A stretch of 64,000 nucleotides of DNA from Sphingomicrobium clamense. GTDB lineage: Bacteria > Pseudomonadota > Alphaproteobacteria > Sphingomonadales > Sphingomonadaceae. The stretch spans positions 604,001 through 668,000 of the forward strand of contig NZ_JAHVAH010000001.1 of NCBI RefSeq assembly GCF_019264355.1. The letters are read 5' to 3'. The position numbers and the translations under genes are program-made. The notes below the pieces were generated by a model, which saw only the letters and a program-made list of their open reading frames with translations, made no database searches and was not told the DNA's origin. Shown piece after piece: positions 1 through 64,000 of the stretch (position 1 is its first letter; each line of letters starts with the position of its first letter).

Positions 1-432
1 GACGACCCCGCCCTTATTGTCGCCGACCCCGGGGCCGTATGCGTTTTGACCTTCCTGGGTGTAGGTCTGGAAGTCGCTGTCGGGTTCGAACACCGTGTCG
101 ACATGGCCGATCAGGAGGATGCGCTTGCCGGTACCGTCGCCGCGATGGCGGGCGATCAGGTGGCCGGCGCGGTCCGTGCCCGGCACCTCGACCCATTCGG
201 TATCGAAGCCCAGCGCATCGAATTTCTTCCCGACCAACGCTCCGACCTCGCGCACCCCGTCATGGTTCATCGTCCCGCTGTTCCGGTTGACGAGATTGGC
301 GAGCAGCGAAAGCGCGTCGGACTGCTGCGCATCGACCGCCTCGACCATCGATCGTTCGGTAGGCGACAATTGCGCGACGGCAGAAGCCGGAAGCGCAAAG
401 GCAATGGCGAGCGTGAGCAGGGGACGGATCAT
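1..432 (-). CDS. M20 family metallopeptidase (glutamate carboxypeptidase-like), N-terminal part
   Basis: Open frame from an ATG at 432 to the window edge, 144 codons visible; the C-terminal half lies outside. Residues 1-20 form a signal peptide ending near Ala-Val-Ala-Gln, so the enzyme is exported. It carries the M20 zinc-site signature GHVDTVFEP (His and Asp metal ligands), followed by GPGVGDNKGG, the usual G-x-x-D-x-K-G-G block that supplies the bridging aspartate. M20 enzymes hydrolyse terminal amide bonds of small peptides or acyl amino acids; the exact substrate cannot be read from this fragment. It is divergent from the muramidase gene across a 104 bp gap. The family call is firm; the carboxypeptidase G2-like assignment is inferred from the secreted form. 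Confidence 0.88.
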   Translation of the reverse strand, partial: MIRPLLTLAIAFALPASAVAQLSPTERSMVEAVDAQQSDALSLLANLVNRNSGTMNHDGVREVGALVGKKFDALGFDTEWVEVPGTDRAGHLIARHRGDGTGKRILLIGHVDTVFEPDSDFQTYTQEGQNAYGPGVGDNKGGVV

Positions 433-536
433 GGCGAGAGCCTAGTCAGGGCAGCAGGCAAGAGCAATTGGATAAACACCCTGTCCTACAATGTGCCAAA
501 TAGGTTGGTAAACGTGCGACTCGGGAAGGAGGATGC

Positions 537-1130
537 ATGGCAAGACCACAAATTTACGCATCGGGAGAGAGCGCGGACACGCTCGCGACCGGTTTGCTCG
601 AAGCGCTGCTTGAACGCGAAGGGGGATATGTGAACCATCCCGCCGATCGCGGCGGCCCGACCAATTTCGGAATCACGCAGGAGGTGGCGCGGGCGCAGGG
701 CTACCATGGCGACATGCGCGACCTGCCACGCGCCGAGGCGCTCGACATCTACCGCCGACTATACTGGCTGCGTCCCGGATATGACCGGGTGGCGCGGCGC
801 ATGCCGATGATTGCTGCCGAGCTGTTCGATACCGGCGTCAACATGGGTCCTGCGGTGGCGACCACCTTCCTGCAGCGCGCGCTCAACGCGCTCAATCGCA
901 ACGAGGACGATTATGCCGATTTGGTCCCTGACGGGCGGGTCGGTCCCAAGACGCTCAACGCGCTCGACGAGTATCGCGCGGTGCGGGGCGATCGCGGCGG
1001 TGAGCGCGTGCTGCTGCGCGCGCTCGAGGCGCTGCAGGGCGAACGCTACTTGCGGCTCGCCGAACGGCGGCCGGCGAACGAGGCCTTTCTATACGGCTGG
1101 CTCGCGAACCGGTTGGGACAGGCGGACTAG
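537..1130 (+). CDS. GH108 family endolysin (N-acetylmuramidase), GTA/phage type
   Basis: 197 residues, no signal peptide. The N-terminal catalytic domain starts with EREGGYVNHPADRGG and PTNFGIT (residues 26-47); Glu28 sits where the GH108 catalytic glutamate is expected. The C-terminal half (about 100-190) fits the peptidoglycan-binding domain that accompanies GH108. The ATG follows a strong AAGGAGG at 526-532. The next gene is a 3TM holin, giving a two-gene lysis cassette. In Rhodobacter capsulatus an equivalent endolysin/holin pair outside the main head-tail cluster releases gene transfer agent particles; applying that role here is inference from the gene pair. The alternative is a prophage remnant, but no other phage gene is present in the window. 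Confidence 0.9.
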   Translation: MARPQIYASGESADTLATGLLEALLEREGGYVNHPADRGGPTNFGITQEVARAQGYHGDMRDLPRAEALDIYRRLYWLRPGYDRVARRMPMIAAELFDTGVNMGPAVATTFLQRALNALNRNEDDYADLVPDGRVGPKTLNALDEYRAVRGDRGGERVLLRALEALQGERYLRLAERRPANEAFLYGWLANRLGQAD

Positions 1131-1142
1131 GGGAGAATGACG

Positions 1143-1556
1143 ATGGGGTTGATTGAAAGCATTATCGGACCGGTGTCGAAACTGCTCGACAAGATTATTC
1201 CGGACAAGCGCGCGCGCGAACAGGCGCAGCGGGAGCTGCTCAGGTTGCAGCGAACGCAGGACCTGCAGACGATCGAAGTGCAGATGAAGGCTATCATCGC
1301 CGAGGCGCAGTCGGTCGATCCGTGGACCAGTCGCGCACGGCCGAGCTTCATGTACGTTATGTACACGCTAATCCTCTTCTCGATCCCGATGGGGATGATT
1401 AGCGTCGCCGACCCGGCCACGGCTCGCGCGATCGGTGAAGGCATGACGCACTATCTTCGCGCCTTGCCCGAGGAGCTCTACGCGCTCTTCGGTACCGGCT
1501 ATCTAGGCTACACGGCAGCCCGGACCTGGGGTAAGGTCAAGGGCGTGGAGCGGTAA
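1143..1556 (+). CDS. 3TM-type holin (HOLIN_3TMs family)
   Basis: 137 residues. An amphipathic N-terminus (GLIESIIGPVSKLLDKIIP) and a charged helix rich in Arg, Gln and Glu precede the family's membrane region: SFMYVMYTLILFSIPMGMI (about 65-85) and a second hydrophobic stretch near 115-130. Such holins permeabilise the inner membrane so that the endolysin can reach peptidoglycan. An ATG also lies at 1137, but GGGAG at 1131-1135 is too close to it and well spaced (7 nt) from the ATG at 1143, so I chose 1143. It lies 12 bp behind the muramidase gene and is probably cotranscribed. With the muramidase it resembles the GTA lysis module of Rhodobacterales. Confidence 0.82.
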   Translation: MGLIESIIGPVSKLLDKIIPDKRAREQAQRELLRLQRTQDLQTIEVQMKAIIAEAQSVDPWTSRARPSFMYVMYTLILFSIPMGMISVADPATARAIGEGMTHYLRALPEELYALFGTGYLGYTAARTWGKVKGVER

Positions 1557-1609
1557 TTGCTCGCATCTGCAGCACGTCGATGTTGCATTGCGAAACGAAA
1601 CTGGGTTGA

Positions 1610-2557
1610 ATGGCGGCAGGAAAGGACGCGACCATCTCCAGGCTTGCCGCCATCGACCACAAGCTCAAGCGCCGACTCCGGCGTTACAAGAGGCGCGCCA
1701 TGCTGGCGGGCGAGATGAGCCTATGGGCACTCGGCCGGGTCGGCCTTTCGCCCGTGGCCATGCTCGATGCGGCATCGCGGGTGAAGGGCGACAAGGACGT
1801 GCGCTGCCTCGCACGCGGCATTCCCTACGGCGATGATCCGCGCCAGCGGCTCGACCTTTGGGCGCCCAAGAAGCCTGGCCACGACCCGCTCAAGGTCGTC
1901 ATCTTCTTCTACGGCGGGGGCTGGGTCGTCGGCGAGCGCGGCGAGTTCGGCTATGTCGGACGAGCGCTAGCGCAGCGCGGTTTCCTTTCGGTGATGCCCG
2001 ACTACCGGCTCGCTCCGCACGCACGTTTTCCAGACTTCATCCATGACGGCGCGCAAGCGCTCAAATGGGTGAGCGAGAATATCACGACCTTTGGCGGCGA
2101 TCCCGACAAGATCGCGATCGCTGGTCACAGCGCGGGCGGTCACCTCGCCGCGCTGCTCGCGCTCGATCCGCGCTATCTCGAAGGGGAGGGGCTCGACCCG
2201 GCGATCATCAAGGCCGCAGCGCTGCTTTCGACCCCGACCAATTTCTATCCCTTCATCGACCCGCGTGCGATCAAGGCATTCGGCGATCACGAGCCGCATA
2301 CCGACACGCAGCCGATCAATTTCGCCCGCGCCGACGCGCCTCCGATCCTGCTGCAGACCGGCACGGCCGACATCACCGTGCGCGCGCGCAATTCGCAGCA
2401 ATTGGCGCAAGCGCTCGAGGATGCAGGGGCCGAAGTCGACCTCAAGCTTTATCGCGGCGCGACCCATAGCGACCCGGTCAAGGCGTTCAGCCCGCTCTTC
2501 ACCCGCTATCCGATCGTCGAAAACCTGGTGGACTGGTTGAACGCCAAGCTGGCATGA
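1610..2557 (+). CDS. alpha/beta hydrolase, HSL/BD-FAE-like esterase
   Basis: 315 residues with a basic N-terminal helix (KLKRRLRRYKRRA, 18-30) and no signal peptide. The hydrolase core has an oxyanion-hole motif YGGGW (101-105, in place of HGGGW), the nucleophile elbow GHSAGG with Ser174, and likely acid Asp254 (TGTADI) and base His286 (GATHSD). This arrangement is typical of carboxylesterases of the hormone-sensitive-lipase and kynurenine-formamidase-like groups. The substrate is unknown. The start has only a weak upstream Shine-Dalgarno sequence. The next gene, 7 bp on, is another alpha/beta hydrolase from a different subfamily, so the pair may be cotranscribed. Confidence 0.82.
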   Translation: MAAGKDATISRLAAIDHKLKRRLRRYKRRAMLAGEMSLWALGRVGLSPVAMLDAASRVKGDKDVRCLARGIPYGDDPRQRLDLWAPKKPGHDPLKVVIFFYGGGWVVGERGEFGYVGRALAQRGFLSVMPDYRLAPHARFPDFIHDGAQALKWVSENITTFGGDPDKIAIAGHSAGGHLAALLALDPRYLEGEGLDPAIIKAAALLSTPTNFYPFIDPRAIKAFGDHEPHTDTQPINFARADAPPILLQTGTADITVRARNSQQLAQALEDAGAEVDLKLYRGATHSDPVKAFSPLFTRYPIVENLVDWLNAKLA

Positions 2558-2564
2558 TCGCCCC

Positions 2565-3314
2565 ATGACGAGGGTGCTATTCTGCTTGATCGCCTGCCTG
2601 TTGGCTGTGCCCGCGATGGCGCAGCCGATGGTCACGCTCGAGGCGCATGGCGGGCGTTTCGTCATGCTCGACAAGGATGCGATCGGCTATCTGCCCGATC
2701 CCGATCCGAGCGGCGCCCCTGCTCCGGTGATGATCGTGCTTCACGGGCGGGGCGGCAATGCTGCCACCGCACTTGCCGGCGTGGTCGGGGAAGCTTCTCG
2801 CCGGGGGATCGCGCTGGTCGCGCCCAAGTCGCGCGGCCAGACCTGGGACGCGCTGCGCGCCTTCTCAAGCCAGTCGACGCGCTCGCCCGGACGATTGCCG
2901 GGCGGTGATGCAAAACAGATCGCGAACGCAGTCGAAGCGCTCTCCGCTCACGGTGCGATCGACCGCTCACGGATCGCTCTATTCGGCTTCTCGGACGGTG
3001 CGACCATGGCCCTCTCGCTCGGTGCCGCGCGTCCGGCAGACTATCCGCTGGTCATCGCGTTCGCGCCCGGCGGCATCCTGCGCACACGCGGCGATGCCGA
3101 GCAGCGCTTCATGATCGCGCACGGGACCGAGGACGCGATCATTCCCTTTTCGCACGGCGCCGGACGGGTATGTCCCGCCGTCGAGCGGCTTGGGCGCGAC
3201 GTTCGTTTCCTGCCTTATGGTGCAGGGCACGTCGTCGATCCCGCTGCGCTCGGCGAGGCGCTCGACAGTTTTCTCGATCCCGCGCGCCCGTTCGGAAGTC
3301 CGGGCTGCCCCTAG
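2565..3314 (+). CDS. secreted alpha/beta hydrolase (phospholipase/PHB-depolymerase-like)
   Basis: 249 residues. Residues 1-20 are a signal peptide cut after AMA (LAVPAMA-Q). The mature protein has LHGRGGN (59-65) as the oxyanion loop, GFSDGA with nucleophile Ser143, and plausible acid and base at Asp190 (HGTEDA) and His222 (GAGHVV). The compact size and the LHGRGG block recall secreted dienelactone-hydrolase, phospholipase/carboxylesterase and polyhydroxybutyrate-depolymerase-like enzymes. It probably acts in the periplasm on an ester substrate that cannot be identified from sequence. It follows the cytoplasmic esterase by 7 bp and precedes hslV by 54 bp. Confidence 0.8.
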   Translation: MTRVLFCLIACLLAVPAMAQPMVTLEAHGGRFVMLDKDAIGYLPDPDPSGAPAPVMIVLHGRGGNAATALAGVVGEASRRGIALVAPKSRGQTWDALRAFSSQSTRSPGRLPGGDAKQIANAVEALSAHGAIDRSRIALFGFSDGATMALSLGAARPADYPLVIAFAPGGILRTRGDAEQRFMIAHGTEDAIIPFSHGAGRVCPAVERLGRDVRFLPYGAGHVVDPAALGEALDSFLDPARPFGSPGCP

Positions 3315-3368
3315 GCTTGCATGGGGCGACCCCGCTCCCCACATCTCCCGCAACGAAGAGCGGAGAGC

Positions 3369-3905
3369 ATGTTGGAACAATATCACGGCACCACGATCCT
3401 CGGCGTCAAGAAAGACGGCAAGACCGTCATCGCGGGTGATGGGCAGGTGAGCCTTGGCAATACCGTCATCAAGCCCAACGCGACAAAGGTCCGGCGCATC
3501 GGCAGCGAAGGCAAGGTCATCGGCGGGTTCGCCGGCGCGACCGCGGACGCCTTCACGCTGTTCGAGCGGCTGGAGAAGAAGCTCGAGGCTTCGAACAACA
3601 AGCTGATGCGCGCGGCGGTCGAGCTCGCTAAGGACTGGCGGACCGACAAGTATCTGCGCAACCTCGAGGCGATGATGATCGTCGCCGATGAAGACACGAT
3701 GCTCGTCATCACCGGCAATGGCGACGTGCTCGAGCCCGAAGGCGGGATCACCGCGATCGGTTCGGGCGGCAACTATGCGCTCGCTGCGGCGCGCGCGCTC
3801 GCCGACTATGAAAACGACCCCGAAGTGCTCGCGAAGCGCGCGATGAAGATCGCCGCCGACGTGTGCGTATTCACCAACGGCAATTTGACCATCGAGACTG
3901 TTTAA
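3369..3905 (+). CDS. hslV: ATP-dependent protease subunit HslV
   Basis: 178 residues, the Thr-protease core of the HslUV complex. The catalytic N-terminal threonine lies within GTTILGVKK; Thr8 aligns with the mature Thr1 of E. coli HslV, so a seven-residue propeptide (MLEQYHG) must be removed, as is usual in alphaproteobacterial Hsl[13 protein letters not shown] follows, as expected. An in-frame ATG lies upstream at 3321, but it would add 16 low-complexity residues and lacks family support; the ATG at 3369 follows AGAG. The stop codon abuts the GTG of hslU, so the two subunits are made from one transcript. Confidence 0.97.
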
Positions 3906-5240
3906 GTGGACCAGAATTTCACCATGAAACCGGCGGGCAGCGATCCGCTGACCCCCAAGGCTATCGTCGCCGCGCTCGACGAGCATATTATCGGCCAACA
4001 CGACGCGAAGAAGGCTGTGGCCGTGGCGCTGCGCAATCGCTGGCGGCGCCAGCAGCTTTCGGATGAGCTCAAGGCCGAGGTCACGCCCAAAAACATCCTG
4101 ATGATCGGGCCGACCGGCTGCGGCAAGACCGAGATCTCGCGTCGGCTGGCGAAGCTCGCCGATGCGCCCTTCGTCAAGGTCGAAGCGACCAAGTTTACCG
4201 AGGTCGGCTATGTCGGGCGCGACGTTGAACAGATCGTGCGCGATCTTGTCGAGGAAGCGGTACGGCTCGAACGCGACCGCCGCCGCGAACAGGTCAAGGA
4301 AGCCGCGCAGGATGCGGCGATCGAGCGTCTCTTGGATGCGCTGGTGGGCAAGGGGTCGAGCGAGGCCACGCGCCAGAGCTTCTTGAAACGCCTCGACGAA
4401 GGCAGCCTCGACGAGACCGAGGTCGAGATCGAGGTCGCCGACCAGCCGTCCATGCCGTTCGAAATGCCGGGCGGCGGCGGGCAGGTCGGAATGATCAACC
4501 TGTCCGACATGATGGGCAAGGCGTTCGGCCAGGGCGCGCCCAAAAAACGGCGCAAGCTCAAGGTGAAGGCAGCCTACGAGAAGCTGGTGGAGGAAGAAGC
4601 CGACAAGCGGCTCGACCTCGACGACGTCAACCGCACCGCGCTCGAGGATGCGGAGGCCAACGGCATCGTCTTCCTCGATGAAATCGACAAGATCGCGGTC
4701 AGCGACGTGCGCGGTGGTTCGGTCAGCCGCGAAGGCGTGCAGCGCGACCTTCTCCCGCTAATCGAGGGCACGACCGTGTCGACCAAATACGGGCCGCTCA
4801 AGACCGACCATATCCTGTTCATCGCCTCGGGCGCGTTCCATGTGGCCAAGCCCAGCGACATGCTTCCCGAGCTACAGGGGCGTCTTCCGATCCGTGTCGA
4901 GTTGAAAGCGCTGACGCAGGAGGACTTCGAAGCCATCCTGAAGGCAACGCGCGCCTCGTTGACCGAGCAATATCAGGAGCTCTTGAAGACCGAGGGCGTC
5001 ACGGTGAATTTCACTGACGACGGAATTCAGGCGCTCGCGCGGATTGCGGCGGATGTGAACGAGGCGGTCGAGAATATCGGTGCCCGCCGCCTGCAGACGG
5101 TGATGGAGAAGTTGCTCGAAGACATCAGCTTCGATGCCGAGGAGCGCTCGGGCCAGACGGTGACCATCGACGCCAAGTTCGTCGAGGAGCAGTTGTCGGG
5201 CATCGCCAAGAATGCCGACCTCAGCCGCTACGTGCTCTGA
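3906..5240 (+). CDS. hslU: ATP-dependent protease ATPase subunit HslU
   Basis: 444 residues, the AAA+ unfoldase that feeds HslV. It shows [17 protein letters not shown] near the N-terminus, Walker [10 protein letters not shown] (68-76), Walker B FLDEID, the I domain between about 110 and 245, sensor 2 GARRL, and the conserved C-terminal tail LSRYVL that docks into HslV. The frame starts with a GTG directly after the hslV stop; an ATG six codons later (3924) is an alternative start. Its 3' end overlaps the convergent DUF2459 gene by 13 bp, so transcription from both sides collides here. Confidence 0.97.
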
Positions 5241-5941
5241 TCGTCGGGCAAGGGGTGGCGCCAGGTGAGGCCTGTCGCAAAGGGCGTCCACAGGCTCGCC
5301 TTCACCCCGGCAATCCGAAGCTTGGCGTTGACCCACTGGTTGCATGTCCGCACCGCGTTGAAGTTGCCTAGCCCTTCGTAGAAGGCGTCGCTGTCCCAAT
5401 ATCCGGGATGGTCGATGCGCTGCGGCCTGCGTCCCTCGCCGAGATCGAAATCGGCGCGTATGGCGGCGTAGAGGCGTCGATATTCCTCGGGGCGCAGGGT
5501 CAGCTTAGCCGTTGCATAATATACGGGGTCCGCGACCCACTGGACATGCATGATGCGCTCGCCAGCAATCATCGAGGTCACCGCCGTGTCGAGTTCGAGA
5601 TCCGACCAGGTCGGCGTGTCGAGATAGATGCCACGGTCGCCCGCGCCGATCATGACCCACGCAGCGTTAGGCCAGTTGGGGTCGCCGAAATGGCTACCCG
5701 GAAAGTCTTCGCGCCAGCTCAGCCCGGCCGCATCGGCGGGCATGACGAAGTCGAGATGGACGCCGTTCGAGCTGATATAGACCGGAATGCCGACTTCTGG
5801 CTCTTCCCAATCGCTATTGACCGGAACGAGTGCGCCGAGCAGCGCCGCGGTCAGATAGAGCGCGGGCAGCGCGAAAATGAGCAGCAAGGCTCGTCTGAGC
5901 CAGGGCCGCTTGGTTTTGCGTTTGCGTCGACGCTTCGCCAT
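5228..5941 (-). CDS. DUF2459 / TIGR02117 family membrane-anchored protein
   Basis: 237 residues. A very basic N-terminus ([17 protein letters not shown]) precedes one membrane segment (about 18-40), and the remaining 200 residues face the periplasm. The sequence carries the conserved blocks of the TIGR02117 (DUF2459) family: [26 protein letters not shown], and the C-terminal [11 protein letters not shown]. The His-Asp and Cys-Asn positions look catalytic-like, but no activity is established for the family, so function is unknown. It converges on hslU with a 13 bp overlap. Confidence 0.82.
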
Positions 5942-5961
5942 CCGCCGACCTTGTCAGCTAG

Positions 5962-6167
<206 letters not shown>

Positions 6168-6340
6168 ACCCATCGGGACCTTATGGGTGGCCCTGATGCG
6201 AGTGCGCCTCTAGCCATTGAACACGTCCCATGCAAGCACCAGATGCTTGTAAGCGTAGGGGGCGGCGTGATAGGCGCTCCCATCTTTTTCTAACGACGGC
6301 TGCGCCCCCGGCGCGCGCCGACCCTGAAGACGGGATTTTC

Positions 6341-6664
6341 ATGACCAACCTCATCCTTGCCGCCGCACAGCCGAGCGCAGGCGGATCGTTCCTGATCCAG
6401 ATCATGCCGCTGCTGCTGATCTTCATCATCTTCTGGTTCCTGCTGATCCGTCCGCAGCAGAAGAGGATGAAGGAGCACCAGGCCGAAATCGCCGCGATCA
6501 AGAAAGGCGACAAGGTCGTCACTGGCGGCGGGCTGATCGGCAAGGTGACCAAGGTTTCCGACGACGAGGTCGAGCTCGAGCTGGCGCAGGGCATGCGCGT
6601 CAAGGCGGTTAAGGGCATGATCTCGACCGTGATCAAGCCGGGCACCAAGCCCGCGAACGACTAG
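6341..6664 (+). CDS. yajC: preprotein translocase subunit YajC
   Basis: 107 residues. A short N-terminal segment precedes one transmembrane helix (about 18-40, PLLLIFIIFWFLLI) and the YajC signature RPQQKRMKEHQ, then the cytoplasmic KKGDKVVTGGGLIGKV domain. YajC associates with SecDF at the Sec translocon. An in-frame ATG lies upstream at 6230, but the extension is not YajC-like; the ATG at 6341 follows a GAAGACGGGA stretch. It is the first gene of a yajC-secD-secF string with an 11 bp gap to secD. Confidence 0.95.
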   Translation: MTNLILAAAQPSAGGSFLIQIMPLLLIFIIFWFLLIRPQQKRMKEHQAEIAAIKKGDKVVTGGGLIGKVTKVSDDEVELELAQGMRVKAVKGMISTVIKPGTKPAND

Positions 6665-6675
6665 GAAGCCTAGCG

Positions 6676-8307
6676 ATGCTCGACTTTCCCCGCTGGAAGG
6701 TGCTGTCGATCTGGGGGATCATCCTGTTCGGGATCCTGCTGTCGATTCCCAGCCTGATGTCCGAAGAGCGCCAGGCCGAGATCTGGCCCTCCGTCCTGCC
6801 GCAGGAGCGGATCTCGCTCGGCCTCGACCTTGCGGGTGGTTCTTACCTGCTGCTCGAAGCCGACGCGGACGATGCCGAAAAGCAGCGTCTCCAGGCGATG
6901 GAAGACACGATCCAGACCGAAATGCGCCGCGCCAATCCGCGCATCCGCATCGGGGAAATCTCGACCACTGGCGGCCGCGTGTCATTCATGGTCCGCGACC
7001 CCTCGCAGGTCGATGCCGCGGTCGAGACGATGCGCACCGTGACCCAGCCGGTCGGGCTGACCGGTCGCCGCGACTGGGACGTCAGCGTGGTCGATTCGAC
7101 CCGCGTCGTCGTTTCGCCGACTGCCGAGGGCGCCCAAGGCGCGCTTGCCGACGCGGTGACGGTGGCGCGCGACGTCGTGCGTCGCCGTATCGACCCGTCG
7201 GGCACCAAGGAAATCACCGTCCGCACCTCGGGCCAGGACCGGATCGAGGTCATGGTGCCGGGCGTCGAAGACCCGGAAGCTCTGAAGGATTTGATCGGTC
7301 AGACCGCGCGTTTGGAGTTCAAGCTGGTCGACACCGCCGCCGACCCCTCGCTGATCGCGCAGGGCATCGCGCCCGCGGGTAGCGAATTGGTGCCCTATCC
7401 CGACGGCATCGGCTTTCCCTACACGGGCGTGACCGCGGACGGCACCAACATGATCGCGCTCAAACGCCGCGTCATCGTGTCGGGCGAGCAGCTCAATGAT
7501 GCACAGCAGAGCTTCAACGAAGACGGGCTCCCCGTCGTCTCGATCAGCTTTAATAGCCAGGGTAGCCGTGCCTTCGGACGCGTGACGCAGGAAAATACCG
7601 GTCGCCCCTTCGCGATGGTGCTCGACGGCACCGTGCTCTCGGCGCCCAATATCAACGAACCGATCCTGGGCGGGCAGGCGCAAATCTACGGTAACTTCAC
7701 GGTCGAAAGCGCCAACAGCCTCGCCATCGCCTTGTCCTCGGGCAAGCTGCCGGTGAAGCTCGACGTGATCCAGGAATATACGATTTCGTCCGACCTCGGC
7801 CGCGATTCAATCGAGAAGGGCGTGCTCGCCTCGATTGTCGCGACGCTCGCAGTGCTCATCTACATGATGATGACTTATGGTCGCTTCGGCCTCTATGCCA
7901 ACGCGGCGCTGGTCACCAACGGCTTCCTGATCCTCGGCATCATGGCCGTCTTCAACGCCACCCTCACGCTGCCCGGCATCGCCGGCTTCGTACTCACCAT
8001 CGGTGCGGCGGTCGACGCCAACGTGCTGATCAACGAGCGCATCCGCGAGGAACAGCGGCGCGGGCGCAAGACGCTCGACGCGATCGAGACCGGCTATCGC
8101 GAGGCTTCGACCGCCATTTTCGACGCCAACATCACCAACACCATCGCTGCGGTGATCATGCTCTACTTCGGCTCGGGCCCCATTCGGGGGTTCGCCGTCG
8201 TGCTGCTGATCGGCATCATCACCTCGGTCTACACCGCGGTGAACTTCACCCGCATGCTGGTGGCGCTGTGGGCGCGCAAGAAGCGCCCCAAGCAGCTGAC
8301 GATTTAA
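6676..8307 (+). CDS. secD: protein translocase subunit SecD
   Basis: 543 residues. An N-terminal membrane segment (about 8-28) precedes the periplasmic P1 domain, which begins GLDLAGGSYLLLE; FTVESANSLAIALSSG closes the periplasmic part. Five further membrane segments follow with the RND-family block GAAVDANVLINERIREE. SecD with SecF uses proton motive force to pull proteins out of the Sec channel. Length and gene order are standard; the 13 bp gap to secF indicates an operon. Confidence 0.97.
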   Translation: MLDFPRWKVLSIWGIILFGILLSIPSLMSEERQAEIWPSVLPQERISLGLDLAGGSYLLLEADADDAEKQRLQAMEDTIQTEMRRANPRIRIGEISTTGGRVSFMVRDPSQVDAAVETMRTVTQPVGLTGRRDWDVSVVDSTRVVVSPTAEGAQGALADAVTVARDVVRRRIDPSGTKEITVRTSGQDRIEVMVPGVEDPEALKDLIGQTARLEFKLVDTAADPSLIAQGIAPAGSELVPYPDGIGFPYTGVTADGTNMIALKRRVIVSGEQLNDAQQSFNEDGLPVVSISFNSQGSRAFGRVTQENTGRPFAMVLDGTVLSAPNINEPILGGQAQIYGNFTVESANSLAIALSSGKLPVKLDVIQEYTISSDLGRDSIEKGVLASIVATLAVLIYMMMTYGRFGLYANAALVTNGFLILGIMAVFNATLTLPGIAGFVLTIGAAVDANVLINERIREEQRRGRKTLDAIETGYREASTAIFDANITNTIAAVIMLYFGSGPIRGFAVVLLIGIITSVYTAVNFTRMLVALWARKKRPKQLTI

Positions 8308-8320
8308 GGAACGACTACCG

Positions 8321-9277
8321 ATGAAACTCCTCAAACTCGTTCCCGACAATACGAACATCGACTTCATGCGTTTTCGCAAGATCGCGATCGCGATCACGAT
8401 GGCGCTTGCGATCGCCGGCTATGCGCTGACCGCGATCAAGGGGCTCAACTTGGGCATCGACTTCGTCGGCGGGCAAACCATCGTCGCCGAATTCGAAGAG
8501 CCGGTCGAAATCGATGTCCTGCGCGCGCAAGTCGGCAGCCTTGGTGCGGGCGATGCGTCGATCCAGGAATTCGGCTCGCCCACCACCTTCCAGATTCGCC
8601 TGCCGGTCCCCAACGGCGAAGAGGCCGCGGCCAACCGCGTTGTCACCGAAGTCCGAACCATGCTGGAAAGCGAATATCCCGGCGTCGACGTCGGCAACGC
8701 GCAATCGGTCTCGGGCAATGTCAGCCAGGAGCTGGCGCAGGACGGCGCGATGAGCCTGATCTTCGCGATGATCGGCATCGCGACCTACATCTGGTTCCGC
8801 TTCGAATGGCAGTTCGGCGTCGGCGCGCTGGCGACGCTTTTCCACGACATCGGGCTCTTGCTGGCCTTCTTCTCGATCACCCAGTTGCAGGTCGACCTCA
8901 ACATCGTCGCGGCCTTCCTGACGGTGGTCGGCTACACGCTCAACGACACGGTCGTCATCTACGACCGTATTCGCGAGAATCTGCGCAAGTATCGCAAGAT
9001 GGGCATCGTCCCGCTGATCAACCTGTCGCTCAACGAAACACTCAGCCGGACGATCACAACGTCGATCGCGCTGTTGCTTGCCATCGGTGCGCTGCTGGTG
9101 TTCGGCCCCGAAGTCATCTTCGGGCTCACCGTCGCGATCTTCCTCGGCCTGTTCATCGGGACTTATTCGTCGATCTACGTCTCGGCACCTTTGCTCGACT
9201 TCCTCGGCGTGACGCCCGACAGCTTCATCCACGATGACGAGGACAAGAAGCCGACCGGCGACGGCGCGGTAGTCTGA
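8321..9277 (+). CDS. secF: protein translocase subunit SecF
   Basis: 318 residues. A first transmembrane helix (about 20-38) is followed by GLNLGIDFVGGQ, the small periplasmic domain, then five helices with the SecF signature GYTLNDTVVIYDRIREN and NETLSRTITTS. It is the partner of SecD. The C-terminal tail is short and acidic. The next gene (bamD) starts 70 bp later, so outer-membrane assembly follows export in this string. Confidence 0.97.
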   Translation: MKLLKLVPDNTNIDFMRFRKIAIAITMALAIAGYALTAIKGLNLGIDFVGGQTIVAEFEEPVEIDVLRAQVGSLGAGDASIQEFGSPTTFQIRLPVPNGEEAAANRVVTEVRTMLESEYPGVDVGNAQSVSGNVSQELAQDGAMSLIFAMIGIATYIWFRFEWQFGVGALATLFHDIGLLLAFFSITQLQVDLNIVAAFLTVVGYTLNDTVVIYDRIRENLRKYRKMGIVPLINLSLNETLSRTITTSIALLLAIGALLVFGPEVIFGLTVAIFLGLFIGTYSSIYVSAPLLDFLGVTPDSFIHDDEDKKPTGDGAVV

Positions 9278-9347
9278 GCAGAGTTATCGTCCAGCACCTG
9301 TTCATGCGGCTTGGCGCAGCCACGCTGTCACGTTAAGGATCGATCCC

Positions 9348-10133
9348 ATGAAGAACCCGATGCTCCGCACTGCCCTCATTGTCGCGCTTCCGATCGCTCT
9401 TGCCGCCTGTGGTGGCGGTGGCGGCGGGAGTGGCCTCGACCAGTCCTACGTCGCGCGCGACGTGAACACGCTCTACTCGCTGGCGAAGGAACGGCTCGAC
9501 CGCGGACGCTACGAGGAAGCCGCCGACCTCTTCAACGAAGTTGAGCGACAGCATCCCTATTCGGTATGGGCGCGCCGCGCGATGCTGATGGGTGCCTTTG
9601 CGCACTACCAGGACCGCAGCTTCACCGACGCGATTTCCGCGTCGCAGCGCTTCCTGTCGATCCATCCGGGCAATAGCGATGCGCCCTATGCGCATTACCT
9701 CATCGCGATGAGCTATTATCAGCAGATCGAGGACATCAGCCGCGACCAGTCGATCACGGCCAGCGCGCGCGATGCCTTCGCCGAGCTGATCCGCCGCTAT
9801 CCGACCAGCCGCTACGCCGGGGATGCGCGAATCAAGATCGACCTCGTCAACGACCAGCTCGCGGGCAAGGAAATGGAAGTCGGCCGCTTCTACCAGACGC
9901 AGCGCAAATGGCTCGCCGCCACCATGCGCTTCCGCCAGGTGATCGAGCAGTACGAGACCACCGCCCACGCGCCCGAGGCGCTGCACCGGCTCGTCGAATC
10001 CTACCTCGCGCTGGGCGTGCCTGCCGAGGCGCAGAAGGCCGCCGCGGTGCTGGGTCACAACTATCCCGGCTCCAAGTGGTACGAGCGCAGCTACGAGCTG
10101 ATGCAGAAGCACGGGATCAACGTCCTTAGCTAG
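9348..10133 (+). CDS. bamD: outer membrane assembly lipoprotein BamD
   Basis: 261 residues. The lipoprotein signal ends in a lipobox with Cys21 (IALAAC), followed directly by an unusual run of six glycines. The mature part is made of TPR-like helices: YSLAKERLDRGRYEEAADLF, the ERQHPYSVWARRA block and PGNSDAPYAHYLIAMSYY are typical of BamD/YfiO. BamD is the essential lipoprotein of the BAM complex that inserts beta-barrels. The start follows AGGATCG, and recN follows 21 bp downstream, as in many alphaproteobacteria. Confidence 0.94.
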   Translation: MKNPMLRTALIVALPIALAACGGGGGGSGLDQSYVARDVNTLYSLAKERLDRGRYEEAADLFNEVERQHPYSVWARRAMLMGAFAHYQDRSFTDAISASQRFLSIHPGNSDAPYAHYLIAMSYYQQIEDISRDQSITASARDAFAELIRRYPTSRYAGDARIKIDLVNDQLAGKEMEVGRFYQTQRKWLAATMRFRQVIEQYETTAHAPEALHRLVESYLALGVPAEAQKAAAVLGHNYPGSKWYERSYELMQKHGINVLS

Positions 10134-10154
10134 GCGGAAGGAACGGGGCATTCG

Positions 10155-11803
10155 ATGCTGCGACAGCTCGCCATTCGCGACGTCGTCCTCGTCGAGCGGC
10201 TCGAACTCGAATTTTCCGATGGCCTGACCGTCCTCACCGGCGAAACCGGTGCGGGCAAGTCGATCCTGCTCGATGCGCTCGGGCTGGCGCTCGGCCGTCG
10301 CGCCGATAGCGGGCTGGTGCGCAGCGGCGCCGACAAGGCCGAGGCGAGTGCGGAAATCGACATTACGGCGGACCATCCGGTCTGCGCCATCCTAGACGAC
10401 GAGGAAATCGACCGTGACCCGGGCGAGCCCTTGCTGCTGCGACGCCGCGTCAAGGCCGACGGGGGCAGCCGCGCTTGGTTGGCGGGGGCCTCGGTGCCTG
10501 CGCGCACGCTGCGCGATGTTGGCGAAGCGGCGGTCGAGGTTCATGGCCAGCATGACGAACGCGGGCTGCTCGATGCCAAGGGCCACCGCGCGCTACTCGA
10601 TGCCTTCGGCAAGATCGACACGGGGCCCGTCGCGCGGGCCTGGGAGGCGCTTTCGGCAACGATCGCGCGCCATTCCGAGGTCGAGGCCGAGGTCGAGGCT
10701 GCCGAGGCCGACCGAGAATTTCTCGACCATGCGGTGGGCGAGCTCGAATCGCTCGACCCGCAGGTCGGTGAAGAGGATGAGCTGGCGACAATGCGCCAGC
10801 GGATGAAGGACGCGGCGAAGATCGAGGAGGATCTCGACGCGCTCGATCCGCTTTTGTCGGGCGCGGAAGGTGCATTGTCTCAGATGCGGCAGGCGGCGCG
10901 GAGGCTGCAGCGGGTTGCTGACGTGCATCCGGGACTAGCCGAAGCATTGAGCGCGACCGACCGCGCGATCATCGAGGCGGATCAGGCGGAAGAGAAGATC
11001 GTCGAGGCGCGGCGCGAGCTGATGCATAGCCCCGACGATCTCGATGCGGCGGAGGAGCGGCTGTTCGCGATCCGCGGATTGGCGCGCAAGCATCGGGTCG
11101 AGCCCGACAAGCTGCCCGAGCTGCTGGCGGAGATGAGCGAGAAGCTGGAAGCGATTTCCACGGGCGCAGAGCGGCTGGCGGGGCTGGAAAAGGCGATTGC
11201 CGAGGCGCGCAAATCCTACGACGCGGCAGCGGCGAAGGTGCGTGAGGCGCGCAAGGGCGCGGCTTTGCGGCTCGATGCGCGGGTGGCCGAGGAACTGGTG
11301 CCGCTCAAGCTCGATGCGGCGAAGTTCGCGACCGCGATTGAAGATGCCGAGCCGGGGCCGGCGGGGATCGACCATGTGTCTTTCACCATTTCGACCAACC
11401 CGGGTGCGCCCTTCGGACCGCTGAGCAAGATCGCTTCGGGCGGCGAATTGTCGCGCTTCATCCTCGCGCTCAAGGTCGCGCTGGCCGAGGTCGGGAGCGC
11501 GGGCACGATCATCTTCGACGAGATCGATCGCGGGGTTGGCGGCGCGGTGGCGAGCGCGATCGGCGAGCGGCTGGCGCGGCTGGCTGAAAAGGCGCAGGTG
11601 CTGGTCGTCACGCACTCACCCCAGGTCGCGGCGCGCGCACAACACCACTTCCGCATCGCCAAATCCTCCGACGGCACGGTGACCCGCACCAACGTGGTCG
11701 CGCTGTCGGATGAGGAACGACGCGAGGAAATCGCGCGTATGCTATCGGGAACCGACATTACCGACGAAGCGCGCGCGCAGGCCGCGAAACTATTGGAGGC
11801 AGC

Positions 11804-11807
<4 letters not shown>
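10155..11807 (+). CDS. recN: DNA repair protein RecN
   Basis: 550 residues, an SMC-like ATPase in recombinational double-strand-break repair. Walker A GETGAGKS is at 29-36, VHGQHDERGLL follows, and a coiled-coil arm spans about 150-375. The C-terminal head contains the ABC signature IASGGELSRF, Walker B IIFDEIDRGVGG and the D-loop region, then VTHSPQVAARA. Length is normal for the family. The last four bases overlap the start of the next gene (ATGA), implying coupled translation. Confidence 0.96.
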
Positions 11808-14577
<2,770 letters not shown>

Positions 14578-14588
14578 GTGGATTGTAG

Positions 14589-14723
14589 ATGATCGAAGCC
14601 GTTGTCAGTTGGATGAATGAGAAGCTCGGGATCAGGCTTTTCGGAGAGAATGCCATGGTCGCACTCTCGGTCCTTATTCTTGTGATCGTGTTTGGCGGCT
14701 ACCTCGCCCTAAAGTTCTTCTAG
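14589..14723 (+). CDS. 44-residue single-pass membrane protein (small ORF)
   Basis: A short frame of 44 codons begins with ATG at 14589, 7 nt after AGGTGG at 14576-14581. It encodes a short amphipathic N-terminus (MIEAVVSWMNEKLGIRLFG), then one strongly hydrophobic helix (MVALSVLILVIVFGGYLAL) and a KFF end. The stop codon lies in a CTAG that also holds the prmA stop on the other strand, a junction type seen at three other convergent pairs in this window, which argues that the frame is real. Function unknown; it may be a stress or envelope micropeptide. Confidence 0.5.
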   Translation: MIEAVVSWMNEKLGIRLFGENAMVALSVLILVIVFGGYLALKFF

Positions 14724-15610
14724 CCTTTCTCCAACACCAACACCCGCCATTCCCCGTCGCCCTTGTCGACGACGCTGAGCCCTTCCGCCTCATACGCCGC
14801 CGCGACCGTGTCGGCCTGGCTGTCGAGAAGGCCGGAGAGGATCATCGTGCCGCCCTTGGCCAGCGCGGCGGCGAAGCCGGGGGCGAGGCTGACCAGCGGG
14901 CCAGCGAGGATGTTGGCGATCAGCAGGTCGTAGGGCTTGCGGTTGGCGATCAGCGGGTGGCCGAGCCCGGGCGCAGTGAGCAGCAGGACGTGGCCCGCCG
15001 CCTCGGCAACCGGGATCTTGTTGAGCGAGGCGTTCTCCTCCGCCACCTCGATCGCGACCGGGTCGATGTCGCTCGCGACGACCCGCGCCTCGGGCCAGAG
15101 CTTGAGCGCCGCGAAGGCGAGGAGGCCGGTGCCGGTGCCGACGTCGATGATGTTGGAAAAATGCTTGCCCTGATCCGCCAGCCGGTCGAGCGACTGGAGG
15201 CAGCCCGCGGTGGTCGCATGCTGGCCGGTGCCGAAGGCGAGGCCGGCGTCGATCTCGAACGCCACCGCGCCCTTTGGGATGAGGTCGCGATGCTGCGGCG
15301 TGTGGACGAAGAAGCGACCGGCGTGGATGGGCTCGAGCCCCGCCTGGCTCATGGTCACCCAATCCTCGTCCTTCAGATGCGCGATCTCGGGCTCGCCGTC
15401 GGGCGCAAGGCGCTTCAGCAGCATCAGCTCCTGCGTGGTCGGCTCGTTCTCGAAATAAGCGTGGAGCCGCCAGCGGTCGGGCTGCTCGGGATCTGGCTCG
15501 TCCGCGACCAGCACGGGCGGATTGTCATGCATCGCGAACAGCGCATCGCCATCCTCCGACACGGCCTGCGCCTGCGCCTTGGTGCAATCGAGACTGACCT
15601 TCCAGCTCAT
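14720..15610 (-). CDS. prmA: ribosomal protein L11 methyltransferase PrmA
   Basis: 296 residues. The N-terminal substrate-recognition domain occupies about 1-115. The SAM-binding motif I IDVGTGTGLLA follows HATTAGCL, and the downstream NILAGPLV corresponds to the catalytic NxxxxP motif of L11 methyltransferases. PrmA trimethylates ribosomal protein L11. The ATG overlaps the stop of the upstream beta-lactamase gene (ATGA), so I chose 15610 rather than the longer frame, which runs into that gene. It ends on the shared CTAG. Confidence 0.94.
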   Translation of the reverse strand: MSWKVSLDCTKAQAQAVSEDGDALFAMHDNPPVLVADEPDPEQPDRWRLHAYFENEPTTQELMLLKRLAPDGEPEIAHLKDEDWVTMSQAGLEPIHAGRFFVHTPQHRDLIPKGAVAFEIDAGLAFGTGQHATTAGCLQSLDRLADQGKHFSNIIDVGTGTGLLAFAALKLWPEARVVASDIDPVAIEVAEENASLNKIPVAEAAGHVLLLTAPGLGHPLIANRKPYDLLIANILAGPLVSLAPGFAAALAKGGTMILSGLLDSQADTVAAAYEAEGLSVVDKGDGEWRVLVLEKG

Positions 15611-16518
15611 TGGGCTTCCTTCGCGAGTCGCTCGTCCAGACGCGCGCGCATTTTGTCGGCATAGGCGGTGCAGGCGCTCCGGTCGATCAGCGGCGTCTCG
15701 CCCGCGAAGCGGTCGAGCATGTCGCTCGCGCTGGGGTGCGGGGTGAGGAGCACGTCGCATTCGAGCGCGGCGATCGTGTCGAGGCTGCGGCGGAAGGCCG
15801 CGACGGTGTCGGGATGGTCGGAAAAGCGATAGTCGTCGCGGCTGACGGGCGAGAGGCTGTCGGCATAGACGATGGCAAGGCAATCGTCGTCCTGGCACTC
15901 GGTCCAGGTCCAGCTCATTGCGCCCGGGCTGTGGCCGGGGGTGGCGAGGGCGTAGAGTACGAGACCTCCCAGCTCGAGCGTCTGGAGGTCGGCGATGGTC
16001 TCCTCGACCGTGGCGATCGGGAAGGGGTCGTGCATTCCGGCCTGCGGATCGTCGGCGGCCAGCGTGCCGGTGGCGAAGACTGGCGCGGCGGCCTCGCTCG
16101 CGACCAGCTTGGCGCCGGTCCGCTCCTTCATCCTGGCCATGCCGCCGACATGGTCGTGATGCTCGTGGCTATGGGTCAGCGTCGTGACATGGCGGAGCGA
16201 GAAGCCAAGCTTTTCGATATTGGCGGCGATGTGGTCGGCGCCCGCCTCGGTGCCGCTGTCGATCAATATATGACCCTCGGCGGTGGTAATGAGGATCGCG
16301 GCAATGCCGCACGTGCCGACATAATAGGTGCCGCCGTGAATGCGTGCGGGCGGGGCAGGCTTGTCCCACTCGTCCCACTCCTCGCAAGCCTCGGCCAGCG
16401 CGCTCTTGGGGAAATGGTCGATCCGGTCGGCCGGGTCGGGGGGCGCAGTGGTGAAGTCGGTCATGCACGCCGCGAGCGGGAGCGCGAGGGTCGAGGCGAG
16501 CAGGGCTCTAGCGGACAT
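15607..16518 (-). CDS. subclass B3 metallo-beta-lactamase (lipoprotein form)
   Basis: 303 residues. The signal peptide ends in a lipobox with Cys18 (LPLAAC), predicting a periplasmic lipoprotein. All six B3 zinc ligands are present: H118-x-H120-x-D122-H123 (SHEHHDHVGG), His196 (ATPGHSPGAMSWTW) and His261 (LLTPHPSAS). B3-specific blocks TYYVGT, GHILIDSGT and VYADSLSPVS match CAU-1/L1-type enzymes. Known B3 enzymes hydrolyse penicillins, cephalosporins and carbapenems. The start at 16518 has GGAG six bases upstream and lies inside the SDR 3' end (11 bp overlap); the stop overlaps prmA. The gene reads as resident chromosomal. Actual hydrolysis is inferred. Confidence 0.85.
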   Translation of the reverse strand: MSARALLASTLALPLAACMTDFTTAPPDPADRIDHFPKSALAEACEEWDEWDKPAPPARIHGGTYYVGTCGIAAILITTAEGHILIDSGTEAGADHIAANIEKLGFSLRHVTTLTHSHEHHDHVGGMARMKERTGAKLVASEAAAPVFATGTLAADDPQAGMHDPFPIATVEETIADLQTLELGGLVLYALATPGHSPGAMSWTWTECQDDDCLAIVYADSLSPVSRDDYRFSDHPDTVAAFRRSLDTIAALECDVLLTPHPSASDMLDRFAGETPLIDRSACTAYADKMRARLDERLAKEAQ

Positions 16519-17215
16519 AGGAGGCTCCGTTGACGTCGAGGATGGTGCCGGTGGCGCTGGGCGGCGCGTCGACCGCCAGCCAGCGGATGGTCTCTGCGAC
16601 TTCCTCCGGCTGCGCGACCCGGCCAAGCGGAATGTCGGCGAGCAGCGAAGGGCCACCGCGGCTGTCGAGATAATCCTCGGCCATGCCGGTCATGGTGAAG
16701 CCGGGGCAGACCGCGAAGGCGAGGATGTTTTCGGCGGCATAGCCGCGCGCGATCGACTTGGTCATCGCGACCATCCCGCCCTTGGAGGCGGCATAATGCC
16801 AGTGCTGCGGGCTGTCGCCGCGATAGGCGGCGCGGCTGGCGACGTTGACGATGCGGCCGCCGCGCTCCTCGCGCGAGCGGAAGTGCGAGATGGCGTGGCG
16901 GCACAGGTCGGCGCTGGCCTGCAGGTTGATCTGCATCGTGCGAGACCAGGCCTCGTGCCATTCCTCGTCACCGGCCTTGTCGGAGACGGGCTCGAACACG
17001 CCGGCATTGTTGACCAGCACGTCGATGTTTCCGTCGAGTGCGTCAAATGCTGCTTCCCACAATCGGCGCGGGGCGGCGGGGTCGGTAAAGTCGGCGGCGA
17101 GGAGGCCATCGCCGCCCTGCGTCGACTGGCCGACGACGCGGTGGCCGTCATTCTTGAGGGCTTCGAGGGTCGCGGCGCCGATCCCGCGGCTCGCTCCGGT
17201 GACGAAAATATGCAT
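16508..17215 (-). CDS. SDR family oxidoreductase (FabG-like)
   Basis: 235 residues, classical short-chain dehydrogenase. The nucleotide-binding motif GASRGIG is at 7-13, then NNAGVFEPV, the catalytic serine in VASRAAYRG, and YAASKGG with the active Tyr and Lys. The C-terminal CPGFTMTGMAEDY is typical. Substrate is unknown; it could reduce 3-oxoacyl chains or an alcohol/ketone. It is the first gene of the SDR - B3 lactamase - prmA operon. Confidence 0.88.
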   Translation of the reverse strand: MHIFVTGASRGIGAATLEALKNDGHRVVGQSTQGGDGLLAADFTDPAAPRRLWEAAFDALDGNIDVLVNNAGVFEPVSDKAGDEEWHEAWSRTMQINLQASADLCRHAISHFRSREERGGRIVNVASRAAYRGDSPQHWHYAASKGGMVAMTKSIARGYAAENILAFAVCPGFTMTGMAEDYLDSRGGPSLLADIPLGRVAQPEEVAETIRWLAVDAPPSATGTILDVNGASYVR

Positions 17216-17255
17216 GCACCCTCGCTAACCGCGCGGGGGCGCGGGCGGCAAGGAC

Positions 17256-18545
17256 TTAGCGCGCGACGTTCTTGGTGAATTCGCTGCTGGCGGCGCCGAA
17301 CTTGTCGATTTCGACCGTGAAGTCCTCGAAATCTTTCTCCACCCCGCCGATCGAGCTGGCGACATGTTCGGTGTCGCTGCGAATGGCGGTGATGGTGTTC
17401 GACATGCTGTCTGCGGCGAGCGCGGTTTCGTCGACCGCGGCGGTGATGGTGGTCACCGTCTGCGCCTGCGCCTCCATTGCCTGGCGGATGCGGTCGGCGC
17501 TGGCCTGCACTTCCATTACCGTCTTCTCGATATCGGCATTGCTGTCGACGGTCTGCTTGGTGGCGGCGGTGATCGCGGCGATCTTGGTAGTGATGTCGTC
17601 GGTCGCGCGCGCCGTCTGCGAGGCAAGCGACTTCACTTCCTGCGCGACGACAGCAAAGCCGCGGCCGGCATCGCCCGCGCGCGCTGCCTCGATCGTGGCG
17701 TTGAGCGCAAGAAGGTTGGTCTGCCCGGCAATGTCGCGGATCAGGCCGAGGATGGATTCGATCGTCTCGACATGGCTCGACAGGTCTTCCGACACTTGCA
17801 CGGCTTCCTTCGCCTGTCCGCCCGCGCGCACGGCGACCTGTGCCGCCCCTTCGACCTCGGTCCGCGCATCTTCGATGGCACGGATCAGCCCGGCGGCCGT
17901 CTGTGCGGCCTCGCGCATGGCGACGGCGCTTTGTTCGGCGGCGGCAGCCACTTCGCTGGTCTTGCCCATCATCCCGCGCGCTGCGCCCGCGCTTTCATTG
18001 GCGCGGTTGAGCATGTCGCGCGCCTTGGCAGCGGCGCTGGCGGAAATCTGCGTGACCTGTTTCTGGAACTGGTCGCCCGCTTCTCCGCGCTCGTCGGCCA
18101 GCATCTGCGCTTCGCACACGGCGACCTGCGCCAGGATGCAATCGTTCGAATAGAGCGCCTTCCTGACAAGCGCTTCGATCAGATGCGCGCGCACGTCCGG
18201 CTCGTCCGCAAACCGCTCGCACACCGCATTGATCATTTCGCTGACGCCCGTCGCGCGCTGGACGTTGATATGCGGAATGCTTTGCTGCTCAAGGAAAAGG
18301 CCGCGGCCATATTCGGTGACGTGGTCAATCCACTCGCGACCGAATTCCTGTCCGTAGTCGCCCTTGGCGCGCTCGGCGCTTTCGGTACCGAACAGGCGCT
18401 CGATCGTGTCATGGACGATGTCGTGCGCCTCGGCCCAGAGGAGGGCGCGCCCGCGCTCGAAATGCTCGTCCTTGCCATAGGCATCGAGACGATTGCGGAT
18501 CTGCTCCTCACTGAGGGGCTGGATGGCATTCTCGCGGGCGTTCAT
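17256..18545 (-). CDS. cytoplasmic methyl-accepting chemotaxis protein (copy 1)
   Basis: 429 residues, no transmembrane segment. The N-terminal 160 residues are an all-helical sensory region, possibly related to globin-coupled sensors, but I see no convincing proximal histidine. The rest is a standard MCP signalling coil, with hairpin tip [19 protein letters not shown] and [15 protein letters not shown]. From [10 protein letters not shown] to RSDTE (205 residues) it differs from the neighbouring copy at only 10 positions. No CheA, CheW or flagellar gene lies in the window. It sits 33 bp downstream of copy 2 and is probably cotranscribed. Confidence 0.9.
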
Positions 18546-18578
18546 GGGTGACCCTCCTCGGGTGTGCGAATTGGTCCG

Positions 18579-19925
18579 CTAGGCAGCGAACCTCGCGATG
18601 AAGTTGCGCGTCGTGTCGCGGAACGCCGCGATCTGGGTGGAGAAACGCCCGAACCCCTGTTCGACGCTGTCGATATCCTTGGCCACGGTCTCGGTATCGC
18701 TGCGAATGGCGGCGATGGTCGAGCTCATGGAATCGGCGGCGAGTGCCGTTTCGTCGACCGCGGCGGTGATCGTCGTCACCGTCTGCGCCTGCGCTTCCAT
18801 CGCCTGCCGGATACGGTCGGCGCTGGCCTGCACTTCGCGCACCGTCTGGGCGATGTCGGCATTGCTGTCGACCGTCTGCTTGGTCGCCGCGGTGATGGCG
18901 GTGATCTTCGAGGTGATGTCGTCGGTGGCTCGCGCGGTCTGCGCGGCGAGCGATTTCACTTCCTGCGCGACGACCGCAAAGCCCCGGCCCGCATCGCCCG
19001 CACGCGCGGCTTCGATGGTCGCGTTGAGCGCAAGCAGGTTGGTCTGCCCCGCAATGTCGCGGATCAGGCCGAGAATCGATTCGATCGTTTCCACGTGGCT
19101 CGACAGGTCTTCGGAGACCTGCACTGCTTCCTTCGCCTGGTCGCCGGCACGCACCGCGACCTGCGCCGCGCCCTCGACCTCGTTCCGCGCATCTTCGATG
19201 GCACGGATAAGACCGGCAGCGGTCTGTGCGGCCTCGCGCATCGCGACCGCGCTCTGTTCGGCGGCAGCGGCGACCTCGCTGGTCTTGCCCATCATGCCAC
19301 GCGCCGACTGGGCAGTGATCGCGGCCTGCGACTGCAGCGTCTCGCTCTCGCTGGTGCAGGCCTGGACGACGCCCAGCACCTGTTCGTTGAATTCCGAGGC
19401 CTGCTGCGCCTGGATGCGCTCGCTTTCGCTGCGCGCGATGGTCACGGCATGATGGATCATGCAGTCGGTTTCGATCGACTGGATTTCTGACAGGGTGCGC
19501 GCGAACCGCACGACCTGCTCTTCGGGCAAGTCGGCGGTGCGGATGGCGACGAAGGCTGCCTCCGTCTCGGCCGAAACCCCCGCGAGCAGGGTCGAGAGCG
19601 AGCGCCCGGCGGCCAGTTCGCCTTCGACGAAGCTCTTCGCCTTGTCGGTCCACAGCTGGCCATCGATGTCGGTGAACTTGGCGCGGATATAGGGCAGCGA
19701 AATCTCGGTCAGCTCGGCCAGCCGCTCGCCCTCAATCGTGTCGGTGACCTCGGGGGACAGCGCATAGCGCTTCCAATATTCGCGGCTCAGGTCGCGTTCG
19801 GCATGGCCGATCGCCGCCCACAGCTCTCGCGCCCGCTCGGGTAGGTCGCCCGACAGGTCGTAGAAGCTCAAACCGCGCTGAATGTCGTAATCGCCCGTCA
19901 TGTCACCCTGAATGACCGTTGCCAT
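18579..19925 (-). CDS. cytoplasmic methyl-accepting chemotaxis protein (copy 2)
   Basis: 448 residues from the ATG at 19925; an upstream ATG at 19985 would add 20 basic residues without family support. The helical N-terminal domain (about 1-190) is different in sequence from that of copy 1, while the signalling domain is almost identical to it. No membrane segment, so it is a soluble receptor signalling through CheA/CheW encoded elsewhere. The N-terminal block [14 protein letters not shown] could correspond to a degenerate protoglobin fold, but the heme histidine is not evident. A CtrA-like site lies about 65 bp upstream. Confidence 0.9.
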
Positions 19926-19989
19926 ATGTCTCAAACCCTTTTCGAAAACTCGGTGGGATACGCTTGTCCTCCCTCTTGGCAGCAATTGG

Positions 19990-20004
19990 TTAATGCCGGG
20001 TTAG
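19990..20004. promoter_or_regulatory. candidate CtrA-type site (TTAA-N7-TTAG)
   Basis: TTAATGCCGGGTTAG matches the CtrA full-site pattern TTAA-N7-TTAA at all but the last position. It lies in the 158 bp divergent region between the chemoreceptor pair (minus) and sdhC (plus), 65-79 bp upstream of the receptor start. CtrA controls motility and chemotaxis genes in many alphaproteobacteria, so receptor control is the more likely use. A single degenerate site is weak evidence. Confidence 0.3.
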
Positions 20005-20083
20005 CCCTATGGCCCGCCTTGCCTCTTTCAGCGGCCTCTTCTAAGCGGTCCCACGCACCCGTTCTGGGACTAGAGGAACACGC

Positions 20084-20479
20084 ATGACGCCGAAGCATCC
20101 GCGGCCGCTTTCGCCGCATCTCACCATTTGGAAATGGGGCCCGCACATGCTGGTCTCGATCCTCCACCGCATCACCGGTGGCGCGCTGACCGCGCTCGGG
20201 CTGGTCGTGTTGACCTGGTGGCTCGTCGCCCTGGCCGGTGACGAGGCGGGTTACGACCGGTTCGTCGAGATCGCGACCAGCAGCGCCGGCCTCGTCATCC
20301 TGGTCGGCCTCACCTGGGCCTTCTGGCAGCATCTCTTCTCGGGCCTTCGCCACCTGTTCCTCGACATGGGCGCGGGCTTCGAGCTCAAGGTCAACAAATT
20401 CTGGTCGGTCATGACGATCGCGTTGTCGATCCTCGCGACCGCGGCCACCTGGTTCGTCATCATGGGAGTGGGTCAATGA
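20084..20479 (+). CDS. sdhC: succinate dehydrogenase cytochrome b556 subunit SdhC
   Basis: 131 residues, three membrane helices. The family signatures RPLSPHLTIW near the N-terminus, SILHRITG (first helix, quinone region) and HLFSGLRHLFLD (heme-ligand histidine) are all present. It anchors SdhAB in the inner membrane and passes electrons to ubiquinone. AGAGGA precedes the ATG by a normal distance. Its TGA overlaps the sdhD ATG by 4 bp. Confidence 0.96.
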   Translation: MTPKHPRPLSPHLTIWKWGPHMLVSILHRITGGALTALGLVVLTWWLVALAGDEAGYDRFVEIATSSAGLVILVGLTWAFWQHLFSGLRHLFLDMGAGFELKVNKFWSVMTIALSILATAATWFVIMGVGQ

Positions 20480-20865
20480 GCACGGGCAAATCCTCCACTC
20501 CGCTGGGCAAGGTCCGCGGCCTCGGCGCGGCGGGCGAAGGCGGCGAGCATTGGCTGCACGAACGCTTTACCTCGGTCGCCCTGGTCTTCCTGTCGCTATG
20601 GCTGGTGATCTCGCTCATCATGCTGCCCGACCTGTCGCAGCGCACGCTGGTTGAGTTTCTCGCCCGCCCGCTGGGCGCGGTGCCGATGGCGCTGTTCGTC
20701 ATCACCGCTTTTGCGCACGGGCTCGACGGGCTCAAGGTTGTCGTCGACGACTACGTCCATCACGAGGGCAACCGTGTCGCCATCCATTTCATCCTGACCA
20801 TGGCCGCGATCGGCGGCGCCGCGCTGGCGCTGTTCGCACTCGCCCAGATCGCATTCGGAGCCTGA
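20476..20865 (+). CDS. sdhD: succinate dehydrogenase membrane anchor subunit SdhD
   Basis: 129 residues with three hydrophobic helices, after an N-terminal GLGAAGEGGEHWLHERFTS block typical of alphaproteobacterial SdhD. The motif AHGLDGLKVVVDDYVHH carries the heme-coordinating histidine and the conserved Asp-Tyr. It completes the two-subunit membrane anchor with SdhC. Translation is coupled to sdhC by ATGA, and sdhA starts 3 bp after its stop. Confidence 0.94.
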   Translation: MSTGKSSTPLGKVRGLGAAGEGGEHWLHERFTSVALVFLSLWLVISLIMLPDLSQRTLVEFLARPLGAVPMALFVITAFAHGLDGLKVVVDDYVHHEGNRVAIHFILTMAAIGGAALALFALAQIAFGA

Positions 20866-20868
20866 CCG

Positions 20869-22668
20869 TTGAGCAAGTATCAGATCATCGATCATACCTA
20901 TGACGTCGTCGTGGTGGGCGCGGGCGGTTCGGGCCTTCGCGCGACCATGGGCGCGGCCGAAAAGGGTCTCAAGACCGCCTGCGTGACCAAGGTCTTCCCG
21001 ACCCGTTCGCACACGGTCGCGGCGCAGGGCGGCATCGCCGCCAGCCTCGGCAATATGGGTCCGGACCACTGGACCTGGCACATGTACGATACCGTCAAGG
21101 GCTCCGACTGGCTCGGAGATCAGGACGCGATCGAATATCTCTGCCGCGAGGCGCCTGCCGCAGTCTATGAACTCGAACATGCCGGCATGCCGTTCAGCCG
21201 CACCGAAGAGGGCGAGATCTACCAGCGCGCGTTCGGTGGCATGACCCAGAATATGGGCGAAGGCCCCGCCGCGCAGCGCACCTGCGCCGCCGCCGACCGC
21301 ACCGGTCACGCCATGCTCCACACGCTCTACCAGCAGAGCCTGAAGTATGACGCCGACTTCTTCATCGAATATTTCGCGCTCGACCTGATCATGGAAGACG
21401 GCGTGTGCCGCGGTCTCGTGGCGCTGTGCCTCGACGACGGGTCGATCCACCGCTTCCGTGCGCAGGCCGTGGTGCTCGCCACCGGCGGCTATGGCCGCTG
21501 CTATTTCTCGGCGACCTCGGCGCACATCTGCACGGGTGACGGCAATGCCATGGTGCTGCGCGCCGGCCTGCCGCTCCAGGACATGGAGTTCGTCCAGTTC
21601 CATCCGACCGGCATTTACGGCGCGGGCGTGCTCATCACCGAGGGCGCACGTGGCGAAGGCGGCTACCTCACTAATTCCGAGGGCGAACGCTTCATGGAAC
21701 GCTACGCCCCGTCGGCCAAGGACCTCGCCTCGCGCGACGTCGTCAGCCGCTCGATGGCGATGGAAATCCGCGAGGGTCGCGGCGTCGGCAAGGAGGGGGA
21801 TCATATCCACCTCCACCTCAATCATATCGACCCCAACATCCTCGCGCAGCGCCTGCCGGGCATCACCGAAACCGCGAAGATCTTTGCGGGCGTCGATTTG
21901 ACCAAAAAGCCGATCCCGGTCGTGCCGACGGTCCACTATAATATGGGCGGCATCCCGACCAATTATCACGGCGAAGTCGTGACGCTGAAGGACGGTAATC
22001 CCGACCATGTCGTGCCGGGCCTGTTCGCGGTCGGCGAAGCGGCCTGCGTGTCGGTGCACGGCGCCAACCGCCTTGGCTCGAACAGCCTGATCGACCTCGT
22101 CGTGTTCGGCCGTGCGGCCGGTCATCGCCTTGCCGAAGTGATCGAGCCGGGCAAGGCCGGTCCCAACCTCAAGGCCGATTCCGCGGATCTCGCGCTCTCG
22201 CGTCTCGACCATTTCCGTCACGCCGAGGGCGATCGCAAGACCAGCGAGATCCGTCTCGACATGCAGAAGACGATGCAGGCCGACTGTGCCGTCTTCCGCA
22301 CCGAGCGCACGCTCGAGGAAGGCGTTAAGAAGATCGACGGGATCTTCTCCTCGATGCAGGACGTGTCGGTCGCCGACCGCTCGCTCATCTGGAATAGCGA
22401 CCTCGTCGAAACGCTCGAACTCGACAACATGTTGAGCCAAGCCAAGGCCACGATCCAGCTTGCCGACAACCGCAAGGAAAGCCGCGGCGCGCACATGCAC
22501 GAGGACTTCCCCGATCGCGACGACGCGAACTGGATGAAGCACTCGCTCATCTGGGTCGACGGCTGGGGCGGCAAGGGCGGCGAGACCCGGATCGACTACC
22601 GCCCGGTCCACGAATATACGCTGACCGACGACGTCAGCTATATCGAGCCGAAGAAGCGGGTCTACTAG
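20869..22668 (+). CDS. sdhA: succinate dehydrogenase flavoprotein subunit SdhA
   Basis: 599 residues. The dinucleotide fold [11 protein letters not shown] is at 15-25; [10 protein letters not shown] (46-55) contains His48, which binds FAD covalently; active-site blocks HPTGIYGAG and the C-terminal [18 protein letters not shown] follow. It oxidises succinate to fumarate in complex II. The start is TTG with GGAG 8 nt upstream, which fits the N-terminus of homologues (MSKYQIIDH). No sdhB follows; a hairpin terminator and creD come next, so the iron-sulfur subunit must be encoded elsewhere. Confidence 0.97.
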
Positions 22669-22692
22669 CTCCTACTCGGCTTGAATTCAGGA

Positions 22693-22720
22693 GGGCGCGC
22701 CATCTTCGGACGGCGCGCCC
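22693..22720 (+). terminator. hairpin terminator after sdhCDA
   Basis: Perfect 9-bp stem GGGCGCGCC / GGCGCGCCC with a 10-base loop (ATCTTCGGAC), followed by TTCTT. It lies 25 bp past the sdhA stop, and the T tract is short, so intrinsic strength is moderate. It marks the end of the sdh transcript. Confidence 0.65.
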
Positions 22721-22827
22721 TTCTTGCGCCTGCGCCCCATTCGTCGCACGCTCCCTTGACGACGAGCAATTCTATAGACGAACCGTTGAACCGTGCATAT
22801 TCGTCGACGAGTTGAGGGAGAATGAGG

Positions 22828-24207
22828 ATGGGCTGGCGTAGTGGCGAGAAGACCCCAGGGCAAAAACTGGCGATCGCAATTCTCGTAGGATTGTTGCTCG
22901 CCATCCCGCTCTTCTCCGTCTGGGCGTTGGTTTACGACCGCCAGACACAGTCCCAGGCCGCCGTCAGCTCGATCACCGAGGGATGGGGAGGCGAGCAGGC
23001 GCTGGCCGGTCCCGTGCTCGCCATTCCCTACACGGCCACCCGGCAGGAAACGCGGGTCGAGGACGGACGGCGCATCACGACGGCGCGTCAGGTGACGTCG
23101 GAGATGATCCTGTCGCCCGAAGCGCTCGATCTCGACATTGCGCTCGACCCCGACCGCCGCAAACGCTCGATTTACGAAGCGGTCGTCTATGACGGCGATG
23201 CGTCGGGTCAGGCGCGCTTCGCCTTCCCGCCCGATCTCGATCGCTACGATATCGATCCCGACAGCCTGCGGCTCGATGATGCCGAGCTGCGCTTCGGGAT
23301 CAGCGATCCCAAGGGGCTCGGCGCCAATCCCGAAGTCTCGGTCGACGGCACCGCGCAGCGGCTCCAGCCGGGCGGCGGCTCGAAGGGCGGTTCGGGCTTC
23401 TTCGCCTTCGTCGATGCCAGCGCCTTGCGCGACGGCGCGATGGTCGCCGACTTCTCTTACGGCTTTCGCGGGTCGAGCGCAGTGGCATTGAAGCCGACCG
23501 CCGGCTCCACCCGCTGGAAAGTCTCCTCGCCCTGGCCGCATCCCAGCTTCACCGGGGCCTTCATCCCCGACGAGCATTCGACCAATTCGAGCGGCTTCGA
23601 CGCGCAATATCGCATCGGCAACCTTTCGCTCGGCAAGAGCCTGGTCAATCTGGATGGCGGCAACGACACGCCCCGGATCGACCGTGCCGGGCGCGGCGGC
23701 CAGCTGGTCGACAATGGTCACCAGCTCGCGGTGATCGACCTGATCCAGCCGGTCGATCTCTATTCGCGGGTCAATCGCGCGACCAAGTACGGCTTCCTGC
23801 ACATCGGCTTCACCTTCCTCGCGCTGCTGATGTTCGACGTCATTGGCGGGCGTCGCATTTCGGCGGTCGCCTATTTGCTGGTTGGCGCGGCGCTGGTGCT
23901 CTTCTTCGTGCTGCTGCTGGCCTTCGCCGAGGTGATCGGGTTCGCGCCCGCTTATGTCGTCGCATCACTCGCCATCGTGGGGCTGGTGACCGCCTATAGC
24001 GCGGCCATTCTCGGCAGTTGGCGAAGGGCGATCGCGGTGAGCGGGCTACTCGCCTTGCTCTACGCAGCGCTCTATATCCTGCTTGGGCTCGAGGAATTCT
24101 CGCTGCTTATCGGCTCGCTGATGATCTTCGCGGCGCTCGCGGCGGTGATGTACACCACCCGCAACCTCGACTGGAGCCGCGAACGCGCGCTTCCAGAAGA
24201 GGTCTAG
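22828..24207 (+). CDS. creD: cell envelope integrity protein CreD
   Basis: 459 residues. One N-terminal membrane helix (about 13-34) precedes a large periplasmic domain (about 35-310) with PVLAIPY and PHPSFTGAFIP, then a C-terminal bundle of about six helices starting YGFLHIGFTFLALLMF, the CreD layout. In enterobacteria and Pseudomonas, CreD is induced by the CreBC system under cell-wall stress; no creBC is present here. GAGGGAG at 22814-22820 is too close to the ATG at 22822 but well spaced for the ATG at 22828, which I chose. Confidence 0.88.
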   Translation: MGWRSGEKTPGQKLAIAILVGLLLAIPLFSVWALVYDRQTQSQAAVSSITEGWGGEQALAGPVLAIPYTATRQETRVEDGRRITTARQVTSEMILSPEALDLDIALDPDRRKRSIYEAVVYDGDASGQARFAFPPDLDRYDIDPDSLRLDDAELRFGISDPKGLGANPEVSVDGTAQRLQPGGGSKGGSGFFAFVDASALRDGAMVADFSYGFRGSSAVALKPTAGSTRWKVSSPWPHPSFTGAFIPDEHSTNSSGFDAQYRIGNLSLGKSLVNLDGGNDTPRIDRAGRGGQLVDNGHQLAVIDLIQPVDLYSRVNRATKYGFLHIGFTFLALLMFDVIGGRRISAVAYLLVGAALVLFFVLLLAFAEVIGFAPAYVVASLAIVGLVTAYSAAILGSWRRAIAVSGLLALLYAALYILLGLEEFSLLIGSLMIFAALAAVMYTTRNLDWSRERALPEEV

Positions 24208-24216
24208 GCTTGGCGC

Positions 24217-24241
24217 AGGGGAGCGGCTAAGCCGCTCCCCT
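24217..24241. repeat. 11-bp perfect hairpin abutting the LOG-family start codon
   Basis: Arm AGGGGAGCGGC (24217-24227), loop TAA, arm GCCGCTCCCCT (24231-24241), and the next base begins the ATG of the downstream gene. There is no T tract. The only purine-rich Shine-Dalgarno-like segment upstream of that ATG (AGGGGAG) lies in the 5' arm and would be locked in the stem. It could be a creD terminator, a translation-blocking structure, or both. Confidence 0.6.
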
Positions 24242-25129
24242 ATGTCAAAAGATCATCATCACAATCCGCGCGATCCGGTCTTCCCTTCGTCGAAGTCCGA
24301 CGCGGCCGCGGCCAAGACCACCCTTTCCAGCCCGCAGACCGAAAGCGAAGCCTACAAGCTCGCCTTCCAGGACACCGATTTCCTGCTGCGCGACGATCTG
24401 CGCTCGGTGCGCTTCCAGCTCGAGATGCTCAAGCCCGAGCTGCTGATGAACGAGGCGGACATCGAAACGCTGTTCGTCATGTACGGGTCGGCACGCGTGC
24501 CCGAGCCTGCCAAGGCGCAGGCATTGCTCGATGCGGCAGAGACCGAATGGGACCGCAAGGTTGCCGAGCGTCTCGTTGCCAAGTCCCGTTATTACGAGGA
24601 AGCGCGCAAGCTCGCCCGCATCGCCTCGCGTTTTCCGGTCGACGAGAATGGCAAGCGTCACTTCGTCGTCACATCGGGTGGCGGGCCCAGCTTCATGGAA
24701 GCCGCCAATCGCGGGGCGCATGACGAGGGCAAGGAATCGATCGGGCTCAATATCGTGCTTCCGCACGAACAGCTGCCCAACGAATATGTCACCCCGGACC
24801 TCAGCTTCCAGTTCCACTACTTCGCGCTGCGCAAGATGCATTTCCTCATGCGCGCGCGTGCCGTCGCGGTCTTCCCGGGCGGGTTCGGGACGTTTGACGA
24901 ACTGTTCGAACTGCTGACCCTCGTCCAGACCGGCAAGGTGCGCGAAATGCCCATCCTGCTGTTCGGCAAGGAAGAGTTCTGGGACCGCGTGTTCGACTTC
25001 GACGCCCTCGCGCTCGAAGGCACGATTTCGAAGGGCGACCTCGACCTCATCACCTGGTGCGAGACGGCCGAGGAAGCCTGGGCCGAAGTCTGCAACTATT
25101 ACGATGTCTGCGGGGCGGTGCAGCCCTAG
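24242..25129 (+). CDS. LOG family protein (TIGR00730-type Rossmann fold nucleotidase)
   Basis: 295 residues. A low-complexity N-terminal tail of about 40 residues (with HHH) precedes the LOG fold: YGSAR (81-85), TSGGGPSFMEAANRGA (144-159), RKMHFL and the signature PGGFGTFDE (212-220). LOG proteins cleave nucleoside 5'-monophosphates to base and ribose phosphate, as in cytokinin activation or PpnN-type purine control. Long-tailed bacterial forms resemble the PpnN side more than the plant-type enzyme, but this is not decided. A perfect hairpin abuts the start codon, and the stop is shared with the convergent DUF1801 gene through CTAG. Confidence 0.88.
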   Translation: MSKDHHHNPRDPVFPSSKSDAAAAKTTLSSPQTESEAYKLAFQDTDFLLRDDLRSVRFQLEMLKPELLMNEADIETLFVMYGSARVPEPAKAQALLDAAETEWDRKVAERLVAKSRYYEEARKLARIASRFPVDENGKRHFVVTSGGGPSFMEAANRGAHDEGKESIGLNIVLPHEQLPNEYVTPDLSFQFHYFALRKMHFLMRARAVAVFPGGFGTFDELFELLTLVQTGKVREMPILLFGKEEFWDRVFDFDALALEGTISKGDLDLITWCETAEEAWAEVCNYYDVCGAVQP

Positions 25130-25602
25130 GCGCGCTTGCCCTTGCCCAGCGCCGCTTCGCGTTCGGCGATGGCGGCCTCGGCGAACTCTTCGGGGCCGAT
25201 GTCGATGGCATCGGCCACCGCGTCCCATTCGATGTCGTCCATCTGCTGGAACCGGATACAGCTCTTGCCCATGTCGAGTTTCTTGCCGGCCTTCGCGTGT
25301 GCGTCGAGCAGCGCCGCCTTGCGCTCTTCATTCATGTAGGCGCACATGATGTAGAGGCCGATATGCCGTTTTTGCGCCGCCACCGCAGCGAACATCAGCG
25401 GCTTCTTGTTGTAGGTCGGGCCCGAGACCTCGAGCGGCACTTCCCAGGTCGGGAAGCCCCACGTCATCGCCTCGTCATAGCCGTCGGGGACCAGCGCGCG
25501 CATTTTCTCGACCACCGCGCGAAACGTCTCGCGGCGCTTGTCGTCGACACTGTCGATATAGTCGGCGACCGAAGCAGCGTTCCTGTCTCCGGCCGTCTGC
25601 AT
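25126..25602 (-). CDS. DUF1801 domain-containing protein
   Basis: 158 residues from the ATG at 25602. Blocks ASVADYIDSVDDKRRE, DEAMTWGFPTW and CAYMNEERKAALL, with MGKSCIRFQ near the end, match the DUF1801/YdhG-like family of small soluble proteins. Function is not established. It starts one base after the stop of the cytochrome c gene, so it is cotranscribed with it. The longer frame upstream lies within that gene and is rejected. Confidence 0.8.
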   Translation of the reverse strand: MQTAGDRNAASVADYIDSVDDKRRETFRAVVEKMRALVPDGYDEAMTWGFPTWEVPLEVSGPTYNKKPLMFAAVAAQKRHIGLYIMCAYMNEERKAALLDAHAKAGKKLDMGKSCIRFQQMDDIEWDAVADAIDIGPEEFAEAAIAEREAALGKGKRA

Positions 25603-25603
25603 C

Positions 25604-26269
25604 CTACGCTTCCGGAACTTCCTGGCCACCATCCGAGCTGCCGTCGTCGGCGTCGGTCGTGGCTTCGTCGAGCACCGGCACGTCTTCCGCCTTCTGCGCA
25701 TCTTCGCCCATCGCATCCTCGGCAGCCGCTTCCTCGGCTTCCTCAGGCGGGGGCGGGGGCACGGCCAGCGGGTTCGACGTCTGCTGGTTCAAATAGAGAA
25801 GGAGATCGGCGCGATCCTGCTCGTCCGAAAGACCGGCGAAGGTCATCTTCGTGCCCGGAGCATAGCTGCGCGGGCTGGCGATCCAGGCGTCCATCTCTTC
25901 CCAGGTCCAGTTGCCTTCCTTCGAAGCCAGCGCATCCGAATAGGCAAAGCCCGGAACACCGGCGATGTCGCCGCCCATCGTGCCGTAGAGCGCGGGGCCG
26001 AGCCCGTTGGCACCGCCCTGGTTGATCGAGTGGCAGGCCGCACAGCGCGCGAAGACCGCTTCGCCGCGCGCCGCATCGGCGCTCGCGAGGTAGAAGGCGA
26101 CCGGCTTGGCTTCCTCGGCACCCGCTTCCAGCTCGACGCCTTCGATCGGATAGCCCATCGTTTCCGGACGGTCGCCGTGGAACATCTCACCGGTGAGGAT
26201 GGTGCCGCCCAGCGCGATGATTCCCGCGAACAGGACCCAGCCGGCGATCGTATTGTTGCGGTCGTCCAT
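25604..26269 (-). CDS. membrane-anchored c-type cytochrome (CycM-like)
   Basis: 221 residues. An uncleaved N-terminal helix (about 9-28, GWVLFAGIIALGGTILTG) anchors the protein, followed by GEMFHGDRPETMGYPIEG, typical of alphaproteobacterial membrane cytochrome c. Heme attachment is CAACH (76-80), and the axial methionine is likely in APGTKMTFAG. Unlike standard CycM, the last 55 residues form an acidic, proline- and alanine-rich tail. It probably carries electrons from the bc1 complex to an oxidase. Start chosen at 26269 (MDDRNN) because homologues begin there. Confidence 0.88.
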   Translation of the reverse strand: MDDRNNTIAGWVLFAGIIALGGTILTGEMFHGDRPETMGYPIEGVELEAGAEEAKPVAFYLASADAARGEAVFARCAACHSINQGGANGLGPALYGTMGGDIAGVPGFAYSDALASKEGNWTWEEMDAWIASPRSYAPGTKMTFAGLSDEQDRADLLLYLNQQTSNPLAVPPPPPEEAEEAAAEDAMGEDAQKAEDVPVLDEATTDADDGSSDGGQEVPEA

Positions 26270-26335
26270 GATACCTCTTTGACAAGCTTGAAAGTGAAGT
26301 GTTGGCCAGCCCCTTAAAGGGGCTTGCGGCAATCA

Positions 26336-27331
26336 TCAAGAAACTAAGGTCATTGCTTCCACGACCTTGGCATAGAGCGTGGGCAGTCCCGCCTCGTCGA
26401 TACGGTCGATCGGCTGCCACCAGCCCTCGCCCTCGGGCGGCACGTCGCGCGGCTCGATCGCCAGCGTCAGCGCGAAGTGGGTAAAGACATGGCGCACCGC
26501 CTGCTCGGGCTCTTCGGGCCACGCCCCGTCCGTCCATTCGCTTCCCGGCAGCGCCGCCATCCCGCCCAGCATGCCTTTGGCCGGACGCCGCACCAGCCAC
26601 ACTGCCCCGTCGCGCTCGATCCACCACGCAGTCCCGCGGCGCTCGGGCCGCGCTTTGCGAACCTTAGGCGCCGGAATCGCCTCGGGCGCGCCGGTCGCGA
26701 AGGCCGCGCAGTCCCCGCTCACCGGGCACTCCCCACAGCGTGGAGTCTTAGGCCGGCAGATGGTCGCGCCCAGGTCCATCATCGCCTGCGCAAAATCGCC
26801 AGCGCGCTCCTTCGGCCACAGCGCCCGCGCCGCGTCGTGCACCTCGGATCGCGTCTCGGCGAGCGGCCCCTCGATCCCTTCGATTCGCGCCACCACCCGC
26901 TCGACATTGGTGTCGATCGGCACCGAATCGGCATCGAAGGCGATCGCCGCGATGGCCGCGGCGGTATAGGCGCCGATGCCCGGCAATTCGCGCAACCCCG
27001 CCTCGTCCTCGGGAAAGCCCCCCAGTGCGACGACCTGCTGCGCACAGCCATGCAGGTTTCGCGCCCGCGCATAATAGCCGAGCCCCGCCCACTCGGCGAG
27101 CAGCACTTCGCGGCTGGCGCTCGCCAAGTCACTGACTTCAGGCCACTTTTCGATGAATCGGGCAAAGCGCGGCGTCACCGTCGCCACCGTCGTCTGCTGC
27201 AGCATCACCTCGCTCAGCCAGACGTGATAGGGGTCGGGACGCCTGTTGCTGCCGGGTCGCACCCGCCACGGCAAATCGCGGGCGTGGTCGCGATAATGTT
27301 CGAGCAGGCGATTCTTCCAATTGGCGGACAC
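26336..27331 (-). CDS. mutY: A/G-specific adenine glycosylase MutY
   Basis: 331 residues. The catalytic domain has Glu41 in WLSEVMLQQT, the helix-hairpin-helix LPGIGAYTAAAI, and Asp140 in VPIDTNVERV. The iron-sulfur ligands are C192, C199, C202 and C208 (C-x6-C-x2-C-x5-C). A Nudix-like C-terminal domain recognises 8-oxoG. MutY removes adenine mispaired with 8-oxoguanine. The start is a GTG at 27331 that matches the family N-terminus; there is no better in-frame start. It is divergent from dciA with very little space between them, so the promoters must overlap. Confidence 0.95.
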   Translation of the reverse strand: MSANWKNRLLEHYRDHARDLPWRVRPGSNRRPDPYHVWLSEVMLQQTTVATVTPRFARFIEKWPEVSDLASASREVLLAEWAGLGYYARARNLHGCAQQVVALGGFPEDEAGLRELPGIGAYTAAAIAAIAFDADSVPIDTNVERVVARIEGIEGPLAETRSEVHDAARALWPKERAGDFAQAMMDLGATICRPKTPRCGECPVSGDCAAFATGAPEAIPAPKVRKARPERRGTAWWIERDGAVWLVRRPAKGMLGGMAALPGSEWTDGAWPEEPEQAVRHVFTHFALTLAIEPRDVPPEGEGWWQPIDRIDEAGLPTLYAKVVEAMTLVS

Positions 27332-27358
27332 GGCATCGCTATGGCATGGTCGCCCCCT

Positions 27359-27880
27359 ATGGCCAATCGCCGACCTTCCCGCGCGAAAGCGAACGATGAC
27401 GACAAGCGCGTCAACGGCGTGCGCCGCGCGGGCGATATTGTCGGCGATATTGGCGGCGTGGCGTTCAAGAAGTTCGGCTTCGTACAGGGCGCGATCGTGC
27501 ATCGCTGGCCCGAAATCGTCGGCGCCAAATATGCGCGCTCCAGCCTGCCCGAAGCGATCAAGTTCCCGCGCGGGACCAAGTCGAACGGCACGCTGACCCT
27601 GCTCGTCGAAGGCGCGCAGGCGCCGCTCTACCAGCACCTCGCGCCGATGATCATCGACAAGGTCAATGCCTTCTTCGGCTACCCCGCCATCGCCAACGTG
27701 GTCTTTCGCCAGGGTCGCCTGCCGCTCGAGGCCAAGCGTCCCGAGCGCCCCACTTTGCGCGAGGTCCCCAAGGAATTGGGAGAGGGCCTGCGCGAAATAT
27801 CCGATCCCGAATTGCGGGCCTGTCTCGAATCGCTGGCGGCCGGGCTGGCGGGCTCGAAGGGTCCCCCGAAGATTTCATGA
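27359..27880 (+). CDS. dciA: DciA family protein (DUF721), helicase loader candidate
   Basis: 173 residues. The basic N-terminus (MANRRPSRAK) is followed by the DUF721 core: FVQGAIVHRWPEIVGAKYARSS, the SNGTLTLLVEGA strand and LAPMIIDKVNAFFGY. DciA is the replicative-helicase operator in bacteria without DnaC. A second in-frame ATG at 27341 would add six residues. Its TGA overlaps the next start (ATGA). The pairing with mutY and smc groups genome-maintenance genes. Confidence 0.88.
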   Translation: MANRRPSRAKANDDDKRVNGVRRAGDIVGDIGGVAFKKFGFVQGAIVHRWPEIVGAKYARSSLPEAIKFPRGTKSNGTLTLLVEGAQAPLYQHLAPMIIDKVNAFFGYPAIANVVFRQGRLPLEAKRPERPTLREVPKELGEGLREISDPELRACLESLAAGLAGSKGPPKIS

Positions 27881-28641
27881 TGGAGAACCAAGTGAAGCGA
27901 ATTGCCAAAACCACCGCCGCACTGCTCGCGTGCACCATGGCCACCGCCTGCAATGGCGAAGCGACGGGCACGGTCGAGGCGCCGACCGCACCGGTCGAAA
28001 CCGTCGCCGCGCCCGACGGCCAGGCGTGGAGCGACGTCGTCACCAAGACCGAGGCGGGCGGCTATGTCATGGGCAACCCCGACGCGCCGGTGAAGCTGAT
28101 CGAATATGGCTCGCTCACTTGCGGCGCCTGCGCGCGCTTCGAGCTCGCCGGGGCCGAAGAGCTGGTCCAGCAATATGTCGAAACCGGCCGCGTCAGCTGG
28201 GAATTCCGCAACTTCATCCGCGATCCCATCGACATGACCGCCGCGCTGATCGCGCGCTGCGGCACGACCGAGCAATATTTCCCCTTCCAGCGCGCCTTGT
28301 TCCAGAACCAGCAGGACTGGGCGGGCAAGGGCTACCAGTACCTCCAGTCCAACTCGACCGCCAACATGGCGCCAGAGGAAGTGTTCAAGACGCTGGCCGA
28401 AGTGACGGGCCTCAAGACCTTCGCCGCACAGCGCGGTATCTCGCCCGCCAAGGTCGATGCCTGCCTTGCCGAACCGGGCGCCGCCGACGTGCTGCTCGCC
28501 ATGAACGAGACGGCGAACAGCGATTACGGGGTCAACTCGACCCCCACGCACATCGTCAACGGCGTCACGCAGCCCAGCAGCGCGGCGCAATGGGAGGGCC
28601 TCGGCCCGGTCATCGCCACCGCCGTGGGCGACGCGTCGTAA
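27877..28641 (+). CDS. thioredoxin-fold (DsbA-like) lipoprotein
   Basis: 254 residues. The signal peptide ends at lipobox Cys25 (MATAC), so it is predicted to be a periplasmic lipoprotein. The thioredoxin fold carries the redox motif C82-G-A-C85, then EFRNFIRDPID and the cis-proline STPTH, as in DsbA-type proteins of alphaproteobacteria. It probably oxidises or isomerises disulfides together with the DsbB encoded at 40.4-40.9 kb. GGAG at 27882-27885 is well placed for a GTG at 27892, which would give a shorter start (MKRIAK); I give the longer frame, which overlaps dciA by 4 bp. Confidence 0.87.
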   Translation: MMENQVKRIAKTTAALLACTMATACNGEATGTVEAPTAPVETVAAPDGQAWSDVVTKTEAGGYVMGNPDAPVKLIEYGSLTCGACARFELAGAEELVQQYVETGRVSWEFRNFIRDPIDMTAALIARCGTTEQYFPFQRALFQNQQDWAGKGYQYLQSNSTANMAPEEVFKTLAEVTGLKTFAAQRGISPAKVDACLAEPGAADVLLAMNETANSDYGVNSTPTHIVNGVTQPSSAAQWEGLGPVIATAVGDAS

Positions 28642-28669
28642 GCCATCTTGAGGGGGGAGATTTGCTAAG

Positions 28670-31600
28670 GTGAAGTTCCGGCGGCTGAAACTCAGCGGCT
28701 TCAAGAGCTTCGTCGAGCCGTCCGAGCTCCGAATCGAGCGCGGGCTGACCGGCGTGGTCGGCCCCAACGGCTGCGGCAAATCCAACCTCCTCGAAGCCAT
28801 CCGCTGGGTGATGGGCGAGGGGAGCCCCAAGTCCCTGCGCGGTGGCGGCATGGAAGACGTGATCTTCGCCGGCACCGCCGCCCGCCCCGCGCGCGACTTC
28901 GCCGAAGTCACGCTGCTGATCGAACGCAGCAAGGAAGAGGCGGGCGAGGACGCGGGCGAAACCGAGGTCACTCGCCGGATCGAGCGCGGCGCGGGCTCCG
29001 CCTACCGGCTCAACGGCAACGATGTCCGCGCCAAGGACGTCGCGCTGCTGTTCGCAGACGCGGCCACCGGCGCGCACAGCCCCGCGCTCGTCAGCCAGGG
29101 CAAGATCGGGCAGGTCATCGCCGCCAAGCCGACCGACCGCCGCCAGATGCTCGAAGAGGCGGCGGGGATTTCCGGCCTCCATCAGCGGCGCAAGGATGCC
29201 GAGAGCAAGCTGCGCGCGGCTGAAACCAATCTCGAGCGGCTCGACCGGCTGTTGGGCGATCAGGAAGCGCGCGCCGCCAGCCTCAAGCGACAGGCGCGCG
29301 CGGCCGAACGCTATCGCAAGCTCACCGACCAGATCCGCCACCACGAAGCGAAGATGATCACTGCCGCGTGGCGCGATGCCGACCGCGCCGCGACCGAGGC
29401 TCGTGAGGCGGCGGAAAAGGCCGAAGGCCGCGTCCGCGAACTGGAGGATAAGCGCACCGCCGCGCAGGACCGGCAGGCTGAAGCCGCCAAGGCGCTAGCC
29501 ACCGCGCGCGACGCCGCGGTCGAGGCGCGCAGCCAGGGGCAGGAACTGGCGCACAAGCTGGCCAGCCTGCGCGCCGAGCGGAATGCCGCCATCCGCCGGA
29601 TCGACGATCTCGATGCGCAGCATAATGCGCTGGTCGCCGAGACCGCGCGCGAGGAAGCGCTCAAGGCCGACGCCGCCAAGGCGATCGCCGCGCTCGACGA
29701 AGAGCGCGAGGCGCTGGAGAAAAGGCTCGAGGGCAGCGAAGAGGAAGCCGGCAAGCTTGCCGAGGCGCTGGGCGCTGCCGAAAAGAAAGCGAGCGAGGCC
29801 GAAGCCGATCTCGCCGCCTTGGTCGCGCGCGAAGCGGCGATGAAGGCCGAGCGCCGGGTCGCCGAGGCGGCACTCGAAAGCGCCGAGTCGCAAGCGGGCC
29901 GCATCCAGGCCGATCTCGAACGGATCGAGGCGCAGGAGGCCGAGCTTGGCAAGGCCGACGAGGAACAGCAGGCGCTGGTCGATGCCGAACGGCAGATCGA
30001 GGAAGCGCAGGCCGAGGCTGCCAGCGCCGAAGCTGCCATCGCCGATGCCGAAGAAGCCCGTGCGAAGGCGGTTGCTGCGCGTGATGCCGCCGAAAGCGAG
30101 CTGGCGTCTGCGCGTGCGTCATTGTCGGCTGCGACCAGCGAACTCGACGCGCTCGCGCGCGCGCTCGACAAGGGCGGGCACGGAGCGATCGAGGGCTTGA
30201 AGGCGAGCCCGGGCTACGAGCAGGCGCTCGCCGCCGCATTGGGCGACGATGTCGAGGCCGAGCTGGGCGGCGACGGACCCCGCCGCTGGGAAAATCCGGG
30301 CAATGGCGACGACCCTGCGCTCGGCGACGGCATGGTCCCGCTCGCTGCGCGTGTGGAGGCGCCGAAGGAGTTGCTCCGCCGTCTCAAGATGGTCGCGGTG
30401 GTCGACCGCGACACCGGACAGCAATTGAAGGCCGGCCAGCGGCTGGTCACGCGCGATGGTACCATGCGCCGCTGGGACGGCTTCGTCGTGCGCGGGGCAG
30501 GGGCGGCCACCGCCGAACGGCTGGTCCGTTTGAACCGCCGCGATGCGCTCGACAAGGAAGTGCCTGGGCTGAAGGCCGCGGTGACTGCTGCGGAGGCCGC
30601 GCTCGAAGCTGCGTCGGCGGAGGTGCAGAAACAGCGCGAAGCGGGCGACGCCGCCCGCGCTGCGCTCGCCGATGCCGAAAGCGCGGGCCGCGAGGCCGGG
30701 CGCGCCGCCGACAGCGCACGGGTCGAGATCGAACGCATGGCCGCGCGCCGTGAGACGATTGACCAGCGCAAGGAAGAGTTGAAGCCGCTGCTGCGAACCG
30801 CGCGCGAGGCCCTCGAAGACGCGCAGGAGGCGATCGCCAAGCTGCCCAAGGTCGAGGCGATGGCAAGCGATCTCGACAAGGCACGCGCCGCCGCCAACGA
30901 GGCCGGTCGCGCCGTCGCAGAACAACGCGCACTGGTCGCCACGCGCCAGCGCGAGATGCAGGCCGCGCGCGAACGTCACGCTGCTGCGGGAAGCGAGCAG
31001 GGCCAGTGGCGCGCCCGCGCGCGCGATGCCGAAAAGCGGCTCGAGGAAACTGCCGAGCGCGCCGCGCGCCAGGCGGAAGAACGCGAAGAGCTCAAGGACG
31101 TCCCCGCCACATTGGCCGAGAAGATCGAGGCGCTCGAAGGCGAGAGCGGCAAGGGCGAACGCAAGATCGGTGAAACCGCCGAGGCCGAGCGCGCCGCGCA
31201 GGAACAGCTCCGCGCTGCCGAGGCCGTGCTCGCCGATGCCGCCGAAGCTTTCGCCTCCGCACGCGAAGGTCGCGCCGGCTCGATCGCCCGCGCCGAAGCC
31301 GCCGAGGCGCGCCGCGCCGATCATGCCCGCGCTGCCGGCGAGGCCTTCGGATGTTCGCCGCCGCTGCTGCCCGAGAAATTCGATTTCGACATCGATGCGC
31401 TGGCCTCGGCTGAGGACGAGAAGGCGGCGCACGACAAGCTCGTCGCCGACCGTGAGCGGATCGGCCCGGTCAACCTCGTCGCAGAGCAGGAGCTGGCCGA
31501 ACTCGAGGCTGAGCAGATCGCATCGGCCGAAGAGCGCGAGGAGCTGGGCGAGGCGATCACCCGTCTGCGCGGGTCGATCGGTCACTTGAACCGCGAAGGC

Positions 31601-32086
31601 CGCACGCGACTGCTCGCGGCATTCGAAGAGGTGAACGAGCATTTCAAGAGCCTGTTCGCGACCCTGTTCGGGGGTGGGCAGGCGCATCTCGAACTGGTCG
31701 ACAGCGACGATCCGCTCGAGGCCGGGCTCGAAATCTTCGCGCAGCCGCCGGGCAAGAAGCTGGCGCGGCTGACCCTTCTGTCGGGCGGGGAGCAGGCGCT
31801 GACTGCCGTCGCGTTGATCTTCGGCCTGTTCCTGACCAATCCCGCGCCTATCTGCGTGCTCGACGAGGTCGATGCGCCGCTCGACGACGCCAACGTCGAA
31901 CGCTTCTGCGACCTGCTCGAACGCATGACGCGCGAGACCGACACGCGCTACCTGATCGTCACCCACAACGCCGTGACGATGAGCCGCATGGATCGTCTCT
32001 ACGGCGTCACGATGATCGAGCAGGGGGTCAGCAGATTGGTATCGGTCGACCTTGGCGGTGCAGAAGAGTTGCTCGCCGCCGAATGA
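28670..32086 (+). CDS. smc: chromosome segregation protein SMC
   Basis: 1138 residues starting with GTG. Walker A GPNGCGKSN (31-39) follows KFRRLKLSGFKSFVEP; two long Ala/Glu/Arg-rich coiled coils flank a hinge at about 500-620. The C-terminal head has the signature LLSGGEQALTAVAL and Walker B CVLDEVDAPLDD, then VTHNAVTMSR. SMC organises and separates chromosomes with ScpAB, which are not in the window. Length is typical of alphaproteobacterial SMC. The gene follows the Dsb-like lipoprotein by 28 bp. Confidence 0.97.
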   Translation: MKFRRLKLSGFKSFVEPSELRIERGLTGVVGPNGCGKSNLLEAIRWVMGEGSPKSLRGGGMEDVIFAGTAARPARDFAEVTLLIERSKEEAGEDAGETEVTRRIERGAGSAYRLNGNDVRAKDVALLFADAATGAHSPALVSQGKIGQVIAAKPTDRRQMLEEAAGISGLHQRRKDAESKLRAAETNLERLDRLLGDQEARAASLKRQARAAERYRKLTDQIRHHEAKMITAAWRDADRAATEAREAAEKAEGRVRELEDKRTAAQDRQAEAAKALATARDAAVEARSQGQELAHKLASLRAERNAAIRRIDDLDAQHNALVAETAREEALKADAAKAIAALDEEREALEKRLEGSEEEAGKLAEALGAAEKKASEAEADLAALVAREAAMKAERRVAEAALESAESQAGRIQADLERIEAQEAELGKADEEQQALVDAERQIEEAQAEAASAEAAIADAEEARAKAVAARDAAESELASARASLSAATSELDALARALDKGGHGAIEGLKASPGYEQALAAALGDDVEAELGGDGPRRWENPGNGDDPALGDGMVPLAARVEAPKELLRRLKMVAVVDRDTGQQLKAGQRLVTRDGTMRRWDGFVVRGAGAATAERLVRLNRRDALDKEVPGLKAAVTAAEAALEAASAEVQKQREAGDAARAALADAESAGREAGRAADSARVEIERMAARRETIDQRKEELKPLLRTAREALEDAQEAIAKLPKVEAMASDLDKARAAANEAGRAVAEQRALVATRQREMQAARERHAAAGSEQGQWRARARDAEKRLEETAERAARQAEEREELKDVPATLAEKIEALEGESGKGERKIGETAEAERAAQEQLRAAEAVLADAAEAFASAREGRAGSIARAEAAEARRADHARAAGEAFGCSPPLLPEKFDFDIDALASAEDEKAAHDKLVADRERIGPVNLVAEQELAELEAEQIASAEEREELGEAITRLRGSIGHLNREGRTRLLAAFEEVNEHFKSLFATLFGGGQAHLELVDSDDPLEAGLEIFAQPPGKKLARLTLLSGGEQALTAVALIFGLFLTNPAPICVLDEVDAPLDDANVERFCDLLERMTRETDTRYLIVTHNAVTMSRMDRLYGVTMIEQGVSRLVSVDLGGAEELLAAE

Positions 32087-32098
32087 TCGATATTCGCT

Positions 32099-32117
32099 AT
32101 TGCGAATGATTTTCAAT
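32099..32117. promoter_or_regulatory. Fur-box-like 19-bp palindrome upstream of a TonB-dependent receptor
   Basis: ATTG-CG-AAT-G-ATT-TT-CAAT reads as an exact palindrome apart from the two-base spacers, with the AATGATT centre typical of alphaproteobacterial Fur sites. It lies between the smc stop and the receptor start, 41 bp before the TTG. This supports iron repression of the receptor. The AT-rich patch stands out from its GC-rich surroundings. Confidence 0.7.
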
Positions 32118-32157
32118 AACACTATCCGGGTCTCAACACAGACACCGGGAGTACCCA

Positions 32158-34308
32158 TTGTACCGTTCGATTCGCGCCCTCGCGCTTGCCGCCACCATCC
32201 TCACCCCCGCGATCCTACACGCGGCCGACACCGCCATTGAGGAAACCGACGCTGCATCCGACGGCGGCGCCCCCGGCGATCCGATCGTCATCACCGGCAA
32301 GCGCGACGGCTACGGCGCCGATGCCACCACCACCGCGATGAAGACCGACACCCCGCTCATCGACACGCCGCAGTCGGTCAGCGTCGTCACTGCCGAGCAG
32401 ATCAACGACCAGGCGCTGCGTTCGATCGGCGATGTCGCGCGCTACGTTCCGGGCATCGCAATGGAATCGGGCGAAGGCCACCGCGACGCCATCGTCATCC
32501 GTGGCAACCTGTCGACTGCCGACTTCTTCACCGACGGCTTGCGCGACGACGTCCAGCATTATCGCGGTCTCTATAATGTCGAGCGTGTCGAAGTGCTCAA
32601 GGGCCCCAACGCGCTGGTCTTCGGTCGCGGCGGCGGGGGCGGAATCGTCAATCGCGTCCTCAAGCGCCCATTCCACGAACGTTATGCAACCGGCGCGTTC
32701 TCGATCGACCAGTATGGCGCGGGGTCGGCACAGATCGACCTCAACAGCCCGCTGACGCTCTCGAGCGAAGGCCGTCTCAACGCGGTCTACGAGCGGCTCG
32801 ACAATTTCCGCTCGATCGAGGGTGAGCGCTGGGCGATCAACCCCACCGTCTCGTGGCACTTCGGCGCCGACACCGACCTCGATCTCGGTTACGAATATGC
32901 GCATGACGAGCGCGACGTCGATCGTGGCCTTCCGCCTGCATTCGAAGGCACGATCGACGATCCTGCCCGCGCGGTCGAAGACTTTGACGAGACCTTCTTC
33001 GGCATTCGCGGCGTCAACCGCAGCGACTTCGACAAGCATGTCGTCGATGCCAAGCTCACCCATCGTTTCAGCGACGCGGTGACCTTCACTTCCAAGGCGC
33101 TCTACGGCGACTATGACAAGATCTACACCAACGCCGTGCCGTCGAGCGCGGTCACCGACGAGAATACGGTCAAGGTCTCGGGCTACCAGGACTTCACCCG
33201 CCGCCAGAACATGCTGTGGCAGAATGACCTCGTCGCCCGCTTCGCCACCGGCGCGCTGGAGCACACGCTGCTAGTCGGCATCGACTATGCCAACCAGGAC
33301 ACGGACGCTGGTCGCCTGCGCGGGTTTTTCGATACGCTTCCCGCGGACCAGAAGAGCGCCAACGGCCGCGAGACTTTCGTGCCGCTCGCCGATCCGTTCG
33401 TGATCCCCGACCTTACCTTCCGTGGCGGCTCGGGAGAGCGCAATGCGCACACCGACGCCGAAGCGATCGGGGTCTATGTCCAGAACCAGGTCGAGATTGG
33501 CGAGCATATCGAGCTGATCGCCGGCCTGCGTCTTGATTGGGTCGACATCCGCGTCCAGGACTTCATCGGCGGCACCGACCTGTCGCGCGAAGACAGCTTG
33601 TGGAGTCCGCGCCTCGGGCTGGTGGTGAAGCCGCAGGACAATGTCAGCCTCTATGCGAGCTGGAGCCGCAGCTACCTGCCCCAGTCGGGCGACCAGTTCG
33701 CTTCGCTCTCGCCCACCACGGCGGCACTCGAACCCGAAAAGTTCACCAATTACGAAGCGGGCGTGAAATGGGAGATTCAGCCGGGCCTCGACCTGACGGT
33801 CGCCGCCTTCCAGCTCGATCGCACCAATACGCGTTCGATCGACCCCGTGACGCTCGACACGGTGCTAACCGGTGAGCAGCGCACCAAGGGTGTCGAATTC
33901 GAGGTCAACGGCAAGATCGGCCGCCTCTCGCTGGCGGGCGGGGTGTCGATCCTCGACGCCGAAATCACCGAGGACACCGCTTCGGCCCCGGCCGGTCGCA
34001 CGACGCCCGACGCGCCCGATTTCGAAGCGTCGCTCTGGGGTCGCTACGACGTCACCGACCGCTTCGGACTGGGTGCGGGGATTTCGCATCGCTCGAGCGT
34101 TTTCGCATCTTACACCAACGAGGTCATGATCGACCCGCTGACGACGGTCGATGTCGCCGCCTATTACGACCTGAGCGAGCGCATCGCGCTGCAGGTCAAC
34201 GTCGACAATCTGTTCGACGAAAAGGGCATCGAATTCGGCCATGGCGACAACAATTTGCACCCGGTCGACGACCGCACGGTGCGCGGTTCGATCCGCTTTG
34301 CCTTCTAG
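32158..34308 (+). CDS. TonB-dependent siderophore receptor
   Basis: 716 residues. The signal peptide (MYRSIRALALAATILTPAILHA) is followed by the plug domain: TPLIDTPQSVSVVTAEQI, then ESGEGHRDAIVIRG, VERVEVLKGPNALVFGRGGGGGIVN. The 22-strand barrel ends in the conserved C-terminal aromatic (IRFAF). It matches catecholate and ferrichrome-type siderophore receptors; the ligand is unknown. The start is a TTG with GGGAG 6 nt upstream; no ATG fits. A Fur-type palindrome precedes it. Its TAG lies in the CTAG shared with the convergent UdgX gene. Confidence 0.92.
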   Translation: MYRSIRALALAATILTPAILHAADTAIEETDAASDGGAPGDPIVITGKRDGYGADATTTAMKTDTPLIDTPQSVSVVTAEQINDQALRSIGDVARYVPGIAMESGEGHRDAIVIRGNLSTADFFTDGLRDDVQHYRGLYNVERVEVLKGPNALVFGRGGGGGIVNRVLKRPFHERYATGAFSIDQYGAGSAQIDLNSPLTLSSEGRLNAVYERLDNFRSIEGERWAINPTVSWHFGADTDLDLGYEYAHDERDVDRGLPPAFEGTIDDPARAVEDFDETFFGIRGVNRSDFDKHVVDAKLTHRFSDAVTFTSKALYGDYDKIYTNAVPSSAVTDENTVKVSGYQDFTRRQNMLWQNDLVARFATGALEHTLLVGIDYANQDTDAGRLRGFFDTLPADQKSANGRETFVPLADPFVIPDLTFRGGSGERNAHTDAEAIGVYVQNQVEIGEHIELIAGLRLDWVDIRVQDFIGGTDLSREDSLWSPRLGLVVKPQDNVSLYASWSRSYLPQSGDQFASLSPTTAALEPEKFTNYEAGVKWEIQPGLDLTVAAFQLDRTNTRSIDPVTLDTVLTGEQRTKGVEFEVNGKIGRLSLAGGVSILDAEITEDTASAPAGRTTPDAPDFEASLWGRYDVTDRFGLGAGISHRSSVFASYTNEVMIDPLTTVDVAAYYDLSERIALQVNVDNLFDEKGIEFGHGDNNLHPVDDRTVRGSIRFAF

Positions 34309-35756
34309 GCGGCGAGCGCCTTTGCGCGCTTGAGATCCTCGACGAAGCGGGCGCGCTCCTCCGCGCGCCTGGCTTCGTCGGGGAGCCTCAGCAGGTAGCT
34401 GGGGTGAACCGTCACCAGCGCGGTTGAGCCGTCGGGGAGCATCTGCGGCTCGTCGCGCAGTTTCGAGATGGTGACCGCCTTGCCAAACAGGGCACGCGCG
34501 GCGGTCCCGCCAAGCGCCACCGTGAGCGGCGGGCGAATGAGGTCGCGCTCCTGGCCCAGCCACCTATTACAGGCACTAATCTCGCCCGCATTGGGCGACT
34601 GGTGGATGCGGCGCTTGCCGCGCAGCACGAACTTGAAGTGCTTGACCGCATTGGTCACATAAGTGTCGGCGCGCTCGATCCCGGCCTCCGCCAGCGACGC
34701 GTCGAACAGCTGGCCCGCAGGGCCGACGAAGGGTCGACCCGCCAGGTCTTCTTGGTCACCGGGCTGCTCGCCTACGAAAAAGATGGACGGTGATAGCGGC
34801 CCTTCGCCGAACACCGTTTGGGTGGCGTCGCAGTGAAGGTCGCAACGCGTACAGCCCTTGGCTTCTTCGCGTAGCGCTGCCCAAGCAGCTTCGCGGCTGG
34901 TAGGCCGTTCCGCCTCAGTTTTCGCCTGCGCGGGCACGCTGGCGCTCTTCTCGATCATCGCGGCTTCACGCGCCTGCGCGCCTGCGAGCAATTCGCCGAT
35001 CGCCGCGGTCTCGGGCATGTTTTTCCAATATTTCTTGGGCATCTCGGCGGTCATCGCCTTCACCTTCACCCGCGCAGGGTTGAAGATCGATTTGTAGTAC
35101 GTCTTCCACGTCTCCTCGACCGGATCGCCGTCGGGGGCGTCGGCGCGGATCGCGCCCGGGCTTTCGGTCAGCGTCTCGCCGTCCCAATGGATGCACAATC
35201 GAGGCGTGAGGATCGACCAGCGCATGTTGGTGAAACGTCGCATGAAGAAGCCGGCCTCGCGCCGCACGATATGATTATCGGGTTCGAACCAGGCCACGAA
35301 ACGCGTGCTCTCTTCATCCTCCACCTCGCGGAAGCGCACGAAGGCATGCATCTTGTGCGCATCGCGGCGCACCTCCTTCTCCAGCCTGCGGAGGCGGTCG
35401 ACGAGCGGGTCGGCGCGGTCGGCTAGCGCGCGCTTGTTATCGCGCAGCTTGAGCAGGAGGGCGTAAAGCAAGGCGAAACGCTCGGGATCGCGGTGGCAAA
35501 TGGCGGTCTTCGCAAGGCTTACGAAGTCGCGCGGGACAGAGAAGCTGGCACCTTTAGGCGCCGAAGCCGCTGCCGGATCGCCCGAACCGAACAGGTCGGC
35601 TTCGTCGCCCTCGACCTCCCAGACGACAGCGGAGGCGGGAACACCCGCCTCCGCCAGGCCGCGCGCGGCATCGCGCCAGCCATCGAAATCATCCTGCCGC
35701 GAGAGCCGAACCCGATGGATATCGACCTGCGGCCCGTCGGGCAGGATCCAGCTCAT
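34305..35756 (-). CDS. DUF4130 - UdgX fusion: putative uracil-DNA crosslinking repair protein
   Basis: 483 residues, two domains. Residues 1-250 match DUF4130 (TIGR03915, a putative DNA-metabolism family). Residues 290-483 are a UdgX-type uracil-DNA glycosylase with motif GEQPGDQED (329-337), the loop KRRIH (381-385) whose His385 corresponds to the residue that links covalently to uracil-excised DNA in mycobacterial UdgX, and HPSYLLR (451-457). Cluster cysteines 302, 305 and 396 are seen; the fourth ligand position is His373 (NAVKHF). It is transcribed after a hemerythrin gene (TAGATG junction) and a TIGR03916-like radical SAM gene, the known partner of DUF4130. Confidence 0.88.
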   Translation of the reverse strand: MSWILPDGPQVDIHRVRLSRQDDFDGWRDAARGLAEAGVPASAVVWEVEGDEADLFGSGDPAAASAPKGASFSVPRDFVSLAKTAICHRDPERFALLYALLLKLRDNKRALADRADPLVDRLRRLEKEVRRDAHKMHAFVRFREVEDEESTRFVAWFEPDNHIVRREAGFFMRRFTNMRWSILTPRLCIHWDGETLTESPGAIRADAPDGDPVEETWKTYYKSIFNPARVKVKAMTAEMPKKYWKNMPETAAIGELLAGAQAREAAMIEKSASVPAQAKTEAERPTSREAAWAALREEAKGCTRCDLHCDATQTVFGEGPLSPSIFFVGEQPGDQEDLAGRPFVGPAGQLFDASLAEAGIERADTYVTNAVKHFKFVLRGKRRIHQSPNAGEISACNRWLGQERDLIRPPLTVALGGTAARALFGKAVTISKLRDEPQMLPDGSTALVTVHPSYLLRLPDEARRAEERARFVEDLKRAKALAA

Positions 35757-36239
35757 CTATTCCCTATCGTCGCCTTCATCGACGCCCTCGAGCGCCCGTT
35801 GATATTCTTCAGGCTTGCGCTCTTCGAACTTGTCCTTGAGCTCGACTTCTTCCTTGCGGCTCAGCTCGTCGGCTGCCGCAGGAAACATGTCCTTCTCTTC
35901 TTCCTCGATGTGGTGGAGATAATCGTGACTCAGCTTCTTGAGCTTCTCGCTCCACTCGCGGCTCGACGGATCGAGCTTTTCCATCTTCATGATGAGGTCG
36001 TCGAGTTCCTTATGTTCGGCGACGCTGTGCTGCCCGTCGTGGCGCAGGTCGGGATCGGCCAGCATCGTCGAATAGAGCGTTTCTTCCTCCGCGGCGGCAT
36101 GCGCCTTCACTTCCACCTTGAAGTTCTCGAAGAGCGCCTTGCGGTCGTCCGGGTCCTGCGACACCGTCATCCGCGTGAGCATCTCGCGATGCTTGTCGTG
36201 ATCTTCTTTCAACCGTTTGAAAATTGTCTCTTCGGCCAT
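35757..36239 (-). CDS. hemerythrin (HHE) domain protein
   Basis: 160 residues, all helical, highly charged, no signal peptide. Candidate di-iron ligands follow the hemerythrin spacing: His14, His47 with Glu51 (HAAAE), His76 and His110 with Glu114 (HIEEE). Such proteins bind oxygen, NO or iron and are often stress-related. Start at 36239 (MAEETIFK); upstream in-frame sequence belongs to the radical SAM gene. The stop is directly followed by the UdgX ATG, so the two are translated from one mRNA. Confidence 0.85.
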   Translation of the reverse strand: MAEETIFKRLKEDHDKHREMLTRMTVSQDPDDRKALFENFKVEVKAHAAAEEETLYSTMLADPDLRHDGQHSVAEHKELDDLIMKMEKLDPSSREWSEKLKKLSHDYLHHIEEEEKDMFPAAADELSRKEEVELKDKFEERKPEEYQRALEGVDEGDDRE

Positions 36240-36292
36240 TTGTCGAAACTCCTTTTTTCTTTCCCTACCAACGCGTTGGAGGCGGGAAGAGT

Positions 36293-37555
36293 TCAGGCGG
36301 CCTTTGGTCCATGGTGGGCGAACAGGTCGAGTTGTGCGGCGGGTGGGGCGATCAGCGCCTTCAGATCGGCTCGGTCCGTCAGCAGCGTCGGGCGCCAGTC
36401 CGAGGTGATGATGAAAGGCCGCACCTTCTTCACCGACACGGTCAGCCGCGCCACGTCGTCGAGCCGCAAGGTCCGGAAGCGCCGCGAGGAAAGGATGCGC
36501 CCGACTGCCTTCGTTCCGAGGCCGGGGACGCGCAGCAACTCTTCCTTCGTCGCGCGATTGACGTCGACGGGAAAGCTCTCGCGAAACTTGAGCGCCCAAG
36601 CGAGCTTGGGGTCGATGTCGAGCGGCAGCATCCCCTTTTCGTCGGTCGCCGCAACGACTTCCTGCGGCTTGAAACCATAGAAGCGCATCAGCCAGTCGGA
36701 CTGGTAGAGGCGGTGCTCTCGCATCAACGGGGGTCGTTTGAGCGGGAGCACCGCACTCGGCTCGGGAATGGGGGAGAAAGCGCTGTAATAGACCCGGCGC
36801 AGCGAGAAACGGTCGTACAGGCTGCGCGCCTTTGTCACGATCGCGCCATCATTCGCGTCGTCGGCGCCCACGATCATCTGGGTCGACTGACCGCCGGGTG
36901 CATAGCGAGGCGCGGAGCGATATTTTTTTCGCGCATCCTTGTTGTCGGCGATGTCGGACTTCGTATTGCGCATCGCCGTCTCGATCCGCTTCTCGTCCTT
37001 TTCGGGCGCGAGCCGTGTCAGACCCTGCCGCGTGGGGAGTTCGACGTTGATCGAAACACGGTCGGCGTAAAGGCCTGCCTGATGAACCAGCTCCGGATCA
37101 GCATCGGGAATGGTCTTGAGATGAATGTAGCCGCGAAAGTCGTGCACGTCGCGAAGCTGCCGCGCAACCTCGACCATCTGCTCCATCGTATAGTTGGACG
37201 ACTTGATAATCCCGCTCGAAAGGAACAGACCCTCAATATAGTTTCGCTTGTAGAAGTTCAGGGTGAGCTGGACGACTTCCTCGACCGTGAAGCGTGCGCG
37301 GCGCACGTTCGAGCTCTTACGATTGATGCAATAATGGCAGTCGAAAATGCAGCTGTTGGTGAGGAGGATCTTGAGCAGGCTGATACAGCGTCCGTCGGGC
37401 GCATAGGCGTGACAGATGCCCATGCCCTCGGTCGAGCCCACGCCCGTGCCGCCCCGACTGTCGCGCTTGGACGAACCCGACGACGCGCACGACGCGTCGT
37501 ATTTCGCCGCATCGGCGAGAATCGAGAGCTTTTCGCGAGTGTCCAGGCGGGCCAT
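36293..37555 (-). CDS. radical SAM protein, putative DNA modification/repair (TIGR03916-like)
   Basis: 420 residues. The radical SAM cluster motif C69-x3-C73-x2-C76 (CIFDCHYC) follows RCISLLKILLTN, with extra cysteines near 23 and 48. The SAM core runs to about 300. The C-terminal part contains a helix-hairpin-helix (VDVNRATKEELLRVPGLGTK), which indicates DNA binding. The family is described as a putative DNA modification/repair radical SAM protein and occurs with DUF4130 proteins; the reaction is unknown. It is first in the minus-strand string radical SAM - hemerythrin - DUF4130/UdgX. Confidence 0.88.
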   Translation of the reverse strand: MARLDTREKLSILADAAKYDASCASSGSSKRDSRGGTGVGSTEGMGICHAYAPDGRCISLLKILLTNSCIFDCHYCINRKSSNVRRARFTVEEVVQLTLNFYKRNYIEGLFLSSGIIKSSNYTMEQMVEVARQLRDVHDFRGYIHLKTIPDADPELVHQAGLYADRVSINVELPTRQGLTRLAPEKDEKRIETAMRNTKSDIADNKDARKKYRSAPRYAPGGQSTQMIVGADDANDGAIVTKARSLYDRFSLRRVYYSAFSPIPEPSAVLPLKRPPLMREHRLYQSDWLMRFYGFKPQEVVAATDEKGMLPLDIDPKLAWALKFRESFPVDVNRATKEELLRVPGLGTKAVGRILSSRRFRTLRLDDVARLTVSVKKVRPFIITSDWRPTLLTDRADLKALIAPPAAQLDLFAHHGPKAA

Positions 37556-37675
37556 CTGTTCACTCTACGTTCTCACGCGTCGCGATAAAAGACTCCTAGC
37601 CGACATAGGTCGAAAAATTCTTCCGGTTCGTCCGGGGTGCGCCTAGGGTCCCGCGCAACGAACAGGGAGACTTTC

Positions 37676-39430
37676 ATGCGCGTTTCGATCCTCGCCCTCG
37701 CCGCCGGCCTGTCGCTGGCTACGCCCGCTGCCGCCGATCCGACCGAGGATTTCGAGGCGCTGACCGACCGCTACTGGGCCTATGTCCTCGAGAACAGCCC
37801 GACGCTTGCGACCTCGGTGGGCGTCACGGACTATGACGACAGGCTGTGGGACAATTCGATCGAAGCGATGGATCGCAACGCAGCGATCGCGACCGAGATG
37901 CTCGAAGAGCTCGAAGCGATCCTGTCCGACGACCTGTCCAAGGAAGACCGCACTGGCAAGGCAATCCTCGAGCGCACGCTGCGCAGCGCGATCGAAGGAA
38001 ATAGCTACGGTCAGCGGCTGATGCTGTTCACGAATCGGGGCGGCTGGCACCAGTCGGTGGCGGGGCTCGCGCGCAACCTGACCTTCGACGAGGTTGCGGA
38101 TTACGAGAATTATCTCAAGCGGCTGGCGGCCTATCCGGAACTCAACGCGACGTCGATCGAAGTGTCTCGGCAGGCGGTGGCGGGTGGCTACACGCTGCCG
38201 TGCGTAGCGATGGCCAATTTCGAGCAGTCGATCACCGGCGTGATCGGTGACGATGCGACGGGGACGCGCTTCTACGAGCCGTTTGATCGCGAACGACCGA
38301 GCTTCGTTCCCGAAGTACGCTGGGCAGAGCTGCAGGCTGAGGCGGTCAGCCTGATCGATAACGAGCTGCGCGAAGCCTACGAAACCCACGCGCGCTGGTA
38401 TGTCGACGACTATGCGCCCAATTGCGCGACCGAGCCGGGCATTTCCGCGCAGCCGGGCGGGGCTGACTATTACAATTTCCGCGTGCGACAGTTCACCACC
38501 ACCGACATGAGCGCGGACGAGATTCACCAGCTCGGCCTGTCCGAAGTGGCGCGCATCCGTGCGGAGATGGAGGAAGTCGCTGCCGAAGCCGGGTTCGGGA
38601 CGCGCGAGGCATTCATCGAGGACCTTCGCACCAACCCCAAATATTACGCGAAGACGCCCGAAGCGCTGATGCAGTATGTCGCGCGCGAGGCGAAGAAAAT
38701 GGACGGGCTGATGCCGACCCTGTTCGGGACGCTGCCGCGGCTTCCTTACGGCATCCGTGAAATCCCTGCGGAGATCGCGGAAGGGACGACGACTGCCTAT
38801 TATAATCCGGGAAGCCCGGCGAACGGCATCGCCGGGACCTATTACGTCAATACCTCGAAGCTCGACCAGCGGCCGCTATGGGAAGTTCCCGCGCTGACGG
38901 TGCATGAAGGCGTGCCGGGCCATCATCACCAAATCGCGCTGCAGCAGGAGCTGGACATGCCGATGTGGCGCAAGCGCGGGACCGGCTTTACCGCGTTTAC
39001 CGAAGGTTGGGGCCTCTATTCCGAGCGTCTCGGGATCGAGATGGGGCTCTACGACACGCCGGCCAAGGATATGGGGCGTCTGAGCTACGAAATGTGGCGC
39101 GCGACGCGGCTGGTAGTCGATACCGGCATCCATTCGAAGGGCTGGAGCAAGCAGCAGGCCATGGACTTCATGCTCGACAACACAGCGCTCAGCCCCGCCA
39201 ACATCGAGGCCGAGGTCAATCGGTACATCTCATGGCCGGGGCAAGCCCTCGCCTACAAGATCGGCGAACTGAAAATCCGCGAGCTGCGCAGCCTGGCCGA
39301 AGAGGAATTGGGCGACGCGTTCAGTCTGAAGGACTTTCACGACACGGTCCTGCTGCAGGGCGCCGTGCCGCTCGACGTGCTTGAAATGCAGGTGAAGGAC
39401 TGGATCGCGGAGGTGAAGGCCGGCGCCTGA
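37676..39430 (+). CDS. DUF885 family secreted metallo-hydrolase
   Basis: 584 residues. The signal peptide (MRVSILALAAGLSLATPAAA) is followed by a long helical domain. The zinc motif HEGVPGHH lies at 410-417, and TEGWGLYSE supplies a downstream glutamate. This HExxPGH-type arrangement is characteristic of DUF885, related in fold to M32/M3-like carboxypeptidases. The likely role is peptide hydrolysis in the periplasm; the substrate is unknown. An in-frame ATG 13 codons upstream would spoil the signal peptide. It is divergent from the radical SAM operon. Confidence 0.87.
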   Translation: MRVSILALAAGLSLATPAAADPTEDFEALTDRYWAYVLENSPTLATSVGVTDYDDRLWDNSIEAMDRNAAIATEMLEELEAILSDDLSKEDRTGKAILERTLRSAIEGNSYGQRLMLFTNRGGWHQSVAGLARNLTFDEVADYENYLKRLAAYPELNATSIEVSRQAVAGGYTLPCVAMANFEQSITGVIGDDATGTRFYEPFDRERPSFVPEVRWAELQAEAVSLIDNELREAYETHARWYVDDYAPNCATEPGISAQPGGADYYNFRVRQFTTTDMSADEIHQLGLSEVARIRAEMEEVAAEAGFGTREAFIEDLRTNPKYYAKTPEALMQYVAREAKKMDGLMPTLFGTLPRLPYGIREIPAEIAEGTTTAYYNPGSPANGIAGTYYVNTSKLDQRPLWEVPALTVHEGVPGHHHQIALQQELDMPMWRKRGTGFTAFTEGWGLYSERLGIEMGLYDTPAKDMGRLSYEMWRATRLVVDTGIHSKGWSKQQAMDFMLDNTALSPANIEAEVNRYISWPGQALAYKIGELKIRELRSLAEEELGDAFSLKDFHDTVLLQGAVPLDVLEMQVKDWIAEVKAGA

Positions 39431-39434
39431 GGAC

Positions 39435-39830
39435 TTAGTCCTCGGGCACCTTGTTGACCTCGTCGATTTCCTCGCGGCGTTCGTCGTTCGAGGAGATCAT
39501 CTCCTGCATGCAGCCGACGAAGCCGCCCGGGCCGACCGGCGAGCATTGACGCATGCCGGTGGAATTATGGGTTTCGAGATATTGCGCGCGCGCGGCCCAG
39601 CTCTGGTTGGCCTGGCGGTCGCTATTGTCGCGCAATTGCTCCGGGATGCGGAAGCGTTCGCTCTCGTCCTTGCGGGCGCACACGACGATCTCGTCGTCGG
39701 TCGAACGCGGACAGGGATCGTCCCCGAATACGACGATGCGCGCGATCGGGCGATCCTGCGCGACGGTCGGCGCGGCGACGAAACCACTTGCGAGGACGGC
39801 GGTGCCGGCAATCCAGAGAAGCTTGGCCAT
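39435..39830 (-). CDS. small secreted protein of unknown function
   Basis: 131 residues. The signal peptide is cut after VAQ (APTVAQ-D). The mature part has four cysteines (DDPCPRSTDDEIVVCARK and later MRQCSPVGPGGFVGCMQ) that probably form two disulfides. CPRSTDDEIVVCAR is a recurring block in small exported proteins of sphingomonads that I recall but cannot name. Function unknown. It converges with the DUF885 gene (4 bp apart) and lies 44 bp downstream of coq7. Confidence 0.65.
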   Translation of the reverse strand: MAKLLWIAGTAVLASGFVAAPTVAQDRPIARIVVFGDDPCPRSTDDEIVVCARKDESERFRIPEQLRDNSDRQANQSWAARAQYLETHNSTGMRQCSPVGPGGFVGCMQEMISSNDERREEIDEVNKVPED

Positions 39831-39874
39831 GCGATATTCCTTTACTCAGGGGCGGCGGATCAACGCGCGCCCGG

Positions 39875-40399
39875 TCAAATCCGTTTCGACAATTCGATCG
39901 CGACGCGGCAGCCCGCACGGATCATGCCGGTGAGAAGCGGGTAGGCCGGCGCTTCCTCGGCGCCATGCTCGCGCGCCTTATCGAGATGTTCGAGTTCTTC
40001 TGCGCGAAACTGGGTGATGTCCGCGGCAAGCTCGGGGTCATGATCGCCCAGCGCCTCAAGCTGCTCCCTATAATGCTTGTCGATCTCGGTCTCGACCGCA
40101 TCGGTGCAGGCCATCGCGGCCTTTTCACTAATCAAAGCGGTGGCTGCACCGAGAGCAAAGCCGGCGACATTCCAAATCGGCTGGAGCGCAGTCGGTCGCA
40201 CACCACGCTCGGCAATGTAACGATCGAAGCGGGCAAGGTGGCGGTCTTCCTGTGCGGCCATGCGCGCGATTTCGTGCGCGGCGGGCGACGACTTGCCAAG
40301 GACAGCCAACTGCCCCGCATAGATGCGCGTGGCGCCGAACTCTCCGGCATGGTCGACGCGGATCATGCTTTCGGTATCAGGCGGGGACGTATCGCTCAT
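39875..40399 (-). CDS. coq7: demethoxyubiquinone hydroxylase Coq7
   Basis: 174 residues with the ferritin-like di-iron ligands of Coq7: Glu20 (DHAGEFGA), Glu51 and His54 (EDRHLARF), Glu in ETEIDKHY, and the EELEHLD pair. It catalyses the last hydroxylation of ubiquinone synthesis at the membrane. The ATG overlaps the dsbB TGA (ATGA); the longer frame upstream is inside dsbB and is rejected. UbiG, another ubiquinone enzyme, is encoded at 56.8 kb. Confidence 0.93.
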   Translation of the reverse strand: MSDTSPPDTESMIRVDHAGEFGATRIYAGQLAVLGKSSPAAHEIARMAAQEDRHLARFDRYIAERGVRPTALQPIWNVAGFALGAATALISEKAAMACTDAVETEIDKHYREQLEALGDHDPELAADITQFRAEELEHLDKAREHGAEEAPAYPLLTGMIRAGCRVAIELSKRI

Positions 40400-40890
40400 C
40401 GCGCAACTTTCGTCATGGTGAGCCAACCCAAAATTGCCGCGCTGCCCAGCGAGATGACCGCGTTCCAGCCTGCCAGCGACAGGCCCATCCACGACCAGAG
40501 AATTTCGTCGCAGCGCACCAGTGGCGCGTTGAATATGTCGTCCATCGTGCTGCCGCCGCCGGCGGTGCAGGTCGTCAGACCCTCCCACCACTTCTGCTCG
40601 ACGCCCGCGTGGAATACCGCGATGGCGCCCGATACGGCGATCATCACGATTGCGGCGAGGGTCAGCTTGCGGCTGAGTTCGGGTCGCGTATGAACCACCA
40701 TCGCGCCTAGCGCTAGGACCGCGGCGATGCCATGCGGCCAGCGCTGCCAGATGCACATTTCGCAAGGATGCAGGCCGCCGATCACTTCGCTGCCGAGCGC
40801 GCCCAGCAGCAAGAGCGACGGGACGGCAAGCGTCAGCAGCCGCAGCGTATCGAGACCGATCGCACCCTTGGGCGCCGTCTTGGCGAGCAT
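40396..40890 (-). CDS. dsbB: disulfide bond formation protein DsbB
   Basis: 164 residues with four membrane helices. The first periplasmic loop has C43-x2-C46 (HPCEMCIWQRWP), the quinone-reactive pair, and the second has Cys108 and Cys127 (LTTC and VRCDEILW). It reoxidises DsbA-type proteins with ubiquinone. Its start directly follows the ctpA stop (TAG|ATG). It lies next to coq7, which makes ubiquinone, the acceptor for this reaction. Confidence 0.9.
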   Translation of the reverse strand: MLAKTAPKGAIGLDTLRLLTLAVPSLLLLGALGSEVIGGLHPCEMCIWQRWPHGIAAVLALGAMVVHTRPELSRKLTLAAIVMIAVSGAIAVFHAGVEQKWWEGLTTCTAGGGSTMDDIFNAPLVRCDEILWSWMGLSLAGWNAVISLGSAAILGWLTMTKVAR

Positions 40891-42225
40891 CTAGTTGCGG
40901 CCTCCCGCAGTGCCCGACGTCGTCGCCATCGCGACCCGCTCGAGCGTCTTGAGCGCATAGTGGAGCTGGTAGTCCTCGATGCCCTTTTCCTCGAGGCTTT
41001 CTGCCGTCTCGGTGAAGCGCGGATCGTCGGTGCCGTCTTCTTCGAGCACCGCATCCTCGACACCTTCCTGCGCCACGAGGTGGCGACGAAGGTCGGCTTC
41101 GCGGAACACCGGGCGGTCGAACCAGTCCGGATCGGACAGCTGCGGCACCGCGATGTCGGGCTCGATCCCGCCCGCCTGCACCGACTTGCCCGACGGCGTG
41201 TAGTAGCGCGCCGTGGTCAGGCGAAGCGCGGCTTCCGGCCCGGTCTGGATGACCGTCTGAACGCTGCCCTTGCCGAAGCTGGTTTCGCCCATCACCACCG
41301 CACGGCGGTGATCCTGGAGCGCGCCGGCGACGATTTCCGAAGCAGAGGCCGAACCGGCATCCTGCAACACGATGATCGGCGCGCCCTCGGTCAGGTCGCC
41401 CTTGGTCGCATAGAAACGCTCGATATCGTCCTTGCGACGACCACGCTCCGAAACGATCTCTCCGCTTTCGAGGAACAGGTCCGAGACCTCGATCGCCTGG
41501 TCGAGCAAGCCGCCCGGGTTGGAGCGCATGTCGAGGATATAGCCGCGCGGGCGGCCGCCATGGGCCTTCTCGATCCCGCGGATCGCTTCGGCCACTTCGG
41601 CGCCGGCATTGGCGGAGAAGCGGTTGAGGTTGATGATCCCGACCCCGTCGGTGACTTCCCACTTCACGGGACGCAGGTCGATGATGTCGCGCGTGATCTC
41701 GACGTCGAACGGCTTGTCGCGGCCGGGACGCACGATGGTGATCGTAACCGTCGTGCCCGGCTCGCCGCGCATCATGTCGACCGATTCATCGAGGCTCATG
41801 CCGAACAGCAGGTCGCCGTTGAGGTGGGTGATATAGTCGCCGGCTTTGACCCCGGCCTTGTCGGCGGGCGTGTCTTCGGTCGGCGCGATCACGACCACGG
41901 CGCCGTCGCGCATCGACACGGTCAGGCCGAGCCCGCCATAATTGCCGTCGGTGGTGAGGCGCATGGTCTGGAAATCGGAGGCTTCGACATAGGCGCTGTG
42001 CGGGTCCAGGCTCGACAGCATGCCGTCGATGGCGCCCTTGATCAGCTCGTGATCGTCGACTTCCTCGACATAGTTGGCGCGAATGCGCTCGAACACGGTG
42101 AGGAAATTCTCGAGCTCGCGATAGGTGTCCTGGTCCTGCGCGACCGCTCCCTGGCCGGGCAGGATCGCCATGGCGGCGGCACCGGCAAGCGCGGCGGCAG
42201 GAATGGCCAGATTCTTGAGTTTCAT
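40891..42225 (-). CDS. ctpA: S41 family carboxyl-terminal processing peptidase CtpA
   Basis: 444 residues. The signal peptide ends near Gln30. A PDZ domain covers about 90-175 (YGGLGLTVSM, AGVKAGDYI), then the catalytic core with the Ser of GSASASEI (around 294-296) and Lys319 in GETSFGKGSVQ. It cleaves proteins from the C-terminus in the periplasm. The upstream gene encodes an EnvC-like protein, so both act on the envelope. Confidence 0.94.
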   Translation of the reverse strand: MKLKNLAIPAAALAGAAAMAILPGQGAVAQDQDTYRELENFLTVFERIRANYVEEVDDHELIKGAIDGMLSSLDPHSAYVEASDFQTMRLTTDGNYGGLGLTVSMRDGAVVVIAPTEDTPADKAGVKAGDYITHLNGDLLFGMSLDESVDMMRGEPGTTVTITIVRPGRDKPFDVEITRDIIDLRPVKWEVTDGVGIINLNRFSANAGAEVAEAIRGIEKAHGGRPRGYILDMRSNPGGLLDQAIEVSDLFLESGEIVSERGRRKDDIERFYATKGDLTEGAPIIVLQDAGSASASEIVAGALQDHRRAVVMGETSFGKGSVQTVIQTGPEAALRLTTARYYTPSGKSVQAGGIEPDIAVPQLSDPDWFDRPVFREADLRRHLVAQEGVEDAVLEEDGTDDPRFTETAESLEEKGIEDYQLHYALKTLERVAMATTSGTAGGRN

Positions 42226-42272
42226 TCGCGTATGTCTCCTTGGATCCGACTCTAGCCGCTCTGGCGGTCATT

Positions 42273-43421
42273 TCACAATGAGTCAGATGAACCTGCGATG
42301 AGGGCAGGGGATCGCGGTCGTCCCTCCTGCCAGAGTTCGACGCCGAGCGGGCCAATCGTGCGGCCAAGCGGTGCGCCTTGCTCGACGGTGTCGCCCTCGG
42401 CAAGGCGGCTCCGGACATCGGTCAGCAAGCTGAGCCAGCCGCCGCCATGGTCGATCACCATCACCCCGTCCCGACCCCGGAAGGGCCCGACATAGCCGAT
42501 GCGCCCATCGGCAGGCGCGACGACCGCAGTGCCGCGCCGGGTAGCGAGCGTCAGGCCGCGTGCACGGATGCCGTCTTCGCTGATGCTGCCGAGTCCCGCG
42601 ACGACGCGCGCATCGGCAGGCAGGCGATAGGAAAAGGGCGGGAGCTCGTCGACAGGGCCGCCCTTGCGCGCCGCGATCGGCGGGGCCGGATAGGTGGCAA
42701 GCGCGCGGGCTTCTGCCTCCGCCTTGGCACGGCGGGTCGATTCGTCCTCCAACTCGGCGAGATCTTCGCGCACCGCGATACCGCGCCGGTCGGCATCGAA
42801 TGCCGCGGCCTCGATCGCGGCAAGCGAGGCGCGCTGACGGGCCTCCGCCTCGGCGAAACGCTCACGCTCGACGGCGAGCGCCTCGCGGCGATCCTCCAGC
42901 TCGACCTGAGCCAGGCGCGCCGCTTCGTCGAGCCGCGTCAAGTCGGCGAGGTCGGTTTCGAGCGCGGCAGTGCGCTGCTCGATGGCCGGAATGCTCGCAC
43001 CGATCAGCAGCTGGAGGCGAACGAGTTCGTCGGTCGAGCGCGCGTCGGCGATGCTTGCGAGCGGCGGCTGGCGCGACAGCGTCGCCAGTCCCGCGGTGAG
43101 GAAAGCGAGGGGGCGCCGCTCGGTGGTCAGCCGCTCCTCGATCTGCGCGCGCGCAGACCGCAGCGACTGCAATTCGATCAACGTCTCGGAAAGTCGCGCT
43201 TCTGCGGCCGCGATCTGCTCGGCGCGAGCCTGCGCTTCGAGCCCCAGCCGCTCGGCCTCGTTGCGGCTGGCGGCAGCATCGCGCTGCAGGGCGGCGGCGG
43301 CTTCCTGCGCGGCCTGCGCCTCGGCGCGGACGGCCTCGAGCCGGTCGTCGAAAGCGGACTGCTGCGCCGCGACGCTCGCGGAGGCGGCGAGCGCTATGAA
43401 TATGGCCGCGACCCGCTTCAC
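42273..43421 (-). CDS. envC: EnvC-like murein hydrolase activator (degenerate LytM domain)
   Basis: 382 residues: signal peptide to SVAAQ, a long coiled coil (about 25-250), then a LytM/M23 domain. The zinc motifs are lost: where active enzymes have HxGxD and HxH, this protein reads ARGLTLATRRGT and SLLTDVRS. That fits EnvC/NlpD proteins, which activate amidases rather than cut peptidoglycan. The start is GTG at 43421, overlapping the rlmH TGA (GTGA). Gene order rlmH - envC - ctpA is common in alphaproteobacteria. Confidence 0.88.
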   Translation of the reverse strand: MKRVAAIFIALAASASVAAQQSAFDDRLEAVRAEAQAAQEAAAALQRDAAASRNEAERLGLEAQARAEQIAAAEARLSETLIELQSLRSARAQIEERLTTERRPLAFLTAGLATLSRQPPLASIADARSTDELVRLQLLIGASIPAIEQRTAALETDLADLTRLDEAARLAQVELEDRREALAVERERFAEAEARQRASLAAIEAAAFDADRRGIAVREDLAELEDESTRRAKAEAEARALATYPAPPIAARKGGPVDELPPFSYRLPADARVVAGLGSISEDGIRARGLTLATRRGTAVVAPADGRIGYVGPFRGRDGVMVIDHGGGWLSLLTDVRSRLAEGDTVEQGAPLGRTIGPLGVELWQEGRPRSPALIAGSSDSL

Positions 43422-43852
43422 GAGCGCGCGCCCTCGCGATGATAGGGATGACCCGACAGGATCGCGGTCGCCCGAAACAATTGTTCGGCCAGCATCGCGC
43501 GGCACATCATGTGCGGCCACGTGGCAGGACCGAACGAGAAGAGCAGGTCGGCGTTGCGCTTGATCTCGTCCGAATGCCCGTCGGCGGCTCCGATCAAAAA
43601 TTGCGTTTCGCGCACCCCGTCATCGCGCCAGCGACCCAGCGTGTTTGCGAACTTGACCGACGACATGACCTTGCCGCCCTCGTCGAGGACGACGGTGCGG
43701 GCGGGGGTCATCTTGGGATCGGGAATGGTGCCGCCCTCATCGGGCAGCTCGGTCACCTTCGTGTCCCACTGGATCCGTTTGAGATAGCGCTCGACCAGCT
43801 CGGCCTCGGCGCTTCGACCGATCTTGCCGCGGGCGACGATATGCAGCAGCAC
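43418..43852 (-). CDS. rlmH: 23S rRNA pseudouridine1915 N3-methyltransferase RlmH
   Basis: 144 residues, a SPOUT methyltransferase. The N-terminus LLHIVARGKIGRS, the SAM-binding knot FLIGAADGHSDE and the C-terminal HPYHRE are the family's marks. The start is the GTG at 43852, which fits the short standard N-terminus; the ORF can be extended upstream only through the rsfS 3' end. It follows rsfS by 19 bp, so ribosome silencing and rRNA modification are encoded together, as is widespread. Confidence 0.94.
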   Translation of the reverse strand: MLLHIVARGKIGRSAEAELVERYLKRIQWDTKVTELPDEGGTIPDPKMTPARTVVLDEGGKVMSSVKFANTLGRWRDDGVRETQFLIGAADGHSDEIKRNADLLFSFGPATWPHMMCRAMLAEQLFRATAILSGHPYHREGARS

Positions 43853-43871
43853 CGCCGCCCCCTCATTCTCT

Positions 43872-44285
43872 TCAGGCGTTGCCCGGGAGGGGCGGATTGC
43901 GCGGATTGTCCTCGTCGAACGCCCACATGCGTTCGAGGTTGTAGAAGCTGCGCACTTCGGGACGGAACAGGTGGACGACCACGTCGCCGGCATCGATCAG
44001 GACCCAGTCGGCGGTCGGCAGGCCTTCGACACGTACCGGCAGGCCGAGGTCCTGTTTGACCTTCTGCGCCAGCTTTTCCGCAATCGAGGCAACCTGGCGC
44101 GACGAACGGCCCGAGGCGACGACCATATAGTCGGCGATCGAGCTCTTCCCGGCGAGCGGGATCGAGACCACCTCGGTGGCCTGGTCGTCGTCGAGGCTCT
44201 TGAGAACCATGTCGTGAAGGGCCTCGGCGGAGGCGTCGGCTGGCACGGGCGGGTTGACCGGGGTCACGCTGTCGGTTGCGGGCAA
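43872..44285 (-). CDS. rsfS: ribosome silencing factor RsfS
   Basis: 137 residues. The Oligomerisation domain shows EVVSIPLAGKSSIADYMVVASGRS, QVASIAEKL, GDVVVHLFRPEVRSFYNLERMW. RsfS binds L14 and blocks 70S joining in stationary phase. The start is inferred as TTG at 44285, because GAGGAG lies 5 nt upstream and it begins 2 bp after the nadD stop. Longer in-frame ATG options lie inside nadD. The C-terminal tail (PGNA) is short. Confidence 0.9.
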   Translation of the reverse strand: MPATDSVTPVNPPVPADASAEALHDMVLKSLDDDQATEVVSIPLAGKSSIADYMVVASGRSSRQVASIAEKLAQKVKQDLGLPVRVEGLPTADWVLIDAGDVVVHLFRPEVRSFYNLERMWAFDEDNPRNPPLPGNA

Positions 44286-44287
44286 AT

Positions 44288-44887
44288 CTACTCCTCTGCG
44301 CTCGTAAAGCGGCGATACCAATACGGGTCTGATGCGCGCAGCGAAGTGGCCGAGGTCGGATCGGGCGGGAGCCTTAGAAAGGTAATCGCCGGAACTCTCC
44401 ATTCGGTCCAGTTCTTCGCCTTGGCAGCGGGGCGGACAAATCCCCGAAGCCAGCCCATCGCGCGCGCCGCGCGGGCATCGTCATCATAACTCGGACGCGC
44501 AAGCACTGCAATCGGCACGGTAGCCGCCAATTTCCGCCAATTCTTCCATTTATGGAAGTCGGGAAGCGTGTCCTCGCCCATCAGCCAGATGAATTCGTGA
44601 TGAGGATATCGGCGCTTGATCGCGGCCAGCGTATCGACGGTATAGCGGGTGCCGGCGCGTATCTCGAAATCGCTGACGTCGATCGGCGCGCGCCTGGCAA
44701 TTTCGCGGGCCGAGGCAATCCGGGCCTCATAGGGCGCCATGCCTTTCTTGGGCTTCAACGGGTTGCCGGGGCTGACCAGCCACCAGACTTCGTCGAGCGC
44801 CAGCGCGCGATGCGCGGCGAGGCTGATGCGCCGATGCCCGCGATGCGCCGGGTTGAAACTGCCGCCGAGAAGGCCGATGCGCGCCAT
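44288..44887 (-). CDS. nadD: nicotinate-nucleotide adenylyltransferase NadD
   Basis: 199 residues. The nucleotidyl-transferase signature GGSFNPAHRGHR (8-19) is followed by WWLVSPGNPLK, TVDTLAAIKRRYP and WLMGEDTL. It makes deamido-NAD from nicotinate mononucleotide and ATP. First gene of the seven-gene operon running to coq7. It is divergent from the DUF3667 gene across about 80 bp. Confidence 0.95.
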   Translation of the reverse strand: MARIGLLGGSFNPAHRGHRRISLAAHRALALDEVWWLVSPGNPLKPKKGMAPYEARIASAREIARRAPIDVSDFEIRAGTRYTVDTLAAIKRRYPHHEFIWLMGEDTLPDFHKWKNWRKLAATVPIAVLARPSYDDDARAARAMGWLRGFVRPAAKAKNWTEWRVPAITFLRLPPDPTSATSLRASDPYWYRRFTSAEE

Positions 44888-44966
44888 GGCGTTTGGCTAG
44901 CATGGGGGCTTGGCCCGCGCCAGCTTGTGCGTGTATGAAGCGGGCAACACGGCTTGGGGGACGGTG

Positions 44967-46073
44967 ATGAGCATCGAAGGTGCAGGCGAAGTGGTTGGCG
45001 GGGCCCTGGCGGGTCGCGCGGTCGAACCCGTGCCCGACGGCGAAGGCGGCGAGAAAGTCCCAGGGCCCGGCGATTGCCTCAATTGCGCGACGCCAGTGGA
45101 GGGGCAGACCTACTGCCATCATTGCGGACAGAAGGTGAAGGTGCACCGCACGCTTCGCGGACTTTTCAACGACTTCATTCACGGCATTTTGCATTTCGAC
45201 GGCAAGTTCTGGCGCACGCTGCCGATGCTGTTCACCGCGCCGGGTGAGCTGACCCGACGTTACGTGAAGGGGCAGCGCGCACGTTTCATCTCGCCCATTG
45301 CGGTCTATTTGTTCGCGGTCGTCGCCATGTTCGCCTTCGTCATATCGGTCGGCGACATCGATCCCGACGATGTGCAGATCAATACACCGAAGGCGCAGAC
45401 CGTCGAAGAGCAGCAAGAGATCATCCAGGGTCTCGAGGAGGCGCTTGCCGAACTCAACACTCAGGATTTCCCCGGCGTTTCCGGCGCCAAGGCCGGGGTG
45501 CAAAGCGAGCTCCGAGACGCACGCGAGCATCTCCAGACTCTTCGAGAGGCAGACCCCGATTATGTCCCCGAGCCGAACGTGGGACCCAACGTGACGACGA
45601 GCGAAGACGGGACCGGTCCGATGCAGATCAGCTTCGGCGAAACCGATTGGGACGTTCTCCAGCAGCAGATCGACAAGGCGCAGAAGAACCCGGGTCTCTA
45701 TCTCTACAAGGTGCAGACCAAGGCCTATAAACTCAGCTGGCTGCTCATCCCGATGAGCTTGCCCTTCATGTTCCTGCTCCTCCCGTTCAGCCGCAAATTC
45801 AAGATGTACGACCACGCGGTATTCGTGACTTACTCGATCAGTTTCATGATGCTGCTGGTTCTGGCGATCGCAGGCTTGGCGGCCATCTTCGGCGCGGGTG
45901 ACTGGATCGCCTGGGCGCTTCTCGTGCCACCGATCCACATGTACCGGCAACTGCGCGGCGCCTATCGCCTCGGGCGATTGAGCGCGCTGTTCCGGACTTT
46001 CCTGCTCAGCATTTTCGCGGTCATCACGCTGGCGCTGTTCGCCGGACTGATGCTCGGGCTGGGCGTTCTCTAG
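44967..46073 (+). CDS. DUF3667 family membrane protein with zinc ribbon
   Basis: 368 residues. A zinc ribbon (C-x2-C-x10-C-x2-C: CLNCATPVEGQTYCHHCGQ) lies at about 33-52. HRTLRGLFNDFIHGILHFDGKFWRTL and KGQRARFISPIAVYLF, the DUF3667 signature, lead into the first membrane helix. A roughly 120-residue soluble loop with coiled-coil character follows, then four more helices. Function is unknown; the family is common in Bacteroidetes and sphingomonads. The start is the ATG at 44967 after GGGGGA, rather than the upstream ATG at 44910. Confidence 0.82.
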   Translation: MSIEGAGEVVGGALAGRAVEPVPDGEGGEKVPGPGDCLNCATPVEGQTYCHHCGQKVKVHRTLRGLFNDFIHGILHFDGKFWRTLPMLFTAPGELTRRYVKGQRARFISPIAVYLFAVVAMFAFVISVGDIDPDDVQINTPKAQTVEEQQEIIQGLEEALAELNTQDFPGVSGAKAGVQSELRDAREHLQTLREADPDYVPEPNVGPNVTTSEDGTGPMQISFGETDWDVLQQQIDKAQKNPGLYLYKVQTKAYKLSWLLIPMSLPFMFLLLPFSRKFKMYDHAVFVTYSISFMMLLVLAIAGLAAIFGAGDWIAWALLVPPIHMYRQLRGAYRLGRLSALFRTFLLSIFAVITLALFAGLMLGLGVL

Positions 46074-46083
46074 ATACAAAAAG

Positions 46084-46105
46084 AGCGGCCCCTCGGAAGC
46101 CGCCC
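46084..46105. terminator. possible bidirectional terminator between DUF3667 gene and ftsH
   Basis: A short inverted repeat GCGGC (46085-46089) / GCCGC (46099-46103) with flanking A-rich and T-rich sequence (CAAAAAGAG upstream, CTTCTTG downstream) lies in the 56 bp between two convergent genes. The stem is only 5 bp, so strength is doubtful. Confidence 0.4.
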
Positions 46106-46129
46106 TTCTTGTCAGGAGCCTTTCGAGAC

Positions 46130-48106
<1,977 letters not shown>

Positions 48107-48183
48107 ATCGTCCAATGGTCATGAATGCGTGTCTTGCGCCCTAAGATAGGGATCAAAGCCTTAAGCTACAATGTCCGGCCGAC

Positions 48184-49131
48184 TTAGCGCTTTCGGGGCG
48201 GTGCGGGCGATAGGGTCCAAAGGTCGCCGTCGGCCGCGAGAAGCGTCGTGCCGAGCGTGCATTTCCCGCCTTTCTCGAGCGCAGACATGGCGCGCTCGAG
48301 GTCGGGCCCACGCGGCGGACGGTCGCCCATCCTCTCGAAGCCGATCAGAAGAAGGCGGCGCAGCAATTCGTCAGGGATCGTCCCCCGCACCAGCGCCCAA
48401 CCGTCCTCGGTCTCGCGAAGGCGCCGATCAGCGAGTCGCGTCGCGGTCCAGTCGAGCGCATCTTCGGCCTGTCGTAGATGGCTCGCGCTCGATGCCAGGG
48501 CAGACAGGTCGCCCAGATCGGCGCGATCGAGTGCCGTACGCAAACGCGACCGGTCGTGGGCAGGATCGGAATTGCTCGGATCGTCTACTGCGCGGATACC
48601 GGCAGTGCGGACGATGTCGGCCAACTCGTCCCGGGACCAGCCAAGCAAGGGGCGGATCAGGCGAACATCGTCGCGCAGCGGGCGACTGTCGGGCATGGCG
48701 GCCAGCCCGCCAACGCCCGCGCCGCGCATTGCGCGCATGAGCAGCGTTTCGACGACGTCGTCGCGGTGATGGGCGGTCGCTACTGCCCGCAACCCGCGTT
48801 TGGCGGCCCACTCGCCGAGCAGTCGGTATCGCATCGCGCGCGCTTCGGCCTGGATATTGGCGGTGGGCGGGTCGCCATCCCATGTCGCGTTCAACGTGTC
48901 GTGCGCGATCCCGCGTTCGGCGCACAGCTCGGCAATGTCGGCCGCTTCCTGCTTCGCCTCGGGTCGCAGTCCGTGATCGACTGTCGCCACCGCGATGCGA
49001 TCAGGCACGGCGCGGTGCGCCAAAAGCAGCAGGGCAAGGCTGTCGGGCCCGCCAGAGACAGCGAGACCGATCCGTTCATCCGGTTGGGTCAGGCGGGCGA
49101 GATCGTCCGCGAAGCGGTCGACCTCGCTCAT
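48184..49131 (-). CDS. tilS: tRNA(Ile)-lysidine synthetase TilS
   Basis: 315 residues, with the PP-loop ATP-pyrophosphatase motif SGGPDS (26-31), then DHGLRPEA, ATAHHRDDVVETLLMR and RPLLGWSRDEL. It modifies C34 of tRNA-Ile(CAU) to lysidine so that AUA is read. Homologues often have a longer C-terminal domain; this one has only a short version. It lies 4 bp after cpoB and precedes ftsH. Confidence 0.94.
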   Translation of the reverse strand: MSEVDRFADDLARLTQPDERIGLAVSGGPDSLALLLLAHRAVPDRIAVATVDHGLRPEAKQEAADIAELCAERGIAHDTLNATWDGDPPTANIQAEARAMRYRLLGEWAAKRGLRAVATAHHRDDVVETLLMRAMRGAGVGGLAAMPDSRPLRDDVRLIRPLLGWSRDELADIVRTAGIRAVDDPSNSDPAHDRSRLRTALDRADLGDLSALASSASHLRQAEDALDWTATRLADRRLRETEDGWALVRGTIPDELLRRLLLIGFERMGDRPPRGPDLERAMSALEKGGKCTLGTTLLAADGDLWTLSPAPPRKR

Positions 49132-49135
49132 CGCA

Positions 49136-50050
49136 TCAGCCGCAATTGGCCTCGCGGCGCGCAGCCGGCAGGCGCTCGGTCAGATAGTCGCGCATATTGC
49201 CCGCATAGACATCCTCGAGCTCGTCATAGGCCTTGCAGGCCTGGCCCGGCTGTCCCAGCCGCATCAGCGACTGGCCGAGGAAGTAGAGGCTGTCGGCGGC
49301 GCGGCCGCCTTCGGGGTCCTTGCGATAATTGGCCAGCAGCGCGTTGGCCGCGGCGCGCGGTTCGCCCTTGTCGAGCAAGGCGCGGCCGATGAGGTTGCGC
49401 GCCCAGCTGGCACGGCGATGGTCGGGGAAAGCGGCCTCGAAGGCACGCAGCGTCGTGATCGCCTGGTCGTAATTGCCCGCTTCCCACAGACGGAAGCCCT
49501 GCGTGTAAGCGTCTTCGCCTGCAGCCTCATAGTCCGGGTCGTTCTGCGCAAGCGCCGGGGCGGCTGGGATCGAGTCGACTTCGGGTGCGGCTTCGGCCTG
49601 GTTTTCGAAGCGCGGGGTCGAGATGAGTCTTTCGGGGACATCGACCTCTTCGGGTTCTTCGACGGGCGGCGGCGCGGCCGCGGCGGCTGCAGCAGCGGTT
49701 TCCTGCGAAACGCGCAAACGCGCCAATTCCGTTTCCATCTGGCCGAGGCGATACTGCGCTTCTTCATTGTTGCGGATGAGGGTCGTGATCTGGCGTTCGA
49801 GCGAGTCGATGCGGCCGGTCAGGATATCGACCGAAGAGCGGGTGGCGACAGGCTCGTCATAATATCCTGCGGTGCTGGCAGGCTGTCCGTCGGGGTAGAC
49901 GGTGCGCTGCATCTGGCGGACCTGCTTTTCGAGACGCTCGATGCGGTCGCGATTGTCACGCTCGCGGCGCGACTGGCTTTCCTGCGCGAAGGCGGATTCG
50001 GCGACCAGCGTGGTCGAGGCGAGAAGGAGAAATAGAGTGCGAATCTTCAT
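49136..50050 (-). CDS. cpoB: cell division coordinator CpoB (YbgF)
   Basis: 304 residues. The signal peptide ends at AFAQ. An N-terminal coiled coil (about 28-115, RRERDNRDRIERLEKQVRQM) and an Ala/Pro/Glu-rich linker with a run of Ala are followed by C-terminal TPRs (YTQGFRLWEAGNYDQAITTL, YFLGQSLMRLGQPGQACKAY). CpoB links Tol-Pal constriction with peptidoglycan synthesis. Other tol-pal genes are not in the window. The start follows GGTCC weakly. Confidence 0.87.
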   Translation of the reverse strand: MKIRTLFLLLASTTLVAESAFAQESQSRRERDNRDRIERLEKQVRQMQRTVYPDGQPASTAGYYDEPVATRSSVDILTGRIDSLERQITTLIRNNEEAQYRLGQMETELARLRVSQETAAAAAAAAPPPVEEPEEVDVPERLISTPRFENQAEAAPEVDSIPAAPALAQNDPDYEAAGEDAYTQGFRLWEAGNYDQAITTLRAFEAAFPDHRRASWARNLIGRALLDKGEPRAAANALLANYRKDPEGGRAADSLYFLGQSLMRLGQPGQACKAYDELEDVYAGNMRDYLTERLPAARREANCG

Positions 50051-50086
50051 GGATAGGACCTTGGGTATTCGAAGCTGAACTGGAGA

Positions 50087-51097
50087 CTAATCGGCCGCGC
50101 TGTCGCCGCCATTGTCGCCCGGCGCCTCGAGCGGCGGAGGCGGCGGCGCGCTATCGTCGAACTGGACGCTTGGCGTGTCATTCTCGTTCGACGTCGGGCT
50201 GTCTGCGGGACGGGTGGCGGAAGGCTGCGGGCGCGGGGCCGGCGGCGGAGTCTGCGCACGGCGCTGCGGCGGCGGGCTGCTGCGCCGCGCGGTCGGGCGC
50301 GAGGCTGGCGGCGGTGCAGCGGCCGGCGCGGGTTCGGCTGCAGCCTGGGCCTCGGCCGGATCGGCGAGCAGATCGCTCCCCAGAAGGCTGATGCCATTGG
50401 CGCTCTGGCCCGCTTCGCCGATCGGCGGAACGTCGGCAGTCCCGACCGCTATGCGCAGCGCGCCCGCGTCGTTGACCGCGAGCATGGGTGCCTGCGCGTC
50501 GGCCGGCACGACGTAAGACTGGCCGGTGGCAAGGCTCTGTTCCGTCAGCACTTCGTCGCCATCGGTGATGCGAATGTCGACCGGGCTGTTGGCGATCAGC
50601 AGGACGCGGTCGGCCTGCTCGAGTGCGGCCTGGCGCTCTTCTTCGGGATCGAGGAGCAATTCCTGATCCTCGCCGTCGGTATCGCCGAGCGTACGCTCGT
50701 TGGAATAGATGAACCAGGCGATGGCACCCACGAGCGCGAGCAGCGCGACCCAGATGATCCAGCGCGGAAAGCTTCGCGCGGGGTCGGCGACTTCATAGCC
50801 GTCCTCGACCGGCGCGGGGGGCAGGTCGTCGAGCTCGGTACGCAATTGCGCGGCAATCTCTTCCTTGTCGAGCCCGACTTCGGAAGCATAGGCCTTGGCG
50901 AAACCCATCGTGTAGGTGGGCGCGGGCAAGCGATCCCAATTGCTCTGTTCGAGATTTTCGAGGTGGCGCTTGGGAATGCGCGTGCGGCTGGCGATGTCGT
51001 CAATCTCGAGATCCTTGGCCTTGCGCGCGTCGCGCAGCCGCTCTCCGACGGTGACCATGCCCGGCAATTCTTCCTGCGCTTGAGTTTCTTCGTTCAT
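50087..51097 (-). CDS. RodZ-like helix-turn-helix / single-pass membrane protein
   Basis: 336 residues. An N-terminal Xre/HTH_25 domain (about 15-85: VGERLRDARKAKDLEIDDIA, SRTRIPKRHLENLE) is followed by one membrane helix (112-131), a periplasmic DUF4115-like domain (about 160-230) and a long Pro/Ala-rich tail. This is the RodZ architecture; RodZ couples MreB to cell-wall elongation. The start is the ATG at 51097 with GTGGGG upstream; a GTG at 51115 is the alternative. It is downstream of ptsP in the minus-strand string to ftsH. Confidence 0.86.
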   Translation of the reverse strand: MNEETQAQEELPGMVTVGERLRDARKAKDLEIDDIASRTRIPKRHLENLEQSNWDRLPAPTYTMGFAKAYASEVGLDKEEIAAQLRTELDDLPPAPVEDGYEVADPARSFPRWIIWVALLALVGAIAWFIYSNERTLGDTDGEDQELLLDPEEERQAALEQADRVLLIANSPVDIRITDGDEVLTEQSLATGQSYVVPADAQAPMLAVNDAGALRIAVGTADVPPIGEAGQSANGISLLGSDLLADPAEAQAAAEPAPAAAPPPASRPTARRSSPPPQRRAQTPPPAPRPQPSATRPADSPTSNENDTPSVQFDDSAPPPPPLEAPGDNGGDSAAD

Positions 51098-51175
51098 TGC
51101 CCCACTTTCCGACACGGCTTTCTCCCACCTTCACGACTGGGGGCGGGGCTTGTCAACGACTTATCGGGGCGCAGG

Positions 51176-53443
51176 CTAATCGAGGACGATTTCGTGCCGC
51201 TTTGCCCAGCCGGTGAGCGATTTGCGAAGATCGCGCGGCGGGTCGGCCAGCAGCCGGTCCATCTCCGCCGTGATCGCGCCCGCATCGAGCGAGCGGACCA
51301 TCGCCTTGATCGGCCCCATCGCCGCCGGCGTGATCGAGAAATTCTCGATCCCGATGCCGATCAGCGCCATCGCCTCGAGCGTGCGCCCGCCCATCTCGCC
51401 ACAGATCCGCACGGGCACGTCGGCCTCCTTCGCCTGGCGCGCGATGCGCCGGAGAAAGCGCAGGATGGCGGGGCTGAGCCAGTCGTAGCGCTCGGCCAGT
51501 CGCGGCTCGGCGCGGTCGGCGGCGAACAGGAACTGGGTCAGGTCGTTGGTGCCGATCGACAGGAAATCGAGCCGCGGCAGGATCATGTCGAGCGTCTCGG
51601 CCAGCGAGGGCACTTCGAGCATGCAGCCATATTCGGTGACCATGGGAAGCATCCGCTTTCGCTTGCGCAGCCATTCGACCTGCTCCTCGAACAGGCTGCG
51701 GGCTTCCTCATATTCCCACGGTTCGCTGACCATCGGGAACATGACCCTGAGATGACGTCCACCCGCCGCCTCGAGTAGCGCTCGGGCCTGCGCCTTCATC
51801 AGCGCCTGGCGGTCGAGCGAGAGGCGTAGCGCGCGCCAGCCCATCGCCGGATTCTCGGCCTCGTCCTTTTCGTCCTGCAAATAGGGAAGCGCCTTGTCCC
51901 CGCCGATATCGAGCGTGCGGAAGACGACCGGCTTGTCGCCCGCAGCATCGAGCACTTCCTTGTAGAGCTTGTACTGGCTTTCGCGGCCTGGAAGCGTCGC
52001 AGCGACGAGGAACTGGAATTCGGTGCGGAACAGGCCGATGCCTTCCGCGCCCACCGCATCGAGATTGGCTGCATCCTCGGCAAGGCCCGCATTGACCATC
52101 AAGGTGACGCGATGTCCGTCGGTGGTCTCGGCCGGCTTGTCGCGAATGGCGGCGAATTCTTCGCGGCGCTTCTGGCTCGACGCCATGGCCTGCGCGAACG
52201 TGTCGGCGACCGCGCGCGACGGGCGTACGGTGATCGTCCCCTGATCGCCATCGAGCAGGATCGGGTCGCCCTCGGCCGCGATGTGGCGGATATCGTCGAT
52301 GCGCCCGACCATCGGCACGCCCATGGCGCGCGCGACGATGGTGACATGCGCGGTCAGCGAGCCTTCCTGAAGCACGATGCCCTTGAGGCGGCGCTTGTCA
52401 TAGTCGAGCAGTTCGGCGGGGCCGAGGTTGCGCGCGATGAGGATGGCGTCGTCCTGCAGCCCCTGCTGCGCGGCGGTGCCGGTGCGGCCCGAAACGATGC
52501 GCATGAGCCGGTTGGCCAGATCGTCGAGGTCGTGCATCCGCTCCTGCAGCAGCGGATCGTCGATTTCCTGCATGCGTGCGCGGGTGCGCTGCTGGACGCG
52601 TTCGATCGCCGCCTCGGCGGTCAGACCGCTGTCGATCGCCTCGTTGATGCGCCGCGACCAGCCCTCGTCATAGGCGAACATCTTGTAGGTCTCGAGAATC
52701 TCCTGATGTTCGCCGCCACCGGTGCCGAACTCGGCATCGCGAGTCATATTGTCGATCTGCTCGCGCATCTTGCGGAAGGCGGCATAGACGCGGGCCCGCT
52801 CGGCTTCGGTGTCCTCGGCGACCGTATGTTCGACGGTGACCTTGGGTTGGTGAAAGACCGCGACGCCCTTGGCCATGCCGGCGACGAGTTTGAGACCCGC
52901 CAGTTGCTGCGAGCCGGTATCGCGCGCGCGGCCCTTGGTGCCGTCGGCAATGCCGGCGCTGGCCAGCAGTTCCGATAGCGCCATGGTGACCGTCTGCAGA
53001 GCTTCGATCTCGACATCCTCATATTTGCGCGGATCGTCATGCTGGACGGTGAGGACGCCGATCGGCTCCTCGCGGCGGATGATCGGAAGGCCGGCAAAGC
53101 TGTGGAAATGTTCTTCGCCCGTTTCGGGGCGATAGGCATAGTTGGGGTGAGTGCTGGCCTCGTCGAGGTTGAGGATACCGCCCGTCTCCGCGATCGTGCC
53201 TACGAGGCCCTCGCCAAGGCCGAGACGAGTGACGTGCACCGCTTCCTTGTTGAGGCCGAAGGTCGCGTAAAGCTCGAGCGCATTCTCGCGCAGCACATAG
53301 ATCGAGCAGACTTCGCTCTTCATCGCCTCGGCGATGAGATCGACCACGCGATCGAGCTTCGACTGGGTCGAACCCCGGGCGGCCATCACGTCGTGAAGAC
53401 CGGTCAGGATTTCGCGAGCGGCGGAAGCGGCGGTCTCGGGCAT
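51176..53443 (-). CDS. ptsP: phosphoenolpyruvate-protein phosphotransferase PtsP (EI-Ntr)
   Basis: 755 residues. An N-terminal GAF domain (about 20-165) senses a small ligand (glutamine or 2-oxoglutarate in studied forms). The PTS EI part has the phosphohistidine motif GSLTAHVTIVARAMG with His366, then the PEP-binding TIM barrel with GIGLFRTEF, and ICGEMGGRTLE. It starts the nitrogen PTS relay to NPr and EIIA-Ntr. It is divergent from the two hemerythrin-like genes and upstream of the RodZ-like gene. Confidence 0.96.
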   Translation of the reverse strand: MPETAASAAREILTGLHDVMAARGSTQSKLDRVVDLIAEAMKSEVCSIYVLRENALELYATFGLNKEAVHVTRLGLGEGLVGTIAETGGILNLDEASTHPNYAYRPETGEEHFHSFAGLPIIRREEPIGVLTVQHDDPRKYEDVEIEALQTVTMALSELLASAGIADGTKGRARDTGSQQLAGLKLVAGMAKGVAVFHQPKVTVEHTVAEDTEAERARVYAAFRKMREQIDNMTRDAEFGTGGGEHQEILETYKMFAYDEGWSRRINEAIDSGLTAEAAIERVQQRTRARMQEIDDPLLQERMHDLDDLANRLMRIVSGRTGTAAQQGLQDDAILIARNLGPAELLDYDKRRLKGIVLQEGSLTAHVTIVARAMGVPMVGRIDDIRHIAAEGDPILLDGDQGTITVRPSRAVADTFAQAMASSQKRREEFAAIRDKPAETTDGHRVTLMVNAGLAEDAANLDAVGAEGIGLFRTEFQFLVAATLPGRESQYKLYKEVLDAAGDKPVVFRTLDIGGDKALPYLQDEKDEAENPAMGWRALRLSLDRQALMKAQARALLEAAGGRHLRVMFPMVSEPWEYEEARSLFEEQVEWLRKRKRMLPMVTEYGCMLEVPSLAETLDMILPRLDFLSIGTNDLTQFLFAADRAEPRLAERYDWLSPAILRFLRRIARQAKEADVPVRICGEMGGRTLEAMALIGIGIENFSITPAAMGPIKAMVRSLDAGAITAEMDRLLADPPRDLRKSLTGWAKRHEIVLD

Positions 53444-53577
53444 GAAATGTTGGCTAGCAGGGAAAAAGCCGCGGCGCCATGGGGCTCGATATCGGTCCGT
53501 AACGGAAGTTTGCGCAAGGAGCCGTTGACCATCGCTGCGCCCTGACCGTCAGCCTCAACAGGGGCAAGGAGGGCGGC

Positions 53578-54060
53578 ATGATTCCATCGGCACATTTTCG
53601 CGAACAGCAGGCGCGCGCCAGGGCGATTTCGCGCCGCATCGTCGAGGGTGTCGATCGCTATCGAACGCCCGACGACAGTTTCGCGATCGTGCTCGATATC
53701 GCACGCCTTACCGGCATGCTGGCGATCCATTTTGCACAGATCGACCGTTCGCTGGTCCCGAGGTTGGTGCAGGGCGACGACGATGTGCGGCGGCTGGCCC
53801 TTCGCTTCCGTGACGAGTTCGGCGAATTCGGACGGCTGGTGAAATTGTTCAACACGCGTTGGGGGACGTCCGCGGCGATCAGTGGCGATCCGGTTGCCTT
53901 CCGGGTCGATGTCCACCAGCTGATCGACGCGGTCGAGGAACGGTTCGTGCGCGAGGACAGGGACTTGTTCCGGGTCAACGACCGGCTGGCCAGCCTCGCC
54001 GACATCGAGTTCTCGATGCCCCCCGCAAAACCGCCGGTGGCCATACCCAACGCCGCCTAG
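53578..54060 (+). CDS. hemerythrin-like protein, degenerate (first of tandem pair)
   Basis: 160 residues, four-helix pattern, no signal. The first half retains an HxxxxD motif (His51, AIHFAQIDRSLVP), but the second half reads ERFVREDRDLF where hemerythrins have HxxxE, and the middle histidine is missing. It is homologous to the following gene, with matching blocks HFAQIDRSL / HLATEDQSL and RFVREDRDLF / RIARENDQLY. Metal binding is doubtful, so a regulatory or scaffold role is possible. It is 26 bp upstream of its paralogue. Confidence 0.65.
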   Translation: MIPSAHFREQQARARAISRRIVEGVDRYRTPDDSFAIVLDIARLTGMLAIHFAQIDRSLVPRLVQGDDDVRRLALRFRDEFGEFGRLVKLFNTRWGTSAAISGDPVAFRVDVHQLIDAVEERFVREDRDLFRVNDRLASLADIEFSMPPAKPPVAIPNAA

Positions 54061-54085
54061 CGCGATCTCATAAGGAGCAGGATAG

Positions 54086-54529
54086 ATGAGCAGAACCAGC
54101 GCGCTGCGTGCGCAGCACGACCGCATCGAGCAATTGGCGGGAAAGCTCGACCGGGAGGTCATGGCGCGGCGAGAGGGCGACGATTGCGATGCGATCGCGC
54201 TGCTGCTCGCCAAGCTTCTCGGTGTCCTTCGCATTCATCTCGCGACCGAAGATCAATCGCTCTACCCCTACATGATCGACAGTGGCGACCAGCATGCGTC
54301 GGGCCTGGTACAGCATTTCCAGGATGAGATGGGAGGGCTGGCAGGAACGGTCAGCCAGTTTGCCGAACGGTGGACGTGCGCGCGGACGATGGAGAGCGGT
54401 TTTGCCGACTTTCGCCACGAGCTCGTCGCGATCCTATCGGCGCTGTCCAAGCGGATCGCGCGCGAGAATGACCAGCTCTACCCGCTTGCCGACGAACTTG
54501 CCGAACGTCAGCAGCGAATGTCGGCCTAG
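54086..54529 (+). CDS. hemerythrin-domain protein (second of tandem pair)
   Basis: 147 residues. It has His11 (AQHDRIEQL), His51 with Glu55 (HLATEDQSLYP) and His77, but the last ligand pair is changed: Arg123 stands where the second HxxxE histidine is expected (KRIARENDQLYP). His111 might substitute. A cytoplasmic oxygen/NO/iron-responsive role is the default for the family. An AAGGAG precedes the ATG. Its TAG lies in the CTAG shared with the convergent oxidoreductase gene. Confidence 0.78.
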   Translation: MSRTSALRAQHDRIEQLAGKLDREVMARREGDDCDAIALLLAKLLGVLRIHLATEDQSLYPYMIDSGDQHASGLVQHFQDEMGGLAGTVSQFAERWTCARTMESGFADFRHELVAILSALSKRIARENDQLYPLADELAERQQRMSA

Positions 54530-55581
54530 CCCCGCCGTTCGAGCGCGGCGGCGGCGTCGTCGACCAGTTCGGCGATGATCTCGGCGACCGGCTGTTCCGA
54601 CTTGACCATGCCGACCGATTGCCCGGCCATGACGCTGCCTGTTTCGACGTCGCCGTCGATCACCGCGCGTTTGAGCGCGCCTGCCCAATAATGCTCGATC
54701 TGGAGCTGGGCCTCGTTCATCGCGATTTCCTCGCGGTCGAGGCGGTCGGCGACTTCGCGCTGCTTGGCGGCGAACCTGTCCATTTCCTTATTCTTCAGGG
54801 CGCGCACCGGGATGACGGGGAGGCGCGGGTCAATCTGGACCGACAGGATTGCATCGCGCGCGTTGCCGCGGATGAACGCCTTCTTGAAGTTTTCGTGCGC
54901 GATACATTCGTAAGCGCAGACGAAACGGGTGCCGAGCTGGACCCCGACCGCGCCCATCTCGAGATAGGCGGCAATGGCCGAGCCGCGGCCGATCCCGCCC
55001 GCGACGAAGACCGGCATGTCTTCGGCCATGTGGGGAAGGATTTCCTGCGCGAGGACGCTGGTCGAGACGGGGCCGATATGGCCGCCCGCTTCCATGCCCT
55101 CTACCACCAGTGCGTCGACGCCCGAGCGCTTGAGCTTCTTGGCGAGCGCAAGCGCGGGGGCGAAGGCAATGAGCTTGGCGCCATTGTCCTTGATCTTGGC
55201 GATCGCCTTGCCCGAGGGGAGGCCGCCCGCGAGGACGACGTGGCTGACCTCATGCTTGGCGCAGATGTCGATCAGCTCGTCGAGATCGGGGTGCATGGTG
55301 ATGAGATTCACGCCGAAGGGCTTGGAGGTCATCTCCTTGGTCGCGGCGATTTCCTTGTCGAGCAGGTCGGGGGGCATCGCGCCGCACGCGATCACGCCGA
55401 AGCCGCCCGCGTTGGAGATGGCCGAGACGAGATTTCGCTCCGAAATCCAGCTCATCGCGCCTCCCATGATGGCATAGTCGCAGCCAAGAAAGTCGGTGCC
55501 GCGCTTCATCAGGGCGGAGAGCTTGGCATGGCTGCCATGGGCGACGTTGCGCTGTTCGGGAATGAGGCCTTCGCCGCTCAT
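54526..55581 (-). CDS. nitronate monooxygenase-like flavin oxidoreductase
   Basis: 351 residues, TIM barrel. Motifs: DYAIMGGAMSWIS, AISNAGGFGVIACG, GMEAGGHIGP with the flavin-phosphate glycines, VFVAGGIGRG and GTRFVCAYE. This is the 2-nitropropane dioxygenase / FabK-like family, which binds FMN and oxidises nitronates or reduces enoyl groups. The substrate is unknown. The start overlaps the lysC stop (ATGA), so it is downstream in the lysC transcript. Confidence 0.88.
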   Translation of the reverse strand: MSGEGLIPEQRNVAHGSHAKLSALMKRGTDFLGCDYAIMGGAMSWISERNLVSAISNAGGFGVIACGAMPPDLLDKEIAATKEMTSKPFGVNLITMHPDLDELIDICAKHEVSHVVLAGGLPSGKAIAKIKDNGAKLIAFAPALALAKKLKRSGVDALVVEGMEAGGHIGPVSTSVLAQEILPHMAEDMPVFVAGGIGRGSAIAAYLEMGAVGVQLGTRFVCAYECIAHENFKKAFIRGNARDAILSVQIDPRLPVIPVRALKNKEMDRFAAKQREVADRLDREEIAMNEAQLQIEHYWAGALKRAVIDGDVETGSVMAGQSVGMVKSEQPVAEIIAELVDDAAAALERRG

Positions 55582-56816
55582 TTTACATCCTTGTCGTCGA
55601 GCCCGAAGGCCGTGTGGAGGGAGCGCACGGCGACGTCGACGTCATTCTCGTCGATCAGCACGCTGGCGCGGATTTCGCCGCCGGTCGCAGCCTTGAGGTT
55701 GATCTTTCGCTCGGCGAGCACCTTGAAGAGGGTCGCGGCGAGGCTGGGATCGGAGCGCAGGCCGACGCCGACGATGGAAATCTTGGCGACGCCTTCGTCG
55801 GAGCGGATGTCGGTGAAGCCGAGGTCGGGCTGCCGCTCCTTGAGCAGCGCGATGGCCTTGGCGAGGTTCGCGCGCGGGACGGTGAAGTGAAGGTCGCTTG
55901 CCGTGCCCGCCTCGGTTGCTGCGTGGACGACCATGTCGGTCGAAATGCCGGCTTCGGCGAGTGGCGAGATGATCGCGCTGAGCGTGCCGGGGCGGTCGGC
56001 GATGCCGGTGAGGACGACGTGCGCCTCGTTGCGGTCGGCGGCGATGCCCGCGATGGCGGTGCGTTCCATGTTGGTCTCCAGTTCGGCGACGATGTCGGTG
56101 CCGGGCAAGTCTTCGAAGGCGGACAGGACGCGCAGGCGCAGCCCCTCGCGCATGGCGAGGCCGACGCTGCGGACCTGCAGGACTTTCGCGCCCGCCCCGG
56201 CGAGTTCGAGCATTTCCTCGAAGGTGACGGCGTTGAGCTTGGACGCGCGCGGGACGATGCGCGGGTCGGTGGTATAGACGCCGTCCACGTCGGTGTAGAT
56301 GTCGCAGCGGTCGGCGTTGACGCCCGCGGCGATGGCGACCGCGCTGGTGTCGGATCCGCCGCGACCAAGCGTGGCGACGCGCCCGTCCTCGGTGGCGCCC
56401 TGGAAGCCCGGGATGACGCAGATCTGGCCGGCACTGAGCGCCTCGTCCAGAAGGCCGCGCTCGATACTCTCGACGCGGGCGTTGCCGTGGACGCCGCTCG
56501 CCTTCATCAACTGCCAGCCCATGAAGCTGCGCGCGTCGCGGTTCATATTCTGGAGCGTCATGGCGAGGAGGCCGGCGGTGACCTGTTCGCCGCTGGCAAC
56601 GACGACGTCATATTCGCGCGGGTCGTGCGTGGCGGCGGCTTCCTTGCAGAACTGGACGAGCCGGTCGGTCTCGCCCGCCATGGCGGAGACGACAACGAGC
56701 ACTTCGTTGCCCCGTTCGGCTTCGCGCGAAACGATATCGGCGACGTGGCGGATGCGCTCGATGCCTGCCATCGAGGTACCGCCGAATTTCATCACGATGC
56801 GTTGAGGCTCGCCCAT
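55578..56816 (-). CDS. lysC: aspartate kinase
   Basis: 412 residues. The kinase domain starts VMKFGGTSM (8-16), with VVVSAMAGETDRL, VVASGEQVTAGLL, and GRGGSDTSAVAIAAGVNADR with DVDGVYTTDPR. Two C-terminal ACT domains (from about 265 and 345) provide feedback sites. It phosphorylates aspartate in lysine, threonine and methionine synthesis. The start is the ATG at 56816 (MGEPQR); longer upstream sequence overlaps the divergent ubiG and is rejected. Confidence 0.96.
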   Translation of the reverse strand: MGEPQRIVMKFGGTSMAGIERIRHVADIVSREAERGNEVLVVVSAMAGETDRLVQFCKEAAATHDPREYDVVVASGEQVTAGLLAMTLQNMNRDARSFMGWQLMKASGVHGNARVESIERGLLDEALSAGQICVIPGFQGATEDGRVATLGRGGSDTSAVAIAAGVNADRCDIYTDVDGVYTTDPRIVPRASKLNAVTFEEMLELAGAGAKVLQVRSVGLAMREGLRLRVLSAFEDLPGTDIVAELETNMERTAIAGIAADRNEAHVVLTGIADRPGTLSAIISPLAEAGISTDMVVHAATEAGTASDLHFTVPRANLAKAIALLKERQPDLGFTDIRSDEGVAKISIVGVGLRSDPSLAATLFKVLAERKINLKAATGGEIRASVLIDENDVDVAVRSLHTAFGLDDKDVK

Positions 56817-56843
56817 ATGGGGACAAGCTGGTAGGGACGCGCC

Positions 56844-57563
56844 ATGAGCAAGGCAAGTATCGTAGCATCGGAAGCCGCCCATTTCGGCGGCATGGCGCAT
56901 GACTGGTGGGACCCGGACGGCGACAGTGCGATGCTGCACAAGCTCAACCCGGTGCGACTGCAGTTCATTCGAGACCAGATCGACCAGCATTTCGATGCCG
57001 ACGAACATTCGCTCAAAGCCCTCGAAGGCAAAAGCGCGCTCGACGTCGGGTGCGGCGCTGGTCTGCTCGCCGAGCCCTTGGCGCGGCTGGGAGCGGACGT
57101 CACGGGCCTCGATGCGGCGCCCGAGCTGATCGAGGCGGCCAAGGGTCACGCGGCGGGGCAGGGGCTGTCGATCGACTATCGCGCGGGCGAGCTGAAAACA
57201 CTCGAAGGATCGTTCGATCTCGTCACCTGCCTGGAGGTAATCGAGCATGTCGCGGAGCCCGCCGACTTCGTCGCGGCGCTCGAAAAGCGGCTGGCGCCCG
57301 GCGGCCTGCTGATCATGTCGACGCCCAACCGGACCGAATGGTCACGCTTCCTGACGATCACGCTGGCCGAGGGGATGGGCAAGATTCCTCGCGGCACGCA
57401 CGACTACGACCAGTTCATCGATCCCGACGCGATGCGCGCACTGCTCGGCGCGGCGGGGCTGGAGATGGTCGAGGTGATGGGGATTGCCGCGAGCCCGATG
57501 AAGGGACTGCACCTGAGCGAAGACTTGCGGCTGAATTACATCTTCAGCGCGCGGCGAGCATAA
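56844..57563 (+). CDS. ubiG: 3-demethylubiquinol 3-O-methyltransferase UbiG
   Basis: 239 residues. The N-terminus HFGGMAHDWWDPDGDSAMLHKLNP is typical of UbiG; motif I LDVGCGAGLLAEPLARLG, motif II LVTCLEVIEHV and the HDYDQFIDPDAM block follow. It performs both O-methylations of ubiquinone synthesis. It is divergent from lysC (27 bp apart). Codon use is GC-rich like the rest of the window, in sharp contrast to the gene 2 bp downstream. Confidence 0.94.
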   Translation: MSKASIVASEAAHFGGMAHDWWDPDGDSAMLHKLNPVRLQFIRDQIDQHFDADEHSLKALEGKSALDVGCGAGLLAEPLARLGADVTGLDAAPELIEAAKGHAAGQGLSIDYRAGELKTLEGSFDLVTCLEVIEHVAEPADFVAALEKRLAPGGLLIMSTPNRTEWSRFLTITLAEGMGKIPRGTHDYDQFIDPDAMRALLGAAGLEMVEVMGIAASPMKGLHLSEDLRLNYIFSARRA

Positions 57564-57565
57564 GA

Positions 57566-58213
57566 ATGGACTTGGACTTGGTGGATCCACTGGATCCCGA
57601 TGCCTATTACACGTCGGCACGAGCATATCTGAGAAGAGCAAGAGAGGCGTTGAGGAAGAAAGATGTCAGGAATTTGTTCTACGCTGCCTTTGAATTGCGA
57701 TGCTGCGTGGAGGCACGGCAATTAGAGTATGCCGATGCCCTTGTTAAATTGCAGGGCAAAAAGATCAGGGCATGGAAAATATCTGAAACATACAATGCCA
57801 TTCAGGCCAATTCCGGGAATGGAAAGATTGTTCAGATGCAATTTCGGCAATCTGCCAATACTTTCGATCTCTTCCATGTCCCGGTCAGCGTGAACCTAAA
57901 GTCGAGCGCCGAAAAGTTGGGCGACTTTCTACACGCTAGAGAAGCCATGTTCCGCGTCGGTTCGACTGAGCACGAGCGGCTGCTTGCTCATGTCATTGAA
58001 ACTTACAGGCTGTCATGGCTTTGCTGCAAGGGAGATGCTTTGGTTCCGCCTCTCTTCGCAAACGACAGCCATGAGATTCACCCCCTACGCATTGAGCTCG
58101 ACCAAGAGATTAGGGAGAAGCTCTCAGACTTTTGTCTCGACGAAGGCAGCGAAGTGGAGTTTCAGGTCAAGTATCTCGATGAACCTCCAGCCGACTGGAT
58201 TGCGGAGTTCTGA
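57566..58213 (+). CDS. orphan protein of unknown function with anomalously low G+C
   Basis: 215 residues that I do not recognise. Mostly helical and charged: a helical start (YTSARAYLRRAREALRKK, FYAAFELRCCVEARQLEY), six cysteines, and an acidic strand-rich C-terminus ending PPADWIAEF. I see no signal peptide, membrane helix or catalytic motif. By hand count, 57661-57900 is about 45% G+C, far below neighbouring genes, and Arg/Leu/Ile codons AGA, AGG, TTA and ATA are frequent. This suggests recent acquisition of one gene, inserted 2 bp after ubiG without a visible mobile element. A helical pattern like HEPN proteins exists, but no RxxxxxH motif is clear. Confidence 0.75.
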   Translation: MDLDLVDPLDPDAYYTSARAYLRRAREALRKKDVRNLFYAAFELRCCVEARQLEYADALVKLQGKKIRAWKISETYNAIQANSGNGKIVQMQFRQSANTFDLFHVPVSVNLKSSAEKLGDFLHAREAMFRVGSTEHERLLAHVIETYRLSWLCCKGDALVPPLFANDSHEIHPLRIELDQEIREKLSDFCLDEGSEVEFQVKYLDEPPADWIAEF

Positions 58214-58215
58214 CA

Positions 58216-58887
58216 CTAGAAATCGACTTTGTCGTAATGCTTCGGCGGCACGATGCCGTCCATCCGTTCACCCAACAGCGGCCGGAAGCACGGGCGCGAC
58301 TTCATCACCGAGTACCAGTCCTTGGTCTGCTGGTGACCACGCCAGTCGAGGCCGCCGAGATAATCGATGACGCTCAGATGCGCGGCGGCGGTGAAGTCGG
58401 CGAGGCTAAGCGAGTTGCCTGCGAGCCAGCGGCGGTGGTCGAGTAGATAGTCGAAGTAGTCCATGTGCCCGTTGGCGACGCGCATGGCGTGGCGCAGGAC
58501 GTTGGTGTCGGGCGACTGGCTGTGCAGCACGCGCTTGAGCATCCGCTCGTTGAGCAGGGGCGCGACGACCTCGGCGAATAGCTTTTGGTCGAACCATTCG
58601 GTGAGCCGGCGGATTTCGGCGCGCGCGACCGCGTTGCCCTGGATCATCTGCGCCTTGTCGACCGTCTCGTCGAAATATTCGCAGATGGGCTGCGAGCCGA
58701 TCAGCGTGACACCGCGGTCGGGCTCGACCATGACCGGCGTCTCGCCCGCCGGATTGAGATCGACGAACTCGTCGCGGCGTTCCCACGGATTCTCGCGCTG
58801 CAATTCATGCGCAACGCCTTTCTCGCCCAGGACCAGGCGGACCTTGCGCGAAAAGGGACAGAGCGGGAATTGGAAGAGCTGCCACAT
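58216..58887 (-). CDS. glutathione S-transferase family protein
   Basis: 223 residues from the ATG at 58887 (MWQLFQFPLC). The thioredoxin-like N-terminal domain has LCPFSRKVRLVLGEK with Cys10 in the active-site region, and ETPVMVEPD and IGSQPICEYFDE for glutathione binding. The helical C-terminal domain has NSLSLADFTAAAHLSVIDYLGGLDW. The class is unclear (beta- or MaiA-like). It converges on the AT-rich orphan with a 2 bp gap. Confidence 0.87.
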   Translation of the reverse strand: MWQLFQFPLCPFSRKVRLVLGEKGVAHELQRENPWERRDEFVDLNPAGETPVMVEPDRGVTLIGSQPICEYFDETVDKAQMIQGNAVARAEIRRLTEWFDQKLFAEVVAPLLNERMLKRVLHSQSPDTNVLRHAMRVANGHMDYFDYLLDHRRWLAGNSLSLADFTAAAHLSVIDYLGGLDWRGHQQTKDWYSVMKSRPCFRPLLGERMDGIVPPKHYDKVDF

Positions 58888-58970
58888 GATGCGAGAGCCA
58901 TAAGAAGAAATGGCCGCGCCCGTCCATGGGGCGCAGCCACTTATCAACAGAAATTTAGCGGATCGACGCT

Positions 58971-59411
58971 TTAGCGGTCGTCGATGCCGGCGTCCTCGAT
59001 CGCTTCGGCCATATTGTCGGCAGTAGCGATCAGTACGGGGAGCATCAGCGCCATGGCGCGCACCGCGCCCTGCATCTGCTCACGATTCTGGACCATCGCC
59101 GCGCGGGTCTGGTGCGCGAGCATGTCGCGATCGACCTGGATCTCGTCGCCAAGTCGGCGCTCGGCTTCTTCCGCGGTCGGTGCGCGTCCCTCGATCGCGG
59201 CCTCCATCTGGCCGATCGGCATCGCTTCGACCACGGACAGCAGCGCAACCGCCATCGTCGCCATGCGGTCGGGCATGTCAGGATCGTTGAGGAGCGTGTC
59301 GAGCCCCTCTTCCATTTCCTCGACAATCACATCGGGATCGTCCTGCGCAAGGGCAGGGGTGGCAGTGGTCATTGCCGCGATACTGGCGGCCGCCATCAGG
59401 ATCGTTTTCAT
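58971..59411 (-). CDS. small exported protein of unknown function
   Basis: 146 residues from the ATG at 59411. The signal peptide (MKTILMAAASIAAMTTATPALA) is very similar to that of the gene upstream on the same strand. The mature protein is Met/Ala-rich and helical (MATMAVALLSVVEAM, MVQNREQMQGAVRAMALMLPVLIATADNMA), with an acidic start (DDPDVIVEEMEEGLD). It may be a diverged relative of the DUF2059-like neighbour. Function unknown. Confidence 0.65.
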   Translation of the reverse strand: MKTILMAAASIAAMTTATPALAQDDPDVIVEEMEEGLDTLLNDPDMPDRMATMAVALLSVVEAMPIGQMEAAIEGRAPTAEEAERRLGDEIQVDRDMLAHQTRAAMVQNREQMQGAVRAMALMLPVLIATADNMAEAIEDAGIDDR

Positions 59412-59489
59412 TCCCGCATACTCCGGAGAAATTACGCTGTATTTCAGGAGGATAGGGAAGAGGCTGCTGCGAGGCAAGCGGGCACGAAA

Positions 59490-59520
59490 AAGGCCGCGTC
59501 TCCCGAGGGAACGCGGCCTT
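59490..59520 (-). terminator. strong intrinsic terminator downstream of the DUF2059-like gene
   Basis: A perfect 10-bp stem AAGGCCGCGT / ACGCGGCCTT closes an 11-base loop. Read on the minus strand it ends in CCTTTTT, a classical Rho-independent terminator, 18 bp past the stop at 59538. It separates the two exported-protein genes, so the downstream one needs its own promoter. Confidence 0.85.
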
Positions 59521-59537
59521 TCTTCCTATAAGGAGCC

Positions 59538-60476
59538 CTAGAGTTCGGCGGCCTTTGCGCGCAGCGCGGCGGCTTCTTCGAGAATCTCGGCGGCATGCGC
59601 TTCGAGCTCTTCGGCCTCGGCGATCAGTTCTTCCGCCGTCGGCTCCTTGTCCTCGGCAGCTTCTTCGCCTTCGCCCTCATCCTCGTCTTCGGGGAACATG
59701 GGCGGCAGGTGCGCCATGCGCGCGTCCATCTTCTCGACCAGCGCGGGCATGCCCTCGATATAGGCAGGGGCCGAGGCGATCATCGCCTTGAAGTAGGCGG
59801 GGTCGAAGCTCATCACCCACTGCTCCTTGGCATATTTCTGGCCCGTCGGGGTCGCGGCGAAGGCAGCAATGGCGGCCAGTTCCTGGTCGTCGAAGCGACG
59901 CGCGAACGCTTCGGCGAAAGCCTTGCGCATTTCGGGTTCGGCGGCGGCGAACATCGGGGGGAGTTCCTCGTTGAGGACCTCGCGCGCGATGGTGATGCGC
60001 TCTTCGAGATGCTCGTCCTGCGCACCGAGCATGTCGATCAGGCGTTGGTCCTCGAACATGGCGAGCATGCCCTTGGCCATCTGCTCGGGGCCCGGCTGCA
60101 TCGGGTTGGCGGCTTCTTCCTCGCCCTCGGCGTCGCCCTCTTCGCCTTCCATGGTCGCTTCGATTTCCTCGATCGCGCCCACCATGTCGGCGATGTCGTC
60201 CACCGCGTCCATGAGGCCGTATTTTTCGACCAGCTCGCCGATCGGGGTGTAGAGCAACTCGTCGGCGAAGGTCCCGGCGAGATAGTTGACCATGTACTGG
60301 CTGTTGCCCTGCGGCCAGTAGGCGTCGACCGCACCCAGCGCGAGCGCGTAGCGCGCATCGCTCATTTCGACCGCAACGGTCTCGACCGCCGCGTCCTGCG
60401 GCACGTCGGCCGCGAGCGCCGGCGTGGCAACGGTCATGGCAATGCCGCTCGCCGCGGCAAGGATCAGTTTCTTCAT
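59538..60476 (-). CDS. DUF2059-like exported protein with acidic repeats
   Basis: 312 residues. The signal peptide (MKKLILAAASGIAMTVATPALA) is followed by an acidic insert (EGEEGDAEGEEEAA, about 110-125). The region FAEAFARRFDDQELAAIAAFAATPTGQKY (about 185-215) matches the DUF2059 core. The C-terminus is an Ala/Glu coiled coil rich in acidic residues. Function unknown; periplasmic location inferred. A promoter-like AT-rich patch precedes it, and a strong terminator follows. Confidence 0.78.
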   Translation of the reverse strand: MKKLILAAASGIAMTVATPALAADVPQDAAVETVAVEMSDARYALALGAVDAYWPQGNSQYMVNYLAGTFADELLYTPIGELVEKYGLMDAVDDIADMVGAIEEIEATMEGEEGDAEGEEEAANPMQPGPEQMAKGMLAMFEDQRLIDMLGAQDEHLEERITIAREVLNEELPPMFAAAEPEMRKAFAEAFARRFDDQELAAIAAFAATPTGQKYAKEQWVMSFDPAYFKAMIASAPAYIEGMPALVEKMDARMAHLPPMFPEDEDEGEGEEAAEDKEPTAEELIAEAEELEAHAAEILEEAAALRAKAAEL

Positions 60477-60504
60477 TGGATTCCCCCAAAGGATTTAAGC
60501 GTGT

Positions 60505-60535
60505 TACTAATATAATACGGTGAGATTTTTGTCCA
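60505..60535 (-). promoter_or_regulatory. candidate sigma-70-type promoter of the DUF2059-like gene
   Basis: On the minus strand TGGACA (60535-60530) is followed after about 15-17 bases by an AT-rich hexamer (TATATT or TATTAG) in an otherwise GC-rich region, 29-59 bp upstream of the start codon. The -35 differs from TTGACA at one base. Spacing is ambiguous. Confidence 0.35.
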
Positions 60536-60554
60536 GTCCCCGTAAGGAGCTAAA

Positions 60555-61382
60555 TCAGATCGCGCCGAGCCAAACAAGCGCCGCGCCGCCGACGAGGATA
60601 CGATACCAGGCGAATGGTGCAAATCCGTAACGGGTCACGATCGCCATGAAAGCTTTGACGACGATGTAGGCGACCACGAAGCTGACCAGCGCGCCGAGGC
60701 CGATCCACTGCAGGCCCTCCATGGTGATTTCGTCGCGTGCCTTGAACATCTGCAGTGCCGTGGCGCCGGTGAGCGTGGGAACGGCAAGGAAGAAGCTGAA
60801 CTCGGCGGCGGTCTTGCGGTCGACCCCCATCGCCATCGCGCCCATGATGGTCGCGCCCGAGCGGCTAACGCCCGGGATCATGGCAAGGCATTGGACGAGG
60901 CCGATCTTGAGCGACTTGGCAAAGCTCATGGTGGCGACCGCGCCGCCGACCTGGTCTTCGGGAATGTCGGGACGCGCGGGCGGGTTAGCCCATTTCTCGA
61001 TCACTAGGATGGCAATGCCGCCGATAATCAGCGCCCAGGCAACGACCACGGCATTTTCGAGCAGGGCGTCGATCTGGCTGCCCAGGGCAAGGCCGAGCAC
61101 GACGGCCGGGAAGAAGGCGGTCAAGAGGTTGCGCGTGAAGGCGATGGCGCCCGCGCTCCGTTCGAACAGGCCGGTTAGCACGCCCCAGAAGGTCTTCCAG
61201 TAGAGGATGACGACCGCAAGGATCGCGCCCGGCTGGATCGCGATGTTGAACAGCGCCCATTCCTCCGCCTCGAAACCCAGCAGTTCGGTGGCGAGAATGA
61301 GGTGGCCGGTCGAGGAGACGGGCAGATATTCGGTGAGCCCCTCGACGATGCCGAGGATGATGACGAGCAGGAAAGTCGACAT
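60555..61382 (-). CDS. uppP: undecaprenyl-diphosphate phosphatase UppP (BacA)
   Basis: 275 residues, seven to eight membrane helices. The signature EGLTEYLPVSSTGHLIL (14-30), with its catalytic Glu and the SSTGH motif, and the second motif MIPGVSRSGATI with Arg and Ser are intact. It recycles undecaprenyl phosphate for cell-wall synthesis and confers bacitracin tolerance. It lies 6 bp after the NDUFA9-like gene on the same strand. Confidence 0.95.
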   Translation of the reverse strand: MSTFLLVIILGIVEGLTEYLPVSSTGHLILATELLGFEAEEWALFNIAIQPGAILAVVILYWKTFWGVLTGLFERSAGAIAFTRNLLTAFFPAVVLGLALGSQIDALLENAVVVAWALIIGGIAILVIEKWANPPARPDIPEDQVGGAVATMSFAKSLKIGLVQCLAMIPGVSRSGATIMGAMAMGVDRKTAAEFSFFLAVPTLTGATALQMFKARDEITMEGLQWIGLGALVSFVVAYIVVKAFMAIVTRYGFAPFAWYRILVGGAALVWLGAI

Positions 61383-61388
61383 GGAAGG

Positions 61389-62339
61389 TTATGCGTTCTC
61401 GCTGGACCGGCGATGCGCGAAGCGACCGCCCGGGGTGAAGCGCCCGAGCCATCGCGGGGCGATGGTCTCGAGCTTGGACGGGTCGACGCCGAACGCCTTC
61501 ACCCACTTGTTGTTGGCCGCGACATTATCGGACTGCAGCATGATCCACTGGTCGCGTGTGATCGGCGCGCCGGGGAGGAAGCCGAACTTGCTCATCAGGC
61601 TGCCCGCCGCATCGGGGAGGTCGACGATGGCGGGCGAGAGGCCGGCCATGTCGGCGATCTTGCGGTTGAGTTCGTGCATGGTGAGGACTTCGGGCCCGCC
61701 GACCTCATAGCTCTTGCCGCCATGCGTCTTGGGATCGAGCGCGGCGCCCGCGATGGCCAGTGCAAGGTCGCGGACCCACACGGGCTGGAATTTCGTCTCG
61801 GGCTTGAGCACCGGAAGCATGGGGAAGCGCGCGAGGCTGGCGAAGCGGTTGGTGAAGTCGTCATTCGCGCCGAACACGACGCTCGGCTTGATGATGGTCG
61901 CGCCCTTATAGGCCTTGCGGACCGCCTGCTCGCCCAGCGCCTTGGTGCGCGAGTAGTGGCTTTCGCTTTCCTCGTCGACGCCGATCGCCGACAAGTGGAC
62001 CAGCGAGGAGGCACCGGCCTTCTTTGCAGCTTCGGCGATATTCTTCGCGCCGGTGACGTGGATGGCGTCGAGATTACCGTCGAATGTACCGACCAGGTTG
62101 ATGACCGCATCCGCGCCCTCGACCGCGCGCGCGACCGTGTCGGGGCGGGTGATGTCGGCTGCCATCAGCATGACCTGTCCGACCCCGCCCAATGGCTGGA
62201 GGTCGTGCGCGCGCTTGGGATGGCGCTGCGCCACGCGGAGGCGGACGCCCTGCTTGAGCAGCGCTTCGCACACCGGCATGCCGATAAAGCCGCCGCCTCC
62301 GAAGACGGTCACGATGCGGTTCGAGTTGGTCATGGTCAT
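61389..62339 (-). CDS. complex I NDUFA9-like NAD(P)-binding protein
   Basis: 316 residues, atypical SDR. The dinucleotide motif is VFGGGGFIG (12-20), then LVHLSAIGVDEESESHYSRTKALGEQAV with the Tyr-x3-Lys and FQPVWVRDLALAI. This is the NDUFA9/39-kDa-subunit-like family, found beside or as an accessory of complex I in alphaproteobacteria, with NADPH bound but no clear catalysis. No nuo gene is in the window. The second ATG at 62333 (MTNSNR) is an alternative start. Confidence 0.88.
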   Translation of the reverse strand: MTMTNSNRIVTVFGGGGFIGMPVCEALLKQGVRLRVAQRHPKRAHDLQPLGGVGQVMLMAADITRPDTVARAVEGADAVINLVGTFDGNLDAIHVTGAKNIAEAAKKAGASSLVHLSAIGVDEESESHYSRTKALGEQAVRKAYKGATIIKPSVVFGANDDFTNRFASLARFPMLPVLKPETKFQPVWVRDLALAIAGAALDPKTHGGKSYEVGGPEVLTMHELNRKIADMAGLSPAIVDLPDAAGSLMSKFGFLPGAPITRDQWIMLQSDNVAANNKWVKAFGVDPSKLETIAPRWLGRFTPGGRFAHRRSSENA

Positions 62340-62407
62340 ATCCCGACAACGGCTGAAATGCGTTGGCGCTCCTTTTCCCGAGACGGCCCCCTAATGCAAG
62401 GGGGTCT

Positions 62408-63748
62408 TCAGGGCGTGGCGGGCACGTCGGGGACGGGCTCCGCCTCGACCTGCTCGGTGTCGTGCTCCACCGCCTCGACCGCCGCGACCGACTTATACGG
62501 GAATTTGGCGACAAGGGCGATGACGGCGGCAACCGCCATGGCACCGCCGACCGCGAAGTAGATCAGCTCCGGCTCGTAGGCGGCGGCAATTCCGCCCGCG
62601 ACCCCGGCGCCGATCGGGCGGCCGAGATTGCCGACCGCCATGTAGATGGTGAACTGGGTCGCGGCGACCGACGGATTGCACAGGCGCATCGCGATCGGGA
62701 TGAAGGTGACCTGGATCAGCACGCCGAGCAGGCCCCACAGGAAGAGGAGCGGGTAGAGCATGTTATTGTCGGTCCAGCTGCCGCGCATGAGCGCGAAGCC
62801 GACCGCGACCGCGGCGAACAGACCGAGCAGGACCGGGAAGACGCGCGGCTCGCCGATCTTGGAGATGGCCCAGCCGCCGACCGTCATGGCGATGAACCCG
62901 CTGATGAGGCCGAAGCCGGAGACGGCATTGGTATGCTCGGTCACCGACCAGTCGGAGATTTGCTGGGTGAGGATGGGGTGGAAAGCGTCGGCGACGCCAT
63001 TGGCACCCGCGGCGACCATCATGCACACGGCGAGCGCGATGCTCATCGGAACGAGGATGGCCTTGATGCTGGTGAGAACCAGCGGGCCCCAAGCCTCGAC
63101 CTGGATATTGAGGTTGCGCGGGTGGGCGGTGCCTTCGTTCCAGGGGAAGCGCTTCTCGCCCTCGCGCTCCTTGACCAGCATGCCGAGCAGGAGGACGACG
63201 CCGACGGCGGTCGCGGCGGCGAGGTAGGCGGCGGACGCGCCGACATTTTCGAGCAATTGTCCCCCGACGATGCCCGACACCGACATGCCGATCAGGCCCG
63301 AGCCGAACATGAGGCCAGCGGCAATCGAGCGCTCGTCCTCGCGCAGGATGTCGACCGCGAGCCCGTCGATGCCGACATCCTGCGTCGAGGCGCCGAAGCC
63401 CGCGATGAGGCCGAGCAGCGACAGCATGGCAATGTCGTCGGCAGGCGGATTGATAATGGCGGAGACGAGGAAGGTCGCCATCAGGATGGACTGCGCACCA
63501 ATGATCCAGGCGCGGCGGCGACCCATCGGCAGATAGGTGTAGCGGTCCATGACGAAGGCCGTGATCCACTTCCAGATCCAGAAGGTCATATAGGAGGCTG
63601 CGACCCCGGCGGTCTGCAACGCGGTCCCGCCGTTCGCCGCGACCCAGGCGGGCAGCGCGACGAGGAACAGGCCGTTGGGCACGCCTTGGGTGAAATAAAA
63701 TGCCGCCATCATACCCAGGCGCAACGGCTTGTTTTGGTCCAGGATCAT
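62408..63748 (-). CDS. AmpG-like MFS transporter (PAT family)
   Basis: 446 residues, twelve predicted membrane helices. Early blocks FYFTQGVPNGLF, WKWITAFVMDRYTYLPMGRRRAWI and GASTQDVGIDGLAVDIL resemble AmpG / PAT transporters, which import muropeptides or acyl-CoA. The C-terminus is a short acidic, Pro/Val-rich tail. The ligand is not certain; import of anhydro-muropeptides is the AmpG role linked to beta-lactamase induction. It is 68 bp upstream of the NDUFA9-like gene. Confidence 0.78.
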   Translation of the reverse strand: MILDQNKPLRLGMMAAFYFTQGVPNGLFLVALPAWVAANGGTALQTAGVAASYMTFWIWKWITAFVMDRYTYLPMGRRRAWIIGAQSILMATFLVSAIINPPADDIAMLSLLGLIAGFGASTQDVGIDGLAVDILREDERSIAAGLMFGSGLIGMSVSGIVGGQLLENVGASAAYLAAATAVGVVLLLGMLVKEREGEKRFPWNEGTAHPRNLNIQVEAWGPLVLTSIKAILVPMSIALAVCMMVAAGANGVADAFHPILTQQISDWSVTEHTNAVSGFGLISGFIAMTVGGWAISKIGEPRVFPVLLGLFAAVAVGFALMRGSWTDNNMLYPLLFLWGLLGVLIQVTFIPIAMRLCNPSVAATQFTIYMAVGNLGRPIGAGVAGGIAAAYEPELIYFAVGGAMAVAAVIALVAKFPYKSVAAVEAVEHDTEQVEAEPVPDVPATP

Positions 63749-63824
63749 GTGGGCCTCCCTCCCGATGTCTCGGCGGGACGATGGCCGGAGCGTGGGGAAA
63801 AGGCAAATGCGGCGACGGAAGCAG

Positions 63825-63853
63825 TTGACAGAATCGGCGCGTACGCCCTAAGC
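63825..63853 (+). promoter_or_regulatory. candidate promoter of tRNA-Leu
   Basis: A perfect TTGACA at 63825-63830 followed after 17 bases by CCTAAG (63848-63853), about 29 bp before the tRNA 5' end. The -10 is poor, but strong -35 boxes with weak -10s are common for stable-RNA genes in this group. Confidence 0.45.
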
Positions 63854-63881
63854 GCCGCCCCCTACCGAGCGATGCTCCTGT

Positions 63882-63968
63882 GCCCAGGTGGCGGAATTGG
63901 TAGACGCACCGTCTTCAGGTGGCGGCGCTCGAAAGGGCGTGGAGGTTCGAGTCCTCTCCTGGGCACCA
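63882..63968 (+). tRNA. tRNA-Leu (anticodon CAG)
   Basis: 87 nt including the encoded CCA. Acceptor stem GCCCAGG pairs with CCTGGGC; the D-arm has GGAATTGGTAGAC, a long variable arm (class II) is present, and the T-arm is GGTTCGAGTCC. The anticodon stem CCGTC/GGCGG gives loop TTCAGGT and anticodon CAG, reading the common CUG codon. The remaining 32 bases of the window hold nothing recognisable. Confidence 0.96.
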
Positions 63969-64000
63969 TTTCAAATCGGATTTGGATTGTTGGCTTTTAG

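Follow-up and report, generated by a model that had tools for sequence, protein, structure and literature searches.

A candidate SOS-controlled radical SAM and DUF4130-UdgX repair pair with a putative general-stress hemerythrin gene between its members

Gene content of the locus

The window, a 64-kb stretch of the Sphingomicrobium clamense genome, holds three adjacent genes on the minus strand that the initial annotation had placed correctly, and the families it gave them are borne out by profile scores. The most upstream (36293..37555, minus strand) encodes a 420-aa radical SAM protein with a CX3CX2C motif and a C-terminal helix-hairpin-helix (HhH), which matches TIGR03916, a family that we take to be COG4277, at 581.3 bits against a cut-off of 343.5. 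Its cysteines C69-X3-C73-X2-C76 (37328..37351, minus strand) and three further Cys are invariant in an alignment of 69 sequences, and the predicted structure has a mean pLDDT of 85.2. The DNA-binding HhH end claimed for this protein can be seen at residues 329-362, although its score lies under the Pfam cut-off (23.3 vs 27 bits).

The second gene (35757..36239, minus strand) encodes a hemerythrin-like HHE protein of 160 aa that matches PF01814 (60.9 bits, cut-off 25.3). Its likely start is the ATG at 36239; the open reading frame list begins further upstream, at a TTG. Residues H14, H47, E51, H76, H110 and E114 are candidate di-iron ligands, following a His/Glu pattern that we presume to be that of hemerythrins, and are invariant in 8/8 operon copies. 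The third gene (34305..35756, minus strand) encodes a 483-aa fusion in which DUF4130 (TIGR03915 at residues 20-250, 221.8 bits vs a cut-off of 112.25; PF13566, 138.2 bits, cut-off 27) is followed by UdgX (TIGR03914 at residues 253-477, 317.9 bits vs 189.95). The UdgX loop is intact, as had been annotated, with KRRIH and its His385, and GEQPG (with the Q of motif A) and HPS (motif B) are also present. The hemerythrin TAG (35759-35757) does meet the fusion ATG (35756-35754) with 0 nt between them, and a 53-nt gap lies between the radical SAM gene and the hemerythrin ATG. Cotranscription of all three genes was the annotation's own inference; that gap likely holds a second promoter. Scans of the operon region for sigma-70 promoters and terminators gave nothing exceeding shuffles.

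SOS-type box and clamp-type tail

A LexA-type SOS box, GAACGTAGAGTGAAC, lies 3-17 nt upstream of the start codon of the radical SAM gene (37558..37572, minus strand). The bare pattern occurs twice in the window against 1.76 expected, so the case for an SOS box rests on conservation. With duplicates of one locus removed, a LexA-type box is found within 100 nt of the radical SAM gene in 152/155 unique loci (51/51, 90/92 and 11/12 by locus set, with fewer than 0.3 expected in each). The recA and lexA genes of the same genome both have GTTC-N7-GTTC upstream, which is the alphaproteobacterial SOS motif (PMC8565304). A stricter pattern, GAACNTANNNNGAAC, has this operon as its sole match genome-wide and misses recA and lexA because the middle bases differ there. 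SOS control of a COG1573-COG4277 pair is already published (PMC8565304). The view of such pairs as only putative DNA modification or repair proteins holds for their chemistry, since our literature search found no paper assigning one to the TIGR03916-DUF4130 set, but not for their regulation.

The radical SAM protein ends in a beta-clamp-type motif, QLDLF, at residues 408-412 (36320..36334, minus strand). The beta-clamp consensus is of the QL[SD]LF type and sits in a flexible tail, and the tail bearing QLDLF is mostly below pLDDT 50 in the model. Counted with duplicates of one locus removed, a relaxed form of the motif occurs in 150/157 unique radical SAM proteins and strict QLxLF in 126, against 1/5235 other open reading frames; a second background, 26/776 called genes, was unusable because radical SAM genes were still inside that set. 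Read by eye, all 20 tails from outside the host's class show Q-x-x-L-hydrophobic. Judged by this motif, the protein probably uses its tail to bind the sliding clamp. Three radical SAM proteins were left out of the tree (L089, with an in-frame stop; L103, split; L104, cut by a contig end). Neither the LexA-type box nor the QLDLF tail featured in the initial annotation.

Linkage of the hemerythrin to the pair

How firmly does the hemerythrin belong with its neighbours? The conserved linkage on which the initial annotation had staked its proposal holds among close relatives: of the 80 nearest relatives of the hemerythrin, 51 are linked to the pair, a proportion that is not a family-wide rate because these are the best 80 of at least 290 confirmed loci. 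The linked genera, among the matches listed, are Sphingomonas, Sphingobium, Novosphingobium, Stakelama and Sphingomicrobium; the type strain Sphingomonas aquatilis DSM 15581 (locus L161) is one that has all three genes in an operon. It does not hold from the side of the pair, where an adjacent hemerythrin is missing in 93 of 101 loci of the host's family (one of which, L104, ends at a contig edge) and in 32/32 loci inspected outside that family with the A1 profile only (12/15 loci over cut-off in the outside-family sample and 20/29 in the outside-class sample). The hemerythrin is not core to the radical SAM-DUF4130-UdgX pair. A family of 137-aa proteins that match no Pfam model is present in 16/51 linked loci (among the matches listed), and beta-helix/NosD-like genes also occupy the spot between the genes in a few loci.

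A candidate EcfG-type promoter and its general-stress context

A candidate EcfG-type promoter, TGAAC-N17-CGTT, precedes the hemerythrin gene (36270..36295, minus strand), and the radical SAM gene has the TGA of this site as its stop. Taken alone this site is weak (p about 0.09); it is common to three close relatives. Upstream of hemerythrins generally, de novo motif search returned GGAAC-N16-CGTT from 52 linked and 50 unlinked upstreams, with log-likelihoods of 163 and 133 respectively, vs -61 to -68 for shuffles (4 each, with fewer restarts). A matrix trained on the unlinked upstreams and set at the 99% shuffle threshold is passed by 40/52 linked upstreams, with 12/52 falling under it, and by 5/143 radical SAM upstreams. 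The strict GGAAC site was found upstream of none of 63 linked hemerythrins in a scan that counted duplicate loci, and the relaxed site was not found in the same-genus locus L093; upstream of the fusions, the relaxed scan gave 1 site among 67 without hemerythrin and 0 among 60 that are hemerythrin-linked. Duplicates of one locus were removed from the upstream site listing, and loci L160, L161, L171 and L185, which have no recognised start, were left out of it and of the motif, matrix and linkage-recurrence analyses. A MAFFT alignment of four hemerythrin upstreams puts the -10 elements out of register because the spacers differ, and the footprint claim is based on individually listed sites, with that alignment set aside. 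The reported sphingomonad EcfG motifs are GGAAC-N16-CGTT and GGAAC-N17-20-GTT (PMC7083833, PMC6599016). The hemerythrin thus seems to bring its own EcfG-type general-stress promoter, in the operon and elsewhere.

The neighbourhood of the gene points the same way. Among the matches listed, with Pfam run on representatives, a PhyR-family gene lies in 15/29 unlinked hemerythrin loci and an EcfG-type sigma gene in 8/29, against 0/51 linked loci for each. The host genome has NepR, and its PhyR gene adjoins an ECF sigma gene. Some unlinked loci have topo IB and GSP26 as neighbours of the hemerythrin, both EcfG-dependent in S. melonis (one of PMC7083833 and PMC6599016), and Ku provides a DNA-repair precedent within the sphingomonad EcfG regulon (PMC7083833, PMC6599016). 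Hemerythrin is not mentioned in the main text of either paper, nor uracil in the main text of the one on S. granuli, nor HHE or uracil in that of the one on S. melonis. Literature searches found no paper that combines EcfG with hemerythrin and the general stress response, or hemerythrin with Sphingomonas and sigma factor.

Possible roles of the hemerythrin

Could the gene be a neutral passenger, with its own promoter and its own job, in a spot that tolerates insertions, and have no effect on repair? The spot does have other occupants, the 137-aa family and the beta-helix/NosD-like genes, and hemerythrin without the pair and pair without hemerythrin both occur. Moreover, in 19 of the 29 unlinked loci two or more of the flanking families recur at a linked locus (among the matches listed), so it was the pair that arrived or left while the hemerythrin kept its place. 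A passenger would not, however, be expected to recur beside the pair as it does among the closest relatives, in several genera, or to keep a similar promoter distance inside the operon. Nor would it be expected to lie so close to the fusion: from the hemerythrin stop to the nearest fusion start codon, a choice that biases gaps towards short values, the distance is at most 10 nt in 27/49 and at most 50 nt in 37/49 scored loci (49 of 56 hemerythrin-fusion pairs, duplicates of one locus removed). This explanation is on the unlikely side. The recurrent linkage, together with an association at genome level, leaves room for what may be a real functional tie, a point against the reading we prefer below.

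That association also bears on the initial annotation's own proposal, in which the hemerythrin would keep oxygen away from the iron-sulfur cluster of the radical SAM protein (or of UdgX), or provide iron while repair proceeds. Among 149 genomes of the host's family, 56 have both hemerythrin and TIGR03916, 10 hemerythrin only, 44 TIGR03916 only and 39 neither, an odds ratio of 5, uncorrected for phylogeny. This positive association, the linkage within part of the family, and the CX3CX2C motif with three further invariant Cys are all compatible with protection, but a close hemerythrin orthologue is missing from 44 of the 100 TIGR03916-bearing genomes, and of 29 genomes whose hemerythrin is unlinked, 16 lack a TIGR03916 match over cut-off (among the matches listed). 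Most pairs have no adjacent hemerythrin, within the host's family or at the loci inspected outside it, and whether linked or unlinked the hemerythrin seems to be served by an EcfG-type promoter of its own; separate promoters were half of what the annotation had named as counting against its proposal. An oxygen or iron requirement is unsupported by these counts and very improbable. Least credible is a dormancy factor that slows translation and division during DNA repair, on the model of P. aeruginosa PA2171, a ribosome- and FtsZ-binding protein that favours persister formation (PMC13041383): the PA2171 family (NF053874) is the sole NCBIfam match of the hemerythrin at E 0.001, but at 54.8 bits vs a cut-off of 190, which makes it a distant relative and not a member.

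Proposed mechanism

The reading we prefer, at a probability of roughly 0.6, is a repair pair that is SOS-induced, probably docks on the clamp, and has received between its members a general-stress gene together with its promoter, so that DUF4130-UdgX could answer both alarms. Gene order, boxes, motifs and linkage counts come directly from the sequence; on top of these the reading would place transcriptional control, binding to the clamp, catalysis and a task for the hemerythrin. The core would be a two-protein SOS-induced DNA-repair unit, repressed by LexA from the box directly upstream of the radical SAM gene. That gene's product would most likely dock on the sliding clamp by its QLDLF tail and hold DNA by its HhH, and would therefore act at or behind replication forks. 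DUF4130-UdgX would excise uracil and then bond covalently to the abasic site through His385, the adduct trapping or shielding that site; covalent chemistry at uracil sites is known for Mycobacterium smegmatis UdgX. The hemerythrin would be a gene of the general stress response (PhyR-NepR-EcfG), inserted between the pair with its own EcfG promoter, and since it lies against the fusion or a short way upstream of it, EcfG should transcribe DUF4130-UdgX too. SOS would then raise the radical SAM protein and the fusion, and general stress the hemerythrin and the fusion as well. The hemerythrin's own task is likely di-iron handling of O2, peroxide, NO or iron, independent of the pair.

A bolder version, which we hold to be rather improbable, is a replication-coupled abasic-site shield in which the clamp-docked radical SAM protein acts on damaged bases at the fork, by converting or preparing them, or frees the adduct later on, and UdgX covalently caps the abasic site that results; SOS would drive both proteins, and the sphingomonad general stress response would pre-load the cap through the hemerythrin gene with its EcfG promoter. 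If the preferred reading, the SOS-induced pair with a stress gene inside, is right, both alarm systems converge on one repair operon, and an inserted gene, through the stress promoter it carries, puts an SOS repair protein under general-stress control as well. The clamp-type tail and the near-constant LexA-type box say when and where the pair should act, which makes its role testable.

Comparison with known systems

The radical SAM-DUF4130-UdgX pair is a known, uncharacterised family. It corresponds to the TIGR03916/TIGR03915/TIGR03914 set, all three models being over cut-off here, and the TIGR03916-DUF4130 set occurs widely, in 84/398 genomes sampled across the host's phylum. Unlike M. smegmatis UdgX, the UdgX here forms the C-terminal part of a DUF4130 fusion and has a radical SAM protein as its partner. 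HMCES/SRAP is a covalent abasic-site shield, and the likeness is in mode of action only, covalent abasic-site capture, with no kinship claimed. The sphingomonad EcfG regulon shares the promoter form GGAAC-N16-CGTT and counts among its targets topo IB and GSP26, which neighbour the hemerythrin in some loci; it differs in that hemerythrin goes without main-text mention there and is known here from sequence (PMC7083833, PMC6599016). The closest parallel in regulation is the COG4277-COG1573 operon, which likewise has an SOS-type box on the pair (PMC8565304); unlike that operon, the one described here has a hemerythrin gene, with its own candidate EcfG-type promoter, between the two.

Linkage of the hemerythrin to the repair pair

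The locus comprises three minus-strand genes: a radical SAM gene (TIGR03916, 37555-36293), a hemerythrin (36239-35757) and a DUF4130-UdgX fusion (35756-34305). Taken as a pair, radical SAM and DUF4130 are ordinary. DUF4130 adjoins TIGR03916 in all 12 loci retrieved (out of 15) outside the family Sphingomonadaceae and all 20 retrieved (out of 29) outside the class, and a DUF4130 match is present at 96/101 family loci (100 family loci plus the window). Several outside-family and outside-class loci have no UDG half next to DUF4130. TIGR03916, whose radical SAM family we take to be COG4277, scores above cut-off in 100/149 family genomes, 18/289 of a class sample and 84/398 of a phylum sample. In two of the family genomes the radical SAM gene is damaged: it is broken by an in-frame stop at locus L089 (genome G034) and lies in two pieces at L103 (G026).

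The hemerythrin behaves differently from the pair. The initial annotation placed it between the two cotranscribed genes, suggested that the radical SAM step or its iron-sulfur cluster needs oxygen protection or iron supply, and expected conserved linkage. The linkage is borne out in part: it is real and recurrent among sphingomonads, 51 of the best 80 of 290 confirmed relatives (a biased sample, from a scan with an 8-sequence alignment) being located with DUF4130-UdgX, 48 of these 51 with the radical SAM gene also present. It is not universal, with the hemerythrin between the radical SAM and DUF4130 genes at 8/101 loci of an even family sample and by the pair at 0/32 loci retrieved outside the family (A1 hemerythrin profile). 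On the radical SAM tree (98 rows) hemerythrin presence needs 5 changes, of which just 1 is forced by well-supported branches; one gain followed by losses could therefore account for it. The hemerythrin tree, with 99 rows, implies 11 switches between the linked and the unlinked state, no fewer than 5 of them forced.

Other genes enter the same operon. A family of 137-aa proteins that match no Pfam model (19 copies), membrane-like by eye, occupies the same insertion spot, between the radical SAM gene and the hemerythrin, at 16/51 linked loci (L150, L152, L178 and other Sphingobium loci). A beta-helix/NosD-like gene and its companion lie in the hemerythrin-fusion interval at L188, L193 and L205, upstream of the hemerythrin inside the operon at L174 and L197, and next to the hemerythrin at L210, where the repair pair is absent.

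Probable independence of the hemerythrin

Among 149 family genomes, with hemerythrin called at >140 bits, 56 have TIGR03916 and hemerythrin, 10 hemerythrin only, 44 TIGR03916 only and 39 neither; the two are adjacent in only 8 of the 56. The genomes behind 29 named unlinked loci, of unstated completeness, have TIGR03916 above cut-off in 13 cases and not in 16. Of these 29 loci, 19 have at least two flanking families in common with a linked locus, and the hemerythrin there keeps its place with no pair beside it. This argues that the hemerythrin has its own job. Its sole NCBIfam match, to the PA2171 family, scores far under the family cut-off. Two more hemerythrin-like genes stand in tandem on the plus strand (53578-54060 and 54086-54529, 25 nt between), and the 2.2-Mb genome has no PF01814 match (E 0.001) beyond the three inside the window.

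Unlinked hemerythrins often lie near general-stress genes. With Pfam used on a single representative to name each family, unlinked versus linked loci have a PhyR-family gene at 15/29 versus 0/51, a CHASE-HWE kinase at 11/29 versus 0/51, an EcfG-type sigma gene at 8/29 versus 0/51, a phytochrome-HWE kinase at 7/29 versus 2/51, and topoisomerase IB and a GSP26-like gene each at 5/29 versus 3/51. Table 1 of PMC6599016 counts both topoisomerase IB and general stress protein 26 with the top EcfG-dependent genes of S. melonis Fr1. The window's own genome has NepR, PhyR and ECF sigma genes side by side about 107 kb past the window.

Two candidate promoters

A box (GAAC-N7-GAAC or GTTC-N7-GTTC, up to 100 nt upstream of the radical SAM start) is present at 51/51 hemerythrin-linked unique loci (shuffles 0.15), 90/92 other family loci (0.24) and 11/12 outside-family loci (0.04). 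The window's LexA-type box lies at 37558-37572, and GTTC-N7-GTTC also precedes recA and lexA in its genome. PMC8565304 gives GTTC-N7-GTTC as an alphaproteobacterial LexA motif, predicts SOS control of a two-gene COG1573-COG4277 repair operon in Bacteroidetes, and states that Verrucomicrobia and Alphaproteobacteria had been reported to have the same type of control.

Before the hemerythrin, the strict pattern GGAAC-N15-18-[CG]GTT is found upstream of 18/51 unlinked (0.28 expected) and 0/63 linked copies, and strict or relaxed EcfG-type sites at 24/51 (1.15 expected) and 12/63 (0.65 expected), all counts including duplicates. A two-block search recovered GGAAC-N16-CGTT de novo in both sets, mostly 50-70 nt upstream of the ATG, and, with the unlinked upstreams as training set, a matrix placed 40/52 linked versus 5/143 radical SAM upstreams above the 99% shuffle threshold. 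The window's candidate, TGAAC-N17-CGTT, with the radical SAM stop as its TGA, is weak taken alone (p about 0.09). TGAAC and CGTTGG are kept at L045, L134 and L135 with differing spacers, and a relaxed site is absent upstream of the hemerythrin at L093, in the same genus. The window contains a single TGAAC-N16/17-CGTTGG where 0.04 would be expected, but this pattern was picked after the site was seen.

We propose that the locus is one operon with two promoters, a LexA-controlled one upstream of the radical SAM gene and an internal one, of general-stress type, upstream of the hemerythrin. The hemerythrin stop lies within 50 nt of the nearest fusion start codon in 37/49 scored loci and within 10 nt in 27/49 (choosing the nearest start biases these gaps towards short), and the fusion should therefore follow the inner promoter too.

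Protein features

QL[SD]LF is the beta-clamp docking consensus, and the tails of the radical SAM proteins read QLELF, QLDLF, QLSLF or near variants, the relaxed form in 150/157 unique proteins and strict QLxLF in 126/157; the seven without the relaxed form comprise five Q[LM]SLA[LFI], one QYELF and one shortened protein. QLxLF falls within the last 60 residues of 1/5235 other ORFs (≥150 aa, mostly spurious). Outside the class, a Q-x-x-L-[FWLI] tail was read by eye at 20/20 loci, with strict QLxLF at only 3/20. In the structure model, residues 409-411 and 413-420 form a low-confidence tail (pLDDT <50). By its sequence, this tail suggests docking on the beta-clamp. C23, C48 and C57 are invariant in addition to CX3CX2C and could be ligands of an auxiliary cluster; lipoyl synthases, which have one, head the fold comparison, tied with others.

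UdgX chemistry is likely in the fusion, judging from its motifs: the loop His is retained in 123/129 scored fusions, GEQPG in 136/148 and exact KRRIH in 78/148, the majority of the remainder having KRRLH. The fusion's 3' end overlaps that of a convergent TonB-dependent siderophore receptor gene (32158-34308, plus strand) by 4 nt (34305-34308), which may reflect an iron link or chance.

Comparison with known systems

The proposed two-promoter locus and the clamp-type tail are interesting and testable. The locus as a whole is no new type of system: the repair pair is known, its regulatory insertion is conserved in part, and its radical SAM protein has the clamp-type tail.
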